A stretch of DNA of 64,000 nt from NCBI RefSeq assembly GCF_000334215.1, contig NZ_AMQY01000023.1:1-64000 (forward strand), read 5' to 3'. Below the pieces are notes generated by a model that worked only from the letters and a program-made list of their open reading frames with translations, did not search any database and was not told where the DNA came from. Source of the stretch: Vreelandella jeotgali Hwa (GTDB lineage Bacteria > Pseudomonadota > Gammaproteobacteria > Pseudomonadales > Halomonadaceae). Positions 1-64,000 of this stretch are shown piece after piece. The translations under genes were made by a program, and so were the position numbers. Within the stretch, counting starts at the first letter, position 1. Each line of letters starts with the position of its first letter.

Positions 1-1222
1 CGAGATTCGTTCGCAATTGAATCATGCAGAGTGATTCGATATAGCTGTGGCATTTGACCAGAGGACCTGATGCATCAGACGGCCACACCGATTCTGGATA
101 TCTTCGCCTGCGTTACCGACCCACGTCACTCCAGCCAGGTGCAGCACCCCTTGCCTGACTTGCTCACCGTCGCCGTCTGCGGCGTACTTGTTGGCGCCGA
201 TACGTTTGAAGAAATTGAATTGTGGGCCCGGGAAAAGCTCTCCTGGCTTCGTCAATACCTCAACCTGCCCAATGGGATCCCATCGCATGACACTTTTGCC
301 CGGCTCTTCGGTTTGATGGATCCACGCGAGTTCGAAGTGACCTTCCGGCGCTGGATAGACGGCGTTCTGCCCAACCTCTCGCCTCAGGTTGTGGCCCTGG
401 ACGGCAAGACCAGCCGGCGGTCGGCCAGGGCCTGCGAAGCGCCTCTGCACCTCGTCAGTGCCTTTGCCGCTGATGCTGGCGTCATTCTCGGCCAGCAGGC
501 GACTGCCACCAGGTCTAACGAGAAGACCGCCATCCCGGACCTGCTGGCGACTCTGGCGTTGGAAGGGTGCATTGTCACCATCGACGCCATGGGCACTCAG
601 CCTTCGATCGCGCAGGCGATCCGCGAGAGGCGGGCCGACTATGTACTGGCTATCAAGGAGAACCAACCGCAACTCAAGGAGGCAATCGACGACTTCTTCG
701 AACAATTCGGGATGGCACCGGCATCGCAGACCCCGCATCAATTCAAGGAGGAGGTAAACAAGGCACATGGCCGCCTGGAAACACGGCGTTGCTACGTGTT
801 CGATGCGCTGGACTGCCTGCCAAAGCCTGATCGCTGGCCGGACATGCGCTGCTTCGCCGTTATTGAGTCAACACGCGAGTACCGGGGTAGAATGGAACGT
901 GACTACCGTTATTACATCAGTAGCCTGGAACCGAATGCCGAGCAAATGGCCAGGGCAGTTCGACAGCACTGGCGCATCGAGAACCAGGTACACTGGTGCC
1001 TCGACGTCACCTTTGCTGATGATCAGATGCGGGCACGAACGGCGCATGCGGGACATAATCTGGCCATTCTCAAGCGATTGACGCTCAATGTCATTCGTCT
1101 GGATCCGATAAAACGCAGGGGAAGCTTCAAGACCAAGCGTATCCTTGCGGCTACCTCTGACGACTATCGCGCCCATCTACTTGGCCTGGAATGAGACGTC
1201 TTCTTTACGTGCGATTGCCCTG
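1..1222 (+). mobile_element. ISAs1-family insertion sequence, right part (left end outside window)
   Basis: The element holds one transposase gene. Its probable right terminus is GTGCGATTGCCCTG ending at 1222, which resembles the terminal repeats of ISAs1-family elements. The matching left repeat (CAGGGCAATCGCAC) is not in the 69 bases before the transposase, so the left end lies before the window. The target duplication therefore cannot be checked here. Confidence 0.7.
70..1194 (+). CDS. ISAs1-family transposase
   Basis: This 374-aa protein is full length for ISAs1 (H-repeat-associated) DDE transposases, which move the element by cut and paste. Visible family motifs are an N-terminal DPRHSSQVQHPLPDLLTVA segment (DUF4338/H-repeat-type domain), ALDGKTSRRS near residues 112-121, TIDAMGTQ near residue 171, YVLAIKENQP near residue 190 and RYYISSLEP near residue 281. 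No frameshift or internal stop is seen, so the gene looks intact. The start is the first ATG after GAGGACCTG. It is a mobile gene unrelated to its neighbours, and it marks the left edge of this stretch as accessory DNA. Confidence 0.9.
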   Translation: MHQTATPILDIFACVTDPRHSSQVQHPLPDLLTVAVCGVLVGADTFEEIELWAREKLSWLRQYLNLPNGIPSHDTFARLFGLMDPREFEVTFRRWIDGVLPNLSPQVVALDGKTSRRSARACEAPLHLVSAFAADAGVILGQQATATRSNEKTAIPDLLATLALEGCIVTIDAMGTQPSIAQAIRERRADYVLAIKENQPQLKEAIDDFFEQFGMAPASQTPHQFKEEVNKAHGRLETRRCYVFDALDCLPKPDRWPDMRCFAVIESTREYRGRMERDYRYYISSLEPNAEQMARAVRQHWRIENQVHWCLDVTFADDQMRARTAHAGHNLAILKRLTLNVIRLDPIKRRGSFKTKRILAATSDDYRAHLLGLE

Positions 1223-1603
1223 CCCCGGCACCGCGTTGCGGTGCGCGCTTTTATCACCGCCCGCATTGGGCGATACTTTACGCGCAGATGGGTAACAAGG
1301 CAGCGGCAGACGACGCATCGACAGCGGCCCACCGCCGGCTGCGGATGACGATGGCCAAGCCACATGACAGTGCATAAGCATATCAGCGTATCCGTGCGCT
1401 GCGTAGCGCCATGCCGCCGGCCGTGTGGCAGTTTGCCGCATAATGACGTTAAACCCGTCGCATATTACGACGCGTTCGGCTAGCATGGGTTCAAGACTGC
1501 CCGTAAGAGGCGGCTACCAGGGCATCGATAAAACCGCCCTGATGCACCGGGTGGAAACCCCACCTGACTACCGTGATCCAACGCGATAGCAACAGGAGAT
1601 ACC
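1223..1603. other. Intergenic region with no gene seen
   Basis: About 380 bases lie between the IS right end and the HiPIP gene. Only short, unconvincing open frames occur. The last part carries the HiPIP ribosome binding site (AGGAG at about 1592). I see no RNA gene or strong hairpin. Confidence 0.5.
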
Positions 1604-1918
1604 ATGGCCAATCAGAGTCGACGCGATTTCATGCGCACCGGCGTGCTGGGGCTTGCCGCCCTGCCGCTGGGCGCGGGCATTCTCTCGCAGACGGCCTTTG
1701 CCGAAACCCTGCCCCGGCTGGACCCGACAGCCAGCAACGCCAAGGCGCTCAACTACGTGGAAGTGGCCAGTGAGGCCAGCGACCATCCCGCGTACGAAGA
1801 CGGTCAGCACTGCGCCAACTGCATGTTCTACACGGAAGAAAACAAGGGCTGCCAGCTCTTCCCGCAGCACAGTGTCGAGCCCAAGGGCTGGTGCCAGTCC
1901 TGGACCACCGCCGGGTAA
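1604..1918 (+). CDS. High-potential iron-sulfur protein (HiPIP)
   Basis: This is a 104-aa periplasmic electron carrier with one [4Fe-4S] cluster. The N terminus has a twin-arginine signal (SRRDFM, residues 5-10) followed by a hydrophobic stretch ending in AFA near residue 33, as expected for a folded protein exported by Tat. The four cluster cysteines are visible in the HiPIP spacing: C70, C73, C83 and C97, with a conserved Tyr at residue 51. The start is supported by AGGAG 8 bases upstream. It stands alone and ends in a strong terminator. HiPIPs usually pass electrons to a terminal oxidase or reaction centre; no partner is adjacent here, so its role is inferred from the family only. Confidence 0.93.
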   Translation: MANQSRRDFMRTGVLGLAALPLGAGILSQTAFAETLPRLDPTASNAKALNYVEVASEASDHPAYEDGQHCANCMFYTEENKGCQLFPQHSVEPKGWCQSWTTAG

Positions 1919-1962
1919 TACAACGCAAGACCCACGCCTGAGTTTTGATGCATCAGGCCTGC

Positions 1963-1995
1963 AAGTCCGCCGGCGACTGCCGGCGGACTTTTTTG
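1963..1995 (+). terminator. Rho-independent terminator after HiPIP
   Basis: A perfect 12-bp stem (1963-1974 with 1979-1990), loop GACT, is followed by a run of T. It lies between the convergent HiPIP and fadH genes. Confidence 0.92.
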
Positions 1996-2060
1996 GTTGT
2001 ATATGGCCGGGTCACTGCCGGCCACTACAGCCTCACTCCGGCGTCGCACAGAACAGGCTA

Positions 2061-4079
2061 TCAGAGAGCCGCCGCCACGCGAGTGCCCTGATCAATGGCG
2101 CGCTTGGCGTCCAGCTCCGCGGCTTCCTCAGCGCCGCCAATGACATGCACCCCCTGGGCTTCCAGCGGCGAGACCAGTTCGCGTACCGATTCCTGGCCGG
2201 CGCACACCACGATGGTATCGACATCCAGACACTGGGCTTCACCGTCGCGGCTGATATGCAGCCCCGAGTCATCGATGCGTTCGTACTCGCAGCCCGGCAG
2301 CATGCTTACCCCGTGCTTTTTCAGCGTTGCGCGGTGTACCCAGCCGGTAGTGATGCCCAGCCCTTTTCCGGGTTTGCTGGTCTTGCGCTGGAGCATGACA
2401 ACCTCCCGGGAAACCTGTGGCGTTTCGGGAGCGGCCAAGCCACCCCGGGCTTCAACGCCCATGTCCACGCCCCATTCACGGCACCAGGCCTCAATATCCA
2501 GCGCGGTAGCCGCCTGGTTGACCAGCAACTCTGCCACGTCGAATCCGATACCCCCGGCACCGATAATCGCCACGCGCCGGCCCACTCGCTCGGGCTGTTC
2601 GATGGCCTCGGCATAGCTCAAGACCCGGCCTTCCTCGATACCCTCGGTGATACCCGGCAGCTCGATTGCCCGCGGGCGTACGCCGGTGGCGAGTATGACC
2701 TCGTCAAAGTCGTTCAGCACCTCGGGCCGAGCGGCGGTGTTCAGACGAATATCCACCCCATACTTGTCGAGCATGACGCGGTAATAGCGCAGCGTTTCGC
2801 TGAATTCTTCCTTGCCGGGAATCCGGCGCGCATGGTTGAACTGACCGCCCAGCTTCGACTGCTGCTCAAACAGCACCACGCGATGCCCGCGGCGGGCGGC
2901 GGTAACGGCAGCGGCCAGACCCGCGGGGCCGCCGCCGACCACGGCAACCTGCCGGGCAGACGCTGCTGCTTCCACGACCAGCTCGGTTTCATGGCAGGCA
3001 CGCGGGTTGACCAGGCAGGACGTCAACTTGCCGGCAAAGGTGTGGTCGAGACAGGCCTGGTTACAGGCGATACAGGTATTGATCTCGTCGGCCTTGCCTT
3101 CCTGCGCCTTGGCGACCCAGTCGGCATCGGCGAGAAACGGGCGCGCCATGGACACCATGTCGGCATGCCCGTCCACCAGCACCCCCTCGGCCACGTCAGG
3201 CATGTTGATGCGGTTGGTCGCAATCAGGGGCACCCCCAGCTCGGCCTTCATGCGCTGGGTAACGGCGGTAAAAGCCGCGCGGGGCACGCTGGTGACAATC
3301 GTCGGGACACGCGCTTCGTGCCAGCCAATGCCGGTGTTGATGGCGTCGACCCCCGCCGCTTCCAGCGCATGACCCAGTGCCACGACCTCTTCCCAGGTGC
3401 TGCCATCTTCGACCAGGTCGATCATCGACAGACGGAAGATCAGTACAAAGGCATCGCCGGTGGCCTCGCGGATGCGGCGTACGATGTCCAGCGCAAACCG
3501 GGTGCGGTTGGCAAAGCTCCCGCCCCAGTCATCATCGCGCTGGTTGGTGCGCTGACAGATAAACTGGTTGATCAGGTAGCCCTCAGACCCCATGATCTCG
3601 ACGCCGTCGTACCCGGCCTGCTGCGCCAGGCGAGCAGAGCGCACGTAGTCGTCGACCTGCTGTTCGATCTCGCTGCTTTCGAGAGCACGCGGAGGAAACG
3701 GATTGATGGGCGCCTGAATCGCCGACGGGGCCACGGGCTCCGGCGAGTAGGCATAGCGCCCGGCATGCAGAATCTGCATACACACATGCCCGCCTTCGGC
3801 GTGAATGGCATCCACGACCTGACGGTGCTCCGGCAGCTGCGCCTCCTGAGTAAGCGCATGCGCTCCCTTGAACACGGCACCTTCGGGATTGGGCGCAATA
3901 CCGCCGGTCACGATCAGCGACACGCCGGCGCGCGCCCGCTCGGCGTAAAAAGCCGCCAGGCGTTCGAAGCCACCGGGCACTTCTTCCAGGTTGGTGTGCA
4001 TGGATCCCATCAGAACCCGGTTGGCCAGAGTCAGCGAACCAAGCTTAATGGACTCGAAAAGCTGGGGATAAGCGGTCAT
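2061..4079 (-). CDS. fadH: NADPH-dependent 2,4-dienoyl-CoA reductase
   Basis: The 672-aa protein has the FadH layout. An N-terminal FMN-binding TIM barrel (about 1-330) is followed by a [4Fe-4S] site with C336, C339, C343 and C355. A C-terminal FAD/NADPH domain begins with VVGGGPAGLAA at 380-390. The likely active-site Tyr168 (EGYLINQF) and His253 (GWHEAR) are present. The family reduces 2,4-dienoyl-CoA from unsaturated fatty acids so that beta-oxidation can proceed, passing electrons from NADPH through FAD, the cluster and FMN. Length matches E. coli FadH. It is transcribed alone, convergent with HiPIP. Related old yellow enzymes with the same architecture exist, but the residues seen favour FadH. 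Confidence 0.92.
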   Translation of the reverse strand: MTAYPQLFESIKLGSLTLANRVLMGSMHTNLEEVPGGFERLAAFYAERARAGVSLIVTGGIAPNPEGAVFKGAHALTQEAQLPEHRQVVDAIHAEGGHVCMQILHAGRYAYSPEPVAPSAIQAPINPFPPRALESSEIEQQVDDYVRSARLAQQAGYDGVEIMGSEGYLINQFICQRTNQRDDDWGGSFANRTRFALDIVRRIREATGDAFVLIFRLSMIDLVEDGSTWEEVVALGHALEAAGVDAINTGIGWHEARVPTIVTSVPRAAFTAVTQRMKAELGVPLIATNRINMPDVAEGVLVDGHADMVSMARPFLADADWVAKAQEGKADEINTCIACNQACLDHTFAGKLTSCLVNPRACHETELVVEAAASARQVAVVGGGPAGLAAAVTAARRGHRVVLFEQQSKLGGQFNHARRIPGKEEFSETLRYYRVMLDKYGVDIRLNTAARPEVLNDFDEVILATGVRPRAIELPGITEGIEEGRVLSYAEAIEQPERVGRRVAIIGAGGIGFDVAELLVNQAATALDIEAWCREWGVDMGVEARGGLAAPETPQVSREVVMLQRKTSKPGKGLGITTGWVHRATLKKHGVSMLPGCEYERIDDSGLHISRDGEAQCLDVDTIVVCAGQESVRELVSPLEAQGVHVIGGAEEAAELDAKRAIDQGTRVAAAL

Positions 4080-4177
4080 ACGGTCTCCTGGAAACAGGGG
4101 GTTTGTCCTGCCCCGCGGGCAATTTCAAACAAGCGTATGACATTCCGCGCGACGCGTATAGCCCTGGCCGCTACGTA

Positions 4178-4474
4178 TCAGGGCCAGAGCCGCGACTCAG
4201 GGACCTTTCCGGCCGCAGTAAAGCTGATACCTTCGGCTAAAAGCCGTTCCCGCTGGCGCTCGGCGCCGCCGTGGTCGGCCAGCCGGCGCGAAGCGGCTAT
4301 GACCCGGTGCCAGGGCAGGGTGCTGTCCTCGGGTAGATGACGCATGGCGCTACCCACCATGCGCGGCGTGGGCGCGTCGGCCAGCCGGGCTACCCGGCCG
4401 TAGGTGGTCACCCGCCCCGGCGGAATCTGCGCCACGACGGTATAAATTCTTTCCCGCTGCGCGGAAGCGGCCAT
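4178..4474 (-). CDS. Alkyltransferase-like (ATL/MGMT-fold) DNA base-flipping protein
   Basis: This 98-aa protein has the DNA-binding fold of O6-alkylguanine transferases, but the PCHRV active-site motif reads PWHRVI at residues 54-59. Trp55 replaces the alkyl-accepting Cys, which is the hallmark of Atl proteins. They bind O6-alkylguanine, flip it out and recruit nucleotide excision repair instead of removing the alkyl group. The conserved flipping Tyr (TTYGRVAR, residue 25) is present. I place the start at 4474 because GGGAG lies about 6 bases upstream; an ATG 15 codons further upstream is less likely. A catalytic homologue with PCHRV is encoded at 41766-42269. Confidence 0.88.
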   Translation of the reverse strand: MAASAQRERIYTVVAQIPPGRVTTYGRVARLADAPTPRMVGSAMRHLPEDSTLPWHRVIAASRRLADHGGAERQRERLLAEGISFTAAGKVPESRLWP

Positions 4475-4677
4475 GTTATCTCCCGTTGTAGGCTTTACCG
4501 GTACGCGGACGGTTTTCATTTGCGCACCGGGTTTTTCATCGCGACGACGCTCAAGCTTGCGTCATCATTGGCGGCGCGCAAAGGTGAGTCCTGTTCCGTT
4601 GGCAACCCTGCCCGGAACCACTGCTGCCAAACAGGCGACAACAATCAACGGCAACAGATGTAGCAGAGGAGCAAGCA

Positions 4678-5703
4678 ATGCTGAGCGAATGGCTGGACTG
4701 GACGCTGGATGGAGTATGGCCGGATACGGCATCGGGAACCTTGCCATCCGCACGCTATACGCTGCATGCCCCCGGCGTACTCGAGCTGGAGCCTGCCAAC
4801 TGCGCGCCTCATGCGCATGCCTGCATTATGTCAGCCGCGATTCACGGCAATGAAACCGCGCCGGTAGAGCTGATCGGCCAACTGCTCAGCGCTATCGAAA
4901 GCGACGCGTTATGCCTCGGCGCGCCGCTGTTGATCATTCTGGGCAACATACCCGCTTTGCGCGCCGGTACACGCTTTGTGGATACCAACCTGAATCGACT
5001 TTTCCGGCACGATCTGGACGCTGAAGGCATGGAACCCGACCGCGCCCGCGAGCTCATGGCGCAGGTGGATGCGTTTTACGCGCGCCACGCTCATCTCACG
5101 CCGCTGCACTACGACCTTCACACCGCCATACGCGAAAGCCTGTACCCCCGTTTTGCCGTCGCGACCCGTGGCGATGCGCCCACGGACCCTGCCCAGTGGC
5201 GCTATCTGGCCGCAGCCGGCCTTCAGGCCGCGCTGTATCAGCAAGGGCACAGCTGGACGTTTTCGCATTACAGCAAGCATTATCACAAGGCTCAGGCCTT
5301 CACCCTCGAGCTGGGCCGAGTCGCCCCGTTCGGGCATAATGATACGGCACCGCTGGCCCCCATGCTGACCCTGTTGCAGGCGCTGTGCCGGGGCGAACTG
5401 CCGGATGAAGCCCCCACCGACGGGATGGCGTTCTTTCACGTCGAGCAGGAACTGATACGCCATAGTGCCGGTTTTTCACTCTGTTTCCCCGAGGATACGC
5501 CCAATTTCACGGCCTTCGAGCCGGGCACCTGTCTGGCCCGGGATGACCAGGCCGGCGACACGAGAGTAGAGGACTCACCGCTGCACGTTGTGTTTCCCAA
5601 CGCGCAGGTTGAAATCGGCGCCCGGGCCGCCCTGCTGGTCACCCCGGCGCCCTGCCCGTCGCCATCCCGACAGGCATCGACTCACGACAGTCATCAACCC
5701 TAA
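4678..5703 (+). CDS. astE: Succinylglutamate desuccinylase
   Basis: AstE performs the last step of the arginine succinyltransferase pathway, hydrolysing N-succinylglutamate to succinate and glutamate. It is a zinc M14-type hydrolase. The metal ligands are visible as H56 and E59 (AAIHGNETAP) and H148 (YDLHTA), and the probable catalytic Glu is E211 (TLELGRVA). Length (341 aa) is normal. It precedes an arginine/ornithine-type ABC importer on the same strand, with about 220 bases between. The other pathway genes are 40 kb away (astC-aruF-aruG-astD-astB at 44.9-51.1 kb), whereas astE often ends that operon, so the pathway is split here. The ribosome binding site AGAGGAGCAAGCA precedes the ATG. 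Confidence 0.93.
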   Translation: MLSEWLDWTLDGVWPDTASGTLPSARYTLHAPGVLELEPANCAPHAHACIMSAAIHGNETAPVELIGQLLSAIESDALCLGAPLLIILGNIPALRAGTRFVDTNLNRLFRHDLDAEGMEPDRARELMAQVDAFYARHAHLTPLHYDLHTAIRESLYPRFAVATRGDAPTDPAQWRYLAAAGLQAALYQQGHSWTFSHYSKHYHKAQAFTLELGRVAPFGHNDTAPLAPMLTLLQALCRGELPDEAPTDGMAFFHVEQELIRHSAGFSLCFPEDTPNFTAFEPGTCLARDDQAGDTRVEDSPLHVVFPNAQVEIGARAALLVTPAPCPSPSRQASTHDSHQP

Positions 5704-5925
5704 GCACCACCGGCAGCACCCGGTAACAAAAACGTCCCGATAACATCGAGCGCACTGCGCCCCGGATCACGCTGCCCTGTTAGAATTATTGCTTTTTTGG
5801 CGCCGTCCCTGACTATCGACGCCTGTTGTCCGGTAACGGCCATCGTTGATTCGGATCATGCCGGCGCCAGCGCTCTCACTGACCGCCAGCGTTGCTACGG
5901 TAACCCCTGTTTTGGAGCCTATTTT

Positions 5926-6696
5926 ATGGCCGACACGCCCCTTCCCCTTGAAGTGAACAACATTACCAAACGCTTTGGCGACACGGAGGTGCTGAAAGGT
6001 CTGTCGCTGAAAGCCCACAAGGGGGATGTCATCACCCTGATTGGCGCCTCGGGGTCGGGCAAAAGCACCTTCCTGCGCTGCATGAATCTGCTGGAACAGC
6101 CCGACGACGGCGAGCTGATCGTGCACGGCGAACCGGTGCGCTTCAAATCGACCGCCCGAGGGCGCGAGCCCGCCGACTGGAAGCAGGTCGTGCGCATGCG
6201 CGCCAAACTGTCGATGGTGTTTCAGGGGTTCAACCTCTGGGCGCACATGACGGTGCTGGAAAATATCATCGAGGCGCCGATCCATGTGCTGGGCAAGTCG
6301 CGCAAGGAAGCCACGGAACACGCCGGAGCGCTGCTCGAACGAGTGGGGCTGAGCCACCGGGCCGATGCCTACCCCGCGCAGATTTCCGGCGGACAGCAGC
6401 AGCGCGGCGCGATTGCCCGGGCGCTGGCCATGGACCCCGAAGTCATGCTGTTTGACGAGCCCACCTCGGCACTGGACCCCGAGCTTGTCGGCGATGTGCT
6501 CAAGGTCATGCACGGCCTGGCGGACGAAGGCCGCACCATGGTGGTGGTCACCCACGAAATGGGCTTTGCCCGGGACGTTTCCAGCCAGGTGATGTATCTC
6601 CACGAAGGCCAGGTCGAAGAAGCCGGCGACCCTGCCGAGGTGCTGAAAAATCCGCAGTCAGCGCGCCTCAAGCAGTTTTTGGCGCCCAAATACTGA
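5926..6696 (+). CDS. aotP: Arginine/ornithine-type amino-acid ABC importer, ATP-binding subunit
   Basis: This 256-aa cytoplasmic ATPase belongs to the HisP/AotP polar amino-acid importer family. Visible motifs are Walker A GASGSGKST (40-48), the signature ISGGQQQRGAIARAL, Walker B VMLFDEPTSALDPE and the switch His in VVTHEMGFA. I chose the ATG at 5926, after TTGGAGCC, because the homology starts there. An upstream in-frame ATG at 5797 has no family similarity. It is the first gene of an operon with two permeases and a binding protein. Substrate assignment (arginine/ornithine rather than histidine or lysine) is inferred from the adjacent astE. Confidence 0.88.
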   Translation: MADTPLPLEVNNITKRFGDTEVLKGLSLKAHKGDVITLIGASGSGKSTFLRCMNLLEQPDDGELIVHGEPVRFKSTARGREPADWKQVVRMRAKLSMVFQGFNLWAHMTVLENIIEAPIHVLGKSRKEATEHAGALLERVGLSHRADAYPAQISGGQQQRGAIARALAMDPEVMLFDEPTSALDPELVGDVLKVMHGLADEGRTMVVVTHEMGFARDVSSQVMYLHEGQVEEAGDPAEVLKNPQSARLKQFLAPKY

Positions 6697-6746
6697 TACC
6701 CGACGCCCGACGCATACTGATTCCGAGGATTCCGGAGACTACATCC

Positions 6747-7451
6747 ATGCTGGATTTACAGGGCTACGGCCCAAGGCTGCTGGAAGGCGCCGGCGTGACC
6801 CTGGCGCTGGCCGTGCTGTCGCTGATACTCGCGCTGGTGCTGGGTCTGGTTACCGCCAGTGCCAAGATGTCGCATAGTACGGTTGCCCACCGTCTGGCCA
6901 CGCTGTATACCACGCTGATTCGCGGCGTGCCCGACCTGGTGCTGATGATGCTGCTGTTTTTCGGCGGGCAGATCGGCGTCAATGCGCTCACCGACTCGCT
7001 CTACGACGCTACCGGCATCGACATCTTCATCAATATCAACGAATTTGTTGCCGGCGTGGTCACCATCGGGCTGATTTTCGGCGCCTACATGGGAGAAACC
7101 TTTCGCGGCGCCTTCATGGCCGTGGACAACGGCCAGATCGAGGCCGGCAAGGCCTACGGCATGACCCCGCGGCTGGTATTCTGGCGAATCCGTTTTCCCC
7201 AGATGATGCGTCACGCCCTGCCCGGGCTGTCCAACAACTGGATGGTACTGCTCAAGACCACCGCGCTGGTCTCGGTTATCGGCCTGGCCGATATGGTGCG
7301 TATCGCCGCCGAAGCCTCCAAGGCCACCCGCGAGCCGTTTACCTTCATGCTGGTCGTGGCGGCGCTGTATCTGATGATTGCCAGCGTCTCGGAATGGATT
7401 TTTGCCCGCCTGCAAAAACGCTACAGCATCGGCTACGGGGAGGATGACTAA
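6747..7451 (+). CDS. aotQ: Amino-acid ABC importer permease (HisQ/AotQ-like)
   Basis: A 234-aa inner-membrane protein of the polar amino-acid permease family, with about five hydrophobic segments. The conserved cytoplasmic EAA loop reads EAGKAYGMTPRLVFWRIRFPQ (in part; near residue 132), the contact site for the ATPase. It is preceded by GGAGACTACATCC. Its TAA stop shares one base with the ATG of the next permease, which points to translational coupling. It pairs with the next gene to form the transmembrane channel for basic amino acids; the substrate is inferred from context. Confidence 0.88.
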   Translation: MLDLQGYGPRLLEGAGVTLALAVLSLILALVLGLVTASAKMSHSTVAHRLATLYTTLIRGVPDLVLMMLLFFGGQIGVNALTDSLYDATGIDIFININEFVAGVVTIGLIFGAYMGETFRGAFMAVDNGQIEAGKAYGMTPRLVFWRIRFPQMMRHALPGLSNNWMVLLKTTALVSVIGLADMVRIAAEASKATREPFTFMLVVAALYLMIASVSEWIFARLQKRYSIGYGEDD

Positions 7452-8179
7452 TGCAAGCGCTTCTCGACTGGCTGGACGGCCTCCTTGCCGACAACAGCAT
7501 CTTCACCCTGCAAACGCTGTCCTACTACGGAGACGGCCTGGTCACCACCGTTCAGCTGGTATTCCTGTCGCTGATCATCGGTCTGGTCATGGCCGTGCCG
7601 CTGGCCATTGGCCGCAGCTCGCGCCGCGGTGTGATCAAGTGGCCGATCTTTCTGTATACCTATGTGTTTCGCGGTACGCCGCTGCTGGTACAGCTCTATC
7701 TGATCTATTACGGCGTGGTGTTTGTCGAAGGCATTCAGGAATCCTGGCTGTGGCCCATCGTCAAGGAACCCTTCGTCCCGGCGCTGGTGGCCTTCACGCT
7801 GAACACGGCCGCCTATACCACGGAAATTTTCCGGGGGGCGATCAAGGCCACCCCCAAAGGCGAAATCGAAGCGGCGCGCGCCTACGGCATGTCGCCCATG
7901 CTGGCGCTAAGACGCATTGTGATTCCCAGCGCCTTTCGGCGCGCCCTGCCGGCCTACGGCAACGAGGTCATTTTCATGCTGCATGCCAGCGCCATCGCCA
8001 GCGTTGTCACCCTGATGGACCTCACCGGCGCGGCGCGCTTTATCTATGCACGCTTTTACGCGCCCTTCGATGCGTTTCTGTTCGTGGCCGCCATTTACCT
8101 CTGCCTGACCTTTACCGTGCTGTACTTTTTCCGCTTTCTGGAAAAACGGCTGATGGCACACCTGAAGCCCCTGAACTGA
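7451..8179 (+). CDS. aotM: Amino-acid ABC importer permease (HisM/AotM-like)
   Basis: A 242-aa inner-membrane permease, the second half of the heterodimeric channel. It shows the family features VFRGTPLLVQLYLIYY near residue 74 and an EAA loop IEAARAYGMSPMLALRRI near residue 139. Its start codon overlaps the stop of the preceding permease by one base, so the two are probably made in equal amounts. The downstream binding-protein gene begins 343 bases later, after hairpins and repeats that may set its expression separately. Confidence 0.88.
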   Translation: MQALLDWLDGLLADNSIFTLQTLSYYGDGLVTTVQLVFLSLIIGLVMAVPLAIGRSSRRGVIKWPIFLYTYVFRGTPLLVQLYLIYYGVVFVEGIQESWLWPIVKEPFVPALVAFTLNTAAYTTEIFRGAIKATPKGEIEAARAYGMSPMLALRRIVIPSAFRRALPAYGNEVIFMLHASAIASVVTLMDLTGAARFIYARFYAPFDAFLFVAAIYLCLTFTVLYFFRFLEKRLMAHLKPLN

Positions 8180-8196
8180 TCGTCAACAACGTGCCC

Positions 8197-8221
8197 GCAT
8201 GGCCATCGAGGTTGGCCATGC
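8197..8221 (+). terminator. Hairpin downstream of the permease pair (weak terminator or mRNA-stabilising stem)
   Basis: GCATGGCCA (8197-8205) pairs perfectly with TGGCCATGC (8213-8221) around a 7-base loop. There is no T tract, so a processing or stabilising role is as likely as termination. Confidence 0.4.
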
Positions 8222-8250
8222 CCGAAGAGCCGGGAACAGGTCGAAGAGGG

Positions 8251-8310
8251 GTTCTACGCCAGGGATGGCGTAGGTAGCGTCCAGGGATGGATGGATAGCG
8301 CCCCTCGCCG
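8251..8310 (+). repeat. Extragenic repeat-like element with CCAGGGATGG cores
   Basis: CTACGCC (8254-8260) pairs with GGCGTAG (8267-8273) around AGGGAT. A second CCAGGGATGG core follows at about 8281, then AGCGCCCCTCGCC. The pattern resembles dispersed intergenic repeats of marine and halophilic gammaproteobacteria. I saw no second copy in this window. It sits in the 343-base spacer before the binding-protein gene, which otherwise holds no gene. Confidence 0.4.
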
Positions 8311-8522
8311 ACCGGTTGACGGCTCGCTCGATGGGTCAAGGCTGACGGCAATAGCTCTGAACGTGCCCGGCCAATACTGGTCAGGCGCCCTGGCGGCCGG
8401 TAGGATCAATGAATCGGCCTCGGCGCCGAACAAGGTTGTCTCCGGTGTCCTGCCGGAGTCACGAAAACGGGGAGCAGCGCTCAGTGCCTGACCTCCCTCA
8501 TGGCAATACCATGGAGACGATA

Positions 8523-9287
8523 ATGACAAAACGACTCACCCTTTCGATGCTTACCCTGGCCGTTGCAACCGCCACCGCTGCTCAGGCGCAGGCCGACGAT
8601 ACGATCCGTATCGGTGTGGACGTCCCCTACGAGCCGATGGAATTCCGTACCGCCGAAGGCGAGCTCACCGGTTTCGATATTGAGCTGGGTAACGCCATGT
8701 GCGCCGAGATGAACCGGGAATGCGAATGGGTCGTACAAGGCTGGGACGGCATCATTCCGGGACTCATGGCGCGCAAGTACGATGCCATCATGTCGTCGAT
8801 GACCATCAACGACAAACGCCGCAAAAAAGTGCTGTTCTCCGATCCGTATTTCACCCCGCCTTCGGCCTGGTTCATCCCGTCGTCCAGCGATCTTGACGAG
8901 CCTTCGAAGGAATCCCTGGACGGCCTGAGCGTCGGCGTCCAGCGCGGCACCCTCCAGGATAACTACGCCACCGACATGTACGGCGATATCGCCGATATCA
9001 ACCGCTACTCCACCGCCGACGACATGGTGCTGGATATGGAGTCGGAGCGCCTGGATATCGTCTTTCTGGACTACCCCGTGGGCCAGTCAACGCTGCTGGA
9101 AAGCGACAACCGCGACTACGAAGTGGTCGGCGACATGATCACCGAGCCGAAAAAATACTTCGGCGACGGCTTCGGCATGGCCTTCCGCCAGCGCAACGAG
9201 GATCTCGCCGCTGCCTTCAACCAGGCACTGGACACGCTGCAGGAAAACGGCACCTACGACGACATCAAGGCACGCTATTTCGAGTAA
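8523..9287 (+). CDS. aotJ: Arginine/ornithine-type ABC importer, periplasmic binding protein
   Basis: This 254-aa protein belongs to family 3 solute-binding proteins. A typical Sec signal peptide (MTKRLTLSMLTLAVATATAAQA) is followed by DDTIRIGVDVPYEPMEF, the start of the mature lobe. The motif GFDIELGNAMCAEM near residue 54 and the central LMARKYDAIMSSMTI segment are characteristic. It delivers substrate to the two permeases encoded upstream. The start at 8523 is preferred because GGAG lies about 6 bases before it; ATGs further upstream would add residues before the signal peptide. It ends in a strong terminator. Substrate preference for basic amino acids is inferred from astE and the importer operon. 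Confidence 0.88.
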   Translation: MTKRLTLSMLTLAVATATAAQAQADDTIRIGVDVPYEPMEFRTAEGELTGFDIELGNAMCAEMNRECEWVVQGWDGIIPGLMARKYDAIMSSMTINDKRRKKVLFSDPYFTPPSAWFIPSSSDLDEPSKESLDGLSVGVQRGTLQDNYATDMYGDIADINRYSTADDMVLDMESERLDIVFLDYPVGQSTLLESDNRDYEVVGDMITEPKKYFGDGFGMAFRQRNEDLAAAFNQALDTLQENGTYDDIKARYFE

Positions 9288-9365
9288 CCGGCAACGCCGG
9301 GTCACCCTCATGCCGTTGACCCGGCGCTGAGGGGCTTTTGCCCCAACCACAGGCAAAGGCCAATG

Positions 9366-9402
9366 AAACGCCCGGTAGCAGGCTGGCTACCGGGCGTTTT
9401 TT
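9366..9402 (+). terminator. Rho-independent terminator after the binding-protein gene
   Basis: A 14-bp perfect stem (9366-9379 with 9386-9399), loop AGGCTG, with a T run to 9402. The A run on the other side means it could also stop minus-strand transcription from purK. Confidence 0.93.
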
Positions 9403-9456
9403 GATCCGGCTCTCCTTCTGTTCCAGCTCTGCAACTTTCTGCTCCAGCTCGGCAAA

Positions 9457-10572
9457 TTACGGCAAAAAGCTGAACATCGGCTCGGGGGCATCGGGCAGCA
9501 GCGCGGCACAGGCCTCGAGTTTGCGCGCCAGCTCGGCATGATCGCGTGCCACCACGTTGACGTGCCCCAGCTTGCGCCCGGCGCGTTCCGACTTGCCGTA
9601 GCGGTGCAGATGCACGTCAGCCTGGCCCAGCAACCGGCTGCTGTCCGGCTCCCGGGCGATCACGTTGGCCATGCAGGTGGTCGCCACCGCGGCGGTTTCG
9701 CCCAGCGGCAGCCCCTGAACGGCGCGCAGATGGTTTTCAAACTGGCTGGTTACCGCGCCGTCCATGGTCCAGTGCCCGGAGTTGTGCACCCGGGGCGCCA
9801 TCTCGTTGGCCAGCAGCTTACCGTCACGGGTCTGAAACAGCTCCAGCGCCAGGACGCCAACGTAGTCCAGCTCATCGAGCAACGCGCGGATATAATCGTC
9901 TGCGGTTTGCTGTACGGTCGCGTCAAGATCGGGCAGCGGCGCTACCGAATAGCGCAGAATGCCGTCGACGTGCTGGTTTTCCGCCATGGGATAAAACTGC
10001 ACCGCGCCGTCGCGGCCGCGTACGGCGATGATGGAAACCTCGCGGACAAAATCCACGAACGCCTCCACAACCAGCTGCTCGTGGCCGATATCCGCCCAGG
10101 CGTCGCCGGCGGCGTCAGGCGTCCGGAGTACCGCCTGCCCCTTGCCGTCGTAGCCCTCGGTCGCGGACTTCGCCACCACCGGGCAGCCCAGCGTCTGCGC
10201 GGCGTCCGCCAGCTCGGCGGCGCTGGTCACCACCCGGTAGTCGGGCGTGGGGATACCCAGCCGGTCGAACAGCGCTTTTTCCTTCACCCGGTTCTGACAC
10301 ACGGCAATGGCACGGCTGCTCGGATACACCGGGCGATGCGCCTCGATCTCGCGGATCAGCGACACGGGAAGATGCTCGAACTCATGCGTTACCACGTCCA
10401 CGCGTTCGAGAAACTCGTTCAGCCGGCGGTTGTGCGGATCGCTGATAATCTCACCGAGATCCGCACTGTGGCTGCCGGTGGTGTCCAGGAAGGTAAAGCG
10501 GCTGCCCAGCGGATAGCCCGCAAGCGCCAGCATCTGCCCGAGTTGGCCGGCGCCAAGTATGCCCACATTCAT
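9457..10572 (-). CDS. purK: 5-(carboxyamino)imidazole ribonucleotide synthase
   Basis: PurK is an ATP-grasp enzyme of purine synthesis; it carboxylates AIR to N5-CAIR using ATP and bicarbonate. The 371-aa protein begins MNVGILGAGQLGQML, has the preATP-grasp domain, then ATP-grasp elements GCPVVAKSATEGYDGKGQ and VVEAFVDFVREVSI, and ends with the APRVHNSGHWT motif and C-terminal domain. The start at 10572 follows GGGAGG 7 bases upstream; the open frame extends further upstream without family similarity. Its partner purE is 5.6 kb away on the same strand, separated by a TRAP transporter and lhgO, whereas purE and purK are commonly adjacent. Confidence 0.94.
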   Translation of the reverse strand: MNVGILGAGQLGQMLALAGYPLGSRFTFLDTTGSHSADLGEIISDPHNRRLNEFLERVDVVTHEFEHLPVSLIREIEAHRPVYPSSRAIAVCQNRVKEKALFDRLGIPTPDYRVVTSAAELADAAQTLGCPVVAKSATEGYDGKGQAVLRTPDAAGDAWADIGHEQLVVEAFVDFVREVSIIAVRGRDGAVQFYPMAENQHVDGILRYSVAPLPDLDATVQQTADDYIRALLDELDYVGVLALELFQTRDGKLLANEMAPRVHNSGHWTMDGAVTSQFENHLRAVQGLPLGETAAVATTCMANVIAREPDSSRLLGQADVHLHRYGKSERAGRKLGHVNVVARDHAELARKLEACAALLPDAPEPMFSFLP

Positions 10573-10805
10573 GTCAAACCTCCCATGTCGAATCTCCGGA
10601 AAATACGTCAGAAAACGCGCCGCCAGGGCGCCTGGGGAAAAGCATGCCGGACACACACGCCAGCTAGGCGTGCAATGCCGATAACAACAGCGTGCAGCTG
10701 ACGGGCAGGATCTGCTCAACCCCGGCACTGCCGGGGATTATGGCACGTTGACCAGGCGCGGGAAAACGCGTCCGGGCAGCATACACCGGCGCCTGTAGAG
10801 CTGGC

Positions 10806-12812
10806 TCAGGTAGCAGGCAACGACTCGCGCCGACTGGCCAGCCAGTTGCCGACCATCAGCACCACGATTAGCGCCGTGCCGGCCACCTCGGCCGTCAGAT
10901 CGGGATAAAACACGCCGACAATGCCGGGCAGCAGCATCAGGCGCGTTATCGCCGATAAGCGGGTGAACAGATAGCCCTCCAGCGAGGCGGCAAACGCACC
11001 CAGCGCCAGAAGCCCGCCCACTGCGCTCCAGACCACCAGCGCCACCGGGCCGCCCACGATAATCTCGGGGTTGTACACCATGAACAGCGGCACCAGGTAC
11101 AGCCCCTTGGCAAACTTCCACGCCTGGAAACTCGTGGGCATGGGTTTGGAGCCGGCAATCGCCGACCCGGCGAAGCCGGCCAGCGCTATTGGCGGCGTCA
11201 CGTTGGAGTCCTGCGAATACCAGAACACCACCAGATGCGCGATCAACAGAGGCACGCCAAACTCGTTGGACAGCGCCGGCCCTACCAGCACAATCAGCAC
11301 GATGTAGCTGGCGGTGACCGGTAGCCCCATGCCCAGCACCAGGCTCGCCAACACCACCAGCACCAGCGCCAGCAGCAGATGGCCACCGGACAGGGTAATC
11401 ATCATCGACGAAAACTTGAGCCCCAGCCCCGTCAGACCTACCACGCCGACGATAATCCCCGCCACCGCACAGGCCATGGACACCGAGACGGCATTGCGCG
11501 CGCCGAGCTCCAGCCCCTGGAGCAGACGAATCAGCCCGCCGCGAATCGCCCGATACAGACGCGGCGCGGTCACCGGCTCGCCGCGCCGGGGGCCAACAAA
11601 CCAGAACCACACCGCAAAGCGCAACACCGCCACGGAGATGATGGTCACAATCGCGTAGTAGCCCACGCGCATGGGTGACATATTCATGACCAGCAACCAT
11701 ACCAGCACCGCCAGCGGCAGCAGGAAATGCCAGCCGGTCGCCATCACATCGCGCACCTTGGGCAGCTTGTCGCTGGCCATGCCCTGCATGCCCTGCTTCA
11801 GCGCAATAATATGGACAAAAAGATAGACGGTGCCGAAATACATCACCGCCGGCAGAATGCTGACCTTGACCACATCGAGATAAGGCATCCGGGTATATTC
11901 GGCGATCAGAAAGGCCCCGGCCCCCATCAGCGGCGGCATGATCTGACCGCCGGTGGACGCAGCCGCTTCAATGCCCCCCGCCTGCTCGGGTTTGTAACCC
12001 AGGCGTTTCATCAGCGGGATAGTAAAGGCGCCGGTAGTCACGACGTTGGCCAGGGCGCTGCCGGAAATCGACCCCATACCCGCCGACGCGATGACCGCCG
12101 CCTTGGCCGGCCCGCCGCGCTGGCGACCGGTCGCCGCATAGGCCAGGTCGATGAAAAACTGGCCGGCGCCGGTGATTTCCAGAAAAGCGCCAAACAGCAC
12201 AAAGATGAAAATATAGGTGGCGGCCACTCCCATGGGCAGACCGAAGATGCCCTCCTGCCCCAGATACAGCTGGCCCACCAGCCGGTCGATGTTGTAGCCG
12301 CGATGCTCAAGCACCCCGGGCAGGAACTGTCCCAGCCACGGCAGATCGCCGCGCGGCCCCGCCAGAGCATAGAGAATGGCGATAATACCGATGGCGGTCA
12401 TGCCCAGTCCCACGGCACGCCGACTGGCTTCCAGCACGGTGATAGTGGCAATGCAGCCAATCACGATGTCGGTCTGCGTCCAGAAGCCGGCGCGCTGAAA
12501 AATGGCGTCCAGGTTGAAAACCAGGTAGCCGCCGGTTATCACCGCACCGGCAAAAAACGCCAGATCCAGCGCCCCGCCGAACAGCCCGCGTTTGCGCCCG
12601 GGGCCGAATACGGGAAGCATCAGAAAAGCCAGCATCATGATAAACGCCAGATGGATGCTGCGCTGATAGAAAAGCCCCAGCGGCTCGATACCGGCGGCGT
12701 ACAGCTGAAACAGCGACAGCGCGATGGCGACCAGGCTGATCAGCCAGAGCATCGGGCGGGAATGATCGGCCTGGCTACCGGGAATGACGGGAGATTCAGC
12801 CGTTTCGCTCAT
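10806..12812 (-). CDS. TRAP transporter permease, fused 4TM/12TM subunit
   Basis: This 668-aa inner-membrane protein fuses the small (DctQ-like) and large (DctM-like) TRAP subunits, the normal form in TAXI-type systems. The first third (about 25-190) holds the small-subunit-like helices. The large-subunit core follows, with GMGSISGSALANVVTTGAFTI and EAAASTGGQIMPPLMGAGAF in part visible near residues 245-300. The transporter would use the sodium gradient to import an organic acid captured by the binding protein encoded upstream. A gap of about 110 bases separates it from the DUF1850 gene, and no strong ribosome site is seen. The substrate is unknown; the neighbouring lhgO suggests a C5 dicarboxylate. 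Confidence 0.9.
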   Translation of the reverse strand: MSETAESPVIPGSQADHSRPMLWLISLVAIALSLFQLYAAGIEPLGLFYQRSIHLAFIMMLAFLMLPVFGPGRKRGLFGGALDLAFFAGAVITGGYLVFNLDAIFQRAGFWTQTDIVIGCIATITVLEASRRAVGLGMTAIGIIAILYALAGPRGDLPWLGQFLPGVLEHRGYNIDRLVGQLYLGQEGIFGLPMGVAATYIFIFVLFGAFLEITGAGQFFIDLAYAATGRQRGGPAKAAVIASAGMGSISGSALANVVTTGAFTIPLMKRLGYKPEQAGGIEAAASTGGQIMPPLMGAGAFLIAEYTRMPYLDVVKVSILPAVMYFGTVYLFVHIIALKQGMQGMASDKLPKVRDVMATGWHFLLPLAVLVWLLVMNMSPMRVGYYAIVTIISVAVLRFAVWFWFVGPRRGEPVTAPRLYRAIRGGLIRLLQGLELGARNAVSVSMACAVAGIIVGVVGLTGLGLKFSSMMITLSGGHLLLALVLVVLASLVLGMGLPVTASYIVLIVLVGPALSNEFGVPLLIAHLVVFWYSQDSNVTPPIALAGFAGSAIAGSKPMPTSFQAWKFAKGLYLVPLFMVYNPEIIVGGPVALVVWSAVGGLLALGAFAASLEGYLFTRLSAITRLMLLPGIVGVFYPDLTAEVAGTALIVVLMVGNWLASRRESLPAT

Positions 12813-12922
12813 GGGGATATTCTCGTTGTTGGGGCATGGTCATGGCGCCGGGGGCTGCTGCCGGTCCATGAGGTGTGCCAATCCGACTGCCGTGTGCGGC
12901 AGCCGGGGAGCGTGGAGAGACG

Positions 12923-13537
12923 TCAGGGATCAGCGGGGTCGCGCTCAATCAGCTGAACCGTCACGGCACGGTCGGCAGCGGTATCGCTGAGCGAGATCGG
13001 GGTCATGTCGGCATCGCCGGAACGAGGAAGCTGCACCGGCAGGCCACGCTGTCGAGCGCGCTGCACCAGGGTTTCCAGCTCGGGCGTGCCGCGGCTTATC
13101 AGCCGATGATTTACTGCCGGGCCGCCCACTCTGAGCCGGTAACGATTACCCGGCACCGGCTCGTCGATGTCCTCGATCCAGTAGCCGCCGTGCCCGTCGG
13201 AGCGCTGCCGACCCCGGCCGGGGATATGATCGAGCCCCGCGGCAAAGTCCGGCAGGTGGCTGCGTTCGAGCACCATTCGGCCGTTGCGGTTGCGATAGCA
13301 GTCGTTCACGGTGAAACCTTCCACCGAATGATTCCACGCCATGCACCAGCCCGCACTCGGCGGCATCGGCACGCTCACCAGCGGTTCGCCGTCGGCTTGC
13401 ACCACCTGAAGCCACCAGCGCAGGGGCACGTCATCGGCCTGGGCCGCGCCGGCCCCGGGTATGGCAACGATCAGAAACAGCAGCGAGGCGAGCCGCAAAG
13501 CTCGCCTCAACATGATGGCCGTATGGATGACTGTCAT
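12923..13537 (-). CDS. DUF1850 domain protein of the TAXI transporter operon
   Basis: This 204-aa protein starts with a hydrophobic segment (about residues 12-32, SLLFLIVAIPGAGAA), so it is probably exported or membrane-anchored. The DUF1850 pattern is visible as WNHSVEGFTVNDCY near residues 68-81, RSHLPDFAAGL, and GGYWIEDIDE. DUF1850 genes are often found between TAXI binding proteins and their permeases, as here, so an accessory role in the transporter is likely but unproven. It begins 15 bases after the binding-protein stop. A second in-frame ATG at residue 9 is an alternative start. Confidence 0.8.
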   Translation of the reverse strand: MTVIHTAIMLRRALRLASLLFLIVAIPGAGAAQADDVPLRWWLQVVQADGEPLVSVPMPPSAGWCMAWNHSVEGFTVNDCYRNRNGRMVLERSHLPDFAAGLDHIPGRGRQRSDGHGGYWIEDIDEPVPGNRYRLRVGGPAVNHRLISRGTPELETLVQRARQRGLPVQLPRSGDADMTPISLSDTAADRAVTVQLIERDPADP

Positions 13538-13552
13538 GCCGCGCTACCCGCG

Positions 13553-14515
13553 TTAGCGGCGCTGCTTTTCGGCCACGTCGGCGTCGACTTCTTCATAGTA
13601 GCGAAGCGCCCCCGCCTGGAAGGGAATCGGCGTGGAGTCGACGCTGAACTCGACGGTGGTGTCGTTGGCCGCCGGATGAATGTCGATCAGCTCGTCGGTA
13701 TGTTCAAACAGCAGCCGGGTGATTTTGTAGGCCACCTCGTCATCCATCTCGCTGCTGGCCACCAGCACGTTGGGCACGCCGATGGTCTGCACCGCCTCGT
13801 CCATGCCTTCGTACATCCCGGCACGCAGCTCGTAGGGCGCAAATACCGGCTCTTCTTCCAGAGCGTTGCTGACTTCCTCGTCGCTCAGACCGACCAGACG
13901 CACGTCGCGGGTGGTCGCCAGGTTGAGGATGGAGCTGGTGGGAGGGCCCACACTCCAGAAGCCGGCGTCGATATCGTCATCGCGAATCGCATCCGCCGTT
14001 TCGTTGAAGTTCAGCCGCCGTGGCTCGAAGTCGTCGTAATCGATGCCGTTGGCATCGAGCAGTGCCCGGACGTTGAGCTCGGTGCCGCTGCCCGGCGCGC
14101 CGACCGATACCGTCTTGCCTTCAAGGTCATCCAGTGAGTCGATATCGGAATCGTCCATGGTGACCAGCTGCACGGCGTTGGGGTAGATCGACGCCAGAGC
14201 GCGGACGTTGTCCAGCTGGCGGTTTTCAAAATCCTCGGTGCCGTTATAGGCCTGGTAGACGGTGTCCGCCAGCGCCAGCGCCACGTCGGAATCGCCGCGC
14301 CAGACCAGCCCCATGTTTTCCACCGAGGCGCCGGTGACCTCGGCGACGGCTTCATAGCCGTCCAGGTGCTTGTTGATCAGCTCGGCCAGCCCGCCGCCGT
14401 AGGGATAGTAGGTCCCGCCGGTACCGCCGGTGGCAATGGACAGCTGTTGATCGGCTCCGGCCAGCGGAGCGGTCATGATGGCGGTAGCCGCCAGCGCGTA
14501 GGGAAGAACTCGCAT
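13553..14515 (-). CDS. TAXI-family TRAP transporter solute-binding protein
   Basis: This 320-aa periplasmic protein has a short signal peptide (MRVLPYALAATAIMTAPLAG) and the TAXI hallmark QQLSIATGGTGGTYYPYGG just after it. Further typical segments are VTGASVENMGLVWRG near residue 60 and GAPGSGTELNVRALL near residue 140. It binds the substrate for the fused permease encoded downstream. The start is supported by GGAGG 6 bases upstream. Some characterised TAXI proteins bind glutamate or related dicarboxylates; the ligand here cannot be read from sequence. Confidence 0.9.
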   Translation of the reverse strand: MRVLPYALAATAIMTAPLAGADQQLSIATGGTGGTYYPYGGGLAELINKHLDGYEAVAEVTGASVENMGLVWRGDSDVALALADTVYQAYNGTEDFENRQLDNVRALASIYPNAVQLVTMDDSDIDSLDDLEGKTVSVGAPGSGTELNVRALLDANGIDYDDFEPRRLNFNETADAIRDDDIDAGFWSVGPPTSSILNLATTRDVRLVGLSDEEVSNALEEEPVFAPYELRAGMYEGMDEAVQTIGVPNVLVASSEMDDEVAYKITRLLFEHTDELIDIHPAANDTTVEFSVDSTPIPFQAGALRYYEEVDADVAEKQRR

Positions 14516-14973
14516 TGTGCGCCTCCAGTATTGTTAAGCTTTTGTTATAAAGGATTTTTTTATTAAAGGTGTTCTATCACAGCTTTGTTGTACAAACAGT
14601 GTTGTTGTAGAAGATGCTGCAGGGGCGTTTTTCTCAAGCGTGCCTTAGCGATTGTCAGTCAGGATGCAGCGGCAGGCAAGCCCCGGCGATCAGGCGTTTT
14701 CAGGGCCAGGTATTCGCCGCGATTTTTATTGGACTGCCCGACATGACCTCGTGCTTATCATCGACGATTCCAATTATTACCGATCCAAAACGCCAATGTC
14801 GATAAAATATCGAACATCGGCGGTCAACAGACACTCAAGAAGGTCCGGACGGGAAAAGGTCCGGACGGAAAAAGACCGGACAGGGTCAGCATGAACAGAA
14901 GAAACATGGATGGAAGAAGCATGGACGGAAGAAGAAGCAGTATAGAAAACGCACGGATAGAAACAGCGCTGTG
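14516..14973. other. 458-base spacer: AT-rich promoter region and degenerate purine-rich repeats
   Basis: No convincing gene is seen. The part next to the TAXI gene (14530-14610) is AT-rich and probably holds its promoter. At 14796-14817 there is an imperfect palindrome (ATGTCGATA, spacer AAA, TATCGAACAT). From 14838 to about 14935, purine-rich units repeat: three copies of a GGTCCGGACGGGAAAA-like unit, then two GAAGCATGGACG-like units. Confidence 0.5.
14838..14940 (+). repeat. Degenerate short tandem repeats
   Basis: AAGGTCCGGACGGGA at 14840, AAAGGTCCGGACGGAA at 14855 and AAAGACCGGACAGGGT at 14871 are successive variants. They are followed by ACATGGATGGAAGAAG and GCATGGACGGAAGAAG. They lie downstream of the minus-strand lhgO gene. 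Confidence 0.65.
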
Positions 14974-16173
14974 CTAGGCGTCGCCTGCCTGGCGCTTCAC
15001 CTGTTCCACGATATGAGCGCCGATGGGCAGCGCCGAGGTGGCCGCCGGAGACGGTGCGTTACCCACGTTGACGGTGCGAGGCGTATTGACGAATAGAAAG
15101 TCATCGACCAGCCGGCCGTCGCGGGTGACGGCCTGGGCACGCACGCCCGCCGGGCAGGGCTGAAGATCTTCCAGCGTGATCTCGGGACAATACTTCTGCA
15201 CCAGCGCCAGGTAGCCCTTCCGGTGCAGCGAGTTTTTCATCTCCACCAACCCGGACTTCAGGTTGGCCCGCAGCACCCCGCGAATCCCCGGATCGGCCAG
15301 CATAGCGGCCAGATCGCGCGGCGATATATCGCGCCAGCGGTACCCTTCGCGCTTGAGCGCCAGCACCGCATTGGGGCCCACGGTTATGCTGCCGTCGATC
15401 ATGGGCGTCAGGTGCACGCCGAGAAACGGCATCGACGGATCGGGAATGGGGTAGATCAAGTGGTTGACGACATCGGCGTGACGCTCGGCAAGCCGAAAAT
15501 ACTCCCCGCGAAACGGGCAGATACTGAACCCCGGCGTCTTGCCCAGCATCCGCACCACGCGATCCGCCATCAGCCCCGAACAGGTCACCAGATAGCGCGT
15601 GTTGAACTCATCCCGGCGGCTTCTGACCACCACTTCCTGGCGACGCTCGACAATATCGGTAACGTCGGTGTTATAGCGGATATCACCGCCCAGGCGTTCG
15701 AACTCGGCGGCCATGGCGCGGGCCACGGCCGCATAATCGACAATCCCGCTGGACGGCACAAGGATACCGCTGATGCCGCTAATTGCCGGCTCGCGTTCGC
15801 GCAGGGCGTCGGCTCCCAGCCACTCGCGCTCCAGGCCGTTGGCGCCGGTACGCTCCCACAGCATCCGCATGCGCTGAACTTCCGGCTCGTTGCAGGCTAC
15901 CAGCAGTTTGCCGCGTATCTCGTAGTCAACGCCGTGGGCGTCACAGAACTCGCGGGTAGCGCGATTGCCGGCCTGACAGAACTGCGCCTTGCGGCTGCCG
16001 GGCGGGTAATACACTCCGGCATGAATCACCCCGCTGTTGCGGCCCGTCTGGTGATATGCCGGCGCGGGTTCCTTCTCGACCAGCAGCATACGGCGGTCGG
16101 GGTAGGTCTGCTTGAGCTGCATGGCGGTAGACATCCCCAGGATGCCGCCGCCCAGAATAATAAAGTCGTACAT
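14974..16173 (-). CDS. lhgO: L-2-hydroxyglutarate dehydrogenase/oxidase
   Basis: This 399-aa FAD enzyme of the DAO family oxidises L-2-hydroxyglutarate to 2-oxoglutarate, feeding electrons to the membrane quinone pool. The FAD-binding motif IILGGGILGMSTAMQLK is at residues 4-20, followed by the LhgO-type RNSGVIHAGVYYPPGS (near 45-60) and FRGEYFRL and HLTPMIDGSITVGPNA in the substrate domain. The start at 16173 gives a normal-length protein; the open frame runs further up into purE. It begins 10 bases after the purE stop, so the two are probably cotranscribed. With the TAXI transporter just downstream, a C5 dicarboxylate uptake and oxidation unit is plausible. Confidence 0.92.
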   Translation of the reverse strand: MYDFIILGGGILGMSTAMQLKQTYPDRRMLLVEKEPAPAYHQTGRNSGVIHAGVYYPPGSRKAQFCQAGNRATREFCDAHGVDYEIRGKLLVACNEPEVQRMRMLWERTGANGLEREWLGADALREREPAISGISGILVPSSGIVDYAAVARAMAAEFERLGGDIRYNTDVTDIVERRQEVVVRSRRDEFNTRYLVTCSGLMADRVVRMLGKTPGFSICPFRGEYFRLAERHADVVNHLIYPIPDPSMPFLGVHLTPMIDGSITVGPNAVLALKREGYRWRDISPRDLAAMLADPGIRGVLRANLKSGLVEMKNSLHRKGYLALVQKYCPEITLEDLQPCPAGVRAQAVTRDGRLVDDFLFVNTPRTVNVGNAPSPAATSALPIGAHIVEQVKRQAGDA

Positions 16174-16183
16174 CAGCGGCCTG

Positions 16184-16738
16184 TCACGAACGCGGATCGG
16201 GATTATCGAGGACGGCGCGGGTCTGGTCGGCGCGGAACGCCTCGACGTTCTCGCGGACCCGGGCATCATTCAGCCCGATAACCTGGGCAGCCAGCAGCCC
16301 GGCGTTGGTCGCGCCGGACTTGCCGATGGCCAGGGTGCCCACGGCCACGCCGCCGGGCATCTGAGCGATGGAAAGCAGCGAATCCAGCCCCTTGAGCGCT
16401 TTGGATTCCACCGGCACGCCGAAGACCGGCAGCGGCGTCTGCGAGGCCACCATACCCGGCAGGTGCGCGGCACCGCCGGCCCCCGCGACAATGACCTCAA
16501 GGCCGCGACCGGCGGCATCCCGGGCATAGTCAAACAGCAGATCCGGCGTGCGATGCGCCGACACAACTCGGGTTTCACAGGCCACGCCCAGCCGTTCGAG
16601 CGTGGTAACGGCATGCTCCATCACCGGCCAGTCCGATTTTGATCCCATGATAACGCCGACAACCGGCCGGCTTTCCAACGTCGTGGCGTGGGTCTGCCCG
16701 GCTGCCGTGTTTGCGGCGTCTTTCCCCTGATCCGGCAT
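16184..16738 (-). CDS. purE: N5-carboxyaminoimidazole ribonucleotide mutase
   Basis: PurE converts N5-CAIR, the product of PurK, to CAIR in purine synthesis. The core motif [17 protein letters not shown] lies near residues 27-43, the conserved VVSAHRTPD follows, and [14 protein letters not shown] and [14 protein letters not shown] complete the active site. The 184-aa product has an N-terminal extension of about 25 residues compared with minimal PurE. The start at 16738 follows GGGAGG 7 bases upstream. It heads a minus-strand group purE-lhgO; purK is 5.6 kb downstream. Confidence 0.94.
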
Positions 16739-16930
16739 TGCTCGCCTCCCTCTCGATAGCGGCGGACCGCCCGAGCGCTTTCGACGAAAACGCCTCGGGC
16801 ACAAAAAATCAGTCTACCAGCCTGGCCCGGGCGGCGCGCAGCAAAAAGACGATTTTTCCCCGCTGGCATATTGAAAACCCGCCGCCCCGGCGTCATGGTT
16901 ACGGGTGCCATTTGTCATTACTGGAGCCTC

Positions 16931-17212
16931 ATGAGCACGGCCTCTTCGTCTGCCCAGGCAGAACTGACCGACCCTCCACGAACCGGCCCTGACGATTTTG
17001 ACGTCAGGGAATTGGAAAACCGCACGCGCCTGATGCGGCTCGTCACCCGCCTGATCGCCGTATCCGACCTCGGCAGCAGCGAGATTGCCCGTCGCGCCGG
17101 GCTGCCGGTACAGAAGGTCGGCGACCTGCTGGCCGGCCGCCTTGAGCACCTTCACGCCGATGAGCTCAACGTCCTGCACCGCACGCTGGAAACGGAGGCG
17201 CCACTGCGCTGA
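16931..17212 (+). CDS. Small XRE-family helix-turn-helix protein
   Basis: This 93-aa protein has a disordered N-terminal third and then an HTH domain. LMRLVTRLIAVSDLGSSEIA leads into the recognition region RRAGLPVQKVGDLLAGR, ending in a helix ELNVLHRTLETEA. It resembles the short XRE/HigA2-like proteins that act as regulators or antitoxins. No toxin-like gene is adjacent, so an antitoxin role has no support here. The ATG at 16931 follows GGAG by 5 bases. It is divergent from purE. Confidence 0.75.
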   Translation: MSTASSSAQAELTDPPRTGPDDFDVRELENRTRLMRLVTRLIAVSDLGSSEIARRAGLPVQKVGDLLAGRLEHLHADELNVLHRTLETEAPLR

Positions 17213-17294
17213 ATCATCGCGGCGGCGCACAACGCCGCCTGCTCGCCTACCGGACTGGAGTACGCAGCGACGCCACGGTGCTCACGCCCATGAG

Positions 17295-17351
17295 CCCCCG
17301 GCATGAAAACTCCGGCATAAACACTCCGGCATAAACACTCCGATATGAAAC
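17295..17351 (+). repeat. 14-bp tandem repeat, four copies
   Basis: The unit is ACTCCGGCATAAAC. Two exact copies (17309-17322 and 17323-17336) are flanked by diverged copies at 17295-17308 and 17337-17351. It lies between the XRE gene and its terminator. Confidence 0.9.
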
Positions 17352-17357
17352 CCGGCA

Positions 17358-17384
17358 AAACCAGTGCAATGCACTGGTTTTTTT
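17358..17384 (+). terminator. Rho-independent terminator after the XRE gene
   Basis: AAACCAGTGC (17358-17367) pairs with GCACTGGTTT (17371-17380) around AAT, followed by TTTT. It would isolate the XRE transcript from the ttr operon. Confidence 0.92.
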
Positions 17385-17563
17385 ATTGCCAGGCGGATCG
17401 ATATTCGCTCCGGCCGCCAAACCCCGCCAAAAAACGCTCCAATACTCCTCCAGAACCACCGGAAATTTTCTCGCAGCCGTTCGGCAGCCAGGCAAAAACC
17501 CCAGGGGAAACAAACACCTGACCGAGTCGATTAAGTAGGCATTAAAAATGCTGATATAAACCT

Positions 17564-17577
17564 TTGATGAGCATCAA
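17564..17577 (+). promoter_or_regulatory. FNR/Anr binding site upstream of ttrB
   Basis: TTGATGAGCATCAA matches the FNR/Anr consensus TTGAT-N4-ATCAA at all ten defined positions. It lies 87 bases before the ttrB start codon, a position suited to activation of an anaerobically induced promoter. Confidence 0.85.
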
Positions 17578-17663
17578 CTTTTCCCCAATACGAATGGCGT
17601 AGTCTAAGCACAACCCGACGATTCATTGATGCAGCCTCAGAGCTGCCCTACCAAGGAGGCGCT

Positions 17664-18440
17664 ATGGATCCCATACGCCGTTCACTTCTCGGACAGCTGG
17701 CACGCCTGAGCGCAGGCGCCGCCATGGTACCCTGGTCCAGCGTGGCCAGCGCCGGTATCAACGACCAGCCTGCTCGCCGCGAAGGGGACCCCACAAAACG
17801 CTACGGTATGCTCATCGACCTGCGCCAGTGCATCGGCTGTCAGGCCTGCACGGTGTCCTGCCACATCGAAAACGATGCCCCGCTGGGCAATTTCCGCACC
17901 ATCGTGTCGCAGTTTGAAGTCGAAGAAGAAAACACCGGCGAAGTCGCCACCTTCATGCTGCCGAGGCTTTGCAACCACTGCGACAACCCGCCCTGCGTGC
18001 CGGTCTGCCCGGTACAGGCGACCTACCAGCGCCAGGACGGCATCGTGGTAGTCGACAACGACCGCTGCGTGGGCTGCGCCTACTGCGTCAACGCCTGCCC
18101 CTACGACGCGCGCTTCATCAACGAAAAGACCCAGACCGCAGACAAGTGCACCTTCTGCGCCCACCGTCTGGAAGCCGGGCTGCTGCCCGCCTGCGTTGAA
18201 TCCTGCGTGGGCGGCGCGCGGATGATCGGCAACATGCGTGATCCGGACAGCGAAATCAGCCGCATGATGGAAAAACACCGCGACGAGCTGATGGTACTCC
18301 AGCCGGAAAAGGGCACCGTGCCTCAGGTGTTCTACCTGGGCATGGACGAGCGCTTCACGCAGCGCCCCGAGGCCGAACCCGGCATCTGGGATGTCATCAA
18401 CGAAGCCGGCAAGGAGTTGGGCTATGAGTTTGGTCACTGA
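17664..18440 (+). CDS. ttrB: Tetrathionate reductase-like iron-sulfur subunit B
   Basis: This 258-aa protein carries four ferredoxin-type cysteine clusters for four [4Fe-4S] centres. The first is CIGCQACTVSC near residue 56 and the second RLCNHCDNPPCVPVCP near 106. The third is CVGCAYCVNACP near 135 and the last CTFCAHR followed by PACVESC near 163-180. It wires electrons from the membrane subunit to the molybdenum subunit. An N-terminal RRSLLGQL followed by a hydrophobic stretch could be a Tat-type signal. It is the first gene of ttrB-ttrC-ttrA, preceded by AAGGAGG, and overlaps ttrC by 17 bases. The Ttr assignment rests on gene order and family resemblance; another sulfur-oxyanion substrate is possible. 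Confidence 0.85.
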   Translation: MDPIRRSLLGQLARLSAGAAMVPWSSVASAGINDQPARREGDPTKRYGMLIDLRQCIGCQACTVSCHIENDAPLGNFRTIVSQFEVEEENTGEVATFMLPRLCNHCDNPPCVPVCPVQATYQRQDGIVVVDNDRCVGCAYCVNACPYDARFINEKTQTADKCTFCAHRLEAGLLPACVESCVGGARMIGNMRDPDSEISRMMEKHRDELMVLQPEKGTVPQVFYLGMDERFTQRPEAEPGIWDVINEAGKELGYEFGH

Positions 18441-19629
18441 AGTCGTCGTTCCGCGCTATGGCATCGCCTGGTACCCCTGGGCGGTACAGTATTTCTTTCT
18501 TATCGCGCTGTCGTACACCAGCCTCTGGGTCGCGGCGCCGGGTATCATCCTGGGCAAGCAAAGCTGGCTTAATACCTCGCGGCTGGCATTGCTGGCCTGC
18601 GTGTCCACCACGCTTGTCGCCCCGGTAGCGCTGCTGGCCGACCTGCACCAGCCGCTACGCTTCTGGCACTTTTACGCCCACCCCACGCCCTGGTCGTGGA
18701 TGTCCATCGGTAGCTTTCTGCTGCCGCTGCACCTGGTATGTACCGTGCTGCTGGCCTGGCTGGCCTGGCGGCCGGCGCTCAAGGCGCGCAGCCAGGCGAA
18801 CGACAGCTGGTTTTCGCGCATTGCCGGCTGGATTGCCTGGGGCAACTGGCAGGTATCGCGCAAGGTCATGGTGCTGGTCGGGCTGGCGGCACTGGCTACC
18901 TCGCTGGGCATGATGATCTATACCGGCGCCGAAGTCGCCATCGTCAAGGGCCGCCCGCTGTGGCACACCGCCTGGCTGCCGCCGATGTTCGTGGCCACCG
19001 GCGCCATCGGCGTCTGCGGTCTGATCCTGTTCCTCAACCGGCTTTCCGGCATGCGTAATGCCGATACCAACCGGCAGATGCTGGGCATCATGGCAGGCGC
19101 CTGCGTGGTCGCGGGCTTCATCGCCCTGACCTGGTTCCTCGACGGCGCCAACGCGGTCTCCGGCTCGGTCGCCGCGGCGCTGGATTCGGTCGACCAGAGC
19201 TCGGCCTGGCGCACGACCGCCATCGAGGGCGGCACCGCCGGAGTCCTGCTCGCCGTGCTGGCCTTTCTGGTCCGCCGTGCCCCGGGACGCCGCAAGGCCT
19301 TTGGCTGGATACTCGGGCTGCTCGCCCTGCACGTCGCCTGGATGTTCCGCTGGGTCGTGCTGATGAACGTGCAGACCGTAGCGCGTAACAGCGCCGGCTT
19401 TCACGACTACGAGATCGCCCTCGGCTCCTACGGCCTGACCGGCGTCATCGGCATCTTCGGCCTCTGGCTCACTGCCCTGCTGCTGATCGAACTCTTCGTC
19501 CCCTGGCGCGAGGCTTCCCTCGACCCTCGGCGCGATGCCCCGGCCCCCGCTGATCATTCATCGGCGACCGACGCACCGGCGTCCAGCGCTTCCGCCTCTG
19601 CTGATTCACAAGGAGTCCGCCATGGATAA
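18424..19629 (+). CDS. ttrC: NrfD/TtrC-like membrane subunit
   Basis: This 401-aa polytopic membrane protein belongs to the NrfD/PsrC family and has about nine hydrophobic helices. It takes electrons from quinol and hands them to the iron-sulfur subunit. The N terminus, RYGIAWYPWAVQYFFLIALS, enters the first helix directly. The C-terminal tail after about residue 365 is rich in Ala, Ser and Asp and has no visible domain. The start at 18424 follows AAGGAG and lies inside the end of ttrB (17-base overlap). The stop overlaps the next gene by 8 bases, so the operon is tightly coupled. No ttrR/ttrS two-component genes are nearby. Confidence 0.84.
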   Translation: MSLVTEVVVPRYGIAWYPWAVQYFFLIALSYTSLWVAAPGIILGKQSWLNTSRLALLACVSTTLVAPVALLADLHQPLRFWHFYAHPTPWSWMSIGSFLLPLHLVCTVLLAWLAWRPALKARSQANDSWFSRIAGWIAWGNWQVSRKVMVLVGLAALATSLGMMIYTGAEVAIVKGRPLWHTAWLPPMFVATGAIGVCGLILFLNRLSGMRNADTNRQMLGIMAGACVVAGFIALTWFLDGANAVSGSVAAALDSVDQSSAWRTTAIEGGTAGVLLAVLAFLVRRAPGRRKAFGWILGLLALHVAWMFRWVVLMNVQTVARNSAGFHDYEIALGSYGLTGVIGIFGLWLTALLLIELFVPWREASLDPRRDAPAPADHSSATDAPASSASASADSQGVRHG

Positions 19630-22600
19630 CTCTCGTCGTCGTCTGCTCAAGGGCGCTGCCGCGACCGGCGGTGCCGCCGCCTTCGCCGCCGGCTATTCCG
19701 GCCCGCTGGTCAAGATGGCCAAGGGCGTATCCGGCAGCGCCGGGGAAAAGCCCGACCATCATATCCACGGCAACTCCCTGGCACCGGAATATACCGTCGA
19801 TCTCAAGTCCGGTGAGCTGACCCTGAACCCCGACCAGCGCATGGCCTTTACCGTGTGCTACGGCTGCACCACCAAGTGCGGCGTGCGGGTACGGGTGGAT
19901 AACGAAAGCGATCAGGTGCTGCGCAGTATCGGCAACCCCTACCATCCCCTTTCCAGCGAGCCGCATCTGCCCATGCACACGCCGGTTGCTGACGCGCTGA
20001 AAAGCGTCAGCGCCTACGAGGAACAGGGGCTTGCCGGGCGCTCGACCACCTGCGCCCGGGGCAACGCCATGATCGGCCAGATCACCAGCCCCCACCGCGT
20101 TACCCACTGCCTGAAGCGCGTGGGCGGCCGCGGCGAGCGGCGCTGGGAGCGCATCGCCTTTGAAGACCTCATCGAGGAAATCTGCGAAGGCGGCGATCTG
20201 TTCGGCGAGGGCCAGGTCGACGGCCTGCGCGCCATCCACAACCACGATGAACCCGTGGATGCCGACAACCCCGAGTACGGCCCCAAGGCCAACCAGCTGC
20301 TGATGATGGAGGCCACCGACTACGGTCGTTCGGCGATCCTCAAGCGTTTTGGCTTCAACGCCTTCGGCACGCGCAACTACGGCCACCACGGCTCCTACTG
20401 CGGCCTGGCGTTTCGCATGGGCTCCGGCGCGCTGCTGGACGACATGGCCAAGTTTGCCCACGTCAAACCCGACTATACCCGGGCGAAGTTTGCGCTGTTC
20501 ATCGGCACGGCGCCCAGCCAGGCGGGCAACCCCTTCAAGCGTCAGGGGCGCCTGCTGGCCGAGGCGCGCGCCACCGGCAATCTCGACTACGTGGTCGTCG
20601 ACCCCGGCCTGAACGCCAGCGCCTCCCACGCAGCCGGCGAACGCAGCCGCTGGGTGCCGATTCGTCCGTCGAGCGACACCGCCTTCGCGATGGCCATGAT
20701 CCAGTGGCTCATCGAGCACGAAGCCTACGCCGCCGACTACCTGGCCATGCCCAGCCCCGAAGCGACCGAAGCCGCCAACGAAAACGGCCACACCAACGCC
20801 ACCCACCTGGTCATCGAAACCGAGGAACACCCGCGCCGGGGGCACTTCCTGCGCCGTTCGGACCTGGGCAAGCTCGAAGGCAACGTCGAAGCCGGCAGCG
20901 ATGCCGACGACGTCATGGTCGTGAATCGCGACGGCGAACTGAAGCCCAGCCGCGAGGTGCGCCAGGCCACGCTGTTTGTCGAGCGTGACATCGTCATTCC
21001 CGGCAACGACGAAACAGCCGACGGCAACATCAGCGTCAAAAGCAGCCTGGTCAAACTGCGCGACACCGCCAACGAGCACAGCATCGAAGAGTACGCCGAG
21101 CACTGCGGCATCGATGCCCGGGTCATCAAGCACATCGCCGAGCGCTTTGCCGCCTACGGCCGCGACGCCGTGGTCGATACCCACGGCGGCATGATGTCGG
21201 CCACCGGCTTTTACGGCGCCTACGGGCTGATGATGCTCAACCTGCTCGCGGGTAGCTTCAACCGCCAGGGCGGCGCCGCGCTGGGCGGCGGCAAGTTCAA
21301 CGGCACCGGCAGCGGCCCGCGCTACGACCTTTCAGACTTCCCCGGCAAGCGCGGCCCGGAAGGCGTATTCGTCTCGCGCACACGCTTTGCCTACGAGGAC
21401 ACCTCCGAGTATCAGCGCAAGGTCGACGCCGGCGAGAACCCCTACCCGGCCCGCGCGCCCTGGCGGCCGCTGGCCCCGCCGATCCTCACCGAGCAGCTGT
21501 CCTCGGCGCTGGATGGCTACCCCTACCCGATCAAGGCGGTAATCGGCTGCATGGCCAACCCGCTGTACGGTCAGGCCGGGCTGCACACCACGATTGTCGA
21601 CAAGCTCAAGGATCCCAAAAACCTGGGACTGTTCGTCGCGGTTGACGGTTTCATCAACGAAACCAACCGCTACGCCGACTACATCGTGCCGGATTCGGTG
21701 ATGTACGAGGTATGGGGCTTTACCGGCGCCTGGAGCGGCACCCTGACCAAAATGACCACCGCCTGCTGGCCGATTGTCGAGCCGCGTCAGGACAAGACCG
21801 CCGAAGGCGAACCCATCAGCATGGAGAGCTTCTTCATCGCTACGGCCAAGCAGCTGGGGCTGCCGGGCTTCGGCGACAAGGCCATCCCCGACGCCAATGG
21901 CGAGCTGCATCCGCTCAACCGCGCCGAGGACTTCTTCCTGCGCGCCGCGGCCAACATTGCCTACATGGGCGAGCCGCTACCCGAAGCCAGCAAGAGCGAC
22001 GTGCAGCACAGCGGCATCGAGCCGTTGCTGCCCAAGCTGACACGTACGCTGCCGGTGGAAGAGCGCAGCCGAGTCGCGTACCTGTACGCCCGTGGCGGGC
22101 GCTTTGAAGACCACGAGGACGCCTTTGACGGCGACAAGAAGCTCGCCCACGCCTGGTCACGCGCGCTGTGCGTGTATAACCCCCAGGTGGGTACAACCTT
22201 CAACAGCCAGACCGGCGAGCGCCTGTCGGGCACTCCCTGCCTGCAGGAACCGCGTTTTGCCGACGGCACCGCGATGCGTGAGGTATACCCGGAAGACGAC
22301 TGGCCACTGCTGGCGTTCTCCTACAAGTCCAACGTGATGAACTCGTACGCCATCGGCCTCGAGCGGCTGCGCATGATCAAGCCGTACAACCCGGTATTGA
22401 TGCACACCGACGACGCCGCGCGTCACGGCATTGCCCACGGCGATACCGTGCGCATCGAAAGCCCGGGCAACGATGCCCTGGCGCTGGCCTTGGTCAGCGA
22501 CGGCGTGATGAAAGGCGCGCTGGGCATCGAGCACAGCTTCGGCCACACCGAGCTGGGCGCCAGCGAGCACCGGATTGACGGCGAAGCCTTCGCCGGTAAC

Positions 22601-22744
22601 GACTGGGTTGGTGCCGGCATCAGCATCAACGACCTCGGCTTTGCCGACCCCACCCGCGATGTCGCGGGCACCTGGCTGGAAGGCGTCAGCGGCGCCTCGG
22701 TACGCCAGGGACTGCCCATCCGCGTTAGCCGCGCGGAGGGCTGA
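19622..22744 (+). CDS. ttrA: Tetrathionate reductase-like molybdopterin catalytic subunit A
   Basis: This 1040-aa periplasmic oxidoreductase belongs to the DMSO-reductase superfamily. It starts with a twin-arginine signal (SRRRLLKG, residues 4-11). The [4Fe-4S] ligands are C79, C82 and C86 (CYGCTTKCG) and C144 (TTCARGN). A Cys near residue 260 (HGSYCGLAF) is a candidate molybdenum ligand. The C-terminal molybdopterin-binding domain is visible as HTDDAARHGIAHGDTVRIESPG. TtrA reduces tetrathionate to two thiosulfates during anaerobic respiration. Length and the B-C-A gene set fit Ttr, but arsenate- or other sulfur-oxyanion reductases share this plan. Start supported by AAGGAG about 8 bases upstream. 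Confidence 0.85.
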   Translation: MDNSRRRLLKGAAATGGAAAFAAGYSGPLVKMAKGVSGSAGEKPDHHIHGNSLAPEYTVDLKSGELTLNPDQRMAFTVCYGCTTKCGVRVRVDNESDQVLRSIGNPYHPLSSEPHLPMHTPVADALKSVSAYEEQGLAGRSTTCARGNAMIGQITSPHRVTHCLKRVGGRGERRWERIAFEDLIEEICEGGDLFGEGQVDGLRAIHNHDEPVDADNPEYGPKANQLLMMEATDYGRSAILKRFGFNAFGTRNYGHHGSYCGLAFRMGSGALLDDMAKFAHVKPDYTRAKFALFIGTAPSQAGNPFKRQGRLLAEARATGNLDYVVVDPGLNASASHAAGERSRWVPIRPSSDTAFAMAMIQWLIEHEAYAADYLAMPSPEATEAANENGHTNATHLVIETEEHPRRGHFLRRSDLGKLEGNVEAGSDADDVMVVNRDGELKPSREVRQATLFVERDIVIPGNDETADGNISVKSSLVKLRDTANEHSIEEYAEHCGIDARVIKHIAERFAAYGRDAVVDTHGGMMSATGFYGAYGLMMLNLLAGSFNRQGGAALGGGKFNGTGSGPRYDLSDFPGKRGPEGVFVSRTRFAYEDTSEYQRKVDAGENPYPARAPWRPLAPPILTEQLSSALDGYPYPIKAVIGCMANPLYGQAGLHTTIVDKLKDPKNLGLFVAVDGFINETNRYADYIVPDSVMYEVWGFTGAWSGTLTKMTTACWPIVEPRQDKTAEGEPISMESFFIATAKQLGLPGFGDKAIPDANGELHPLNRAEDFFLRAAANIAYMGEPLPEASKSDVQHSGIEPLLPKLTRTLPVEERSRVAYLYARGGRFEDHEDAFDGDKKLAHAWSRALCVYNPQVGTTFNSQTGERLSGTPCLQEPRFADGTAMREVYPEDDWPLLAFSYKSNVMNSYAIGLERLRMIKPYNPVLMHTDDAARHGIAHGDTVRIESPGNDALALALVSDGVMKGALGIEHSFGHTELGASEHRIDGEAFAGNDWVGAGISINDLGFADPTRDVAGTWLEGVSGASVRQGLPIRVSRAEG

Positions 22745-22760
22745 CCCGGGCGCCAGCGCT

Positions 22761-22779
22761 GGACTGACGCCCGCGGGCG

Positions 22780-22786
<7 letters not shown>
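22761..22786. terminator. Shared palindromic hairpin at the ttrA/ilvD convergence
   Basis: The 26 bases form a perfect palindrome, folding as an 11-bp stem (22761-22771 with 22776-22786) with a CGCG loop. It overlaps the ilvD stop codon (22780-22782). There is no clear T tract on either side, so termination efficiency is uncertain. Confidence 0.6.
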
Positions 22787-24462
<1,676 letters not shown>

Positions 24463-24702
24463 GATGGTTTCTCCTGTTTTTGACCCGTTGTTGCCGGTCT
24501 GTTTGCCTGGCCCGTTTTGTCGTGGCCCGTTTTATCGACGTGTTGTATTGAAACGTTTTACGAGCTCTTTATTGACCCGGGGATGCTGATGGCGCGCCTG
24601 GCGATAATACAGCGCTATAGCCTGGTGCCATTAGGCGCCTCCCGCAATACATGCGTCTATGGCACCATGGGCCCATTGTCCACGCCGTGAAGGAACACCG
24701 CC
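24463..24702. other. Divergent ilvD/recC spacer with a 15-bp tandem duplication
   Basis: The spacer carries both promoters. A 15-bp unit, TGGCCCGTTTTGTCG, at 24508-24522 is repeated with one change at 24523-24537. No gene is seen. A TTGACC at 24572 and GATAAT at 24603 are too far apart for a standard sigma-70 pair. Confidence 0.5.
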
Positions 24703-27700
24703 ATGCCACTGCTGACCGCCCCGCCGCTGACTCCCGGTTTCATGGTGGTACACGCCAACCGTCTGGAAGACCTGCGCGGGCTGACCATTGAGTGGATGCG
24801 CCGCCACCCCCTGGCACCCCTGGAAAACGAAACCCTGCTGGTCCAGAGCAACGGCATCGGTCAGTGGCTCAAGCTCGCACTGGCGGCAGATGCCCAGGAC
24901 GGCGGCGCCGGCATTGCCGCCGCGCTGGATGTAACGCTGCCCGCGCGCTTTCTATGGCAATCCTACCGTACCGTGCTTGAGCATGCGCCAGGCGATCAGG
25001 CCGGCGTTCCCGAAACCTCGCCGTTCGACAAATCGCGGCTGGTGTGGCGGCTGCTGCGCCTGCTGCCCACGCTGGCCGAGCAGCCCGAATTTGCGCCCCT
25101 GGCCCGCTTTCTGGAAACCGACCGCGACCAGCGCAAGCACTATCAGCTGGCCGAACGGCTGGCCGATCTGTTTGACCAGTACCAGGTCTACCGCGCCGAC
25201 TGGCTCGACGCCTGGGCCCGTGGCGACGATGTCCTGATTACCGCCCGAGGAGAGGCCCGGCCGCTGGCCGAGCATCAGCGCTGGCAGCCGGCGCTGTGGC
25301 GGGCGCTGCGCGACGATGTCGCCGCCACCCAGGGCGACAGCGGGCTGGCCAGCAGCCGGGCCGAAGTCCACCGGCGCTTTCTTGACGCCGCCGAAACGCT
25401 GACCCCCGAGACCCGCCCGCCGGAGTTGCCCCGCCGGCTGATCATCTTCGGCATTTCCTCGCTGCCCCGGCAAACGCTGGAGGCGCTGGCGGCGCTGTCG
25501 CGCTGCTGCCAGGTCGTGCTCTGCGTGCACAACCCCTGCGAGTATTACTGGGCCGACATTATCGAGCACAAGGACCTGCTCCGCGCCCCCCGCTACCGTC
25601 AGGAACGCAAGGTCGGCCAGCCCGGCGAGCTGGACGTCCTCGGTACCAACGATGCCGACGGCGCTCTGCATCTACACGCCCAGCCGCTGCTGGCGGCCTG
25701 GGGCAAGCAGGGCCGGGACTACCTGCGCCTGCTCGACGAACACGACGATACCGACGACTACCGGCCGCTTTTCGAGCAGCAGTCGCTGCGCATCGACATA
25801 TTCGAGCCGTTCAACGACCCTCAAGCCCCGCGTCTGCTCAGCCAGCTGCAGGATGATATCCGCGAGCTGCGCCCCCTCGACGAGACCCGTCGCCACTGGC
25901 CCGCGGTGGAGGCCGACAGCGACGACTCCCTGGTCTTTCATGTGGCCCACGGCGCCCAGCGCGAAGTGGAAATTCTCCACGACCAGCTGCTCGCGGCCTT
26001 CAGCGCCGATGCGACCCTGCGGCCCCGGGACATTATCGTCATGGTGCCGGATATCGATTGCTACGCGCCCCATATCGACGCGGTATTCGGCCAGTACCCG
26101 CCAGGCGATGCCCGCCATATTCCGTTCACCCTGTCGGACCAGACCACCCGCCAGCGCCAGCCGCTGATGATCGCGCTGGAAAAGCTGCTGCGCCTGCCCG
26201 AGCTGCGCCTGTCGGTCAGCGACGTGCTGGAGCTGCTGGAAGTGCCCGCTCTGCGCCAGCGCTTTGGCCTGGACGAACAGGACCTGCCCACCCTGACCCG
26301 CTGGATCGAGGACGCCGGCATCCGCTGGGGGCTCAATGCCGAACAGCGCGAGCACCTGGCGTTGCCCGGCGGGCTGGAACACAACACCTGGGCGTTCGGC
26401 CTGCGCCGCCTGTTGCTGGGCTATGCCACCGGCGGCGGTGAACGCTGGCAGGGTATCGAACCCTACGACGATATCGGCGGGCTCGACGCCGCCCTGGCCG
26501 GCCCGCTGGCCACCCTGCTGGAAAAGCTCGAAGACACCTGGCAAATCCTCTGCCGGCCGGCCAACGCCGACGCCTGGGTCACCCGGCTGCGCACCCTGCT
26601 GGAGACGTTTTTCACCACCCACGACGCCGGGGAAACCGCCCTGGTGGCCAGCCTGGAAAACGGGCTCGAACAGCTCTGGGAAAGCACTCGTGAAGCTCGA
26701 CTCGACGACGCGCTGCCACTGTCCATGGTGCGCGAACACTGGCTGTCGCAGATTGACGAACACAGCCTGTCGCAGCGCTTTCTGGCCGGCGCGGTCAACT
26801 TCGCCACCCTGATGCCCATGCGCGCCATTCCATTCAACCGCGTCTGCCTGCTGGGCATGAACGATGGCGACTTTCCGCGCTCGCAGCCGCCGCTGGATTT
26901 TGACCTCATGGGCCAGGACTATCGCCCCGGCGACCGCTCGCGGCGCGAAGACGACCGCTACCTGTTTCTGGAAGCGCTGCTCTCGGCCCGGGACCAGCTT
27001 TACATCAGCTGGGTCGGGCGCAGCCAGATCGACAATGCCCCGCTGCCGCCCTCGGTGCTGGTGGGCCAGCTGCGCGACCACCTGGCCGCCGGCTGGTCGA
27101 CCGCGAGCGGCCTGCCGCTGCTCGACGCCATCACCACTCAGCACCCGCTGCAGCCGTTCAGCCGCGCCTATTTTCAGCCGCCTGCCGACGCCTCGCCGGC
27201 CAGCGCCCGGCTGCTGACCCATGTGCATGAATGGCAGCAGGCCCACCGCGACCAGGGCCCTGAAAAACAGCAGCAGGCGCCCGATACGCACGCGCCGACG
27301 ACCAACCGCGAGCACTCGGCAAACACAGCGCCGCTCGCCGCCTGGGCCCCGGACGGGGCTCTGACGCTGGCGGCCCTCGCCCGCTTTCTGCGCAACCCGG
27401 TCCGGGCGTTTTTCAACGATCGCCTGGGGATCTATTTCGAGCACGAAGACGCCGCCGAACGCGACCTGGAGCCCTTTACCCTGAGCGGGCTGGAAAACTG
27501 GCAGCTTCAGGATCGCCTGATTACCGCCCAGCGCCGCGCGGTAGACCGCGGCGAATCGCGCACCGAGGCGCTGGAGGCCACCCTGACCCGCTTTGCCGGC
27601 CAGGGCGTGCTGGCCTACGGCGGCATGGGCGAGCGTATGCGCGATTCGCTGGCCGATCCCATGGACGACCTCTTCGCCGCCTATGCCGAGGCGCTGGATG

Positions 27701-28341
27701 AATGGCCCGTTACCGTTGACGACGCCCGGGAGGTGCATCATCACCTGGACGCCGCCGACGACCACGCGCCGCTGACGTTCAGCGATCAGCTCGGCGAGCT
27801 GCGCCAGGCGGCGGACGGCAGCTACTGCCGGCTGATTCTCTCCAGTTCGAGCCTCATCAAGCAGAAAAAATACCGCTGGGATCAGCTGCTTCGGCCCTGG
27901 GTAGCGCATATCGCCGGCAACCTGGCCGGGCCCATGACCACGCAGCTGCTTTCCCGGGCGGGGCACGTCCGCCTGGCACCGCTCGACGCCGATGACGCGC
28001 ATCGGCACCTCGAAACCCTGATGACCTACTGGCGCGATGCCATGACCGCGCCGCTGCCGCTGTCGGCGCCGGCCGCCTTTGCCTGGCTGGAAACGGCGGA
28101 TACCGGCAGACGGGACCCGGCCGACGCTGCCCGCGCCGTCTATGAAAGCGGCTACCGGCACACCGGCGACGTCGACCGCAGCGCCTACCTGGCCCACCAG
28201 TGGCCGACGTTCGATCGGCTGCATGCGGCCGAAAGCCGGCACGGCCATACTTTTGCCCGTCTTACCGACGAGCTGTATGCCCCGCTGTACCACCATGTCA
28301 AACACCGGCCGGCGCCGCAGGCCGCTGCGGGAGACAGATGA
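24703..28341 (+). CDS. recC: Exodeoxyribonuclease V subunit gamma
   Basis: RecC is the scaffold and Chi-recognition subunit of the RecBCD helicase-nuclease that processes double-strand breaks. The 1212-aa protein begins with the family pattern GFMVVHANRLEDLRGL and has LLVQSNGIGQWLKLAL near residue 45. The helicase-like fold continues with RVCLLGMNDGDFPRSQPPLDFDLM (in part) near 710, which matches the RecC MNDGDFPR motif. The inactive nuclease-like domain is at the C terminus. The start at 24703 follows AAGGA by 9 bases; an ATG 13 codons later is an alternative. Its stop overlaps the recB start (ATGA). No protease III gene lies between recC and recB, unlike E. coli. Confidence 0.93.
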   Translation: MPLLTAPPLTPGFMVVHANRLEDLRGLTIEWMRRHPLAPLENETLLVQSNGIGQWLKLALAADAQDGGAGIAAALDVTLPARFLWQSYRTVLEHAPGDQAGVPETSPFDKSRLVWRLLRLLPTLAEQPEFAPLARFLETDRDQRKHYQLAERLADLFDQYQVYRADWLDAWARGDDVLITARGEARPLAEHQRWQPALWRALRDDVAATQGDSGLASSRAEVHRRFLDAAETLTPETRPPELPRRLIIFGISSLPRQTLEALAALSRCCQVVLCVHNPCEYYWADIIEHKDLLRAPRYRQERKVGQPGELDVLGTNDADGALHLHAQPLLAAWGKQGRDYLRLLDEHDDTDDYRPLFEQQSLRIDIFEPFNDPQAPRLLSQLQDDIRELRPLDETRRHWPAVEADSDDSLVFHVAHGAQREVEILHDQLLAAFSADATLRPRDIIVMVPDIDCYAPHIDAVFGQYPPGDARHIPFTLSDQTTRQRQPLMIALEKLLRLPELRLSVSDVLELLEVPALRQRFGLDEQDLPTLTRWIEDAGIRWGLNAEQREHLALPGGLEHNTWAFGLRRLLLGYATGGGERWQGIEPYDDIGGLDAALAGPLATLLEKLEDTWQILCRPANADAWVTRLRTLLETFFTTHDAGETALVASLENGLEQLWESTREARLDDALPLSMVREHWLSQIDEHSLSQRFLAGAVNFATLMPMRAIPFNRVCLLGMNDGDFPRSQPPLDFDLMGQDYRPGDRSRREDDRYLFLEALLSARDQLYISWVGRSQIDNAPLPPSVLVGQLRDHLAAGWSTASGLPLLDAITTQHPLQPFSRAYFQPPADASPASARLLTHVHEWQQAHRDQGPEKQQQAPDTHAPTTNREHSANTAPLAAWAPDGALTLAALARFLRNPVRAFFNDRLGIYFEHEDAAERDLEPFTLSGLENWQLQDRLITAQRRAVDRGESRTEALEATLTRFAGQGVLAYGGMGERMRDSLADPMDDLFAAYAEALDEWPVTVDDAREVHHHLDAADDHAPLTFSDQLGELRQAADGSYCRLILSSSSLIKQKKYRWDQLLRPWVAHIAGNLAGPMTTQLLSRAGHVRLAPLDADDAHRHLETLMTYWRDAMTAPLPLSAPAAFAWLETADTGRRDPADAARAVYESGYRHTGDVDRSAYLAHQWPTFDRLHAAESRHGHTFARLTDELYAPLYHHVKHRPAPQAAAGDR

Positions 28342-31300
28342 TGACCTCGGCAACCCTTGACCCGTTGACGCTGCCGCTGCACGGCAGCCGCCTGATGGAA
28401 GCCAGCGCCGGTACCGGCAAAACCTTTACCATCGCGCTGCTTTATGTCCGCCTGGTACTCGGCGGCCATCGGCCCGACGATGACACCGCCTTTGTGCGCC
28501 CGCTGACGCCCCCGGAAATTCTGGTCGTCACCTTTACCAACGCCGCCACCCAGGAGCTGCGCGAACGCATTCGCACCCGCCTGGTGGAGGCCGCCGATGC
28601 GTTTCTCGCCGACGCCGACGATAGCGCCCTGGACCCGCTGTTGCTGAACCTGCGCGGCCAGTACCCGGAAGATACCTGGATCGCCTGTGCCCGGCGTCTG
28701 GCGCTGGCCGCCGAGTGGATGGACGAAGCCGCGGTTTCCACCATTCACAGCTGGTGTTACCGCATGCTGCGAGAGCACGCCTTCGACAGCGGCAGCCTGT
28801 TTTCGCTGGACCTCGAACACGACCAGAGCGAGCTGATCGAGGAGGTAGTTCGCGACTACTGGCGCTGTTTTTACTATCCGCTGGACGCCGCTACCCTGGG
28901 CCAAATCAGCCGCCACTGGGACTCGCCGGAGGCGCTGTACCAGGCGCTGCGCAACCTGTTGAACGAAAGCGATGCGCTGCCCGACGCCCCGCCGCCGGAG
29001 CGGACGCTCCGCGAGGCAGAGGCCGAACGCACCCGGCTACTCAACGAGCTGAAAGCGCCCTGGCCGGCCTGGCTCGACGAGCTGGAGCCCGCGCTGGAAG
29101 ACGCGGCCGGCCGCAAGGCCTTCGACGGCCGCAAGTTCAAGTCCAACAGCCGCAAAAACTGGCTGGGCGCGCTGCGCGAGTGGAGCGGGAACGAGGCCGC
29201 CGATCGTCCCGCGCTGACCGATGCCGCCTGGCAGCGACTGACCCCGGACGGCATGGCCGAGATCTGGAAGGACGGCGAGCCGCCCTGCCCCGAGGCCTGG
29301 CAGGCGCTGGCGGCCCTGCCCGAGGCGCTGGATGCCCTGCCCGAGCCGCGCGCCGACCTGCTGACCCACGCCGTGCACTGGTGCCGGGCGCGTCTGGCAA
29401 GCGAACAGGAGCGCCGTGCCGAGATGGGCCCCAACGACCTGCTCACCCACCTGGACCGCGCGCTCCAGGGCCCGGGCCGTGAGGCGCTCGCCGAGCAGAT
29501 CCGGCAGCAGTTCCCGGTCGCGCTGATCGACGAATTTCAGGACACCGACCCGGTGCAATACCGGATTTTCAACGCCGTTTACGAAGTGGCCACGCCGCGT
29601 CGGGACACCGCCATCATGCTCATCGGCGATCCCAAACAGGCGATCTACGCCTTTCGCGGGGCGGATATCTTTACCTACCTGCAGGCGCGTCGGGACACCG
29701 CCGGCCGCCATGTCACCCTGGGCAAGAATTTCCGTTCCAGCGCGGCCATGGTCGAGGCCGTCAATCACTGCCTTGCCTACGCCGATGACCAGGCCAGCGG
29801 GGCATTTTTGTTCCGCCAGGGCAACGATAACCCGCTGCCGTTCCACCGCGTCGATGCCCGCGGCCGTGACGAACAGCTCACGCTGGACGGCGAGACCCTG
29901 CCCGCCATGACCTTCTGGCAGCTGAACAGCGACGACGGCAAACCGCTGGGCAAGGGTGTGTATCAGGACATCATGGCCAGCGGCTGCGCCTCGCACATGG
30001 TCAGCCTACTCAACGCCGGTCGCGAGCAGCGAGCGGGCTTCCGCGATGAGCAAACGCTTACACCGCTGCAGCCGTCGGATATGGCCGTGCTGGTCAACAA
30101 CGGCACCGAAGCGCGCGCCATTCGCCAGGCGCTGGCCCGTCGCGGGGTCAGGAGCGTGTATCTGTCCGACCGCGACAAGGTCTTCAGCTCGCCCATGGCG
30201 CCGCAGGTAGCGCACTGGCTGGCCGCCTGCAGCGAGCCGCCGGCGGGCTCCCGCCAGGCGCAGTCACGGCTGCGCGCGGCGCTGGCCACGCCGGCGCTGG
30301 GCCTGAGTCTGGAAGCGTTGGACCGGCTCATGCACAACGAGCTCGCCCGGGAAGAGCGGATCGAGCAGTTTCACCGTTATCATCGCCTCTGGCAGCGCCG
30401 GGGCGTGCTGCCGCTGCTGCGCCGTATCATGGTGGACTTTGCCATTCCCGCCCGATTGCTCGGCCAGAACGAGCACAGCGCCGGAGACGACAGCGGTGAG
30501 CGCTTGCTCACCGACCTGCTGCACCTGGGCGAGCTGTTGCAGGAAGCCAGCCAGGAACTCGACGGCGAGCAGGCGCTGCTGCGTTTCCTCGACGAGGCCA
30601 TTGCCGACCCCGAACGCTACGGCGACAGCCACCGCCTGCGGCTGGAAAGCGATGCCGACCTGGTCAAGGTGGTCACCATTCACAAGGCCAAGGGGCTGGA
30701 ATATCCGCTGGTGTTTCTGCCATTTATCGCCAACTACCGGCCCGCCAAAAAGGACGATACGCCCCTGCGCCGGCACGACGCCGACGGCACGCTTCGCCTG
30801 CATCTGGACCCCGATGACGACGCCCTGGCCGCCGCCGACCGCGAACGCCTGGGCGAAGACATGCGCAAGCTCTACGTGGCGCTGACCCGAGCCCGCCATG
30901 CCGTCTGGCTCGGCGTGGCCCCGCTGGAGCACATGGACGAACGCGCCCTGGGGCACCTGCTGGCCGGCAGAGCCGTGGAAAACGACGCACTGGACGCCCT
31001 CGCCACCAACGGCCCGATCCGCGTTGCGGCAGTGCCGGAAGCCAGCGACGAGCGTTTTATCCCGCCCCGGGATGACGCCGCCCTGATCGCGGCACGCACC
31101 CCGGCGCGACGCGCCAGGGAACACTGGTGGATCGCCAGCTACTCGGCGCTAACGCTGTCCGGCGCTCTCACCCGGCCCGCCGAAATACCGCCCGCGGCTG
31201 CCGAGCCGGCCACGGCGCAGGACGCCACGGCGCTGGAAGTGCTGGATGAACCCCGGGACGACCAGGCCACCGGCCAGCCCGCCGCGCATCTGCACCGCTT

Positions 31301-32066
31301 TCCCCGCGGCCCCGGCCCCGGCACCTTTTTGCACGGCCTGCTGGAATGGGCCGGACGCGAAGGCTTTGCCACTGTGCCGCAAAACGCCGACGCGCTGCAC
31401 GATACGCTGCGCCGACGCCTTCAGCTGCGCGGCTGGCAACGCTGGCATGACGCCCTGGCCGACTGGCTGAGCGAGCTTGTGAGCGCCCGCTTACCGCTGC
31501 CTGCCTCCGCGCCGGCGAGGAACGTGACGCTCACCGAGCTTGCCGACTACCAGGTCGAGCTGGAGTTCTGGTTTGCCGCCGGTCAGGTGGATACCCTGGC
31601 GCTTGACCGTATTGTCTGTCAGCACTTGCTTACCGGCCAGGAGCGCCCGGCGCTGGAGCGCGACACCCTCAACGGCATGCTCAAGGGGTTTATCGACCTG
31701 GCCTTTGCCCACGACGGACGATTTTACGTTCTGGACTGGAAATCCAACTATCTCGGCAACAACGACGAGGCCTATACCCCCGACGCCATGCGCCGGGCGC
31801 TGCTGAATAAACGCTACGACGTCCAGTCCGCGCTGTACCTGCTGGCCATGCACCGGCTGCTGAAAGCCCGCCTGCCCGACTACGACCCGGCACAGCATCT
31901 GGGCGGCGCCATGACCGTCTTTCTACGCGGTAGCGGAACGCCGGCCCGGGGCGTGCACGCCGAGCCTGCCACGGCCGGCCTGGTCAATGCGCTGGACGCG
32001 CTGTTTGCCGGCTCGCCTGCCGATGATTCTCCCCATCGCTCGACTCAGGAAGAGGTTTCCCCATGA
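28338..32066 (+). CDS. recB: Exodeoxyribonuclease V subunit beta
   Basis: RecB is the 3'-5' helicase and the only nuclease of RecBCD. In this 1242-aa protein Walker A is EASAGTGKTFTIAL near residues 20-33, Walker B is LIDEFQDTDPVQYRIF near 396, and motif III/IV is GDPKQAIYAFRGADIFTY near 429. The C-terminal helicase motif VTIHKAKGLEYPLVFLPF sits near 780. The nuclease domain carries FYVLDWKSNYLG near residue 1130, the metal-binding Asp and Lys. The start is ATG 28338, overlapping the recC stop and preceded by GGGAG. The stop overlaps recD by 4 bases, so the three subunits are translationally linked. Confidence 0.94.
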   Translation: MMTSATLDPLTLPLHGSRLMEASAGTGKTFTIALLYVRLVLGGHRPDDDTAFVRPLTPPEILVVTFTNAATQELRERIRTRLVEAADAFLADADDSALDPLLLNLRGQYPEDTWIACARRLALAAEWMDEAAVSTIHSWCYRMLREHAFDSGSLFSLDLEHDQSELIEEVVRDYWRCFYYPLDAATLGQISRHWDSPEALYQALRNLLNESDALPDAPPPERTLREAEAERTRLLNELKAPWPAWLDELEPALEDAAGRKAFDGRKFKSNSRKNWLGALREWSGNEAADRPALTDAAWQRLTPDGMAEIWKDGEPPCPEAWQALAALPEALDALPEPRADLLTHAVHWCRARLASEQERRAEMGPNDLLTHLDRALQGPGREALAEQIRQQFPVALIDEFQDTDPVQYRIFNAVYEVATPRRDTAIMLIGDPKQAIYAFRGADIFTYLQARRDTAGRHVTLGKNFRSSAAMVEAVNHCLAYADDQASGAFLFRQGNDNPLPFHRVDARGRDEQLTLDGETLPAMTFWQLNSDDGKPLGKGVYQDIMASGCASHMVSLLNAGREQRAGFRDEQTLTPLQPSDMAVLVNNGTEARAIRQALARRGVRSVYLSDRDKVFSSPMAPQVAHWLAACSEPPAGSRQAQSRLRAALATPALGLSLEALDRLMHNELAREERIEQFHRYHRLWQRRGVLPLLRRIMVDFAIPARLLGQNEHSAGDDSGERLLTDLLHLGELLQEASQELDGEQALLRFLDEAIADPERYGDSHRLRLESDADLVKVVTIHKAKGLEYPLVFLPFIANYRPAKKDDTPLRRHDADGTLRLHLDPDDDALAAADRERLGEDMRKLYVALTRARHAVWLGVAPLEHMDERALGHLLAGRAVENDALDALATNGPIRVAAVPEASDERFIPPRDDAALIAARTPARRAREHWWIASYSALTLSGALTRPAEIPPAAAEPATAQDATALEVLDEPRDDQATGQPAAHLHRFPRGPGPGTFLHGLLEWAGREGFATVPQNADALHDTLRRRLQLRGWQRWHDALADWLSELVSARLPLPASAPARNVTLTELADYQVELEFWFAAGQVDTLALDRIVCQHLLTGQERPALERDTLNGMLKGFIDLAFAHDGRFYVLDWKSNYLGNNDEAYTPDAMRRALLNKRYDVQSALYLLAMHRLLKARLPDYDPAQHLGGAMTVFLRGSGTPARGVHAEPATAGLVNALDALFAGSPADDSPHRSTQEEVSP

Positions 32067-34198
32067 GCCAGCCCTCCACGACCACGCCGGCCCGGGCGCC
32101 GGACAGCCCCGCCCCTTCCCGGCGGCACCCGGCGCTGGACGACACCGCGGCGCTTTTAACCCTGCTGACCGCCTGGGTGCGACAGGGTTGGCTTCGGGAT
32201 CTTGACCGCGCTCTGGTGCGCTTTCTCGACGCCGAGGCAGAGCAGGCGCCGCCGCTGCTGCTGCTCGCGGCGGCCCTGACCAGCCACCAGCAGGGCCAGG
32301 GCCACGTCTGCCTGGATCTGGCGGCGATCCTGGCCGAGCCCGACCGGGCGCTGTCGCTGCCGCCCGATGGTGATACCCCCGACGATCCGCCGCCGCTGCC
32401 CGGCGAACTGCTGGCCACGCTGACGCTGGCCGAGTGGCAAGCGGCCCTGCCACATCCCGCCCTGATGGGCGAGGGGCCGGGTAATTCGCCGCTGGTCCGC
32501 GAAGACGATGGCCGGACCACGCGAGTTTATCTGCGCCGCTACTGGCAGTACGAACAAACGCTGCACGCCGAGATCAGCCGCCGGCTGGCCCGGGCCGATG
32601 ACAGCCAGCCAACAGAGGACGACGCAGACCTGACCCGGCGCACCCTGAACACGTTATTTGGCGCGCCCGACGCCAACGCCGGCTCGCTCAATTGGCAAAA
32701 AGCCGCCTGCGCGCTGGCGGCCCGGCAGCCCTTTGCCGTAATCACAGGCGGGCCGGGCACCGGCAAGACCACCACCGTGGTGCGCCTGCTGGCGCTGCTG
32801 CAGACGCTGGAGCAGGCCGAAAGCGACGCCGCCCCGCTGGATATTCGCCTGGCCGCGCCCACCGGCAAGGCCGCTGCCCGGCTTGGCGAGTCCATTGCCA
32901 GGCAAGTCAGTCAGTTGCCCGTTGACGAATCACTACGCGCAACCATTCCGGATAAAGTTAGCACCCTGCACCGGCTACTCGGCGCGCGGCCGGATACTCG
33001 GCATTTTCGCTACCATGCCGACAACCCCCTGAGCCTTGATGTCCTGGTGATCGACGAAGCCTCCATGGTGGATATCGAAATGCTCGCCGCCGTGCTTCGC
33101 GCCCTGCCGGACAATGCCCGCCTGGTACTGCTGGGCGACAAGGATCAGCTGGCCTCGGTGGAAGCCGGCGCGGTCCTCGGCGACCTCTGCCGCCGTGCCG
33201 ATGCCGGCCACTACACACCGGCAACGGCCGAATGGATTGCCCGGGCCACCGGCCAGCCGCTGCCGAACGACTATCTGGACCCCGACGGCCAGCCGCTGGA
33301 TCAGGCCATCGCCATGCTGCGCCACAGCTATCGCTTTGGCGAAGACAGCGGCATCGGCCAGCTGGCTCGGGCGATCAACAGTGCGTCCGGCCCAACGGTA
33401 AGCCGGGTGCTGAACCACGGCTACGCCGACCTGCACCACCTGTCGCTCAACGACGAGCACAGCCAGGCCTTCAACAAGCTGGTGCTCGACGGCGGCCCGG
33501 CAGAAACGAGCGCGAACCGGCTCGACCGCGAGGCACCGCGGAGGGGTTACCGGCACTATCTGACCGTGCTGGAAGAGCAGCGCCCTCGTGGTCAAACCGA
33601 GTTGACTCAGCAGACCGAGGCCTACAGCGCCTGGGCGAGCGCGGTGCTTGACGCCTACGGCCACTTTCAGCTGCTGTGCGCGCTGCGCCGGGGCCCCTGG
33701 GGCGTTGAAGAGCTGAACCTGCGAATTGCCCGACTGCTGCGCCAGCAGGGCCTTATCAGCGCCGGCGATGCCGCGCTGGAACACGGCTGGTACGAAGGAC
33801 GTCCGGTGCTGGTCACCCAAAACGATTACAGCCTCAAACTGATGAACGGCGATATCGGCATGGCGCTTAACGTGGTGGAAAACGGCCAGCAGCGACTGCG
33901 GGTGGCGTTTCCCTCGGGCGACCAGGAGGCGCCCATCCGCTGGGTTTTACCGTCGCGGCTCCACGCCACCGAAACGGTGTTTGCCATGACGGTGCACAAG
34001 TCTCAGGGCTCGGAGTTTGAGCATACCGCCCTGCTGCTGCCCGACAGCACCAGCCCGGTGCTCACCCGGGAGCTGGTGTATACCGGGATGACCCGCGCCC
34101 GGCGATGGCTCACCCTAATAGAAGCGGGAAAGGGCATACTCAACGAGGCCGTCCAGCGCCGGGTGATCCGGGTCAGCGGACTCAGCGACATGACGTAA
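32063..34198 (+). CDS. recD: Exodeoxyribonuclease V subunit alpha
   Basis: RecD is the 5'-3' superfamily 1B helicase of RecBCD. The 711-aa protein has Walker A ITGGPGTGKTTTVVRLLAL near residue 228, then LDVLVIDEASMVDIEML near 327 (Walker B) and LVLLGDKDQLASVEAGAVLG near 353. The C-terminal TVHKSQGSEFEHTALLLP near 644 is followed by VYTGMTRARRWL. The N-terminal 100 residues include a Pro/Ala-rich leader before the DTAALLTLL interface region. Start ATGA overlaps the recB stop by 4 bases. Confidence 0.94.
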   Translation: MSQPSTTTPARAPDSPAPSRRHPALDDTAALLTLLTAWVRQGWLRDLDRALVRFLDAEAEQAPPLLLLAAALTSHQQGQGHVCLDLAAILAEPDRALSLPPDGDTPDDPPPLPGELLATLTLAEWQAALPHPALMGEGPGNSPLVREDDGRTTRVYLRRYWQYEQTLHAEISRRLARADDSQPTEDDADLTRRTLNTLFGAPDANAGSLNWQKAACALAARQPFAVITGGPGTGKTTTVVRLLALLQTLEQAESDAAPLDIRLAAPTGKAAARLGESIARQVSQLPVDESLRATIPDKVSTLHRLLGARPDTRHFRYHADNPLSLDVLVIDEASMVDIEMLAAVLRALPDNARLVLLGDKDQLASVEAGAVLGDLCRRADAGHYTPATAEWIARATGQPLPNDYLDPDGQPLDQAIAMLRHSYRFGEDSGIGQLARAINSASGPTVSRVLNHGYADLHHLSLNDEHSQAFNKLVLDGGPAETSANRLDREAPRRGYRHYLTVLEEQRPRGQTELTQQTEAYSAWASAVLDAYGHFQLLCALRRGPWGVEELNLRIARLLRQQGLISAGDAALEHGWYEGRPVLVTQNDYSLKLMNGDIGMALNVVENGQQRLRVAFPSGDQEAPIRWVLPSRLHATETVFAMTVHKSQGSEFEHTALLLPDSTSPVLTRELVYTGMTRARRWLTLIEAGKGILNEAVQRRVIRVSGLSDMT

Positions 34199-34235
34199 CA
34201 GAAGCGCCGGAAGCGCCCGGCGCCCGCAACAGCGC

Positions 34236-34362
34236 GGTTGAAAGCAAGGATTGAAAAAAAGGGTTGAAAACAGCGGCTGACCACAGCCGAGCCGGGCGCG
34301 GTCACCATCGGCCCGGGCTTGACTGCCTATCCGGGGCTGCCTGTCCCGGGCTGCTTGTCCCA
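34236..34362 (+). repeat. Two short tandem duplications after recD
   Basis: GGTTGAAAGCAA, GGATTGAAAAAAA and GGGTTGAAAACAG follow one another at 34236-34273. CCGGGGCTGCCTGTC (34331-34345) is repeated as CCGGGCTGCTTGTC (34346-34359). Confidence 0.65.
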
Positions 34363-34407
34363 GGTGAATGGTACTGAACCGCTTGGCTTTGGCGGCAAAA
34401 AATCATA

Positions 34408-34423
34408 GGATGACCAATCATCC
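34408..34423 (+). promoter_or_regulatory. Candidate operator of the adjacent GntR regulator
   Basis: GGATGACCAATCATCC is a perfect inverted repeat (6-bp arms, 4-base centre) 25 bases before the GntR gene. FadR-subfamily proteins bind sites of this type, so autoregulation is plausible. Confidence 0.5.
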
Positions 34424-34447
34424 GATGAATACACGAGAATTGACGCC

Positions 34448-35125
34448 ATGACCCACCCGCGCCGCCACCGATCTTCCCGGGTCGATGAAGTCATCGAACA
34501 CCTTCAAGCCGCTCTGGAACAGGGTCGCTGGGCGGTGGGCGAGCGCCTGCCGGTAGAAGCCGAGCTGGCCGCCACGTTTGATGTCAGCCGCAATACCGTG
34601 CGCGAAGCCGTGCGCGTGCTTTGCCATACCGGCGTGCTGGAAACCCGCCAGGGCGCGGGCACCTTTGTGCGCGCCCTGCGCGGCGCCGGCGATACGCTTC
34701 GCGCGGTGGAACGCGCCCGGCTGCGCGATCAGCTGGAAGTCCGCCAGACGCTGGAAGCCGACGCCGCGCGCCTGGCCGCCATGCGCCGCAGCGACGACGA
34801 CCTGCGAACCATGCACGAGGCGCTGCAAGCCCGGGAAGACGCCGGCGACGACGTTGCCGCACGCATCCGCCACGACGAGCGCTTTCATCTGGCGGTGGTG
34901 GACGCCGCGCATAACCCGGCGCTGACAACGCTATACCTGTATTTTGCCCACTCGGTTATCGACACCATCGAGCAAACCGAACGCAGCCGGCACCTCCCCG
35001 AGCCGTCCCACGCCGAGCACGCTGCCCTGCTGGATGCCGTTGACCGTGGCGATGCCGATGCTGCCGAACGCACCGCCCGCGCCATGCTGGCCCCCAGCCT
35101 TGAGGCACTTAACACAACTGCCTGA
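34448..35125 (+). CDS. FadR-subfamily GntR transcriptional regulator (FCD domain)
   Basis: This 225-aa regulator has an N-terminal winged helix (GRWAVGERLPVEAELAATFD, then VSRNTVREAVRVLCHTGVLE, residues about 30-70) and RQGAGTFVRA as the wing. It is followed by an all-helical FCD effector domain. FCD metal-binding residues are visible in RHDERFHLAVVDAAHNP near 140-155 and in SHAEHAALLDAVDRGDADAA near the C terminus. It lies 53 bases before an SBF-like transporter gene and probably controls it. Ligand unknown; FCD regulators usually sense small carboxylates. Confidence 0.88.
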   Translation: MTHPRRHRSSRVDEVIEHLQAALEQGRWAVGERLPVEAELAATFDVSRNTVREAVRVLCHTGVLETRQGAGTFVRALRGAGDTLRAVERARLRDQLEVRQTLEADAARLAAMRRSDDDLRTMHEALQAREDAGDDVAARIRHDERFHLAVVDAAHNPALTTLYLYFAHSVIDTIEQTERSRHLPEPSHAEHAALLDAVDRGDADAAERTARAMLAPSLEALNTTA

Positions 35126-35178
35126 CCCCATCCCGGAGACAGCGGGTCCACATAAACGGCCCGACACAAGGAGCTCCC

Positions 35179-36138
35179 ATGCGTCCACGCCTCGACCCCT
35201 TTACGCTGATACTGCTGGCCACCATTGCGCTGGCGTCGTTTTTCCCCGCTCGGCCGCCTCTTGCCGGCTGGCTGGACCATGCCGGCGTTTTCGCCGTGGC
35301 CATGCTGTTTTTTCTTCACGGCGCTGCCCTCTCCCGGGACGAAGTGCTCAACGGCGCCATGCACTGGCGGCTCCATCTCGTCATCGTGACGCTGACGTTT
35401 ATTGTCTTTCCGCTGCTGGTGCTGCCCGTCACGCTGCTGGCGCCGGCGCTGATCCCCGACGATCTGGCAGTAGGCTTTTTATACCTGGGCGTGCTGCCCT
35501 CGGCAGTCTCGTCGTCGATTGCCTTTACCGCCATGGCACGCGGCAACGTGCCGGCAGCCATCTGCAGCGCGGCGGCCTCCAACGTCTTCGGCATGATGCT
35601 CACGCCGTTTTTGCTGATTCTGCTGGTCAGCTCATCCGGCGGCAGTTTCGCGGTGGGCGAGGCGCTGCGGGACATTATCCTGCAGCTGCTGTTGCCCTTT
35701 GCCGCCGGTCAGGCCCTGCGCCCCCTGATCGGCGGCCTGCTCTACCGCTACAAGTCGCTGACCGGCCGCTACGATCAGGGTGTGATCCTGCTGATCGTCT
35801 ATACCGCCTTCTCGCAATCGGTAGTTGGCGGGCTCTGGGAAAAGCTGCCGCTGCTGGCGATCTTCGCCGCCATTGCGCTGTGCGGGCTGTTGCTGGCGGT
35901 GGTAATCACGCTGGCGCGCCTGGTCTCGCGGCGCTTCGGCTTCAGCCTCGCGGACGAGGCCGCCGTGGTGTTCTGCGGCTCGAAGAAAAGCCTCGCCTCC
36001 GGACTGCCCATGGCCAAGGTGCTGTTTGCCGGCAACCCAGGATTCGGCATGATCGTGCTGCCGATCATGTGCTACAACCAGATCCAGATTCTGGTCGGCG
36101 CCGTCATCGCTCGCCGCTACGTGTCGGGTCCCGTGTGA
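35179..36138 (+). CDS. Bile acid:sodium symporter-like (SBF-like) transporter, C terminus altered by IS insertion
   Basis: This 319-aa inner-membrane protein has about ten hydrophobic helices and the SBF-like features FLYLGVLPSAVSSSIAFTAMA (in part; near 95-115) and VVFCGSKKSLASGLPMAKVLF (in part; near 265-285). An IS481-family element inserted at 36122 replaces the end of the gene. The present protein ends RRYVSGPV, with the last five residues coming from the target base and the IS terminus. Removing the IS and one GCTACG copy restores the frame: 19 further codons, beginning ESRIQAERQAPAE, run to a TAG at 37260-37262. All membrane helices lie before the break, so activity may survive. The start follows AAGGAG. 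Confidence 0.87.
   Translation: MRPRLDPFTLILLATIALASFFPARPPLAGWLDHAGVFAVAMLFFLHGAALSRDEVLNGAMHWRLHLVIVTLTFIVFPLLVLPVTLLAPALIPDDLAVGFLYLGVLPSAVSSSIAFTAMARGNVPAAICSAAASNVFGMMLTPFLLILLVSSSGGSFAVGEALRDIILQLLLPFAAGQALRPLIGGLLYRYKSLTGRYDQGVILLIVYTAFSQSVVGGLWEKLPLLAIFAAIALCGLLLAVVITLARLVSRRFGFSLADEAAVVFCGSKKSLASGLPMAKVLFAGNPGFGMIVLPIMCYNQIQILVGAVIARRYVSGPV
36116..36121 (+). repeat. Target site duplication, left copy
   Basis: GCTACG directly precedes the left terminal repeat of the IS481-family element and is repeated exactly at 37198-37203. Confidence 0.93.
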
Positions 36139-37106
36139 TTAACAACCCGCTTGGTAAATAACTCAGGTCGCTTGGCCTGCCACTCCTTCATCGCCGCAAT
36201 CGGTGATTGATGATGCAGTGCCTTCTGCGAGATGTGGTGATTGTACAGCCAAGCGTAGCGTTTGAGCGTCTGCTCCAGATCCTCGCCTGAGGTATAGCGC
36301 CGGGTGGCCAGCACGTCGCTGATGCGGCCGTTGAACCGTTCTACCATACCGTTCGTCTGCGGCCTTCCCGGCTTGATCAGGCGATGGTCGATACCATGGG
36401 CCTGGCACTCCAGATCGAAGGGATGGCGGCCGCTGGGCCTGCGCTCACCTGCCCGCGTGAAGCGATCGGTGAACGACTTGCCGTTGTCAGTCAGCACCGT
36501 CTGGATCGTGAAGGGCGCCTTTTCCTCCACACACTTCATGAACGCCTTGGCATCCCTGGCGGACTGGCTGCGCCTGACTTCCAGATAGACCCAACGTGTG
36601 GCACGGTCGATGGCAACATATAGGTAGCGCTTTTGCTCCTCGTCGGGCATCTGGGGCAGGTGCTTGATATCGACATGCACATACCCAGGCTCGTAGTCCT
36701 TGAAGGGCTTGTGCCGAGGCTTGCCATCATCTCCGGCATCCTGACGGGCCAGTTCCGCGAGTGTCGGCACCTCACGGCGCTTAAGCATGCGATGCAAGCC
36801 GGAGCGTGACAACCGAGGATTCAGAAACTCACGTGCCACGACGAGCAAGTCATCCAGACCGAGGCGCAGGAACTCGCGAGCGGCGATCAGCACTTCCTCC
36901 TGCTCGGACGTGAGCGTAGCCAGCAGGTTATGGCGTGTATGGGACCGATCATGAACATCGTCGCGGTACCGCCAACGGCGTATCGTCGAATCACCAACAC
37001 CGTACTGGCGCGCCAACTCGCTATCGCTGATGCTGGCGGGCGCTGCCTGGATGTCAGCACGGATCTTTGGTGTGGTGGTGGCCTGCTTATGCAGCTTGAT
37101 GTCCAT
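36117..37106 (-). CDS. IS481-family transposase
   Basis: This 329-aa DDE transposase has an N-terminal helix-turn-helix (SDSELARQYGVGDSTIRRWR, residues about 27-46). The integrase catalytic core follows, with the Asp in YVHVDIKHLPQ, the second in TVLTDNGKSFTDRF and the Glu in TNGMVERFNGRISDVL. The reading frame runs through the IS terminus: the last residues and the TAG stop (36117-36119) come from the duplicated target sequence, not from the element. The length of the C terminus therefore depends on the insertion site. Start supported by GGGAG 7 bases upstream. Confidence 0.93.
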   Translation of the reverse strand: MDIKLHKQATTTPKIRADIQAAPASISDSELARQYGVGDSTIRRWRYRDDVHDRSHTRHNLLATLTSEQEEVLIAAREFLRLGLDDLLVVAREFLNPRLSRSGLHRMLKRREVPTLAELARQDAGDDGKPRHKPFKDYEPGYVHVDIKHLPQMPDEEQKRYLYVAIDRATRWVYLEVRRSQSARDAKAFMKCVEEKAPFTIQTVLTDNGKSFTDRFTRAGERRPSGRHPFDLECQAHGIDHRLIKPGRPQTNGMVERFNGRISDVLATRRYTSGEDLEQTLKRYAWLYNHHISQKALHHQSPIAAMKEWQAKRPELFTKRVVNHTGPDT

Positions 37107-37197
37107 GTCTCTGCTCCCGGATGAACTGCTGTAGAAGCTCTCTTGCTATCAGCAGAGGGTAACTTCTATCACTCATTTGATCATCAGGGACCCTACA
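36122..37197 (-). mobile_element. IS481-family insertion sequence, complete, 1076 bp
   Basis: The left end reads TGTCGGGTCCCGTGTGATTA and the right end, read inward, TGTAGGGTCCCTGATGATCA; 15 of the first 20 bases match. Both ends start with TGT, as usual for IS481. The 6-bp direct repeat GCTACG flanks the element on both sides, so it is an intact, probably recent insertion. It carries one transposase gene on the minus strand. Confidence 0.95.
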
Positions 37198-37203
37198 GCT
37201 ACG
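37198..37203 (+). repeat. Target site duplication, right copy
   Basis: GCTACG, identical to 36116-36121, follows the right end of the IS481-family element. The next bases (37204-37262) are the displaced 3' end of the SBF-like transporter gene. Confidence 0.93.
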
Positions 37204-37262
37204 AAAGCCGGATTCAGGCGGAACGGCAGGCCCCGGCGGAGGCTGCATCGCACGGCGAGTAG
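37204..37262 (+). pseudogene. Displaced 3' end of the SBF-like transporter gene
   Basis: Read in frame after removing the IS and one target copy, these bases supply the last 19 codons and the TAG stop of the transporter. They are now separated from the rest of the gene by 1.08 kb and are presumably untranslated. Confidence 0.85.
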
Positions 37263-37356
37263 TCGGTCGCGCCCGGCAGCACGTCTGGTCGTTGCCATGC
37301 CGGCCGTGTAGGATATTGATTGATCGTTCAATGAATATCTTCAAGAGGCTTAGCGT

Positions 37357-38376
37357 ATGACGCCGCATCGTCGACTTATTCCCGCTGTATTACCTTCCAT
37401 AGCACTGCCTTCCACATCACTGCCTTCCACGTCACTGCGCGCCACGCTGACTCGCTCGGCGCTGGCCTGCCTGATGGTCGCCGGCATGGCCGCACCCGTG
37501 CTGGCCGCGTCGCCGGCACTCGAGCAGCAGCACGACGACCTGGCGGAGTTTCAGGTCATCGCCCACCGCGGTGCCAGCGGCCATGCGCCGGAAAGCACGC
37601 TTGACGCCTTTAGCCTGGCGCAGGACCAGGGCGCGGACTACCTGGAAATGGACGCCCAGCTGACCGCCGACGGCAAGCTGGTGGTTTTCCACGATGACGA
37701 TATCGAGCGCACCAGCGACGGCAGCGGTGCGATCAACGACCATACGCTGGCCGAGCTGAAGGCGCTGGACGTGGGCAGCTGGTTCAACGAAGCCCATCCG
37801 CAACGCGCCGATACGGCGTTTGCCGGCGCCCGTATGGCAACGCTGGAAGAGGTGTTTGACGCCTTCGGCTACGACGCCCGCTACTACATCGAAGTGAAGT
37901 CGCCCGAGCTGAACCCCGGGCTTGAAGAGGCCCTGCTGGCCAAACTCAAGGAATACGAGATGATCCAGTCCGGGCGCGTGCTGGTGCAGTCGTTCAACCG
38001 GTCAAGCCTGCTTGAGCTGCACCAACAGAGCCCTGCGCTGCCGCTGGTGCAGCTGCTGTGGTACTACCCGGATGACGAAAGCGAGGAAGAAGACGGCCGG
38101 CTTGAGGAGTGGACCGGCGTGACACCGGGGCCGAACCGCATCGAAGACGCCGACTTTGAGGCGATTGCCGACTACGCCGTCGCCATCGGGACCAACGTCC
38201 GCTACGACGGCAAGGCGGTCATCGATGCCGATTTTGTGCACCAGGCGCAGGATAACGACCTGCGCGTACACGTTTATACCGCCAACGACCACGACGACAT
38301 GCAGCAGCTGCTGGACTGGGGCGTTGACGGCATATTCACCAACCATCCCGACCGTCTGATCGAGCTGACGCGCTAA
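37357..38376 (+). CDS. Glycerophosphodiester phosphodiesterase, exported
   Basis: This 339-aa enzyme hydrolyses glycerophosphodiesters to glycerol-3-phosphate and an alcohol. The GDPD barrel begins with FQVIAHRGASGHAPESTLDAF near residues 65-85 (first catalytic His), then DAQLTADGKLVVFHDDDIER in part (second His), and ends with DGIFTNHPDRLIEL. A hydrophobic signal segment LACLMVAGMAAPVLA (about 35-50) indicates export to the periplasm. It is preceded by an unusual 30-residue leader containing three LPS-type pentapeptide repeats, so the true start could lie further in, but no better ribosome site is seen. It follows the IS481 insertion. Confidence 0.88.
   Translation: MTPHRRLIPAVLPSIALPSTSLPSTSLRATLTRSALACLMVAGMAAPVLAASPALEQQHDDLAEFQVIAHRGASGHAPESTLDAFSLAQDQGADYLEMDAQLTADGKLVVFHDDDIERTSDGSGAINDHTLAELKALDVGSWFNEAHPQRADTAFAGARMATLEEVFDAFGYDARYYIEVKSPELNPGLEEALLAKLKEYEMIQSGRVLVQSFNRSSLLELHQQSPALPLVQLLWYYPDDESEEEDGRLEEWTGVTPGPNRIEDADFEAIADYAVAIGTNVRYDGKAVIDADFVHQAQDNDLRVHVYTANDHDDMQQLLDWGVDGIFTNHPDRLIELTR
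37393..37437 (+). repeat. 15-bp in-frame tandem repeat, three copies, in the GDPD leader
   Basis: CCTTCCATAGCACTG, CCTTCCACATCACTG and CCTTCCACGTCACTG follow each other without gaps. They encode LPSIA, LPSTS and LPSTS ahead of the signal peptide core. Confidence 0.85.
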
Positions 38377-38401
38377 CCCCGCGCGGCCGGGAGCCGGTAC
38401 C

Positions 38402-39460
38402 TCAGGCGGCGCCCTTGAGCGTCGCCATATCGATAACAAAGCGGTAGCGCACGTCGCCCTTTTCCATGCGCGCGTAGGCCTCGTTGATGTTGTGGATATC
38501 GAGCATTTCCACGTCGCAGGTAATCCCTTGCTCGGCGCAGAAATCCAGCAGCTCCTGGGTTTCGGCAATACCGCCGATCAGCGAGCCGGCAACGGCGCGG
38601 CGTTTGCCGATCAGGCGAGCGCCGTGAATCGTCGGCTCAATGGGTTCGATCAACCCCACCAGAATATGCGTGCCGTTGTACTTGAGGGCATCCAGGTAGG
38701 GGTTGATGTCGTGGGCCACGGGCACGGTGTCCAGCATGAAATCAAAGGTGCCGGCCACGGTTTCCATCTGCGCCTCGTCGGAGGACACCACGACATGGTG
38801 CGCACCGTTGCGCTTGGCCTCTGCCACCTTGGCTTCGGAGCGGGTAAACAGCGTCACCTCGGCGCCCAGCGCTCGGGCAAGCTTCACACCCATGTGCCCC
38901 AGGCCGCCCATGCCGATAACGCCGACCCGGTGGCGCTTGCCCACGCCGTGATGGCGCAGCGGCGAATAGGTGGTAATACCCGCGCACAGCAGCGGAGCGG
39001 CCGAGGCCGGATCGATGCCCTGGGGCATCCTGAGGACAAAATCTTCCCGGGTGACAATCGCACCGGAATAGCCGCCCTGGGTCATGGTGCCGTCGTGGCG
39101 ATCATCGCTGCCATAGGTCATGGTCGTGCCGTTGAGGCAATACTGTTCTTCGCCGTTGTAGCAGGCCTTGCATTCGCCGCAGGCGTCTACCATGCAGCCG
39201 ACACCGACCATGTCACCGGCAGTAAAGCGCGTCACATCGCTGCCCGTTGCCGTCACCCGGCCGACGATTTCATGCCCCGGCACCAGCGGATAACGGGTGA
39301 ATCCCCAGTCGTTGCGGGCCAGATGCAGATCGCTGTGGCAAACCCCACAGTATAGAATCTCGATGGCCACATCGTCGTCGCGCAGCTCGCGGCGCTGGAG
39401 GTTCAGCGGCGCCAGCGGCGTATCCTCGGTGTGGGCGGCGTAGGCTTTTACCTGACTCAT
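38402..39460 (-). CDS. Zinc-dependent NAD(P) alcohol dehydrogenase (YahK/CAD-type aldehyde reductase)
   Basis: This 352-aa medium-chain dehydrogenase probably reduces aldehydes with NADPH. The catalytic zinc site is visible in YCGVCHSDLHLARNDW (Cys and His near residues 38-45) and VPGHEIVGRV (near 63). The structural zinc cysteines are in CGECKACYNGEEQYC near 93-107. The nucleotide-binding loop is VIGMGGLGHMGVKLA near 184. It matches the cinnamyl-alcohol-dehydrogenase-like YahK/Ahr group. It is a single gene convergent with the GDPD gene. Natural substrate unknown. Confidence 0.88.
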   Translation of the reverse strand: MSQVKAYAAHTEDTPLAPLNLQRRELRDDDVAIEILYCGVCHSDLHLARNDWGFTRYPLVPGHEIVGRVTATGSDVTRFTAGDMVGVGCMVDACGECKACYNGEEQYCLNGTTMTYGSDDRHDGTMTQGGYSGAIVTREDFVLRMPQGIDPASAAPLLCAGITTYSPLRHHGVGKRHRVGVIGMGGLGHMGVKLARALGAEVTLFTRSEAKVAEAKRNGAHHVVVSSDEAQMETVAGTFDFMLDTVPVAHDINPYLDALKYNGTHILVGLIEPIEPTIHGARLIGKRRAVAGSLIGGIAETQELLDFCAEQGITCDVEMLDIHNINEAYARMEKGDVRYRFVIDMATLKGAA

Positions 39461-39480
39461 GGCGCAATACTCCTGAAACT

Positions 39481-39515
39481 AAAATGCTCTTGAAAACAAA
39501 ACGCTCTTGAGAAAG
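39481..39515 (-). repeat. 17-bp tandem duplication upstream of the alcohol dehydrogenase
   Basis: AAAATGCTCTTGAAAAC (39481-39497) is followed by AAAACGCTCTTGAGAAA (39498-39514). It lies in the leader or promoter of the minus-strand gene, about 20-55 bases before its start codon. Confidence 0.75.
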
Positions 39516-39628
39516 TACAGCCGCACGGCTGGCGTGCGTCAACGCGTGCAATTCTGACACTCGGCTGCCAAGCTGTACACGACTGAACTTTGAATTATAC
39601 AAATCTTCACTTTGATAAGGGATCCTGC

Positions 39629-40402
39629 ATGGCACACCAACCCATTATCGACCGTCCGAGCAAAAGCCTCTGGCCGCGCCGGCTGGCCTGGGCGAGCGTC
39701 ATTCTGCTGCTCGCTGCCGGGCTGTTGCTGGCCGTGGCAGGCCCGGCCTACCGCACCGAGCTGGTGGAGCTGGGAAACGCCTTCAGCCTGCTGCGCTACG
39801 CCACCTACACCGCCCTGGCGGCGGCGGCAGTGGGGCTGATAACGCTGATCGCCGGGGTATTTAGGCGCCGCTTCGTCCCGGCACTCGCCGCCGCGCTGGT
39901 GATTGCCGCCGCGGCGGCCATGATGTACGTGCCCTGGCAGCACTGGCAGCGCGCCCAGGCGGTGCCCGCGATTCACGACATCACCACCGACACGGACGAC
40001 CCGCCGGCCTTCGAGGCCGTGGCCGACGCCCGCGACGATGCGCCCAACGAGGTGGACTACCCTGGCAACAGCACGGCCAGGCAGCAGCGTGAAGCCTACC
40101 CGGAAATCCAGCCGCTAACGCTCTCGGCGCCGGTCAAAACCGTTCTTGCTGCGGCACGAGCAGAAATGCAGGCCGCCGGCTGGGATTTGGCCGAGGTCGA
40201 CACTCGGCGCCTTGAAGCCACGGCGACCACGCGCTGGTTCGGCTTCAAGGACGACGTTGTAGTGCGCCTGCGCGACGAAGATGGCATGACCCGGGTGGAT
40301 ATGCGCTCGGCCTCGCGGCTGGGCAAAAGCGACGTGGGCACCAACGCCGCTCGGGTACATGCGTTTTTGACGTCGCTGAAAGCGCGTCTCGACCAGGGCT
40401 AA
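39629..40402 (+). CDS. DUF1499 domain membrane protein
   Basis: This 257-aa protein has three hydrophobic segments in its first 115 residues (about 20-40, 60-85 and 92-110). A soluble DUF1499 domain follows, recognised by DYPGNSTARQQREAYPEIQPL in part and by the end AARVHAFLTSLKARLD. The family function is unknown. The start at 39629 follows AAGGGA. Its stop abuts the stop of the convergent SDR-like gene with no base between them. Confidence 0.8.
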   Translation: MAHQPIIDRPSKSLWPRRLAWASVILLLAAGLLLAVAGPAYRTELVELGNAFSLLRYATYTALAAAAVGLITLIAGVFRRRFVPALAAALVIAAAAAMMYVPWQHWQRAQAVPAIHDITTDTDDPPAFEAVADARDDAPNEVDYPGNSTARQQREAYPEIQPLTLSAPVKTVLAAARAEMQAAGWDLAEVDTRRLEATATTRWFGFKDDVVVRLRDEDGMTRVDMRSASRLGKSDVGTNAARVHAFLTSLKARLDQG

Positions 40403-41032
40403 TCAGGCCATGACGTCGGCCACGCCGCGCTCACCGTCCAGCAGAGTGAACTCGGCGTTGGCCAGCGCCTTTTGCTGCACCGTATGCAGCAGCGCCACGG
40501 CCACGTTGTCGCGGGAAATACGGTTCTCGCCGGCTTCCTCCACGCTGGCCGCAAAGCGCTCGCTGGCCGGTTCATCGACCAGGCGGCCGGGCTTGAGGAT
40601 AGCGTGGGGCACCGTGGCCTGACGCAGGTGAGCGTCGGCGGCGTATTTGGCCGCCATGTAGGGGCGCAGCTTTTCCGGCGCGGCCATGGGGTCTTCGGCA
40701 CGGATGGCACTGACCATGATAAAGCGCTCAACCCCCTTTTCGGCGGCGATATCCACGGCGCGCATGGCACCGTAAAGATCGATCAGCAGCGTTTTTTCCG
40801 GCCCGGTATGCGGGCCGGAACCGGCGGTAAACAGCACCTCGTCGCAGCCGTCAAACGCATGGGTGAAATCACCTTCGAGATCCGCCACCACGGTATCGAT
40901 ACCGCGCTCGGCAAACCATTCAGCCTGCTCTTCCCGGCGCACCATCGCCTTGACCGGCTCGCCGGCCCGGCGAGCACGCTCGCAGAACTGCCTGCCGATC
41001 TGGCCGTTGGCTCCGATTACCAGCGTTGTCAT
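40403..41032 (-). CDS. NAD(P)-binding SDR/NmrA-like oxidoreductase
   Basis: This 209-aa atypical short-chain dehydrogenase has an N-terminal nucleotide-binding motif LVIGANGQIGRQF (residues 4-16). VADLEGDFTHAFDGCDEVLFTAG follows (in part, near 49-70), then RFIMVSAIRAEDP and KYAADAHLRQATVPHAILKPG around the usual active-site region. It resembles the YwnB/YhfK-type sugar-epimerase-like proteins. Substrate unknown. It is transcribed alone toward the DUF1499 gene. Confidence 0.83.
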   Translation of the reverse strand: MTTLVIGANGQIGRQFCERARRAGEPVKAMVRREEQAEWFAERGIDTVVADLEGDFTHAFDGCDEVLFTAGSGPHTGPEKTLLIDLYGAMRAVDIAAEKGVERFIMVSAIRAEDPMAAPEKLRPYMAAKYAADAHLRQATVPHAILKPGRLVDEPASERFAASVEEAGENRISRDNVAVALLHTVQQKALANAEFTLLDGERGVADVMA

Positions 41033-41042
41033 ACTTTCTCCT

Positions 41043-41150
41043 GCCTCTGTGGCCTCTGTGTTTTACTGCCTGCACGGTTTTTTAACTGCGCATCTTTTTA
41101 ACTGCGCATCGCCAACTGCGAATGGCGAACCGCAGCTGGCGAACCGCGGC
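41043..41150. repeat. Cluster of short tandem duplications
   Basis: GCCTCTGTG is doubled at about 41043-41060. TTTTTAACTGCGCATC occurs twice exactly (41079-41094 and 41095-41110). GGCGAACCGC occurs twice at about 41124-41148. This fills most of the spacer between the SDR-like gene and arfB. Confidence 0.8.
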
Positions 41151-41302
41151 CTATGGCGAGCGGTGAATCCAGCGGATACGCCAGCGATTCGCCGTTACAG
41201 GCAGTGAATGCGGCTAGTTGTCCGGCTTTTCAACCGGACGTTTCTTCCGACGGCCTGTTACAGTGGCCGCTTAAGGCTTTATCAGGAATGGATCGAGGTA
41301 TC

Positions 41303-41722
41303 GTGCTGCAGATATCCAACAACGTGACCCTGGCCGATTGGGAAATCGACATCGAGCAGGTGCGCGCCCAGGGGCCCGGCGGGCAGAACGTCAACAAGGT
41401 GGCGTCCGCCGTGCACCTGCGCTTTGATATTCACCGCTCGACGCTGCCGCCCTTTTACAAGGAGCGCCTTCTGGCTCTGTCCGATCAGCGCATTACCCGG
41501 GACGGCGTGATCATCATCAAGGCGCAGAAAAACCGCACGCTGGAGCTCAACAAGGCGGATGCACTTTCGCGGCTCAAGGCGCTGATCAAAAGCGCGGCTG
41601 CGGTACAGAAAAAGCGCCGCCCGACACGCCCCAGCCGCAATGCCAAACGCAAGCGGCTGGATAACAAGACCCGCAAGGGCAAAACCAAGGCGCTGCGCGG
41701 CAAGGTCAACCTGTCCCAGTGA
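41303..41722 (+). CDS. arfB: Alternative ribosome-rescue peptidyl-tRNA hydrolase ArfB
   Basis: ArfB enters stalled ribosomes lacking a stop codon and releases the nascent chain. The catalytic GGQ loop reads [21 protein letters not shown] (in part; GGQ near residue 26). The basic C-terminal tail ([18 protein letters not shown]) is the part that inserts into the mRNA channel. I place the start at the GTG at 41303 because GAGG lies 5 bases before it and the N terminus then aligns with the family. An ATG at 41288 would add five residues. The 139-aa length is typical. Confidence 0.88.
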
Positions 41723-41765
41723 TAGAGTCACCGCCAACCACCGGGCCGGACGCCGGGGAGGCCGA

Positions 41766-42269
41766 ATGTATCTCGACTATTTTGATCCGCCCGGGCATTC
41801 GCCGCTGGGACGCCTGACGCTTGTTGCCAGCGACGAAGGCCTGACCCGGGTGGAATTTTCCCGGGGGCTGCTGGGCACCCGGCGCGCGCACCCGCTGCTG
41901 GAACGCTGCCGAACACAGCTGGCCGAATACTTTGCCGGCACGCGCCAGGCCTTTGACCTGCCGCTGGCCCCGGCCGGCACGACGTTTCAACAAACGGTAT
42001 GGAAGGCGCTCGGGGATATTCCCTTTGGCGAAACCCGGGGCTACGGCGACATCGCCGCGCAGCTGGGCAAGCCGACGGCGGCTCGGGCTATCGGCATGGC
42101 CAGCGGCAGGAATCCCCTGGCGATTATTGTGCCCTGCCACCGCGTTATTGGCGCCAACGGCCGGCTGACCGGCTATGCCGGCGGCCTCGAGCGCAAGCAG
42201 TGGCTACTCGCTCACGAAAGCGGAGAGCCATCAGATAAAAACGCCAAGGGAGGTATGGAAGAGGTATAA
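41766..42269 (+). CDS. ogt: Methylated-DNA--[protein]-cysteine S-methyltransferase
   Basis: This 167-aa suicide enzyme removes methyl groups from O6-methylguanine onto its own cysteine. The active site is the canonical VPCHRVIG near residue 120, within [17 protein letters not shown]. The DNA-binding helix-turn-helix region is [19 protein letters not shown] and the C-terminal [13 protein letters not shown] is conserved. The start follows GGGAGG. It is 43 bases after arfB on the same strand. Together with the Cys-less homologue at 4178-4474 it gives two ways of handling alkylated guanine. Confidence 0.93.
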
Positions 42270-42509
42270 AACGACGACAGGAGCGTCATGAATGAACGAT
42301 AAAACGGCACGACTGCGGGCCCCGAAAGCACGGCAGGGACCATCGCGGCTTGTGCCCGGCAGCAGGTTGTTTTGCCCGCGTGACTTTTATGCTCGCTGCG
42401 GTTGATTTTTCGATATAGCTATAACTAATATGTGATATCGGTTGGCCCTGGAGTACAGGCGTGCTGCACGGCCGGCAAGCATTCGGAATGTGGATCCAAG
42501 GAATACCCA

Positions 42510-43184
42510 ATGCCCTACAGTGAAGCCAGGGAACACACTCAAGGCCGCCTGCACGAGCTGTTCAGCGACCCCTACCTCGCGTTTGATAACGATAGCCAGG
42601 AACGGCTGTTACACCTGCGCGTCATGCTCTACGTCTTTGTCCTGCGTCCCATGGAGCGCGGCCTGCTCACGCTCCGGGTACTGCACGGCTGGGAAAACGG
42701 CGGCTGCGAGGCGTCCGACCTGCTCGGCACCGAATATACGCTGAAAAACTTCGACGACCTGGAAAAGGCCGTTGCCGACTTTACCGGGGAACGCCGCGTG
42801 CCGTCGCGCCACCTTTTTCACAAGCCGCTGACCAAAGCCATTGCTTCCGCTCGCGCCAGGGGCGTCGAACTGGACGACGATATCGAGAACCTGCCCGCCC
42901 GCTGGCCCGCGTTTGACGCCGGGCTCATGCTTTATACCCTGTTCAAGATGTGCCATCGGCTGGTCTACGGCGAGGACGATTTCTACCGCAGCAGCGAATG
43001 CCGGACCGAAAACGGCCTGCGCGAGCTCCACGAGTTTCATCTGGAAGAGGGCGAGTTTGCCTTTCTGGTGCCGCGGGGTCAGGCGTTCATGCAGGAGCCG
43101 ACCGTCATGGTGCTACACGAAAGCCAGCTTGAGCCGGTACACCGCATGCTTGTCGAAAGCCGGCCGCTTTTCAGCAGCATATAG
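42510..43184 (+). CDS. Conserved hypothetical protein, function unknown
   Basis: I do not recognise this 224-aa protein. It is soluble, acidic and without a signal peptide or membrane helix. It shows a helical N-terminal part (LHELFSDPYLAFDNDSQERL), one Cys pair region (HGWENGGCEAS near 77-87) and a C-terminal beta-rich part ending FLVPRGQAFMQEPTVMVLHE, in part. Codon use and GC look like neighbouring chromosomal genes, so recent transfer is not suggested. The start at 42510 follows AAGGA. The 240-base AT-rich spacer before it probably holds its own promoter. Confidence 0.72.
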   Translation: MPYSEAREHTQGRLHELFSDPYLAFDNDSQERLLHLRVMLYVFVLRPMERGLLTLRVLHGWENGGCEASDLLGTEYTLKNFDDLEKAVADFTGERRVPSRHLFHKPLTKAIASARARGVELDDDIENLPARWPAFDAGLMLYTLFKMCHRLVYGEDDFYRSSECRTENGLRELHEFHLEEGEFAFLVPRGQAFMQEPTVMVLHESQLEPVHRMLVESRPLFSSI

Positions 43185-43214
43185 CGCTCCGGCCGGCACC
43201 GAGGCCGGGGCGCG

Positions 43215-43922
43215 TCAGCCGCCTTCCCAGGCGGCCTTGAGGCGATAGAACTCTTCGACGATGGCATCCATCGCCGCGGCGTCGTAGTCGCAGATGCCGC
43301 TGACCACGAGCTTTTTCGAGCCCACTCCCAGCGGCTCGCCGGCGGAGCTGATGGCAAACTCCAGCAGCGCGTCGGCACGCTTGCCCTGCACTTCCAGCGA
43401 GGAACGCGATAGCGCCAGATCGGGCGCCAGGCCGTCCAGCCGTTCCAGAGTGAAGCCCATGCTGTGATAGATCACCAGCGGACGCTTGGGATTGAACATC
43501 ACGTCGTGGGCTTCCATCAGCGGTTTCAGATAGTGCGGGAAGTTTTTCCCCGAAAACGCCACATAGCAGCGGGTAAAGGCATCCACCACGTCGCGGTCGA
43601 ACGTCGTGTCGCCGCTGCGTACCACTTCCAGATAGCACTTGCCCGCGGCATCGGTAACGTGAATGTCGCCGCTCACCGCCCGGGAAAACGTCAGCGGGGT
43701 ATCGGCACCCACCATGCTGAGAAAATAGAACTCCATGTGCCGGGACAGCCCGAAACGTTCCAGCACCAGCGCAAACAGCAGATCGCCCGGCACACAGAAG
43801 CGCCGCGCATCGGGGTTGTGGATCGGATTGTAGTCACCGGCTACGCCCTTGGCGAAACGGCTGGCCTGCTCGGCGGAAATGACAATGTCATCGCCGCGCT
43901 GTGTATAAAAATCCTGGAACAT
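43215..43922 (-). CDS. DUF3581 family protein (hotdog-like)
   Basis: This 235-aa protein belongs to a conserved gammaproteobacterial family without assigned function. The segment SAEQASRFAKGVAGDYNPIHNP (in part; residues about 16-37) resembles the D-x-N-P-I-H motif of MaoC-type hotdog hydratases and thioesterases. A role on an acyl-thioester substrate is therefore conceivable but unproven. It is convergent with the unknown gene at 42510 and has no obvious operon partner. Confidence 0.75.
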   Translation of the reverse strand: MFQDFYTQRGDDIVISAEQASRFAKGVAGDYNPIHNPDARRFCVPGDLLFALVLERFGLSRHMEFYFLSMVGADTPLTFSRAVSGDIHVTDAAGKCYLEVVRSGDTTFDRDVVDAFTRCYVAFSGKNFPHYLKPLMEAHDVMFNPKRPLVIYHSMGFTLERLDGLAPDLALSRSSLEVQGKRADALLEFAISSAGEPLGVGSKKLVVSGICDYDAAAMDAIVEEFYRLKAAWEGG

Positions 43923-44174
43923 GGCGTTGCTGCCTGGCGTAGTGATCGGTTGGCGATCAAGTCGTGATCAAAAAAGTCTGCCGCACGAGGGCATGGCGGT
44001 GCCCGGTGGCAATGTACCATGCCGCAGCGTCGTGCCGCGTTGCCATTGTCAGCCGGCGCGCGACTCCGGCTGCGCATCATGCCATAAAAGGCCGGTGGCG
44101 GCAGGCATTTTCGCGGGCTTTTTCGGCGTTTGAGGAGAAGGCAAGGGACAGCCGGGCGAACACCCGGCGGGACG

Positions 44175-44882
44175 CTAGCGGCGTTTGCGCGCGCGGTAAA
44201 TCATCCGCACTCGTTGTTTGGCCTTTTGGGCCACGGCCCTGTCGTCCTCGACCGGCCGGGGCGGAATCGTCACCCAGGCGAACACCGGCAGCGCCAGCCC
44301 CCAGTAAATCGCCGCCAGCCGCAGCCCCAGGGTGGCCGTCAACGAGGCGCCGATGGTGATCATCAGCGGCACATCCAGCGTATACAGCAGCACGTATACC
44401 ACTCCACCGGAGAACGCCGCCGTGGCATAGATCTCCTCGCGCAGCACCATGGGCACCCGCCGCGCCAGCACATCACGGATCATGCCGCCGGCCACCCCGG
44501 TCATCATGCCCATCAGCGTGGCAACCTCACCGGCGTGCCCCAGCTGCAGCGCCTTGTGCGTGCCCAGGGCGGTAAATATCGCCAGCCCGAAGGCATCGGC
44601 GACCGGCATGAATCCGCGCGACAGGCGATGAATATAGTGAAACCCCAGCAGCGAAAGCCCCACCGTGACGACGATTACCCACAGATAGGTGGGATCGCTC
44701 ACCCAGAATACCGGACGCACGCCCAGCACCAGGTCGCGCAGCGTGCCGCCACCGATGCCGGTAACCGCTGCCAGCACCAGCATGCCCACCGGATCCATGC
44801 GTTTGCGGCAGGCCAGTACCACGCCGGATAGCGCAAAGACGATAACGCCGGCCATATCCAGCCAGTACACCAGTTGGCTCAA
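44175..44882 (-). CDS. Trimeric intracellular cation (TRIC)-type channel family protein, YicG-like
   Basis: This 235-aa inner-membrane protein has seven hydrophobic helices in two repeated halves. Each half carries the family's glycine motif: GIGGGTLRDLVLG near residues 42-54 and GVAGGMIRDVLARR near 128-141. Prokaryotic TRIC homologues conduct potassium; some bacterial relatives are linked to glycine uptake. The start is a TTG at 44882, with GGAG 8 bases upstream. It begins 27 bases after the astB stop, so it may be read through from the arginine operon. Confidence 0.85.
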   Translation of the reverse strand: MSQLVYWLDMAGVIVFALSGVVLACRKRMDPVGMLVLAAVTGIGGGTLRDLVLGVRPVFWVSDPTYLWVIVVTVGLSLLGFHYIHRLSRGFMPVADAFGLAIFTALGTHKALQLGHAGEVATLMGMMTGVAGGMIRDVLARRVPMVLREEIYATAAFSGGVVYVLLYTLDVPLMITIGASLTATLGLRLAAIYWGLALPVFAWVTIPPRPVEDDRAVAQKAKQRVRMIYRARKRR

Positions 44883-44909
44883 TTGCGTGTCTCCGTCGAA
44901 GGCGGCCTG

Positions 44910-46253
44910 TCAGGCGCCGCGCTGAAAGGGATAAATGGCGCCCAGCTGCAGGATGCCGGTCAGCTCGTCCAGAGCCGCCAGCGACTCGTCCACCAGCAGC
45001 GGATCGGCCAGGTCCTCAGGCGCCAGACGGTCGCGATAGTGGCGCCCGACCCAGCCGACAAGCGCGTCATGGAGGGCGTCATCCATCAGCACCCGGCCAC
45101 CCAACGCCGCGCGCTCGGCCTCGCCGAGGGCGACCCGCAATCGTAGACAGGCGGGGCCACCGCCGTTTTGCATGCTTTGCTTGACGTCCTTGACCCGAAC
45201 CTCGCCGATGGGATTGTGCCCGGCGAGTATCAGATCCTGGAGGGTACGCCAGACGGCCTCGTTGTGCTCACATTCACCCGGTACTACCAGCGTCATGCTG
45301 CCGTCGGGGTTGGACAGCAGCTGGGAGTTGAACAGATAGGTGGCGACGGCGTCGTCGAGGCTCACCGCTTCCGCCGGCACGCGAACCGGGATCAGCGGCT
45401 CGGGCATTTTTTCCCGCAGCGCGGCCAGGGTGGCGTCTTCATCGGCAAAGGCCCATTCGTGATACAGCAGTACCGGGCCGTTGCCCACGGCGATCACATC
45501 GTTGTGAAACACGCCGGCATCAATGGCCTCGGGGTGCTGGCGGGCCAACACCGTCTGCGCCTCGCCGAGACCGTGCTGGCGGGCGATGGCCTCGCTGGCC
45601 TCGCGGGTTTGCCGAGCGGTAAAACGGCGGGGGCCGGGCGCCTGACCCAGCGCCTCGCGGCCGTAGACATACAGGTGCACCCCCGGCGCGCCATGCTCGG
45701 CACACAGCCGCGTATGGTTGGCCGCGCCCTCATCGGCGAAAGCCGGCGTGGCCGGCAGCGGCGCATGGTGAGCAAAACGTTCTGCATCCGCAAAGATGGC
45801 CTGGAGTATACGCCCGGTCGTCACCGGCTCCAGACAGCGGTGCAGGCCGGACTGCAGGTTGGCCGGGGTCAGGTGTACCCGGCCGTCCGGCGCATCCACA
45901 CTCGGAGTTACCGTGGCGGCGTTGGCGGTCCACATGCTCGAGGCCGAACAGGCCGCGCGCAACAGCGCCGGCGCCTGGCGGTCCGCCTGCGACAGCACTT
46001 CGCCGACGCTGCCGGTAAAGCCCAGCCGGCGCAGAAAGCCCAGGTCCGGGCGCTGCTGGGGCGGCAGAACGCCCTGAGCGTAGCCGGCACGGCTGAGATC
46101 GCGCATCTTTTCCAGCCCCTGAAGCGCGGCTTCCCGGGGATGGGACACCCGCCCGGCATGGCGCCGGGAGGCGACGTTACCCGCCGCCAGGCCAGCATAG
46201 TTATGGGTCGGCCCCACCAGGCCGTCAAAGTTGACTTCCACCACGCCGGTCAT
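44910..46253 (-). CDS. astB: N-succinylarginine dihydrolase
   Basis: AstB hydrolyses N-succinylarginine to succinylornithine, CO2 and two ammonia, the second step of the pathway. The 447-aa protein starts [22 protein letters not shown] (in part), the family signature. The amidinotransferase-fold active site is visible in [20 protein letters not shown] (His and Asn-Asp near residue 248) and [12 protein letters not shown], whose Cys near 368 is catalytic. It overlaps the astD stop by 4 bases and closes the operon astC-aruF-aruG-astD-astB. Confidence 0.95.
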
Positions 46254-47722
46254 AGCGTCACTCCGGGCGGCAGCTGGTCGGGCAGCGCCAGCGTATCGGT
46301 TTCCATGGAAGCCACCGGGTAGGCGCAGTAGTCCGCGGCGTAGTAGGCGCTGGGACGATGGTTACCGCTATCGCCCACGCCGCCAAAGGGCGCGTCGCCC
46401 GCCGCGCCGGTTGTCTGTCGGTTCCAGTTGACGATCCCGGCGCGAATGCGCAGGAGAAAGTCGTCCCAGTCGGCCTGGTCACCGCCGATCAGCCCGGCGG
46501 AAAGGCCGTAGCGGGTATCATTGGCCAGCTCGATGGCCTGGTCCCAGTCGGCGTAGCGCCGCACGGTCAACAGCGGGCCAAAGTGCTCCTCGTCGGGAAC
46601 GTCGAGCCCGGTGACGTCGATCAGCGCCGGCGTCAGCAGGCTGGTGCCCTCTTCCAGCCGACGCATGCGGTGCAGCACGGTGCCGCCCTGCTCTTCCAGC
46701 GTCTGCTGGACGTTGAGCAGCTCGTCCGCCGCGGCCACGCTGGCCAGGCCGGCATAAAATGGAGGATTGTCCTCGTCAAACGGCTGGGCCACGCGCAGCT
46801 GGTGCATGCCCTCTGCCAGCGCTTCCAGCAGGCGGTCGCCCACGGCACCTTCGGGCACCAGCAGGCGCCGGGCGCAGGTACAGCGCTGACCGCCGGACGC
46901 CAGTGCCGACTGCAGAATAGTGAGTACCGCCGCCCGCTGGTCGGGCACATCCCGAACCACCAGGGGGTTATTACCGCCCAGCTCCAGCGCCAGAATCTTG
47001 TCGGGCTGGTCGGCGAACTGACGATGCAGCATACCGCCGACCCTGGCGCTGCCGGTAAACAGCAGCCCGTCGATGCCCGGATCGCCGGCCAGCGCCTGGC
47101 CGACCGGTACGCCGCCCTGCACCAGGTTGATCAGCCCGTCGGGCAGCCCGGCTTCCTGCCAGCACTGCAGCGTCAGGTCGGCGGTGAGCGGCGCCTGCTC
47201 ACTGGGCTTGAACACCACGGCGTTACCCGCCAGCAGCGCCGGGACGATATGCCCGTTGGGCAAATGGCCGGGGAAGTTGTACGGCCCGAATACCGCCATG
47301 ACGCCGTGAGGGCGATGGCGCAGCACGGCGCGAGCGTCACCCACGGGTTTTTCGCGCTCGCCGGTGCGCTCGGCGTGCGCCTGGAGCGACAGCCCCACCT
47401 TGCCGATCATCGCCCCGACCTCGGTACGCGCTTCCCAAAGCGGCTTGCCGGTTTCTCCGGCAATGGCCACCGCCAGATCTTCGCGGCGGGTCTCGAGGAC
47501 CTCGGCAAAACGCTCGACCAGCGCCTGACGCTCGGCAAAGGGCGTGCGCGCCCAGCCGGCAAAGGCGTTGCGCGCGGCCTTGACAGCCGCCGCTACCTGG
47601 GACGCGTCGGCGGCCGGGCCCTGCCACAGCGTACGACCGGCAACGCCGTCGTGCTTGACCATGACCGGCGCGCCGCCGTCCCGCCATTGACCGTTGATCC
47701 ATTGCTGTTGCGTTGCGTGCAT
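46250..47722 (-). CDS. astD: N-succinylglutamate 5-semialdehyde dehydrogenase
   Basis: AstD oxidises succinylglutamate semialdehyde with NAD. The 490-aa aldehyde dehydrogenase has the NAD-binding [22 protein letters not shown] (in part) near residue 146 and [14 protein letters not shown] near 220. The catalytic Glu is in [13 protein letters not shown] near 246-258 and the catalytic Cys in [14 protein letters not shown] near 280. The start follows GGGAG. It lies between aruG (54-base gap containing a doubled GGGTTGGCT motif) and astB (4-base overlap). Confidence 0.95.
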
Positions 47723-47776
47723 ATGCGTCTCCCTTGGCCGTGGGTTGGCTGGGTGGGTTGGCTTGTCAGGTTGCCG

Positions 47777-48805
47777 TCAGGTTTCCAGCAGGCGCAGGGT
47801 ATCGCCTGCGGTGACGTTCAGACGGCGGGCTTCGGCGGGGGTCAGCACCACCCGGTCCGCTTCCGGCGCGCGGCCGATCCAGGCGGCGGTAAACCCCTGC
47901 ATACGGGTCGTGGCCGCCAGCCAGCGGCTGACGCTTTCCTCCGGGGCGGCGTCATCCACTGCCACGGGGTAGCAGCACGAATTGCGCACCGCGCGCACGT
48001 CGTCAATATAGGCTTCGACCGTGGGCCCGCCGTCAAAAATGTCGATGTAGCCTTCCCAGCGCAGCCCTTCTTTCCTGAGCATTTCCAGCGCCGGGCGGGT
48101 ATGGCGATGCACCTGGCCGATGCAGTCGCGGGCCGCTTCGGGCATGAAGGTGGTGTAAATCGGAAACTTGGGCATCAGTTCGCCAATAAAGCTCTTTTGC
48201 CCCAGCCCGGTCAGGCGGTCCGCCTCGTCAAAATCCATGGGGAAGAAGTGGCGCCCCAGACTTTCCCAGAACGGGCTGCGGCTGTTGTCGTCGAACAGGC
48301 CGCGCATTTCCGCCAGCACCTTGTCGGGGAAACGATCGCGAAAATCGGCGATAAACAGCCAGCGTGCCTTGGACAGCAGCGCACCGCTACGCAGATGGCG
48401 GTTGGCTTCGCCGCGATATTCCGGCCGCACAAACAGCGAGCAGACTTCGGCATCGCCGGTGTGATCCGAGCTCAGGAACAGCGTATCGATGGTGTGGTGC
48501 AGATCCAGCTGGACCGACGAGTGCGCCAGCGATCCCAGCCGGTAGTGATAAAACGGCACGTCGTGACCGACCTGGCCTTCAATCGCGCAGCAGCCGGCCA
48601 GCTCGCCGTTGTCCTCGTCTTCCAGAACGAAAAAATACAGCCGGTCATCGCGGGCCGTGCGCTCCTCGAAGGCGTTGACGGCGCTCTCGATCTTGCCGGC
48701 AAGAAACTCGCGGTTGTCCGGCAGCGAGGTGAAGCCCACGCCGGCCTGCTGCGCAAGCGCCTGGAGCCCGTCGAGGTCGTTGCGGGCAATGGGTCGGATG
48801 CGCAT
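47777..48805 (-). CDS. aruG: Arginine/ornithine N-succinyltransferase subunit beta (AruG/AstA)
   Basis: This 342-aa protein is one of two homologous subunits that succinylate arginine (and ornithine) from succinyl-CoA. The GNAT-like core is visible in MRIRPIARNDLDGLQALAQQ, FVLEDEDNGELAGCCAIEG and SLFVRPEYRGEANRHLRSGA, in part. The C-terminal part includes the AstA signature FDGGPTVEAYIDDVRAVRNS near 250-270. Its ATG overlaps the stop of the preceding subunit gene by one base and is preceded by AAGGAG. E. coli has a single AstA; the two-subunit form is the Pseudomonas arrangement. Confidence 0.92.
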   Translation of the reverse strand: MRIRPIARNDLDGLQALAQQAGVGFTSLPDNREFLAGKIESAVNAFEERTARDDRLYFFVLEDEDNGELAGCCAIEGQVGHDVPFYHYRLGSLAHSSVQLDLHHTIDTLFLSSDHTGDAEVCSLFVRPEYRGEANRHLRSGALLSKARWLFIADFRDRFPDKVLAEMRGLFDDNSRSPFWESLGRHFFPMDFDEADRLTGLGQKSFIGELMPKFPIYTTFMPEAARDCIGQVHRHTRPALEMLRKEGLRWEGYIDIFDGGPTVEAYIDDVRAVRNSCCYPVAVDDAAPEESVSRWLAATTRMQGFTAAWIGRAPEADRVVLTPAEARRLNVTAGDTLRLLET

Positions 48806-49881
48806 TACATTTCTCCTTCGTCCAGGGCGTCTTCGGCGGCGGGCAGTCCCAGCGGGGCAGCCAGCACGGCGCGGCCCTTTTCCACACCCAGCTGTTCGGC
48901 GTGCTCGTCGGTGAGCATCAGCTGGCCGGTGGGCGACAGCGCGTATTGCGCGATCACGCAGCGAAAGCCCTCGCGATGCTGGTTGGCGATCAATGCCGGC
49001 TCGGCGTCGGGCAGCGCGTGCTGTGGGCGAATACGCACCGGGTGCCAGGCGGCGCCGCGCACCGTGGCCAGGCGGCTGCGTTCGGCCTTGACCACCGGAC
49101 CGCCATCAAAAATATCCACATGGCGCGAGCGCACAAAGCCCTCGGCGAGCATTTCGCTCAGCGCCCGCTCGTGACCCGGATGTTCGCGGCCGATGGCCGC
49201 CCGCGCCGCCGGCGTCAGCAGCGGCAGATACAGCGGAAACTGCGGCATGACCTCGGCAATAAAGCTTTTCGAGCGCACCCCGGCAATGTGGTTCATCTCC
49301 TGGTAGCTGCGGGCAAAAAAGTGACGCCCGATGCTCTCCCAGAACGGCGACACCCCGTCGTCGTCCAGGTAGCCGGGGAACGCCACCGCCAGCACATCGG
49401 AAAAACGCTCGGGGTACTGCGCCACAAACATCAGCCGGGCCCGGCGCAGCAGGCTTTCCACGCTGGTGCCACGATACTGTGGGGCGATCGACATGGCGCA
49501 CAGCAGTGAGGCTTCCGACACCTCGTGGGACAGCGCCAGGGTCTGCACCTCGCGCCGTACGTTAAGCTGCTGGGAGGCGTGGATCAGGGTTTCCTGACGG
49601 TAGGTATAGTAGGCCTCGCTGGCGCCGGCGCGGGCACGCACGGTCGCCGTCCCCAGCACGGCGCCATCCGCGGTCTCGGCTTCGGTATCCACCAGCACGA
49701 AGGTGTAATGCTCGTCGCCGGGGAAATCCACCTTGCCGGCAAACGACGCCCGGGAGTGCGCAACGCGCTCCTCCAGGCGCTCGCGGTGCGCCGGCAGGTT
49801 GGTCAGCCGCGGCGTGGCATGGCCGGCCAGAGCTTCCAGCGCGGGCAGATCCGCCGGCTCGACGGGTCGGATGATCAGCAT
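48805..49881 (-). CDS. aruF: Arginine/ornithine N-succinyltransferase subunit alpha (AruF)
   Basis: This 358-aa paralogue of the following gene shares its plan: LIIRPVEPADLPALEALAGH at the N terminus, MSIAPQYRGTSVESLLRRAR near 150, and VDIFDGGPVVKAERSRLATV near 255. The alpha and beta labels follow the gene order aruC-aruF-aruG of Pseudomonas, so they are inferred. The start follows AAGGAG. It lies 17 bases after the astC stop and is translationally coupled to aruG. Confidence 0.9.
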   Translation of the reverse strand: MLIIRPVEPADLPALEALAGHATPRLTNLPAHRERLEERVAHSRASFAGKVDFPGDEHYTFVLVDTEAETADGAVLGTATVRARAGASEAYYTYRQETLIHASQQLNVRREVQTLALSHEVSEASLLCAMSIAPQYRGTSVESLLRRARLMFVAQYPERFSDVLAVAFPGYLDDDGVSPFWESIGRHFFARSYQEMNHIAGVRSKSFIAEVMPQFPLYLPLLTPAARAAIGREHPGHERALSEMLAEGFVRSRHVDIFDGGPVVKAERSRLATVRGAAWHPVRIRPQHALPDAEPALIANQHREGFRCVIAQYALSPTGQLMLTDEHAEQLGVEKGRAVLAAPLGLPAAEDALDEGEM

Positions 49882-49898
49882 GGCTGGCTCCTTGGGGT

Positions 49899-51180
<1,282 letters not shown>

Positions 51181-51276
51181 CAGTAATGTGACGTCGGGTT
51201 ATGAAATCGGGGGCCTGCGGCTTGATCGCCGCGCAGGGGGCAAAAACATCAACGTCGGCAACAGAGCCGTCGCGTC

Positions 51277-52290
51277 TCAGACCAGCCGCTCTTCCCGGGG
51301 GGCCATGCCGAAGTGATTGCGATAGGCGGTGGAAAAGTGGGCGCCCGAGGAAAAGCCGGTCGCCAGGGCAATATCGCCGACCGCGCGATCGCTTTCGCGC
51401 AACAGGCGGCGGGCCTGCTGCAGGCGCAGATTGAGGTAGTAGCGGCTGGGCACCGCCTGGAGGTGCTTTTTGAACAGGCGCTCCAGCTGGCGGCGTGAAA
51501 CGCCCAGATGCTCGGCCAGTTCCAGGGTGGAAAGCGGCTCCTCGACGTTGGCCTGCATCAGCGCCACGGCGTCGAGCAGGCTTTGCGGCGCGTGATTCAG
51601 CGGGTTGCGAGCCGGGGTATAGGCCGAGGGGTGGGCAGATACCCGGGACGAGCTGCTGCCCCCCTGACCTGGCTCTCCGGCGCCCTCACCGTTGGCGAGA
51701 TACGCCGCGACCTGCCCGGCCAGCTCGGCGCCATGCTGGCGGCCGATCAGCATCAGCATCATGTCCAGCGCCGCGGTGCCGGCGCCGCAGGTCAGCCGGT
51801 CGCGGTCGAGCTCGTAACGCTGACGCGACAGCGCCACCCGGGGGTAGGCCTGGGCAAACGCCTCGAAACGCGGCCAGGGCAATGTGGCGTGATAGCCCTC
51901 CAACAGGCCGCAGCGCGCCAGCACCTCTGTCCCCCCGGCGATGCCGCCCAGCAATACCCGACGGCTGTCCAGGCGCCGCAGCCAGTCGTTGAGCGTCGGC
52001 GGCAGGGGGTAGGACAGCGGCGTCGGCGCGCACACCAGCAGCATATCCATATCGCCGGGCGGCACTTCCATCCCGCCCGGCACGCCCAGTTCCAGCTGGC
52101 CGGCACTGCGCACCGCGCCGGTATCCAGCCCAAGGGTATGTGTCATATACAGCATGCGCCCGCTGAGCTGGTTGGCCATGTGCAGCGGCTCAAGCGCGCC
52201 GGCATGGGCCAGCAGGGAAAAACCCGGCAGCAGCAGAAACCCGACCCGGCGCCGGCCATCCCCCGCGGCGCCGGTATGCCATGTTGTCAT
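51277..52290 (-). CDS. argR: AraC-family regulator with DJ-1/PfpI-like domain, ArgR candidate
   Basis: This 337-aa protein has an N-terminal glutamine-amidotransferase-like domain (VGFLLLPGFSLLAHAGALEPL near residues 16-36, in part; GGIAGGTEVLARCGLL near 118). A linker follows, then a C-terminal AraC double helix-turn-helix (STLELAEHLGVSRRQLERLF and AVGDIALATGFSSGAHFSTA). This architecture and the position directly upstream of astC match Pseudomonas ArgR, the AraC-type activator of arginine uptake and catabolism; the name is inferred from that. No ribosome binding site precedes the ATG. The right-end hairpin of the IscB element ends only 18 bases upstream, so insertion may have removed native leader sequence. 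Confidence 0.78.
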   Translation of the reverse strand: MTTWHTGAAGDGRRRVGFLLLPGFSLLAHAGALEPLHMANQLSGRMLYMTHTLGLDTGAVRSAGQLELGVPGGMEVPPGDMDMLLVCAPTPLSYPLPPTLNDWLRRLDSRRVLLGGIAGGTEVLARCGLLEGYHATLPWPRFEAFAQAYPRVALSRQRYELDRDRLTCGAGTAALDMMLMLIGRQHGAELAGQVAAYLANGEGAGEPGQGGSSSSRVSAHPSAYTPARNPLNHAPQSLLDAVALMQANVEEPLSTLELAEHLGVSRRQLERLFKKHLQAVPSRYYLNLRLQQARRLLRESDRAVGDIALATGFSSGAHFSTAYRNHFGMAPREERLV

Positions 52291-52308
52291 CAGAATTTGC
52301 GCGGGATA

Positions 52309-52357
52309 CCCGGCACTTTCAGTGCCGGGAGGGATAGCGCGTCGCCCGCAGGGCGAC
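52309..52357 (-). repeat. Paired hairpins at the right end of the IscB element
   Basis: Minus-strand order: GTCGCCC-TGC-GGGCGAC 6 bases after the iscB stop, then CCCGGCACT-GAA-AGTGCCGGG. Subterminal hairpins of this kind are what TnpA recognises in IS200/IS605 elements. They could also terminate iscB transcription. Confidence 0.7.
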
Positions 52358-52362
52358 CTGGA

Positions 52363-53733
52363 TTACGCCACTGCCTGTCCCGCTCCTCCCTTGTGGTTGA
52401 TGGATGGTGTGAGGTGGTAGCCGTAGCCATCACCGCGTTGAATCAGGGTGCAATGCTGGTGCGAAATGCCCTGCACTGCCCCCTGTGGCGTCTGGATGTT
52501 GAAGCGGCCGGTTTTGCGCACCGCCACACGCCCGGTATGCGTGCCGGCTTTCCTGCCGGCGGGGACGATGGCCTTGACCCTATCGCCGGTCTGAAAACCG
52601 TGTACCTGTTTTTGCCGCATCAGGTAGCCACGCGGAAAACCGTGCCGGGTCAGCCGCGTGCGCTGATAGCTCCCGCGTCCGGTGGCCTTGATCATCAGCG
52701 TTGGCACCGGCCAGTCGTGCAGTGCCTCCACCGCGCCAACACAGGCGGCATCCAGAGCGTGGGTCTTGGGGATGCCGAGCCGCTGGCGGTTGTATTTGGT
52801 GCGACCACCGCTGGCCACCGTTACCGACAAGCCGGTGGCCTTGAGTGCAGTGAACAGCGCCCAGCGGGTCGCATTGACCGCGCTGGCATCGCGTAGCGGC
52901 TGCTTGAACTGGCGCTGTACGCGCTCCAGCCGCCCGCTCGCCGACAGACCATTGGCTTTGAGGCGCTTCTTCAAGCCCTTGTCGTGGGCAAGGAAGTCGC
53001 CAAGCGGTTGGTTGCCTTTGGCCTGATTACAATCGTGACACGCCAGAGCCAGATTGCTGACGCGGTTGGAACCGCCCCGGCTGCGTGGCTCGACATGCTC
53101 GATTTCCAGCGGCGTCTCGGTGGCGCCGCAGTAGGCACATGCCCGCCCCCATTTCTCCAGCAGGTACTCGCGCACCTCGTAACCGAGCAGCGTGCCTTGC
53201 TGGTACTCGACGCCGCCGATCTCCGGGTTGTCGAGCTTTTGCGTATCAAAGCGCACCAGCTCCTGATCCAGTGCGGTGATCGGTGCAAGCCTGCGCAGCC
53301 GCTCCACCCAGGCCGTGACGGTATCGACCCGGTGCTGAAGGCTGGGCGCCAGCCAGCCCTTCGGCCTGGTGCGATTATCAAAGCGCGGGGCGCGGTAGCG
53401 CAGATTGGCCGAACGGCGACGGCGGCGGAACGCGGCGCGCTGTTCCAGCGCCTTCTTGATCTGAAAACCGCGATGCAAAAGCTCGAACAGGCACAGCACA
53501 TGGCGCTGCCGACCGTCCGATTCACGCATCAGCGCCAGCCCCGTGGCCTTGCTGCCGGGATCAATGCCCAGACGAAGCGCCTGCGTGTCGCCGCCCACCC
53601 GATCCCTGAGCCGGATCGTGAACGGGTAGCGTTTATGCACCACGGCGCGACCGCGTTCCAGCAGCAACCGAGCACGCTTTTCGCTGCACGGCATCAACGG
53701 CTGCTTGTGTTTGTCCGATACGAAAACCGCCAT
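52363..53733 (-). CDS. iscB: RNA-guided nuclease IscB
   Basis: This 456-aa protein has every IscB domain. The PLMP domain is at 1-50 (QPLMPCSEKRARLLLERGRA). RuvC-I is LRLGIDPGSKATGLAL with D58. The Arg-rich bridge helix spans about 100-118, and the RuvC-II region lies near 155-165. The HNH domain is at about 195-240, with zinc cysteines C199, C202, C232 and C235 and catalytic H213 (LEIEHVEPRSRGG). RuvC-III is KTHALDAACVG with H325 and D328. A C-terminal target-adjacent-motif-recognition domain follows to the end. All catalytic residues are present, so both DNA strands should be cut under guidance of the omega RNA. The start at 53733 follows GGGAGA; the frame stays open upstream through the RNA region. 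IscB is the ancestor of Cas9. Confidence 0.94.
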   Translation of the reverse strand: MAVFVSDKHKQPLMPCSEKRARLLLERGRAVVHKRYPFTIRLRDRVGGDTQALRLGIDPGSKATGLALMRESDGRQRHVLCLFELLHRGFQIKKALEQRAAFRRRRRSANLRYRAPRFDNRTRPKGWLAPSLQHRVDTVTAWVERLRRLAPITALDQELVRFDTQKLDNPEIGGVEYQQGTLLGYEVREYLLEKWGRACAYCGATETPLEIEHVEPRSRGGSNRVSNLALACHDCNQAKGNQPLGDFLAHDKGLKKRLKANGLSASGRLERVQRQFKQPLRDASAVNATRWALFTALKATGLSVTVASGGRTKYNRQRLGIPKTHALDAACVGAVEALHDWPVPTLMIKATGRGSYQRTRLTRHGFPRGYLMRQKQVHGFQTGDRVKAIVPAGRKAGTHTGRVAVRKTGRFNIQTPQGAVQGISHQHCTLIQRGDGYGYHLTPSINHKGGAGQAVA

Positions 53734-53990
53734 GCGATTTTCTCCCGTGTTAATGCCCTTACGGGCCTTGTGTCGCGGATCGTTCGATCCGTCTCCCCTC
53801 GGGAATGTCGATAACCGGCTCCTGCCTGGTGGCAGCGGTCGGAACCGTCGGCGTTTTACCTTGCGCCAGCATGATCCCGACCTTTCAGAGCCACGGACTG
53901 AGGAAGCATCCGTGGGTGAGTCCTGACGACCTGTTATCAACGTAGCGGACTGGCGACCGCTTTCCCTGGTCAACCCGGCTTGTGGTTACA
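53734..53990 (-). ncRNA. Omega RNA (HEARO RNA) of the IscB element; 5' end approximate
   Basis: The 260-base non-coding stretch directly upstream of iscB is where the family encodes its guide RNA. It is rich in perfect stems: CCACGGA/TCCGTGG (53891-53915), CGGATC/GATCCG (53776-53791) and GCCC/GGGC (53755-53766), plus AGCGG/CCGCT near 53945-53962. The RNA runs into the iscB ribosome site, as HEARO RNAs do. The guide would be the bases just upstream of the scaffold, either within 53970-53990 or beyond the left-end hairpin near 54013-54030. I cannot choose between these from sequence alone. Confidence 0.8.
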
Positions 53991-54025
53991 AGCCTCTCCC
54001 TTCAGGGAGAGGTAGTTGACCGACC

Positions 54026-55225
54026 TTACAGGCTGACCACGTCAAAAGAGGCCACGGGGCTGACATCGGCGTCGTAGTCGACGTCGTCGCGCTCGAAGCC
54101 GAACAGCTTGAGGAAGTCGTGCTTGTAGCCGGCGTAGTCAGTGATCTCGTAGAGGTTATCGGTATTGACCTCCGGCCACAGCGCCTTGCACCGCTCCTGG
54201 ACGTCGTCGCGCAGCTCACGGTCATCCACCCGCAGGCGGCCCTGGTCGTCGGTGTCCACGGCGCCATCGGCATACAGGCGCTCGCTGAACAGCCGGTTGA
54301 GCTGGTCGACAGGGTCTTCGTGCAGCCCCTCTTCCTTCATGATGCGATACACCATGGCGATGTAGAGCGGCATCACCGGAATCGCGGCGCTGGCCTGGGT
54401 GACCACCGACTTGAGCACCGCGACGTTGGCGCTGCCGCCGTTCTGCCCCAGGCGCTTGTCGATCTCGCCGGCGGCGCGGTCCAGGTCTTCCTTGGCCTTG
54501 CCCAGGGCGCCGTGCCAATAAATCGGCCAGGTAATTTCGGTGCCGATATAGCTGAAGGCCACACTTTTCGCGCCTTTGGCCAGCACCCCGGCCTCGTCCA
54601 GCGCCTGGATCCACAGCTCCCAGTCTTCGCCACCCATGACATCCACGGTGTCGTCGATTTCCTGCTGTGTTGCCGGTTCGACTTCGGCTTCCGTGACCAC
54701 GTCCTTGTTGGTATCAATGGCGGTGGCCCGATAGGTATCGCCGATGGGCTTGAGCACCGAACGCTTCACCTCGCCGCTGTCGGGCAGCTTGCGTACCGGC
54801 GAAGCCAGCGAATACACCACCAGATCGACTTCGCCCAGGTCCTGCTTGATCAGCTCGATGGCTTTTTCCCGAGCCTCGTGGGAAAAGGCATCGCCGTTGA
54901 TGGACTTGCTGTACAGACCTTCTTCAGAGGCGAAACGGTCAAACGCCGCCGAGTTGTACCAGCCCGCCGTGCCCGGACGCTTTTCGGTACCCGGCTTTTC
55001 AAAAAACACGCCCAGGGTATCGGCGCCGTAGCCAAAGGCGGCGGTAATCCGCGCTGCCAGGCCATAGCCGCTGGACGCGCCGATCACCAGCACCTTTTTC
55101 GGCCCCCGGCTTTTGTCCAGCCCCCGGGCGCGGGTCGCCTCGATTTGCTCGCGTACGTTCTGCTCGCAGCCCTGCGGATGCGTCGTGGTGCAGATAAATC
55201 CGCGTACCTTGGGTTTGATAATCAC
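54026..55225 (-). CDS. fabV: Trans-2-enoyl-ACP/CoA reductase FabV
   Basis: FabV carries out the last reduction of each fatty-acid elongation cycle using NADH and is naturally insensitive to triclosan. The 399-aa length is standard. The N terminus [20 protein letters not shown] and the NADH motif [17 protein letters not shown] near 44-60 are diagnostic. The catalytic Tyr-x8-Lys is in [20 protein letters not shown] near 224-243. The IscB element begins about 12 bases after its stop codon. The leader contains three 17-bp direct repeats. No fabI is in the window, so whether FabV is the sole enoyl reductase is unknown. Confidence 0.95.
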
Positions 55226-55244
55226 GTAAAACCTCGCTGTATGG

Positions 55245-55290
55245 ATCTCAATCGGCCCAGCATCTCAATGGGCCCGTCATTTCAATCGGC
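55245..55290 (-). repeat. 17-bp direct repeats in the fabV leader/promoter
   Basis: ATCTCAATCGGCCCAGC (55245-55261), ATCTCAATGGGCCCGTC (55262-55278) and a partial third copy ATTTCAATCGGC (55279-55290) lie 20-65 bases before the fabV start. They could be operator repeats or a slippage product. Confidence 0.8.
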
Positions 55291-55460
55291 TTCCGCGTGC
55301 CGCCGCCGGGATATTCTAACGCCCCGAGCGGCCGGGTGTCCGCTTTTCGCCGGCCACAACCACCCTTGCGATCGTCCCGGCATGCGCCCGATAATGCCCG
55401 GACAAATCCCTCGTCCTGCGTTGCCGCGCCCCGGCAGCAGGACCGCTATTCGAGGTGCGC

Positions 55461-55847
55461 ATGAACGCACAGCAACTGGTCGACGAACGCGGCGATATCT
55501 GGCTCGCGCTGGCGCCGCTCTGGCTCGACCGCGAACCCGGCGAGCAGGACTATGCCGCAATGGTCGATATCATAGAACAGCACGGCCTCAGCCTGCACGA
55601 GCTGGAATGGATGTTCCGCCTGGAGCTGGCGCCGGTGATGTCGCGCCACCAGCTGTCGATTACCAGCGAGTGGCGCGAGTTCGACAACTACCGGCTGATG
55701 AAGCAGCTGGTGGGCCACAACCTCCGCCTGAGCGGCTGGCGCAAGAAAAGCTGGGCGCTGTTTTCCGGGCTGACCACGATGATGGTGCGCCACCGCTGGC
55801 ACGAACTCATGCACCGCCTGATGGCCACACGCGGCGACGTTCGCTGA
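55461..55847 (+). CDS. Small conserved hypothetical protein, 128 aa (possibly DUF7079-like)
   Basis: A soluble 128-aa helical protein without signal peptide. The N-terminal pattern ERGDIWLALAPLWLDREPGEQDY recalls small proteins of the DUF7079 type, but I hold that assignment loosely. It has a Trp/Arg-rich C terminus (MVRHRWHELMHRLMATRGD). The ATG at 55461 follows GAGG by 6 bases. It is divergent from fabV and convergent with the LysE gene. No function can be assigned. Confidence 0.65.
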   Translation: MNAQQLVDERGDIWLALAPLWLDREPGEQDYAAMVDIIEQHGLSLHELEWMFRLELAPVMSRHQLSITSEWREFDNYRLMKQLVGHNLRLSGWRKKSWALFSGLTTMMVRHRWHELMHRLMATRGDVR

Positions 55848-55874
55848 CCCCGTCCATACCGGGCATCCCGGCCG

Positions 55875-56507
55875 CTATGCCGCCAGGCCGCCGGCCATGA
55901 CACCCCAGACCACGCGCAGCGCCAGGCCCAGCAGTATTACGCCGGTGAAGCGGTTGATCCAGTGGGAACGCAGACGCAGCCACTCCAGCACCCGGGACTG
56001 CGACAGCGCCACGGCCACCAGCACGTACCAGGCGCCGTCGATCATCATCGCCGTCGCCACGATAATCGCTCTGGCGGCCAGGCTCATGTCCGGTTGAACA
56101 AACTGGCTCAGCAGCGCGATGAAGAAAAGAATCAGCTTGGGGTTGGCCAGTGCCACCAGCACGCCTTCCCGCGCGGCCTGGCGCCGGGTCGTCGCGCCCA
56201 ATGCGGGATCCAGCGCCGCGGCTCGACCGGCCCGCAGCGCCTTGAACCCCAGCCAGGCCAGATACCCCGCGCCGACAACGGTCACGCCTTCAAACAGCAG
56301 CGGAAAACGCGCCATCAGCGCGCCCAGCCCCAGCACCGTGAGCAGCGCGTAAAAGCCTACCCCCAGCGCATGAAACAGCCCGGCGACGACTCCCGGCGCC
56401 CGGCCGCCGCCCAGGGTGTGGCGCAGCACCAACGCAAGGCTCGGCCCCGGCGACATCGCCCCGGCGGTACAAACCGCCGCCAGCGACAGCCATAGCGAAA
56501 ACGGCAT
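55875..56507 (-). CDS. LysE/RhtB-family amino-acid exporter
   Basis: This 210-aa inner-membrane protein has six hydrophobic helices. The LysE-family signature GAMSPGPSLALVLRHTLGGG lies at about 16-35 and the second conserved segment EGVLVALANPKLILFF near 110-125. Members export amino acids or related metabolites such as homoserine, threonine or lysine. The start at 56507 follows GGAG by 8 bases; the frame remains open upstream without similarity. It is a single gene; substrate cannot be inferred. Confidence 0.88.
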   Translation of the reverse strand: MPFSLWLSLAAVCTAGAMSPGPSLALVLRHTLGGGRAPGVVAGLFHALGVGFYALLTVLGLGALMARFPLLFEGVTVVGAGYLAWLGFKALRAGRAAALDPALGATTRRQAAREGVLVALANPKLILFFIALLSQFVQPDMSLAARAIIVATAMMIDGAWYVLVAVALSQSRVLEWLRLRSHWINRFTGVILLGLALRVVWGVMAGGLAA

Positions 56508-56683
56508 GGTGTCTCCTCGATATTCAGTGTCTTCCCGGTAGCGCTTTACCGAGAGCGCCACGGTAACTGTCTCCGGCTTGTGCCGACAGATAGTCATCCG
56601 GTCATTGACGCTGCCGGCGGATCGCCGGCATGCGGCAGTATGCGCCGTTGGGCCGCTCGGCACAAAAGCCGGCGGCCAAACGG

Positions 56684-56710
56684 AAAAAGCCCGCCGGGGC
56701 GACCGACGGG
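56684..56710 (-). terminator. Terminator after the catalase gene
   Basis: On the minus strand CCCGTCGG pairs with CCGGCGGG (one G-U pair) and is followed by CTTTTT. It is 41 bases after the catalase stop. Confidence 0.8.
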
Positions 56711-56750
56711 CAGAGATTCTACGGGAAGCTGCGCTGCGTAGTGCCGGCAA

Positions 56751-58214
56751 CTAGCCGTTCTGCTGGGCGCGCACGCCTCGGGCGATGCGTTCGCCGATAT
56801 CGGCGTCGATGTTGCGCCAGTAGTCCAGCGCGCGCTCGAGTACCGGCTCGGTGACGCCGCCCAGCAGGTGGCCGACGACGTTGTTGACCAGCCGCTCCCG
56901 GGCGGGTTCGTCCATCACCTGGTTGACCAGCGCGTTGGCCTGACCGAAGTCGTCATCGTCGCGGCGCAGCGTATAGGCGGCGCGCACCATGTCGCCGTCG
57001 GCTTCCCAGCTGGAATCCGTGGGGTAGCGTTCGCCGTCGGCCTGGGGGCCGCCCTTGGAGTTGGGCGCGTACACCGGGTCGGAGACGGTATGCATCTGCA
57101 TCGCGCCGTCCTTGGTGTAGCTGTTGACCGGCGATTTGGGCGCGTTGACCGGAATCTGCTTGTAGTTCGACCCCAGCCGGTGACGGTGGGCATCGGCGTA
57201 GGCGAACACGCGGCCCAGCAGCATCTTGTCCGGGCTGATGCCGATGCCGGGCACCAGGTTGTTGGGTTCGAACGCCGCCTGTTCGATCTGGGCGTGGTTG
57301 TCCACCGGGTTGGTATCCAGCGTCAGCTTGCCCACCTTGATCAGCGGATAGTCCTCGTGGGGCCAGACCTTGGTCAGATCAAACGGATTGATGCGATAGG
57401 TTTCGGCATCCTTGAACGGCATGATCTGCATGTACAGCGTCCAGCTTGGGTAGTCGCCCCGGTCAATCGAGGTGTACAGATCGCGCATGTGGTAATCGCC
57501 GTCTTCGCCCGCCAGGCGGTCGGCCTCTTCCTGCGTCAGGCACTCGATACCCTGATCGGTCTTGAAGTGGTACTTGACCCAGAATTTCTCGCCCTCGGCG
57601 TTCGTCCACATATAGGTGTGGCTGGAATAGCCGTTCATGTGCCGCCAGGTTTTGGGGATACCGCGGTCGCCCATCAGCCAGGCCACCTGGTGGGCGGACT
57701 CCGGCGACAGCGACCAGAAATCCCACTGCATGTCGTTATCGCGCAGATTGTTGTCCGCCCGGCGCTTCTGCGAGCGGATAAAGTGCTGGAACTTCAGCGG
57801 GTCACGGATGAAGAACACCGGCGTGTTGTTCCCCACCATGTCGTAGTTGCCCTCAGAGGTGTAGAACTTGATGGAAAAACCCCGAGGGTCGCGCCAGGTG
57901 TCGGGGCTGCCGCGCTCGCCGGCCACGGTGGAAAAGCGCATCACCACCTCGGTTTGGGTGCCGGGCTGAAACACCGCGGCTTTGGTATAGCGGCTGACGT
58001 CCTCGGTTACTTCAAAATGGCCAAAGGCGCCGCTGCCCTTGGCGTGGGGCTGGCGCTCGGGAATGCGCTCGCGGTTGAAGTTGGCCATCTGCTCGATGAG
58101 GTAGTGATCGTGCAGCACGATGGGGCCGTCGGGTCCGATGGTGAGCGAGCGCTCGTCGCTTTCCACGGGGATGCCGGCATCGGTTGTTGTCGGTTTGCGG
58201 TTGTCGTCAGCCAT
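56751..58214 (-). CDS. Monofunctional heme catalase
   Basis: This 487-aa small-subunit clade catalase converts hydrogen peroxide to water and oxygen. The distal His is H57 in [20 protein letters not shown] (in part). The second catalytic element is [20 protein letters not shown] and the distal Asn is in [16 protein letters not shown] near 128-143. The proximal heme-ligand Tyr is in [15 protein letters not shown] near 340. It is probably cytoplasmic, since no signal peptide is seen. An OxyR-like half-site array lies 115-140 bases upstream of its start. It has its own terminator. Confidence 0.94.
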
Positions 58215-58329
58215 GTTGGCGTCTCCTTGTCGATGATAGCCGCTCGGCGGTCGGCCGGCCCGATCGGAATGGTACCGGCTGTTGCTTTTACTCTACCTAC
58301 AGACTAGCTGTTTCAGACGCAAAAGTGCG

Positions 58330-58355
58330 CTATATCTTCGATAGACAATAGCTAA
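58330..58355 (-). promoter_or_regulatory. OxyR-like binding site upstream of the catalase gene
   Basis: CTAT (58330-58333), 7 bases, ATAG (58341-58344), 7 bases, CTAA (58352-58355) fits three consecutive elements of the OxyR ATAG-N7-CTAT array, with one mismatch. The fourth element is not conserved. Confidence 0.45.
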
Positions 58356-58429
58356 AAACTTTTGCTGAATAAAAACCAATAGCCCATCCGAAAGTTTGAC
58401 ATCCCCACCCCGCCTGCCTAGCCTTGAGA

Positions 58430-58530
58430 TTCTCCTGGGGGTGCCCGCTACGGGCTGAGAATCCGCCGCTTTTGCGCCGGTAACCCTTCGAACCTGATCC
58501 GGGTCATACCGGCGAAGGGAAGGAAAGAAC
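58430..58530 (+). promoter_or_regulatory. TPP riboswitch upstream of the sodium:solute symporter
   Basis: The THI-box core is clear: GGGGGTGCCC, then GGGCTGAGAATC, the pyrimidine-sensing arm, then ACCCTTCGAACCTGATCC and GGGTCATACCGGCGAAGGGA. Downstream, TCCTCTTCCTGG (58540-58551) can pair with CCAAGGAAAGAGGA (58591-58604). That stretch includes the Shine-Dalgarno AAGAGGA 8 bases before the symporter ATG. Control is therefore probably translational: TPP binding would favour the sequestered site. Confidence 0.95.
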
Positions 58531-58611
58531 CTGCCACTCTCCTCTTCCTGGTCGTGCCAACCACGATATTCGCCCATTACCCGGCCGCCACCAAGGAAAG
58601 AGGACGCACAA

Positions 58612-60063
58612 ATGTCACTTGACCCTGTCTGGACGGCCCTCTGGCTGGTGCTTTGCGCCGCCGCCTTTGCCGTTCCCGGTCTGCTTTACGCCCGCCGCCA
58701 GCGCGACGGTCTGGATAGCTACATTGCCGCGCGCAATACCCAGAACACCCGCGCCACGGTACTGACATTGCTCGCCACTTCGCTGGGTACCTGGATACTC
58801 TTTGGCCCGGCCCAGGCCGCGACCTGGGGCGGTATCAGCGCCGTGCTGGGCTATGCGCTGGGCTCGCTGGCGCCGCCGCTGGTGATGATTCCGCTGGGCC
58901 GGCGCATGCGCGAGCTGATTCCCGAAGGCCACGGGCTCACCGAGTTCGTGATCCACCGCTACGGGCGCGTCATGTATGCCTTTACCCTTTCGATCATGCT
59001 GTTTTATCTGTTTATCCTGCTGGCCGCGAGCCTTACCGCGGTGGCGCAGATGGTCACCCTGCTGGCCCCGATCCCGCTGGGCCTGACCGCCGGCGTGGTG
59101 ATGCTGGCAACGGTGATTTACACCTTCTACGGCGGCCTGCGGGCATCAATCTTCACCGACAAGGTGCAGATGGTGGTGATCCTGCCGCTGCTCGCCCTGC
59201 TGGTGTTTTTCGGCTGGCAGGCCGCCGGCGGCGCCGCTCCGACTCTGGAGGGGCTACGCCAGCGCGCCCCCGAGCTGCTCGACGTCACCGATACCGGTGG
59301 CGTACGCGCGGGGCTGACGTTCTTTATTGCCGTGGTGCTCACCGGGCTTTTCTACCAGGGCACCTGGCAGCGTATCTACGCGGCGAAAAATATCCGCGTG
59401 CTGCGCAAAAGCTTCTGGATCAGCGGGCTGTTCAACCTGCCGGTGATCGTCATGATGGGGCTTTTCGGCCTCGCCTTTGTAGGGCTGGACCTGGAAGGCG
59501 ACGGCTCGGTGGCGCTGTTCAGCGTGCTGCTGGATAGCGTACCGCTGTGGTTTGCGCTGGCGCTGATTCCGCTGGGGCTGGCGCTGGTGATGAGCAGCGC
59601 CGACTCCACCATCAACGCCACCTCAAGCATTATCGCGGTGGACATGCACCGGCTACTGCCCCGGGCCAGCGAAGCCACGCTGATGCGTTTTGCCCGCTGG
59701 CTGATCGTCGTCGCCGCGGTGCCGATTACACTGGTCGCGTCGCAGGGTTACAGCGTGCTCTACCTGTTTTTGCTCGCCGATCTGCTGTGCTCGGCGGCGG
59801 CTTTTGCGGTATTTTTCGGGCTGTTCAACCGCCGCTATGACGGCCGTCACGCGGTGATCAGCACCGCCTGTGGGCTGATCGCCGGGCTCGTCATGTTTCC
59901 CGCCCCGGGGGCCGGCACCGACAGCCTGCTGGAAAGCTTCCTGCTCGCCGCGCTGGTGCCGGTCGCCGCCTCCGTGGTGCTGATGCGCGCGATGCCCGCC
60001 CGCGAGCACTACGACTTTGCCCGCCTGGCCACTCTGGTGCGCCGATTCGGACGAGCGCCGTAA
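58612..60063 (+). CDS. Sodium:solute symporter under TPP control, candidate thiamine-precursor transporter
   Basis: This 483-aa inner-membrane protein of the SSS family has about thirteen hydrophobic helices. Family features are TSLGTWILFGPAQAATWGG near 51-69, TVIYTFYGGLRASIFTDKVQ near 164-183 and the sodium-site region LALVMSSADSTINATSSII near 322-340. The TPP riboswitch directly upstream ties it to thiamine metabolism. An SSS protein (ThiV) was proposed as a hydroxymethylpyrimidine transporter from comparative genomics, and this gene is a candidate of the same kind. It is convergent with a second TPP-controlled operon. The cargo (thiamine, pyrimidine or thiazole fragment) is unknown. Confidence 0.88.
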   Translation: MSLDPVWTALWLVLCAAAFAVPGLLYARRQRDGLDSYIAARNTQNTRATVLTLLATSLGTWILFGPAQAATWGGISAVLGYALGSLAPPLVMIPLGRRMRELIPEGHGLTEFVIHRYGRVMYAFTLSIMLFYLFILLAASLTAVAQMVTLLAPIPLGLTAGVVMLATVIYTFYGGLRASIFTDKVQMVVILPLLALLVFFGWQAAGGAAPTLEGLRQRAPELLDVTDTGGVRAGLTFFIAVVLTGLFYQGTWQRIYAAKNIRVLRKSFWISGLFNLPVIVMMGLFGLAFVGLDLEGDGSVALFSVLLDSVPLWFALALIPLGLALVMSSADSTINATSSIIAVDMHRLLPRASEATLMRFARWLIVVAAVPITLVASQGYSVLYLFLLADLLCSAAAFAVFFGLFNRRYDGRHAVISTACGLIAGLVMFPAPGAGTDSLLESFLLAALVPVAASVVLMRAMPAREHYDFARLATLVRRFGRAP

Positions 60064-60111
60064 GAAGCCGGCGAAGCTCAACGATGGCGGCCCCAGGGCC
60101 GCCCTTCTGCT

Positions 60112-61407
60112 TTATGCCTTCGGACGCGTTAGCCCCAAATGCCCGCGCAGGGTTGTCGCCTTGTAGTCCTGGCGACACAGCCCGCGTTTTTGCAGTACCG
60201 GCACGACCTGGTCGACGAAGTCGTCAATGCTCGACGGCAGCGACGGTGGCATCAGGTTAAAGCCGTCGGCGCCGCCGTTCTCCACCCAGCGCTGCATTTC
60301 ATCGGCGATGCTTTCCGGCGTGCCGACCATGGTGCAGTGCCCGCCGCCGGCGGCAAGCCGGCCCAGCAGCTGGCGCAGCGTCGGCTGTTCGCACTCGATA
60401 ATTCGCAGAATGGTGGCGTAGCGCCCTTTCGGCCCGGTGAACTCGTCAAGCGGCGGCAGTTTGGGCATGGGCGCGTCCAGCTCCCAGTCGCTGCAGTCCT
60501 GGCCGATAAAGGTCGACAGCTGCTGCAGCGAATCCGCCGTGGGCAGAAGCTCGTCCAGCTCGCGCTGGCGGGCGCGGGCCTCGTCCATGGTGGAACCCAC
60601 GTAGGTCACCAGCCCCGGCATAATCGCCACCGGCGAGCGGCCGGCGGCGGCCACCCGCGCCTGAATATCGCGGTAGTACGCTTGCGCGGATTCCAGATCG
60701 TAGGCCACGGCGTAGATCGCCTCGGCATAGCGCGCGGCCAGGTCGCGGCCCGGCTCGGAGGCGCCGGCCTGAAACAGCACCGGCCGGCCCTGGGGCGGGC
60801 GCGGCACGTTCAGCGGGCCGTCCACCAGAAAATGCTCGCCGTGGTGGTTGATCGGCCGGACCCTGTCCGGGTCGGCGAACTGCCCTGCACGATCAAGGCT
60901 CAAGGCGTCATCGGCCCAGCTGTCCCATAGCGCCAGCGCGGTGTTGGCAAACTCTTCGGCGCGGGCGTAGCGCTCGGCGTGGGTCGGCATGGCCGCGTAG
61001 TTGTGGTTGCGCGCCTCGGCGTCGAACATCGAGGTCACCAGGTTCCAGCCCGTGCGCCCGCCGGAAATATGGTCCAACGACGCCAGCATGCGCGCGGCGT
61101 GAAACGGCGTGTAGAAGGTGCTCGAAATTGTTGAAATCAGGCCGATGTGCTCGGTGGCGCGCGCCATGGCAGAAAGCGCGGTCAGCGGCTCGAGAAACCA
61201 CAGCGGCCCGCCGGCCACATTGCCCGGCGCGTGGCCGTCGGCAAAGAATACCGCGTCGAACTTGCCCCGCTCGGCGGTGCGCGCCAGCGACTCGAAGTGG
61301 CGAATATCGCCCATTTTCTCGGCGGCGGAATCGGGGTGGCGCCAGGCCGCGCGGTGGTGGCCGCAACCCATGATAAACAGGTTCAGGTGCATGGAAGGAG
61401 TCGCCAT
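60112..61407 (-). CDS. FMN-dependent LLM-class monooxygenase (NtaA/SnaA/DszA type) under TPP control
   Basis: This 431-aa luciferase-like enzyme belongs to the NtaA/SnaA/DszA group of two-component flavin monooxygenases. Typical segments are HLNLFIMGCGHHRAAWRHP at the N terminus, KFDAVFFADGHAPGN near 48-62, HISGGRTGWNLVTSMFDAEA near 112-131 and GRPVLFQAGASEPGRDLAAR near 205-224. Group members oxidise C-S, C-N or C-H bonds on small heterocycles and chelators. It is the second gene of an operon behind a TPP riboswitch, overlapping the SDR stop by one base (TGATG). A role in recovering a thiamine-derived compound is inferred; no substrate is known. Confidence 0.88.
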   Translation of the reverse strand: MATPSMHLNLFIMGCGHHRAAWRHPDSAAEKMGDIRHFESLARTAERGKFDAVFFADGHAPGNVAGGPLWFLEPLTALSAMARATEHIGLISTISSTFYTPFHAARMLASLDHISGGRTGWNLVTSMFDAEARNHNYAAMPTHAERYARAEEFANTALALWDSWADDALSLDRAGQFADPDRVRPINHHGEHFLVDGPLNVPRPPQGRPVLFQAGASEPGRDLAARYAEAIYAVAYDLESAQAYYRDIQARVAAAGRSPVAIMPGLVTYVGSTMDEARARQRELDELLPTADSLQQLSTFIGQDCSDWELDAPMPKLPPLDEFTGPKGRYATILRIIECEQPTLRQLLGRLAAGGGHCTMVGTPESIADEMQRWVENGGADGFNLMPPSLPSSIDDFVDQVVPVLQKRGLCRQDYKATTLRGHLGLTRPKA

Positions 61408-62204
61408 CAGTCTTTCACCAGCCCGCCGTCAACCACCAGATTCTGCCCGGTGACCGCCCGGCTCCAGGGCGAGGCAAACAGCAGCGCGGCATCGGCGAAC
61501 TCGGCGGGCGTGACCACCCGGCGCAGCGGCGTGTTGGCGGCGATCAGATCAAATACCTCGTCGGGCGTTTCGGCGGAGGCATCGGTGGTGCGCAGCAGCC
61601 CGCCGGAAATCATGTTCACGGTAATGTTGTCCGGCCCCAGGTCGTGGGCGAAGGTGCGCGTCAGCGAGAGCAGCGCGGCCTTGCCGGCGGTGTAATCGTG
61701 GTACGGCACGATGGGGTTTTGAAACAGGTTGGTACCCACGTTGATCACCCGGCCAAAGCCCTGTTCGCGCATGCCGGCCAGGGCCCCCTGAATCACGTTG
61801 AGCGCGCCCTGGTTGACGCCCTTGAGCTGCTGCTCCAGATGCTCCCAGGTCAGCGAATCGGCATCCGGGCGGGCCTCGCCATTGAAGGAGAAATCCGGCA
61901 GCGCGTTGTTGACCACCGTGGTCACCGGCTTGCCAAAGCGCTCGCGAGCGGCATCAAACATGGCCTTGACGGCGTCGACGTCGCCCACGTCGGCCTGTAC
62001 GGCAAGCGCTCGGTCCGGCGCCTCGGCGGCCACGGCCTCGGCGCCGGCGGCGCTGTTGCGATAGTTGACGACGACGCGGGCGCCGGCGTTCAGAAAGGCG
62101 CGCGCCAGGCTTGCGCCCAGGCCGCGGCCGGCGCCGGTCACCAGCACGATTTGCTGATCGAGCGGCAGCGCAGCGGAAGAAGAAGCGTGGGAAGCGGTAC
62201 TCAT
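61407..62204 (-). CDS. Short-chain dehydrogenase/reductase under TPP control
   Basis: This 265-aa classical SDR has the Rossmann motif [19 protein letters not shown] near 21-39, NNA in [11 protein letters not shown] near 105 and the catalytic Tyr-x3-Lys as [14 protein letters not shown] near 166-179. The C-terminal [15 protein letters not shown] is typical. It resembles FabG-like 3-oxoacyl reductases, but its position first in a TPP-riboswitch operon with an LLM monooxygenase argues for a thiamine-related alcohol, aldehyde or ketone. The ribosome site AAGAGG is held in the riboswitch hairpin. Substrate unknown. Confidence 0.88.
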
Positions 62205-62358
62205 GGTGTGGCCTCTTGATCACGAAAGCGAAAGAGGCAAAGGGCGCACGCCGGGTGCTCGGCCGAGCACTGCGCTGACATCCCTTCGCCGGTATGAACA
62301 GGTTCAGGTTCGGCGGGTGTTCTCTCAGCCCCGCCGCTGGCGGGACACCCCGTGTCAT
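62205..62358 (-). promoter_or_regulatory. TPP riboswitch with SD-sequestering hairpin upstream of the SDR-LLM operon
   Basis: On the minus strand the aptamer spans 62358-62275. P1 is TGACA/TGTCA, followed by CGGGGTGTCCCGCC, GGGGCTGAGAGAACAC, CCGAACCTGAACCTGTTCAT and ACCGGCGAAGGGA. Downstream comes a palindromic stem GTGCTC/GAGCAC. Then GCCTCTT (62238-62232) can pair with AAGAGGC (62217-62211), which hides the ribosome site 7 bases before the SDR ATG. Translational control is likely. Confidence 0.95.
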
Positions 62359-62499
62359 GCAACGTCGACCTTAGCCTATAGCCTTACCCCCAACAAGGCG
62401 GCCGGGCGTCCGGCATGGCCTCGCCGACGCTTGTGGCGTAAAATCAGGCTTCTTGTCGGCCGCGTCAGGCGCGGCGTTGAACCAACACAGGACTGCAAC

Positions 62500-63231
62500 A
62501 TGGGTAGGGCATTTCAGAACCGTAAGGAAGACATGGCCAAAACGGCCGCTGCGAAGACCAAGGTATACAGCAAATACGGGCGCGAGATTTACGTCTGCGC
62601 CAAGTCCGGCGGCCCCGACCCCCACAGCAACCTGGCGCTGCGCAGCCTGCTCGACCGCGCCAAGAAGGATCAGGTCCCCGGCCATGTGGTGGACAAGGCG
62701 CTGGACAAGGCGGCCGGTGCCGGCGGCGAGGACTTTGCGCCGGCACGCTATGAAGGCTTCGGCCCGGGCAGCGCGATGATTATCATCGAGTGCCTCACCG
62801 ACAACCCCAACCGCACCTTCGGCGATATTCGCGGCTGCTTTACCAAGAACAAAAGCAAGCTCGGCACGCCCGGCAGCGTCAGCCACCTGTTTGATCACTG
62901 CGCGATTTTCGCTTTCGCCGGGGAAGACGAGGAAGGCGTGCTGGAAGCGCTGACGGAAGCCGATATCGACGTCACCGATATCGAGTGCGAAGACGGCCGC
63001 ATTACCGTGTTTGCCCCGCATACCGAATATGCTCAGGCACGCAAGGCACTGGTGGACGCCTTCGGCGAGCTGGACTTCGAGGCCGACGACATCCAGTTTT
63101 TGCCCCAGACCACCACGCCGGTGGAAGGCGACGACGTGGCGGCGCTGGAAAAGCTGCTGGCCATGCTCCACGACCTCGACGACGTGCAAAACATCTACCA
63201 CAGCGCCGAATTCCCCCAGACGGCCGAATAA
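62500..63231 (+). CDS. YebC/PmpR family protein (YeeN-like)
   Basis: This 243-aa protein belongs to the YebC/TACO1 family, members of which are described as transcriptional regulators or as factors that relieve ribosome stalling. The N terminus [20 protein letters not shown] and [19 protein letters not shown] match the YeeN subgroup rather than YebC itself. Further conserved parts are [20 protein letters not shown] and [19 protein letters not shown]. The ATG at 62500 follows AGGA; the frame is open for 300 bases upstream through the riboswitch region, which is not coding. It has its own transcription unit. Confidence 0.88.
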
Positions 63232-63240
63232 GCACCGCGG

Positions 63241-64000
<760 letters not shown>

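Follow-up and report, generated by a model that had tools for sequence, protein, structure and literature searches.

Two converging TPP riboswitch-controlled units in Vreelandella jeotgali form a candidate module for supplying the pyrimidine half of thiamine

Results

The window, a 64,000-nucleotide stretch of contig NZ_AMQY01000023.1 from Vreelandella jeotgali Hwa, carries near its end two transcription units that face one another, each with its own TPP riboswitch:

58427..58537, + strand: TPP riboswitch aptamer 1, in the leader of the SSS gene (Rfam RF00059, 74.6 bits)
58540..58549, + strand: putative anti-Shine-Dalgarno, tcctcttcct (read from the sequence)
58612..60063, + strand: SSS-family symporter of 483 aa, candidate importer (PF00474, 79.4 bits)
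60112..61407, - strand: LLM flavin monooxygenase of the NtaA/DmoA family, 431 aa (TIGR03860, 536.9 bits)
61407..62204, - strand: SDR oxidoreductase of 265 aa with YxxxK (NF006393, 419.6 bits; alignment)
62211..62238, - strand: hairpin gcctctt...aagaggc that would mask the SDR ribosome site (sequence and minimum-energy fold)
62264..62362, - strand: TPP riboswitch aptamer 2, in the leader of the SDR-LLM unit (Rfam RF00059, 60.7 bits)

The first-pass annotation had described two inward-facing TPP riboswitches framing these three genes, with coordinates that prove accurate to within a few bases. Both aptamers exceed the RF00059 gathering score of 54.3 bits, and the positions and strands of the open reading frames agree with its further statement that the SSS and SDR-LLM units converge, a gap of 48 bases lying between them. 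Because the stop codon of the SDR overlaps the start codon of the LLM, we read those two genes as one operon. Only three TPP riboswitches exceed the cut-off in the whole genome (2.85 Mb); two of them flank this block of less than 4 kb, and the third sits upstream of thiM-thiE.

The putative anti-Shine-Dalgarno is complementary both to the 3' strand of the first aptamer (58520-58528, aaggaaaga) and to the ribosome site of the SSS gene (58593-58603, aaggaaagagg), and in the minimum-energy fold of this leader it is paired with the aptamer strand. Hairpins like the one in the SDR leader could be recognized by eye before the start in 5 of 18 folded relatives (L030, L033, L036, L037 and L039), and no clear hairpin was seen by eye at that position in the remaining 13. 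As a prediction only, the leader structures fit translational repression by TPP.

Among the three proteins, the LLM scores well above the TIGR03860 cut-off of 279.7 bits for the NtaA/DmoA family. Its AlphaFold2 model (mean pLDDT 89.7) finds its best structural matches in BdsA and CmoJ, with NTA monooxygenase also matched; relatives with solved structures include BdsA, CmoJ, the NTA and EDTA monooxygenases, DmoA and RcaE. We scanned genome contigs of 84,980 species for this protein and kept the best 80 loci, beyond which further relatives exist. Identity to the window LLM among these listed matches falls into two groups, 29 of the 80 loci at 70-90% and the other 51 at 47-53%. The same division appears in a tree of 51 rows (CmoJ left out), where a branch with SH-aLRT 100 parts 27 clade proteins from 24 outside relatives; the Mesobacillus protein, at 51% identity, falls inside the clade on a long branch. 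At 32 positions of the LLM, 25 clade members have an almost invariant residue that is uncommon among the 51 outside relatives, and several of these positions cluster at 127-135, 232-244 and 323-336, as would be expected of a changed substrate. Judged by identity and tree, the clade is sharply bounded, and it ranges over Gamma-, Beta- and Alphaproteobacteria and actinobacteria and, more distantly, bacilli.

The SDR passes the 292-bit cut-off of NF006393, a family labelled 3-oxoacyl-ACP reductase, as do the linked SDRs of Mesobacillus (398.1 bits), Rhodococcus (423.2 bits) and Cryobacterium (428 bits); the genomic setting speaks against a role in fatty acid synthesis. All 18 aligned SDRs keep YxxxK, and at the position 13 residues ahead of the catalytic Tyr, usually Ser in SDRs, Thr is invariant. 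Some SDR is also present on the locus in 7 of the 51 outside relatives, scoring at most 84 bits vs at least 224 bits for full-length clade matches. In five of these outside loci (L061, L062, L065, L069 and L092) a generic SDR, with 27-28% of residues matched and up to 83 bits, lies directly beside the LLM, so LLM genes paired with generic SDRs are found outside the clade too. What is specific to the clade is this particular SDR together with the riboswitch.

That combination is strongly conserved. Among the matches listed, a riboswitch motif lies upstream of the genes in 28 of the 29 clade loci (all except L040) and the SDR is adjacent to the LLM in 27; the two Dietzia loci lack the SDR and have the riboswitch directly before the LLM, and in Kocuria (L071) the SDR is split between frames. 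The SSS is found on the stretch read in 20 of the 29, with the motif before it in 19 of those 20; one further locus (L031) ends at a contig end, and 8 are without SSS. At least one TPP riboswitch above the Rfam cut-off occurs in each of the 29 clade genomes. Scored with Rfam at the locus itself, the riboswitch was present at 7 of 8 other Halomonadaceae orthologues in a first sample, at all 13 loci of the family of Marinobacter ELB17, each time as a divergent pair, and at all four plasmid loci examined (Pseudochrobactrum, Rhodococcus, Mesobacillus and Exiguobacterium; 4 of 30 rows among the matches listed). Two loci, L040 and L012 (70% identity, no SSS), have no TPP riboswitch at the Rfam gathering threshold. 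The arrangement of the genes differs between lineages, being convergent in Halomonas and divergent, with the riboswitches back-to-back, in Marinobacter, Alcaligenes, Candidimonas and Comamonas. Thus the co-occurrence elsewhere that had been set beforehand as a test of the module was found: Pseudomonadota, Actinomycetota and Bacillota all have members in which the set is accompanied by TPP riboswitches.

It could be argued that these are ordinary catabolic enzymes, scavenging carbon, sulfur or nitrogen, that gained a riboswitch by chance. The family labels, 3-oxoacyl-ACP reductase and NtaA/DmoA, would suit such enzymes, as would the generic SDRs that adjoin some outside LLM genes. However, chance gain fits poorly with a riboswitch linkage that persists in different phyla and in both arrangements of the genes. 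It fits poorly also with the 51 outside relatives, where a motif search, not fully sensitive in that its strict form missed the 82-bit (Rfam) riboswitch of Mesobacillus, found no motif up to 3.7 kb from the LLM; this SDR, too, is absent from all 51. In two of these relatives (L062 and L069) a motif lies farther away than that, and an Rfam scan of three outside loci (L046, L054 and L056) gave no TPP riboswitch. We therefore consider chance acquisition very improbable.

Further ties to thiamine come from the neighboring genes. In Marinobacter ELB17, thiG lies directly downstream of the LLM. In Cryobacterium a convergent thiE-type gene lies next to the LLM; after it come a DAO-type oxidoreductase and, farther along, a TPP riboswitch motif and a gene of the ABC_cobalt family. 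A link between the module and thiamine is well supported.

Within Halomonadaceae (275 genomes) the LLM is found in 31 at E <= 1e-160, and the SSS (E <= 1e-120) accompanies it in 30 of these vs none of the 244 others; the sole exception, G017, is also missing the riboswitch. A class-level search matched only 1 of 369 genomes, the window's own, so the distribution of the module is patchy.

The presence or absence of thiamine biosynthesis genes in carriers bears on which half of the vitamin is concerned. Carriers are often without thiC: among Halomonadaceae it is absent from 9/31 carriers vs 20/244 other genomes (one-sided Fisher p 0.0019), or from 9/28 vs 16/226 when only genomes at least 90% complete are counted (p 0.0004), and in the family of Marinobacter ELB17, without a completeness filter, from 9/13 vs 6/150 (Fisher p 1.7e-8), all of these tests ignoring kinship. 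In an initial set of 49 Halomonadaceae genomes the contrast was sharper (6/9 carriers vs 1/40), and for this link we use the weaker figure of the full set of 275. Mapped onto an LLM gene tree of 43 rows, the state of thiC changes at least 11 times, with 6 changes forced by starred branches. By contrast, thiG is kept in 76 of the 78 genomes checked, the two misses (G501 and G507) both being MAGs. Fourteen of these 78 are carriers lacking thiC, and 13 of them have thiG; this count leaves out the thiC-less carriers G542, G584, G626, G700, G743, G765, G766 and G787. The one genome among the 14 that is without either gene, G501, may simply be incomplete. The window's genome gave no match when searched for thiC and TenA.

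Because thiC is often missing in carriers while thiG is kept, the pyrimidine side is favored, and the module probably supplies the pyrimidine half of thiamine. Salvage on the thiazole side is disfavored by the retention of thiG. The first-pass annotation had suggested import of an altered thiamine or of a pyrimidine/thiazole fragment, followed by oxidation and a carbonyl step; of this, a role in thiamine supply is well supported and is narrowed by our data to the pyrimidine side, whereas the oxidation and carbonyl step would be in keeping with the enzyme families. It would be too simple to see the module as a replacement for thiC, since 22 of the 31 Halomonadaceae carriers retain a thiC match (weak and split in G541). 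Nor does it appear to replace TenA, in which case carriers would be expected to be without TenA; we rejected this candidate since TenA is present in 30 of the 31.

Discussion

The question raised by these observations is what the symporter and the two enzymes would each contribute. One reading gives the pyrimidine to the symporter alone, as an importer of the ThiV type for the thiamine pyrimidine HMP whose presence would explain the loss of thiC, and leaves the SDR and LLM to repair or recycle, for example, oxidised thiazole or thiamine. The precedent is ThiV itself, which available excerpts of PMC11452348 describe as the likely SSS importer of HMP in SAR11, under a TPP riboswitch. The 13 aligned module SSS proteins share an invariant Phe247 with Tyr or His at the next position and Gln at the one after, which resembles part of the reported signature of the HMP/thiamin symporter. 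That signature, in SiaT numbering, is Tyr78, Asp139 and Phe254, and a match by eye could be made for the Phe alone; SiaT is absent from the 15 profile matches of the SSS, and the structural matches relevant to the mapping are 5nva and 5nv9. With TIGR00813 the SSS scores 94.6 bits, under the cut-off of 184. Importantly for this reading, thiC is missing in 5/20 clade genomes with SSS on the locus vs 3/8 without it, so the SSS does not track thiC loss in these genomes. Alphaproteobacteria, actinobacteria and bacilli also include SDR-LLM pairs for which the stretch read shows no SSS, and the retention of thiG argues against a role for the enzymes on the thiazole side. Weighing the two sides, we regard an assignment of the pyrimidine to the symporter alone as plausible but rather doubtful.

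At the other extreme, the SDR and LLM might together form a substitute for ThiC, dependent on O2 and flavin and making HMP from a common metabolite, which would allow diverse bacteria to drop ThiC. The repeated absence of thiC from carriers, the adjacent thiG in Marinobacter ELB17 and the several lineages without a linked SSS are all in keeping with this idea. It is less easily reconciled with the near-perfect co-inheritance of the SSS in Halomonadaceae, which points to an imported substrate, and the building of the pyrimidine by two enzymes of the SDR and LLM families is in general not to be expected. Available excerpts of PMC12448291 also describe a Marinobacter isolate that is auxotrophic for B1 and whose growth on HMP was measured, which would weigh against the idea if that isolate carries the module. 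We think such a substitute unlikely.

A defensive role may be considered as well, in which the enzymes would be switched on at low TPP to detoxify thiamine antimetabolites such as bacimethrin-like compounds or oxidised thiamine analogues. The oxidative nature of the enzymes and the patchy, partly plasmid-borne spread of the genes would suit detoxification, but a TPP riboswitch senses the level of the vitamin rather than a toxin, and the pattern of thiC and thiG is not predicted. This we judge quite improbable.

The reading that we prefer is a thiamine-starvation module that imports a pyrimidine-CH2-X compound, cleaves it with the LLM to the 5-formyl pyrimidine and reduces this with the SDR to HMP; we put the probability of this reading at about one half. 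In this scheme, low TPP would leave both riboswitches in a state that permits translation, and the SSS would import the pyrimidine compound. Enzymes of the NtaA/DmoA family convert R-CH2-X to R-CHO and HX. By the same chemistry the LLM, with reduced FMN and O2, would cleave the carbon-heteroatom bond of a 4-amino-2-methylpyrimidin-5-yl-CH2-X in which X is N or S, yielding the 5-formyl pyrimidine. The SDR, if it works in the reducing direction as we assume, would then reduce this product to HMP, and ThiD and ThiE, whose joining of HMP and thiazole phosphate is an established pathway, would couple it to thiazole phosphate. Since TenA is present in nearly all Halomonadaceae carriers, the substrate would in most of them be something other than simple aminomethylpyrimidine; products of thiamine breakdown or of thiaminase exchange that TenA cannot use are possible examples. 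An aldehyde made by the LLM and reduced by the SDR would account for a monooxygenase and a reductase that travel together. The reaction assigned to this pair is a specific proposal, which we infer from the enzyme families.

The first-pass annotation knew of no characterised pathway that uses an LLM monooxygenase and an SDR under TPP control, and our search agrees: among the openly licensed PMC papers listed by targeted searches, no title or abstract opening links a TPP riboswitch with an LLM/NtaA monooxygenase or an SDR. A survey of thiamine genes (PMC10881298) includes, in its available excerpts, thiV, thiY, cytX, ykoF, tenA, thiM and others, and no LLM or SDR. HMP auxotrophy is called the most common B1 auxotrophy in excerpts of PMC11452348. 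If our proposal is true, a TPP-controlled oxidative pair would represent new enzyme chemistry for vitamin B1 salvage, point to a pool of vitamers that has so far gone unmeasured, and alter predictions of which bacteria require which form of the vitamin. A group of SDRs now labelled 3-oxoacyl-ACP reductase would thereby gain a function as well.

Comparison with known systems

The module would resemble ThiC, the HMP-P synthase, in supplying the same half of thiamine, provided the pyrimidine reading is right. ThiC is a radical SAM enzyme, and the Pfam matches of the SSS, LLM and SDR include no ThiC domain. They likewise include no TENA_THI-4 domain (PF03070). Salvage by TenA and YlmB is hydrolytic, not oxidative; the likeness to our proposal lies in the recovery of HMP from thiamine breakdown products, as excerpts of PMC10470507 describe it.

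ThiV resembles the window SSS in family and in having a TPP riboswitch upstream, and it differs in that the window SSS is paired with an SDR and an LLM. According to excerpts of PMC11452348 and PMC10881298, ThiV is found in SAR11 without thiC but with thiG. By this analogy of family and riboswitch, the window SSS may work like ThiV.

For the LLM, one of the closest solved relatives is CmoJ (YtnJ), an alkylcysteine sulfoxide C-S monooxygenase that cleaves a C-S bond oxidatively to give an aldehyde (PMC10863075, in excerpt); CmoJ acts in sulfur salvage, and its identity to the LLM in structural alignments is 37-39%. RcaE, the riboflavin monooxygenase (lyase), shares the LLM fold, and by oxidative N-C cleavage it removes the ribityl chain of riboflavin (PMC12746152, in excerpt), although its role is catabolic and its identity to the LLM is 30%.

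Family assignment and occurrence of the module

The SDRs linked to TPP riboswitches in Mesobacillus, Rhodococcus and Cryobacterium score 398-428 bits with NCBIfam NF006393, the family that the SDR of the window also matches. NCBIfam labels this family 3-oxoacyl-ACP reductase, a name that is probably wrong for the TPP-linked SDR group. On the Exiguobacterium plasmid (L118), a TPP riboswitch and an annotated SDR are both present at 4955-7072, and the match to the LLM flavin monooxygenase is split into two pieces, neither of them annotated. The module adjoins an MFS-family gene at locus L028 and a siderophore-interacting-family gene at locus L043.

In one Halomonadaceae carrier of the module (G541), thiC, the pyrimidine-branch gene of thiamine synthesis, is matched weakly and at two places (best E 2.6e-29), a pattern that may represent a decaying copy. 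The window's own genome (G000) has a third TPP riboswitch, located as follows:

G000:C10:196869-196969 (L103), third TPP riboswitch, upstream of thiM-thiE

Other features of the window

The window also encodes an RNA-guided nuclease of the IscB type, which matches NF040563 at 450.7 bits:

52363-54020, minus strand, nuclease gene

A HEARO RNA (115.5 bits) lies at the 5' end of this gene, and the pair is adjoined by a gene that, by eye, resembles fabV.
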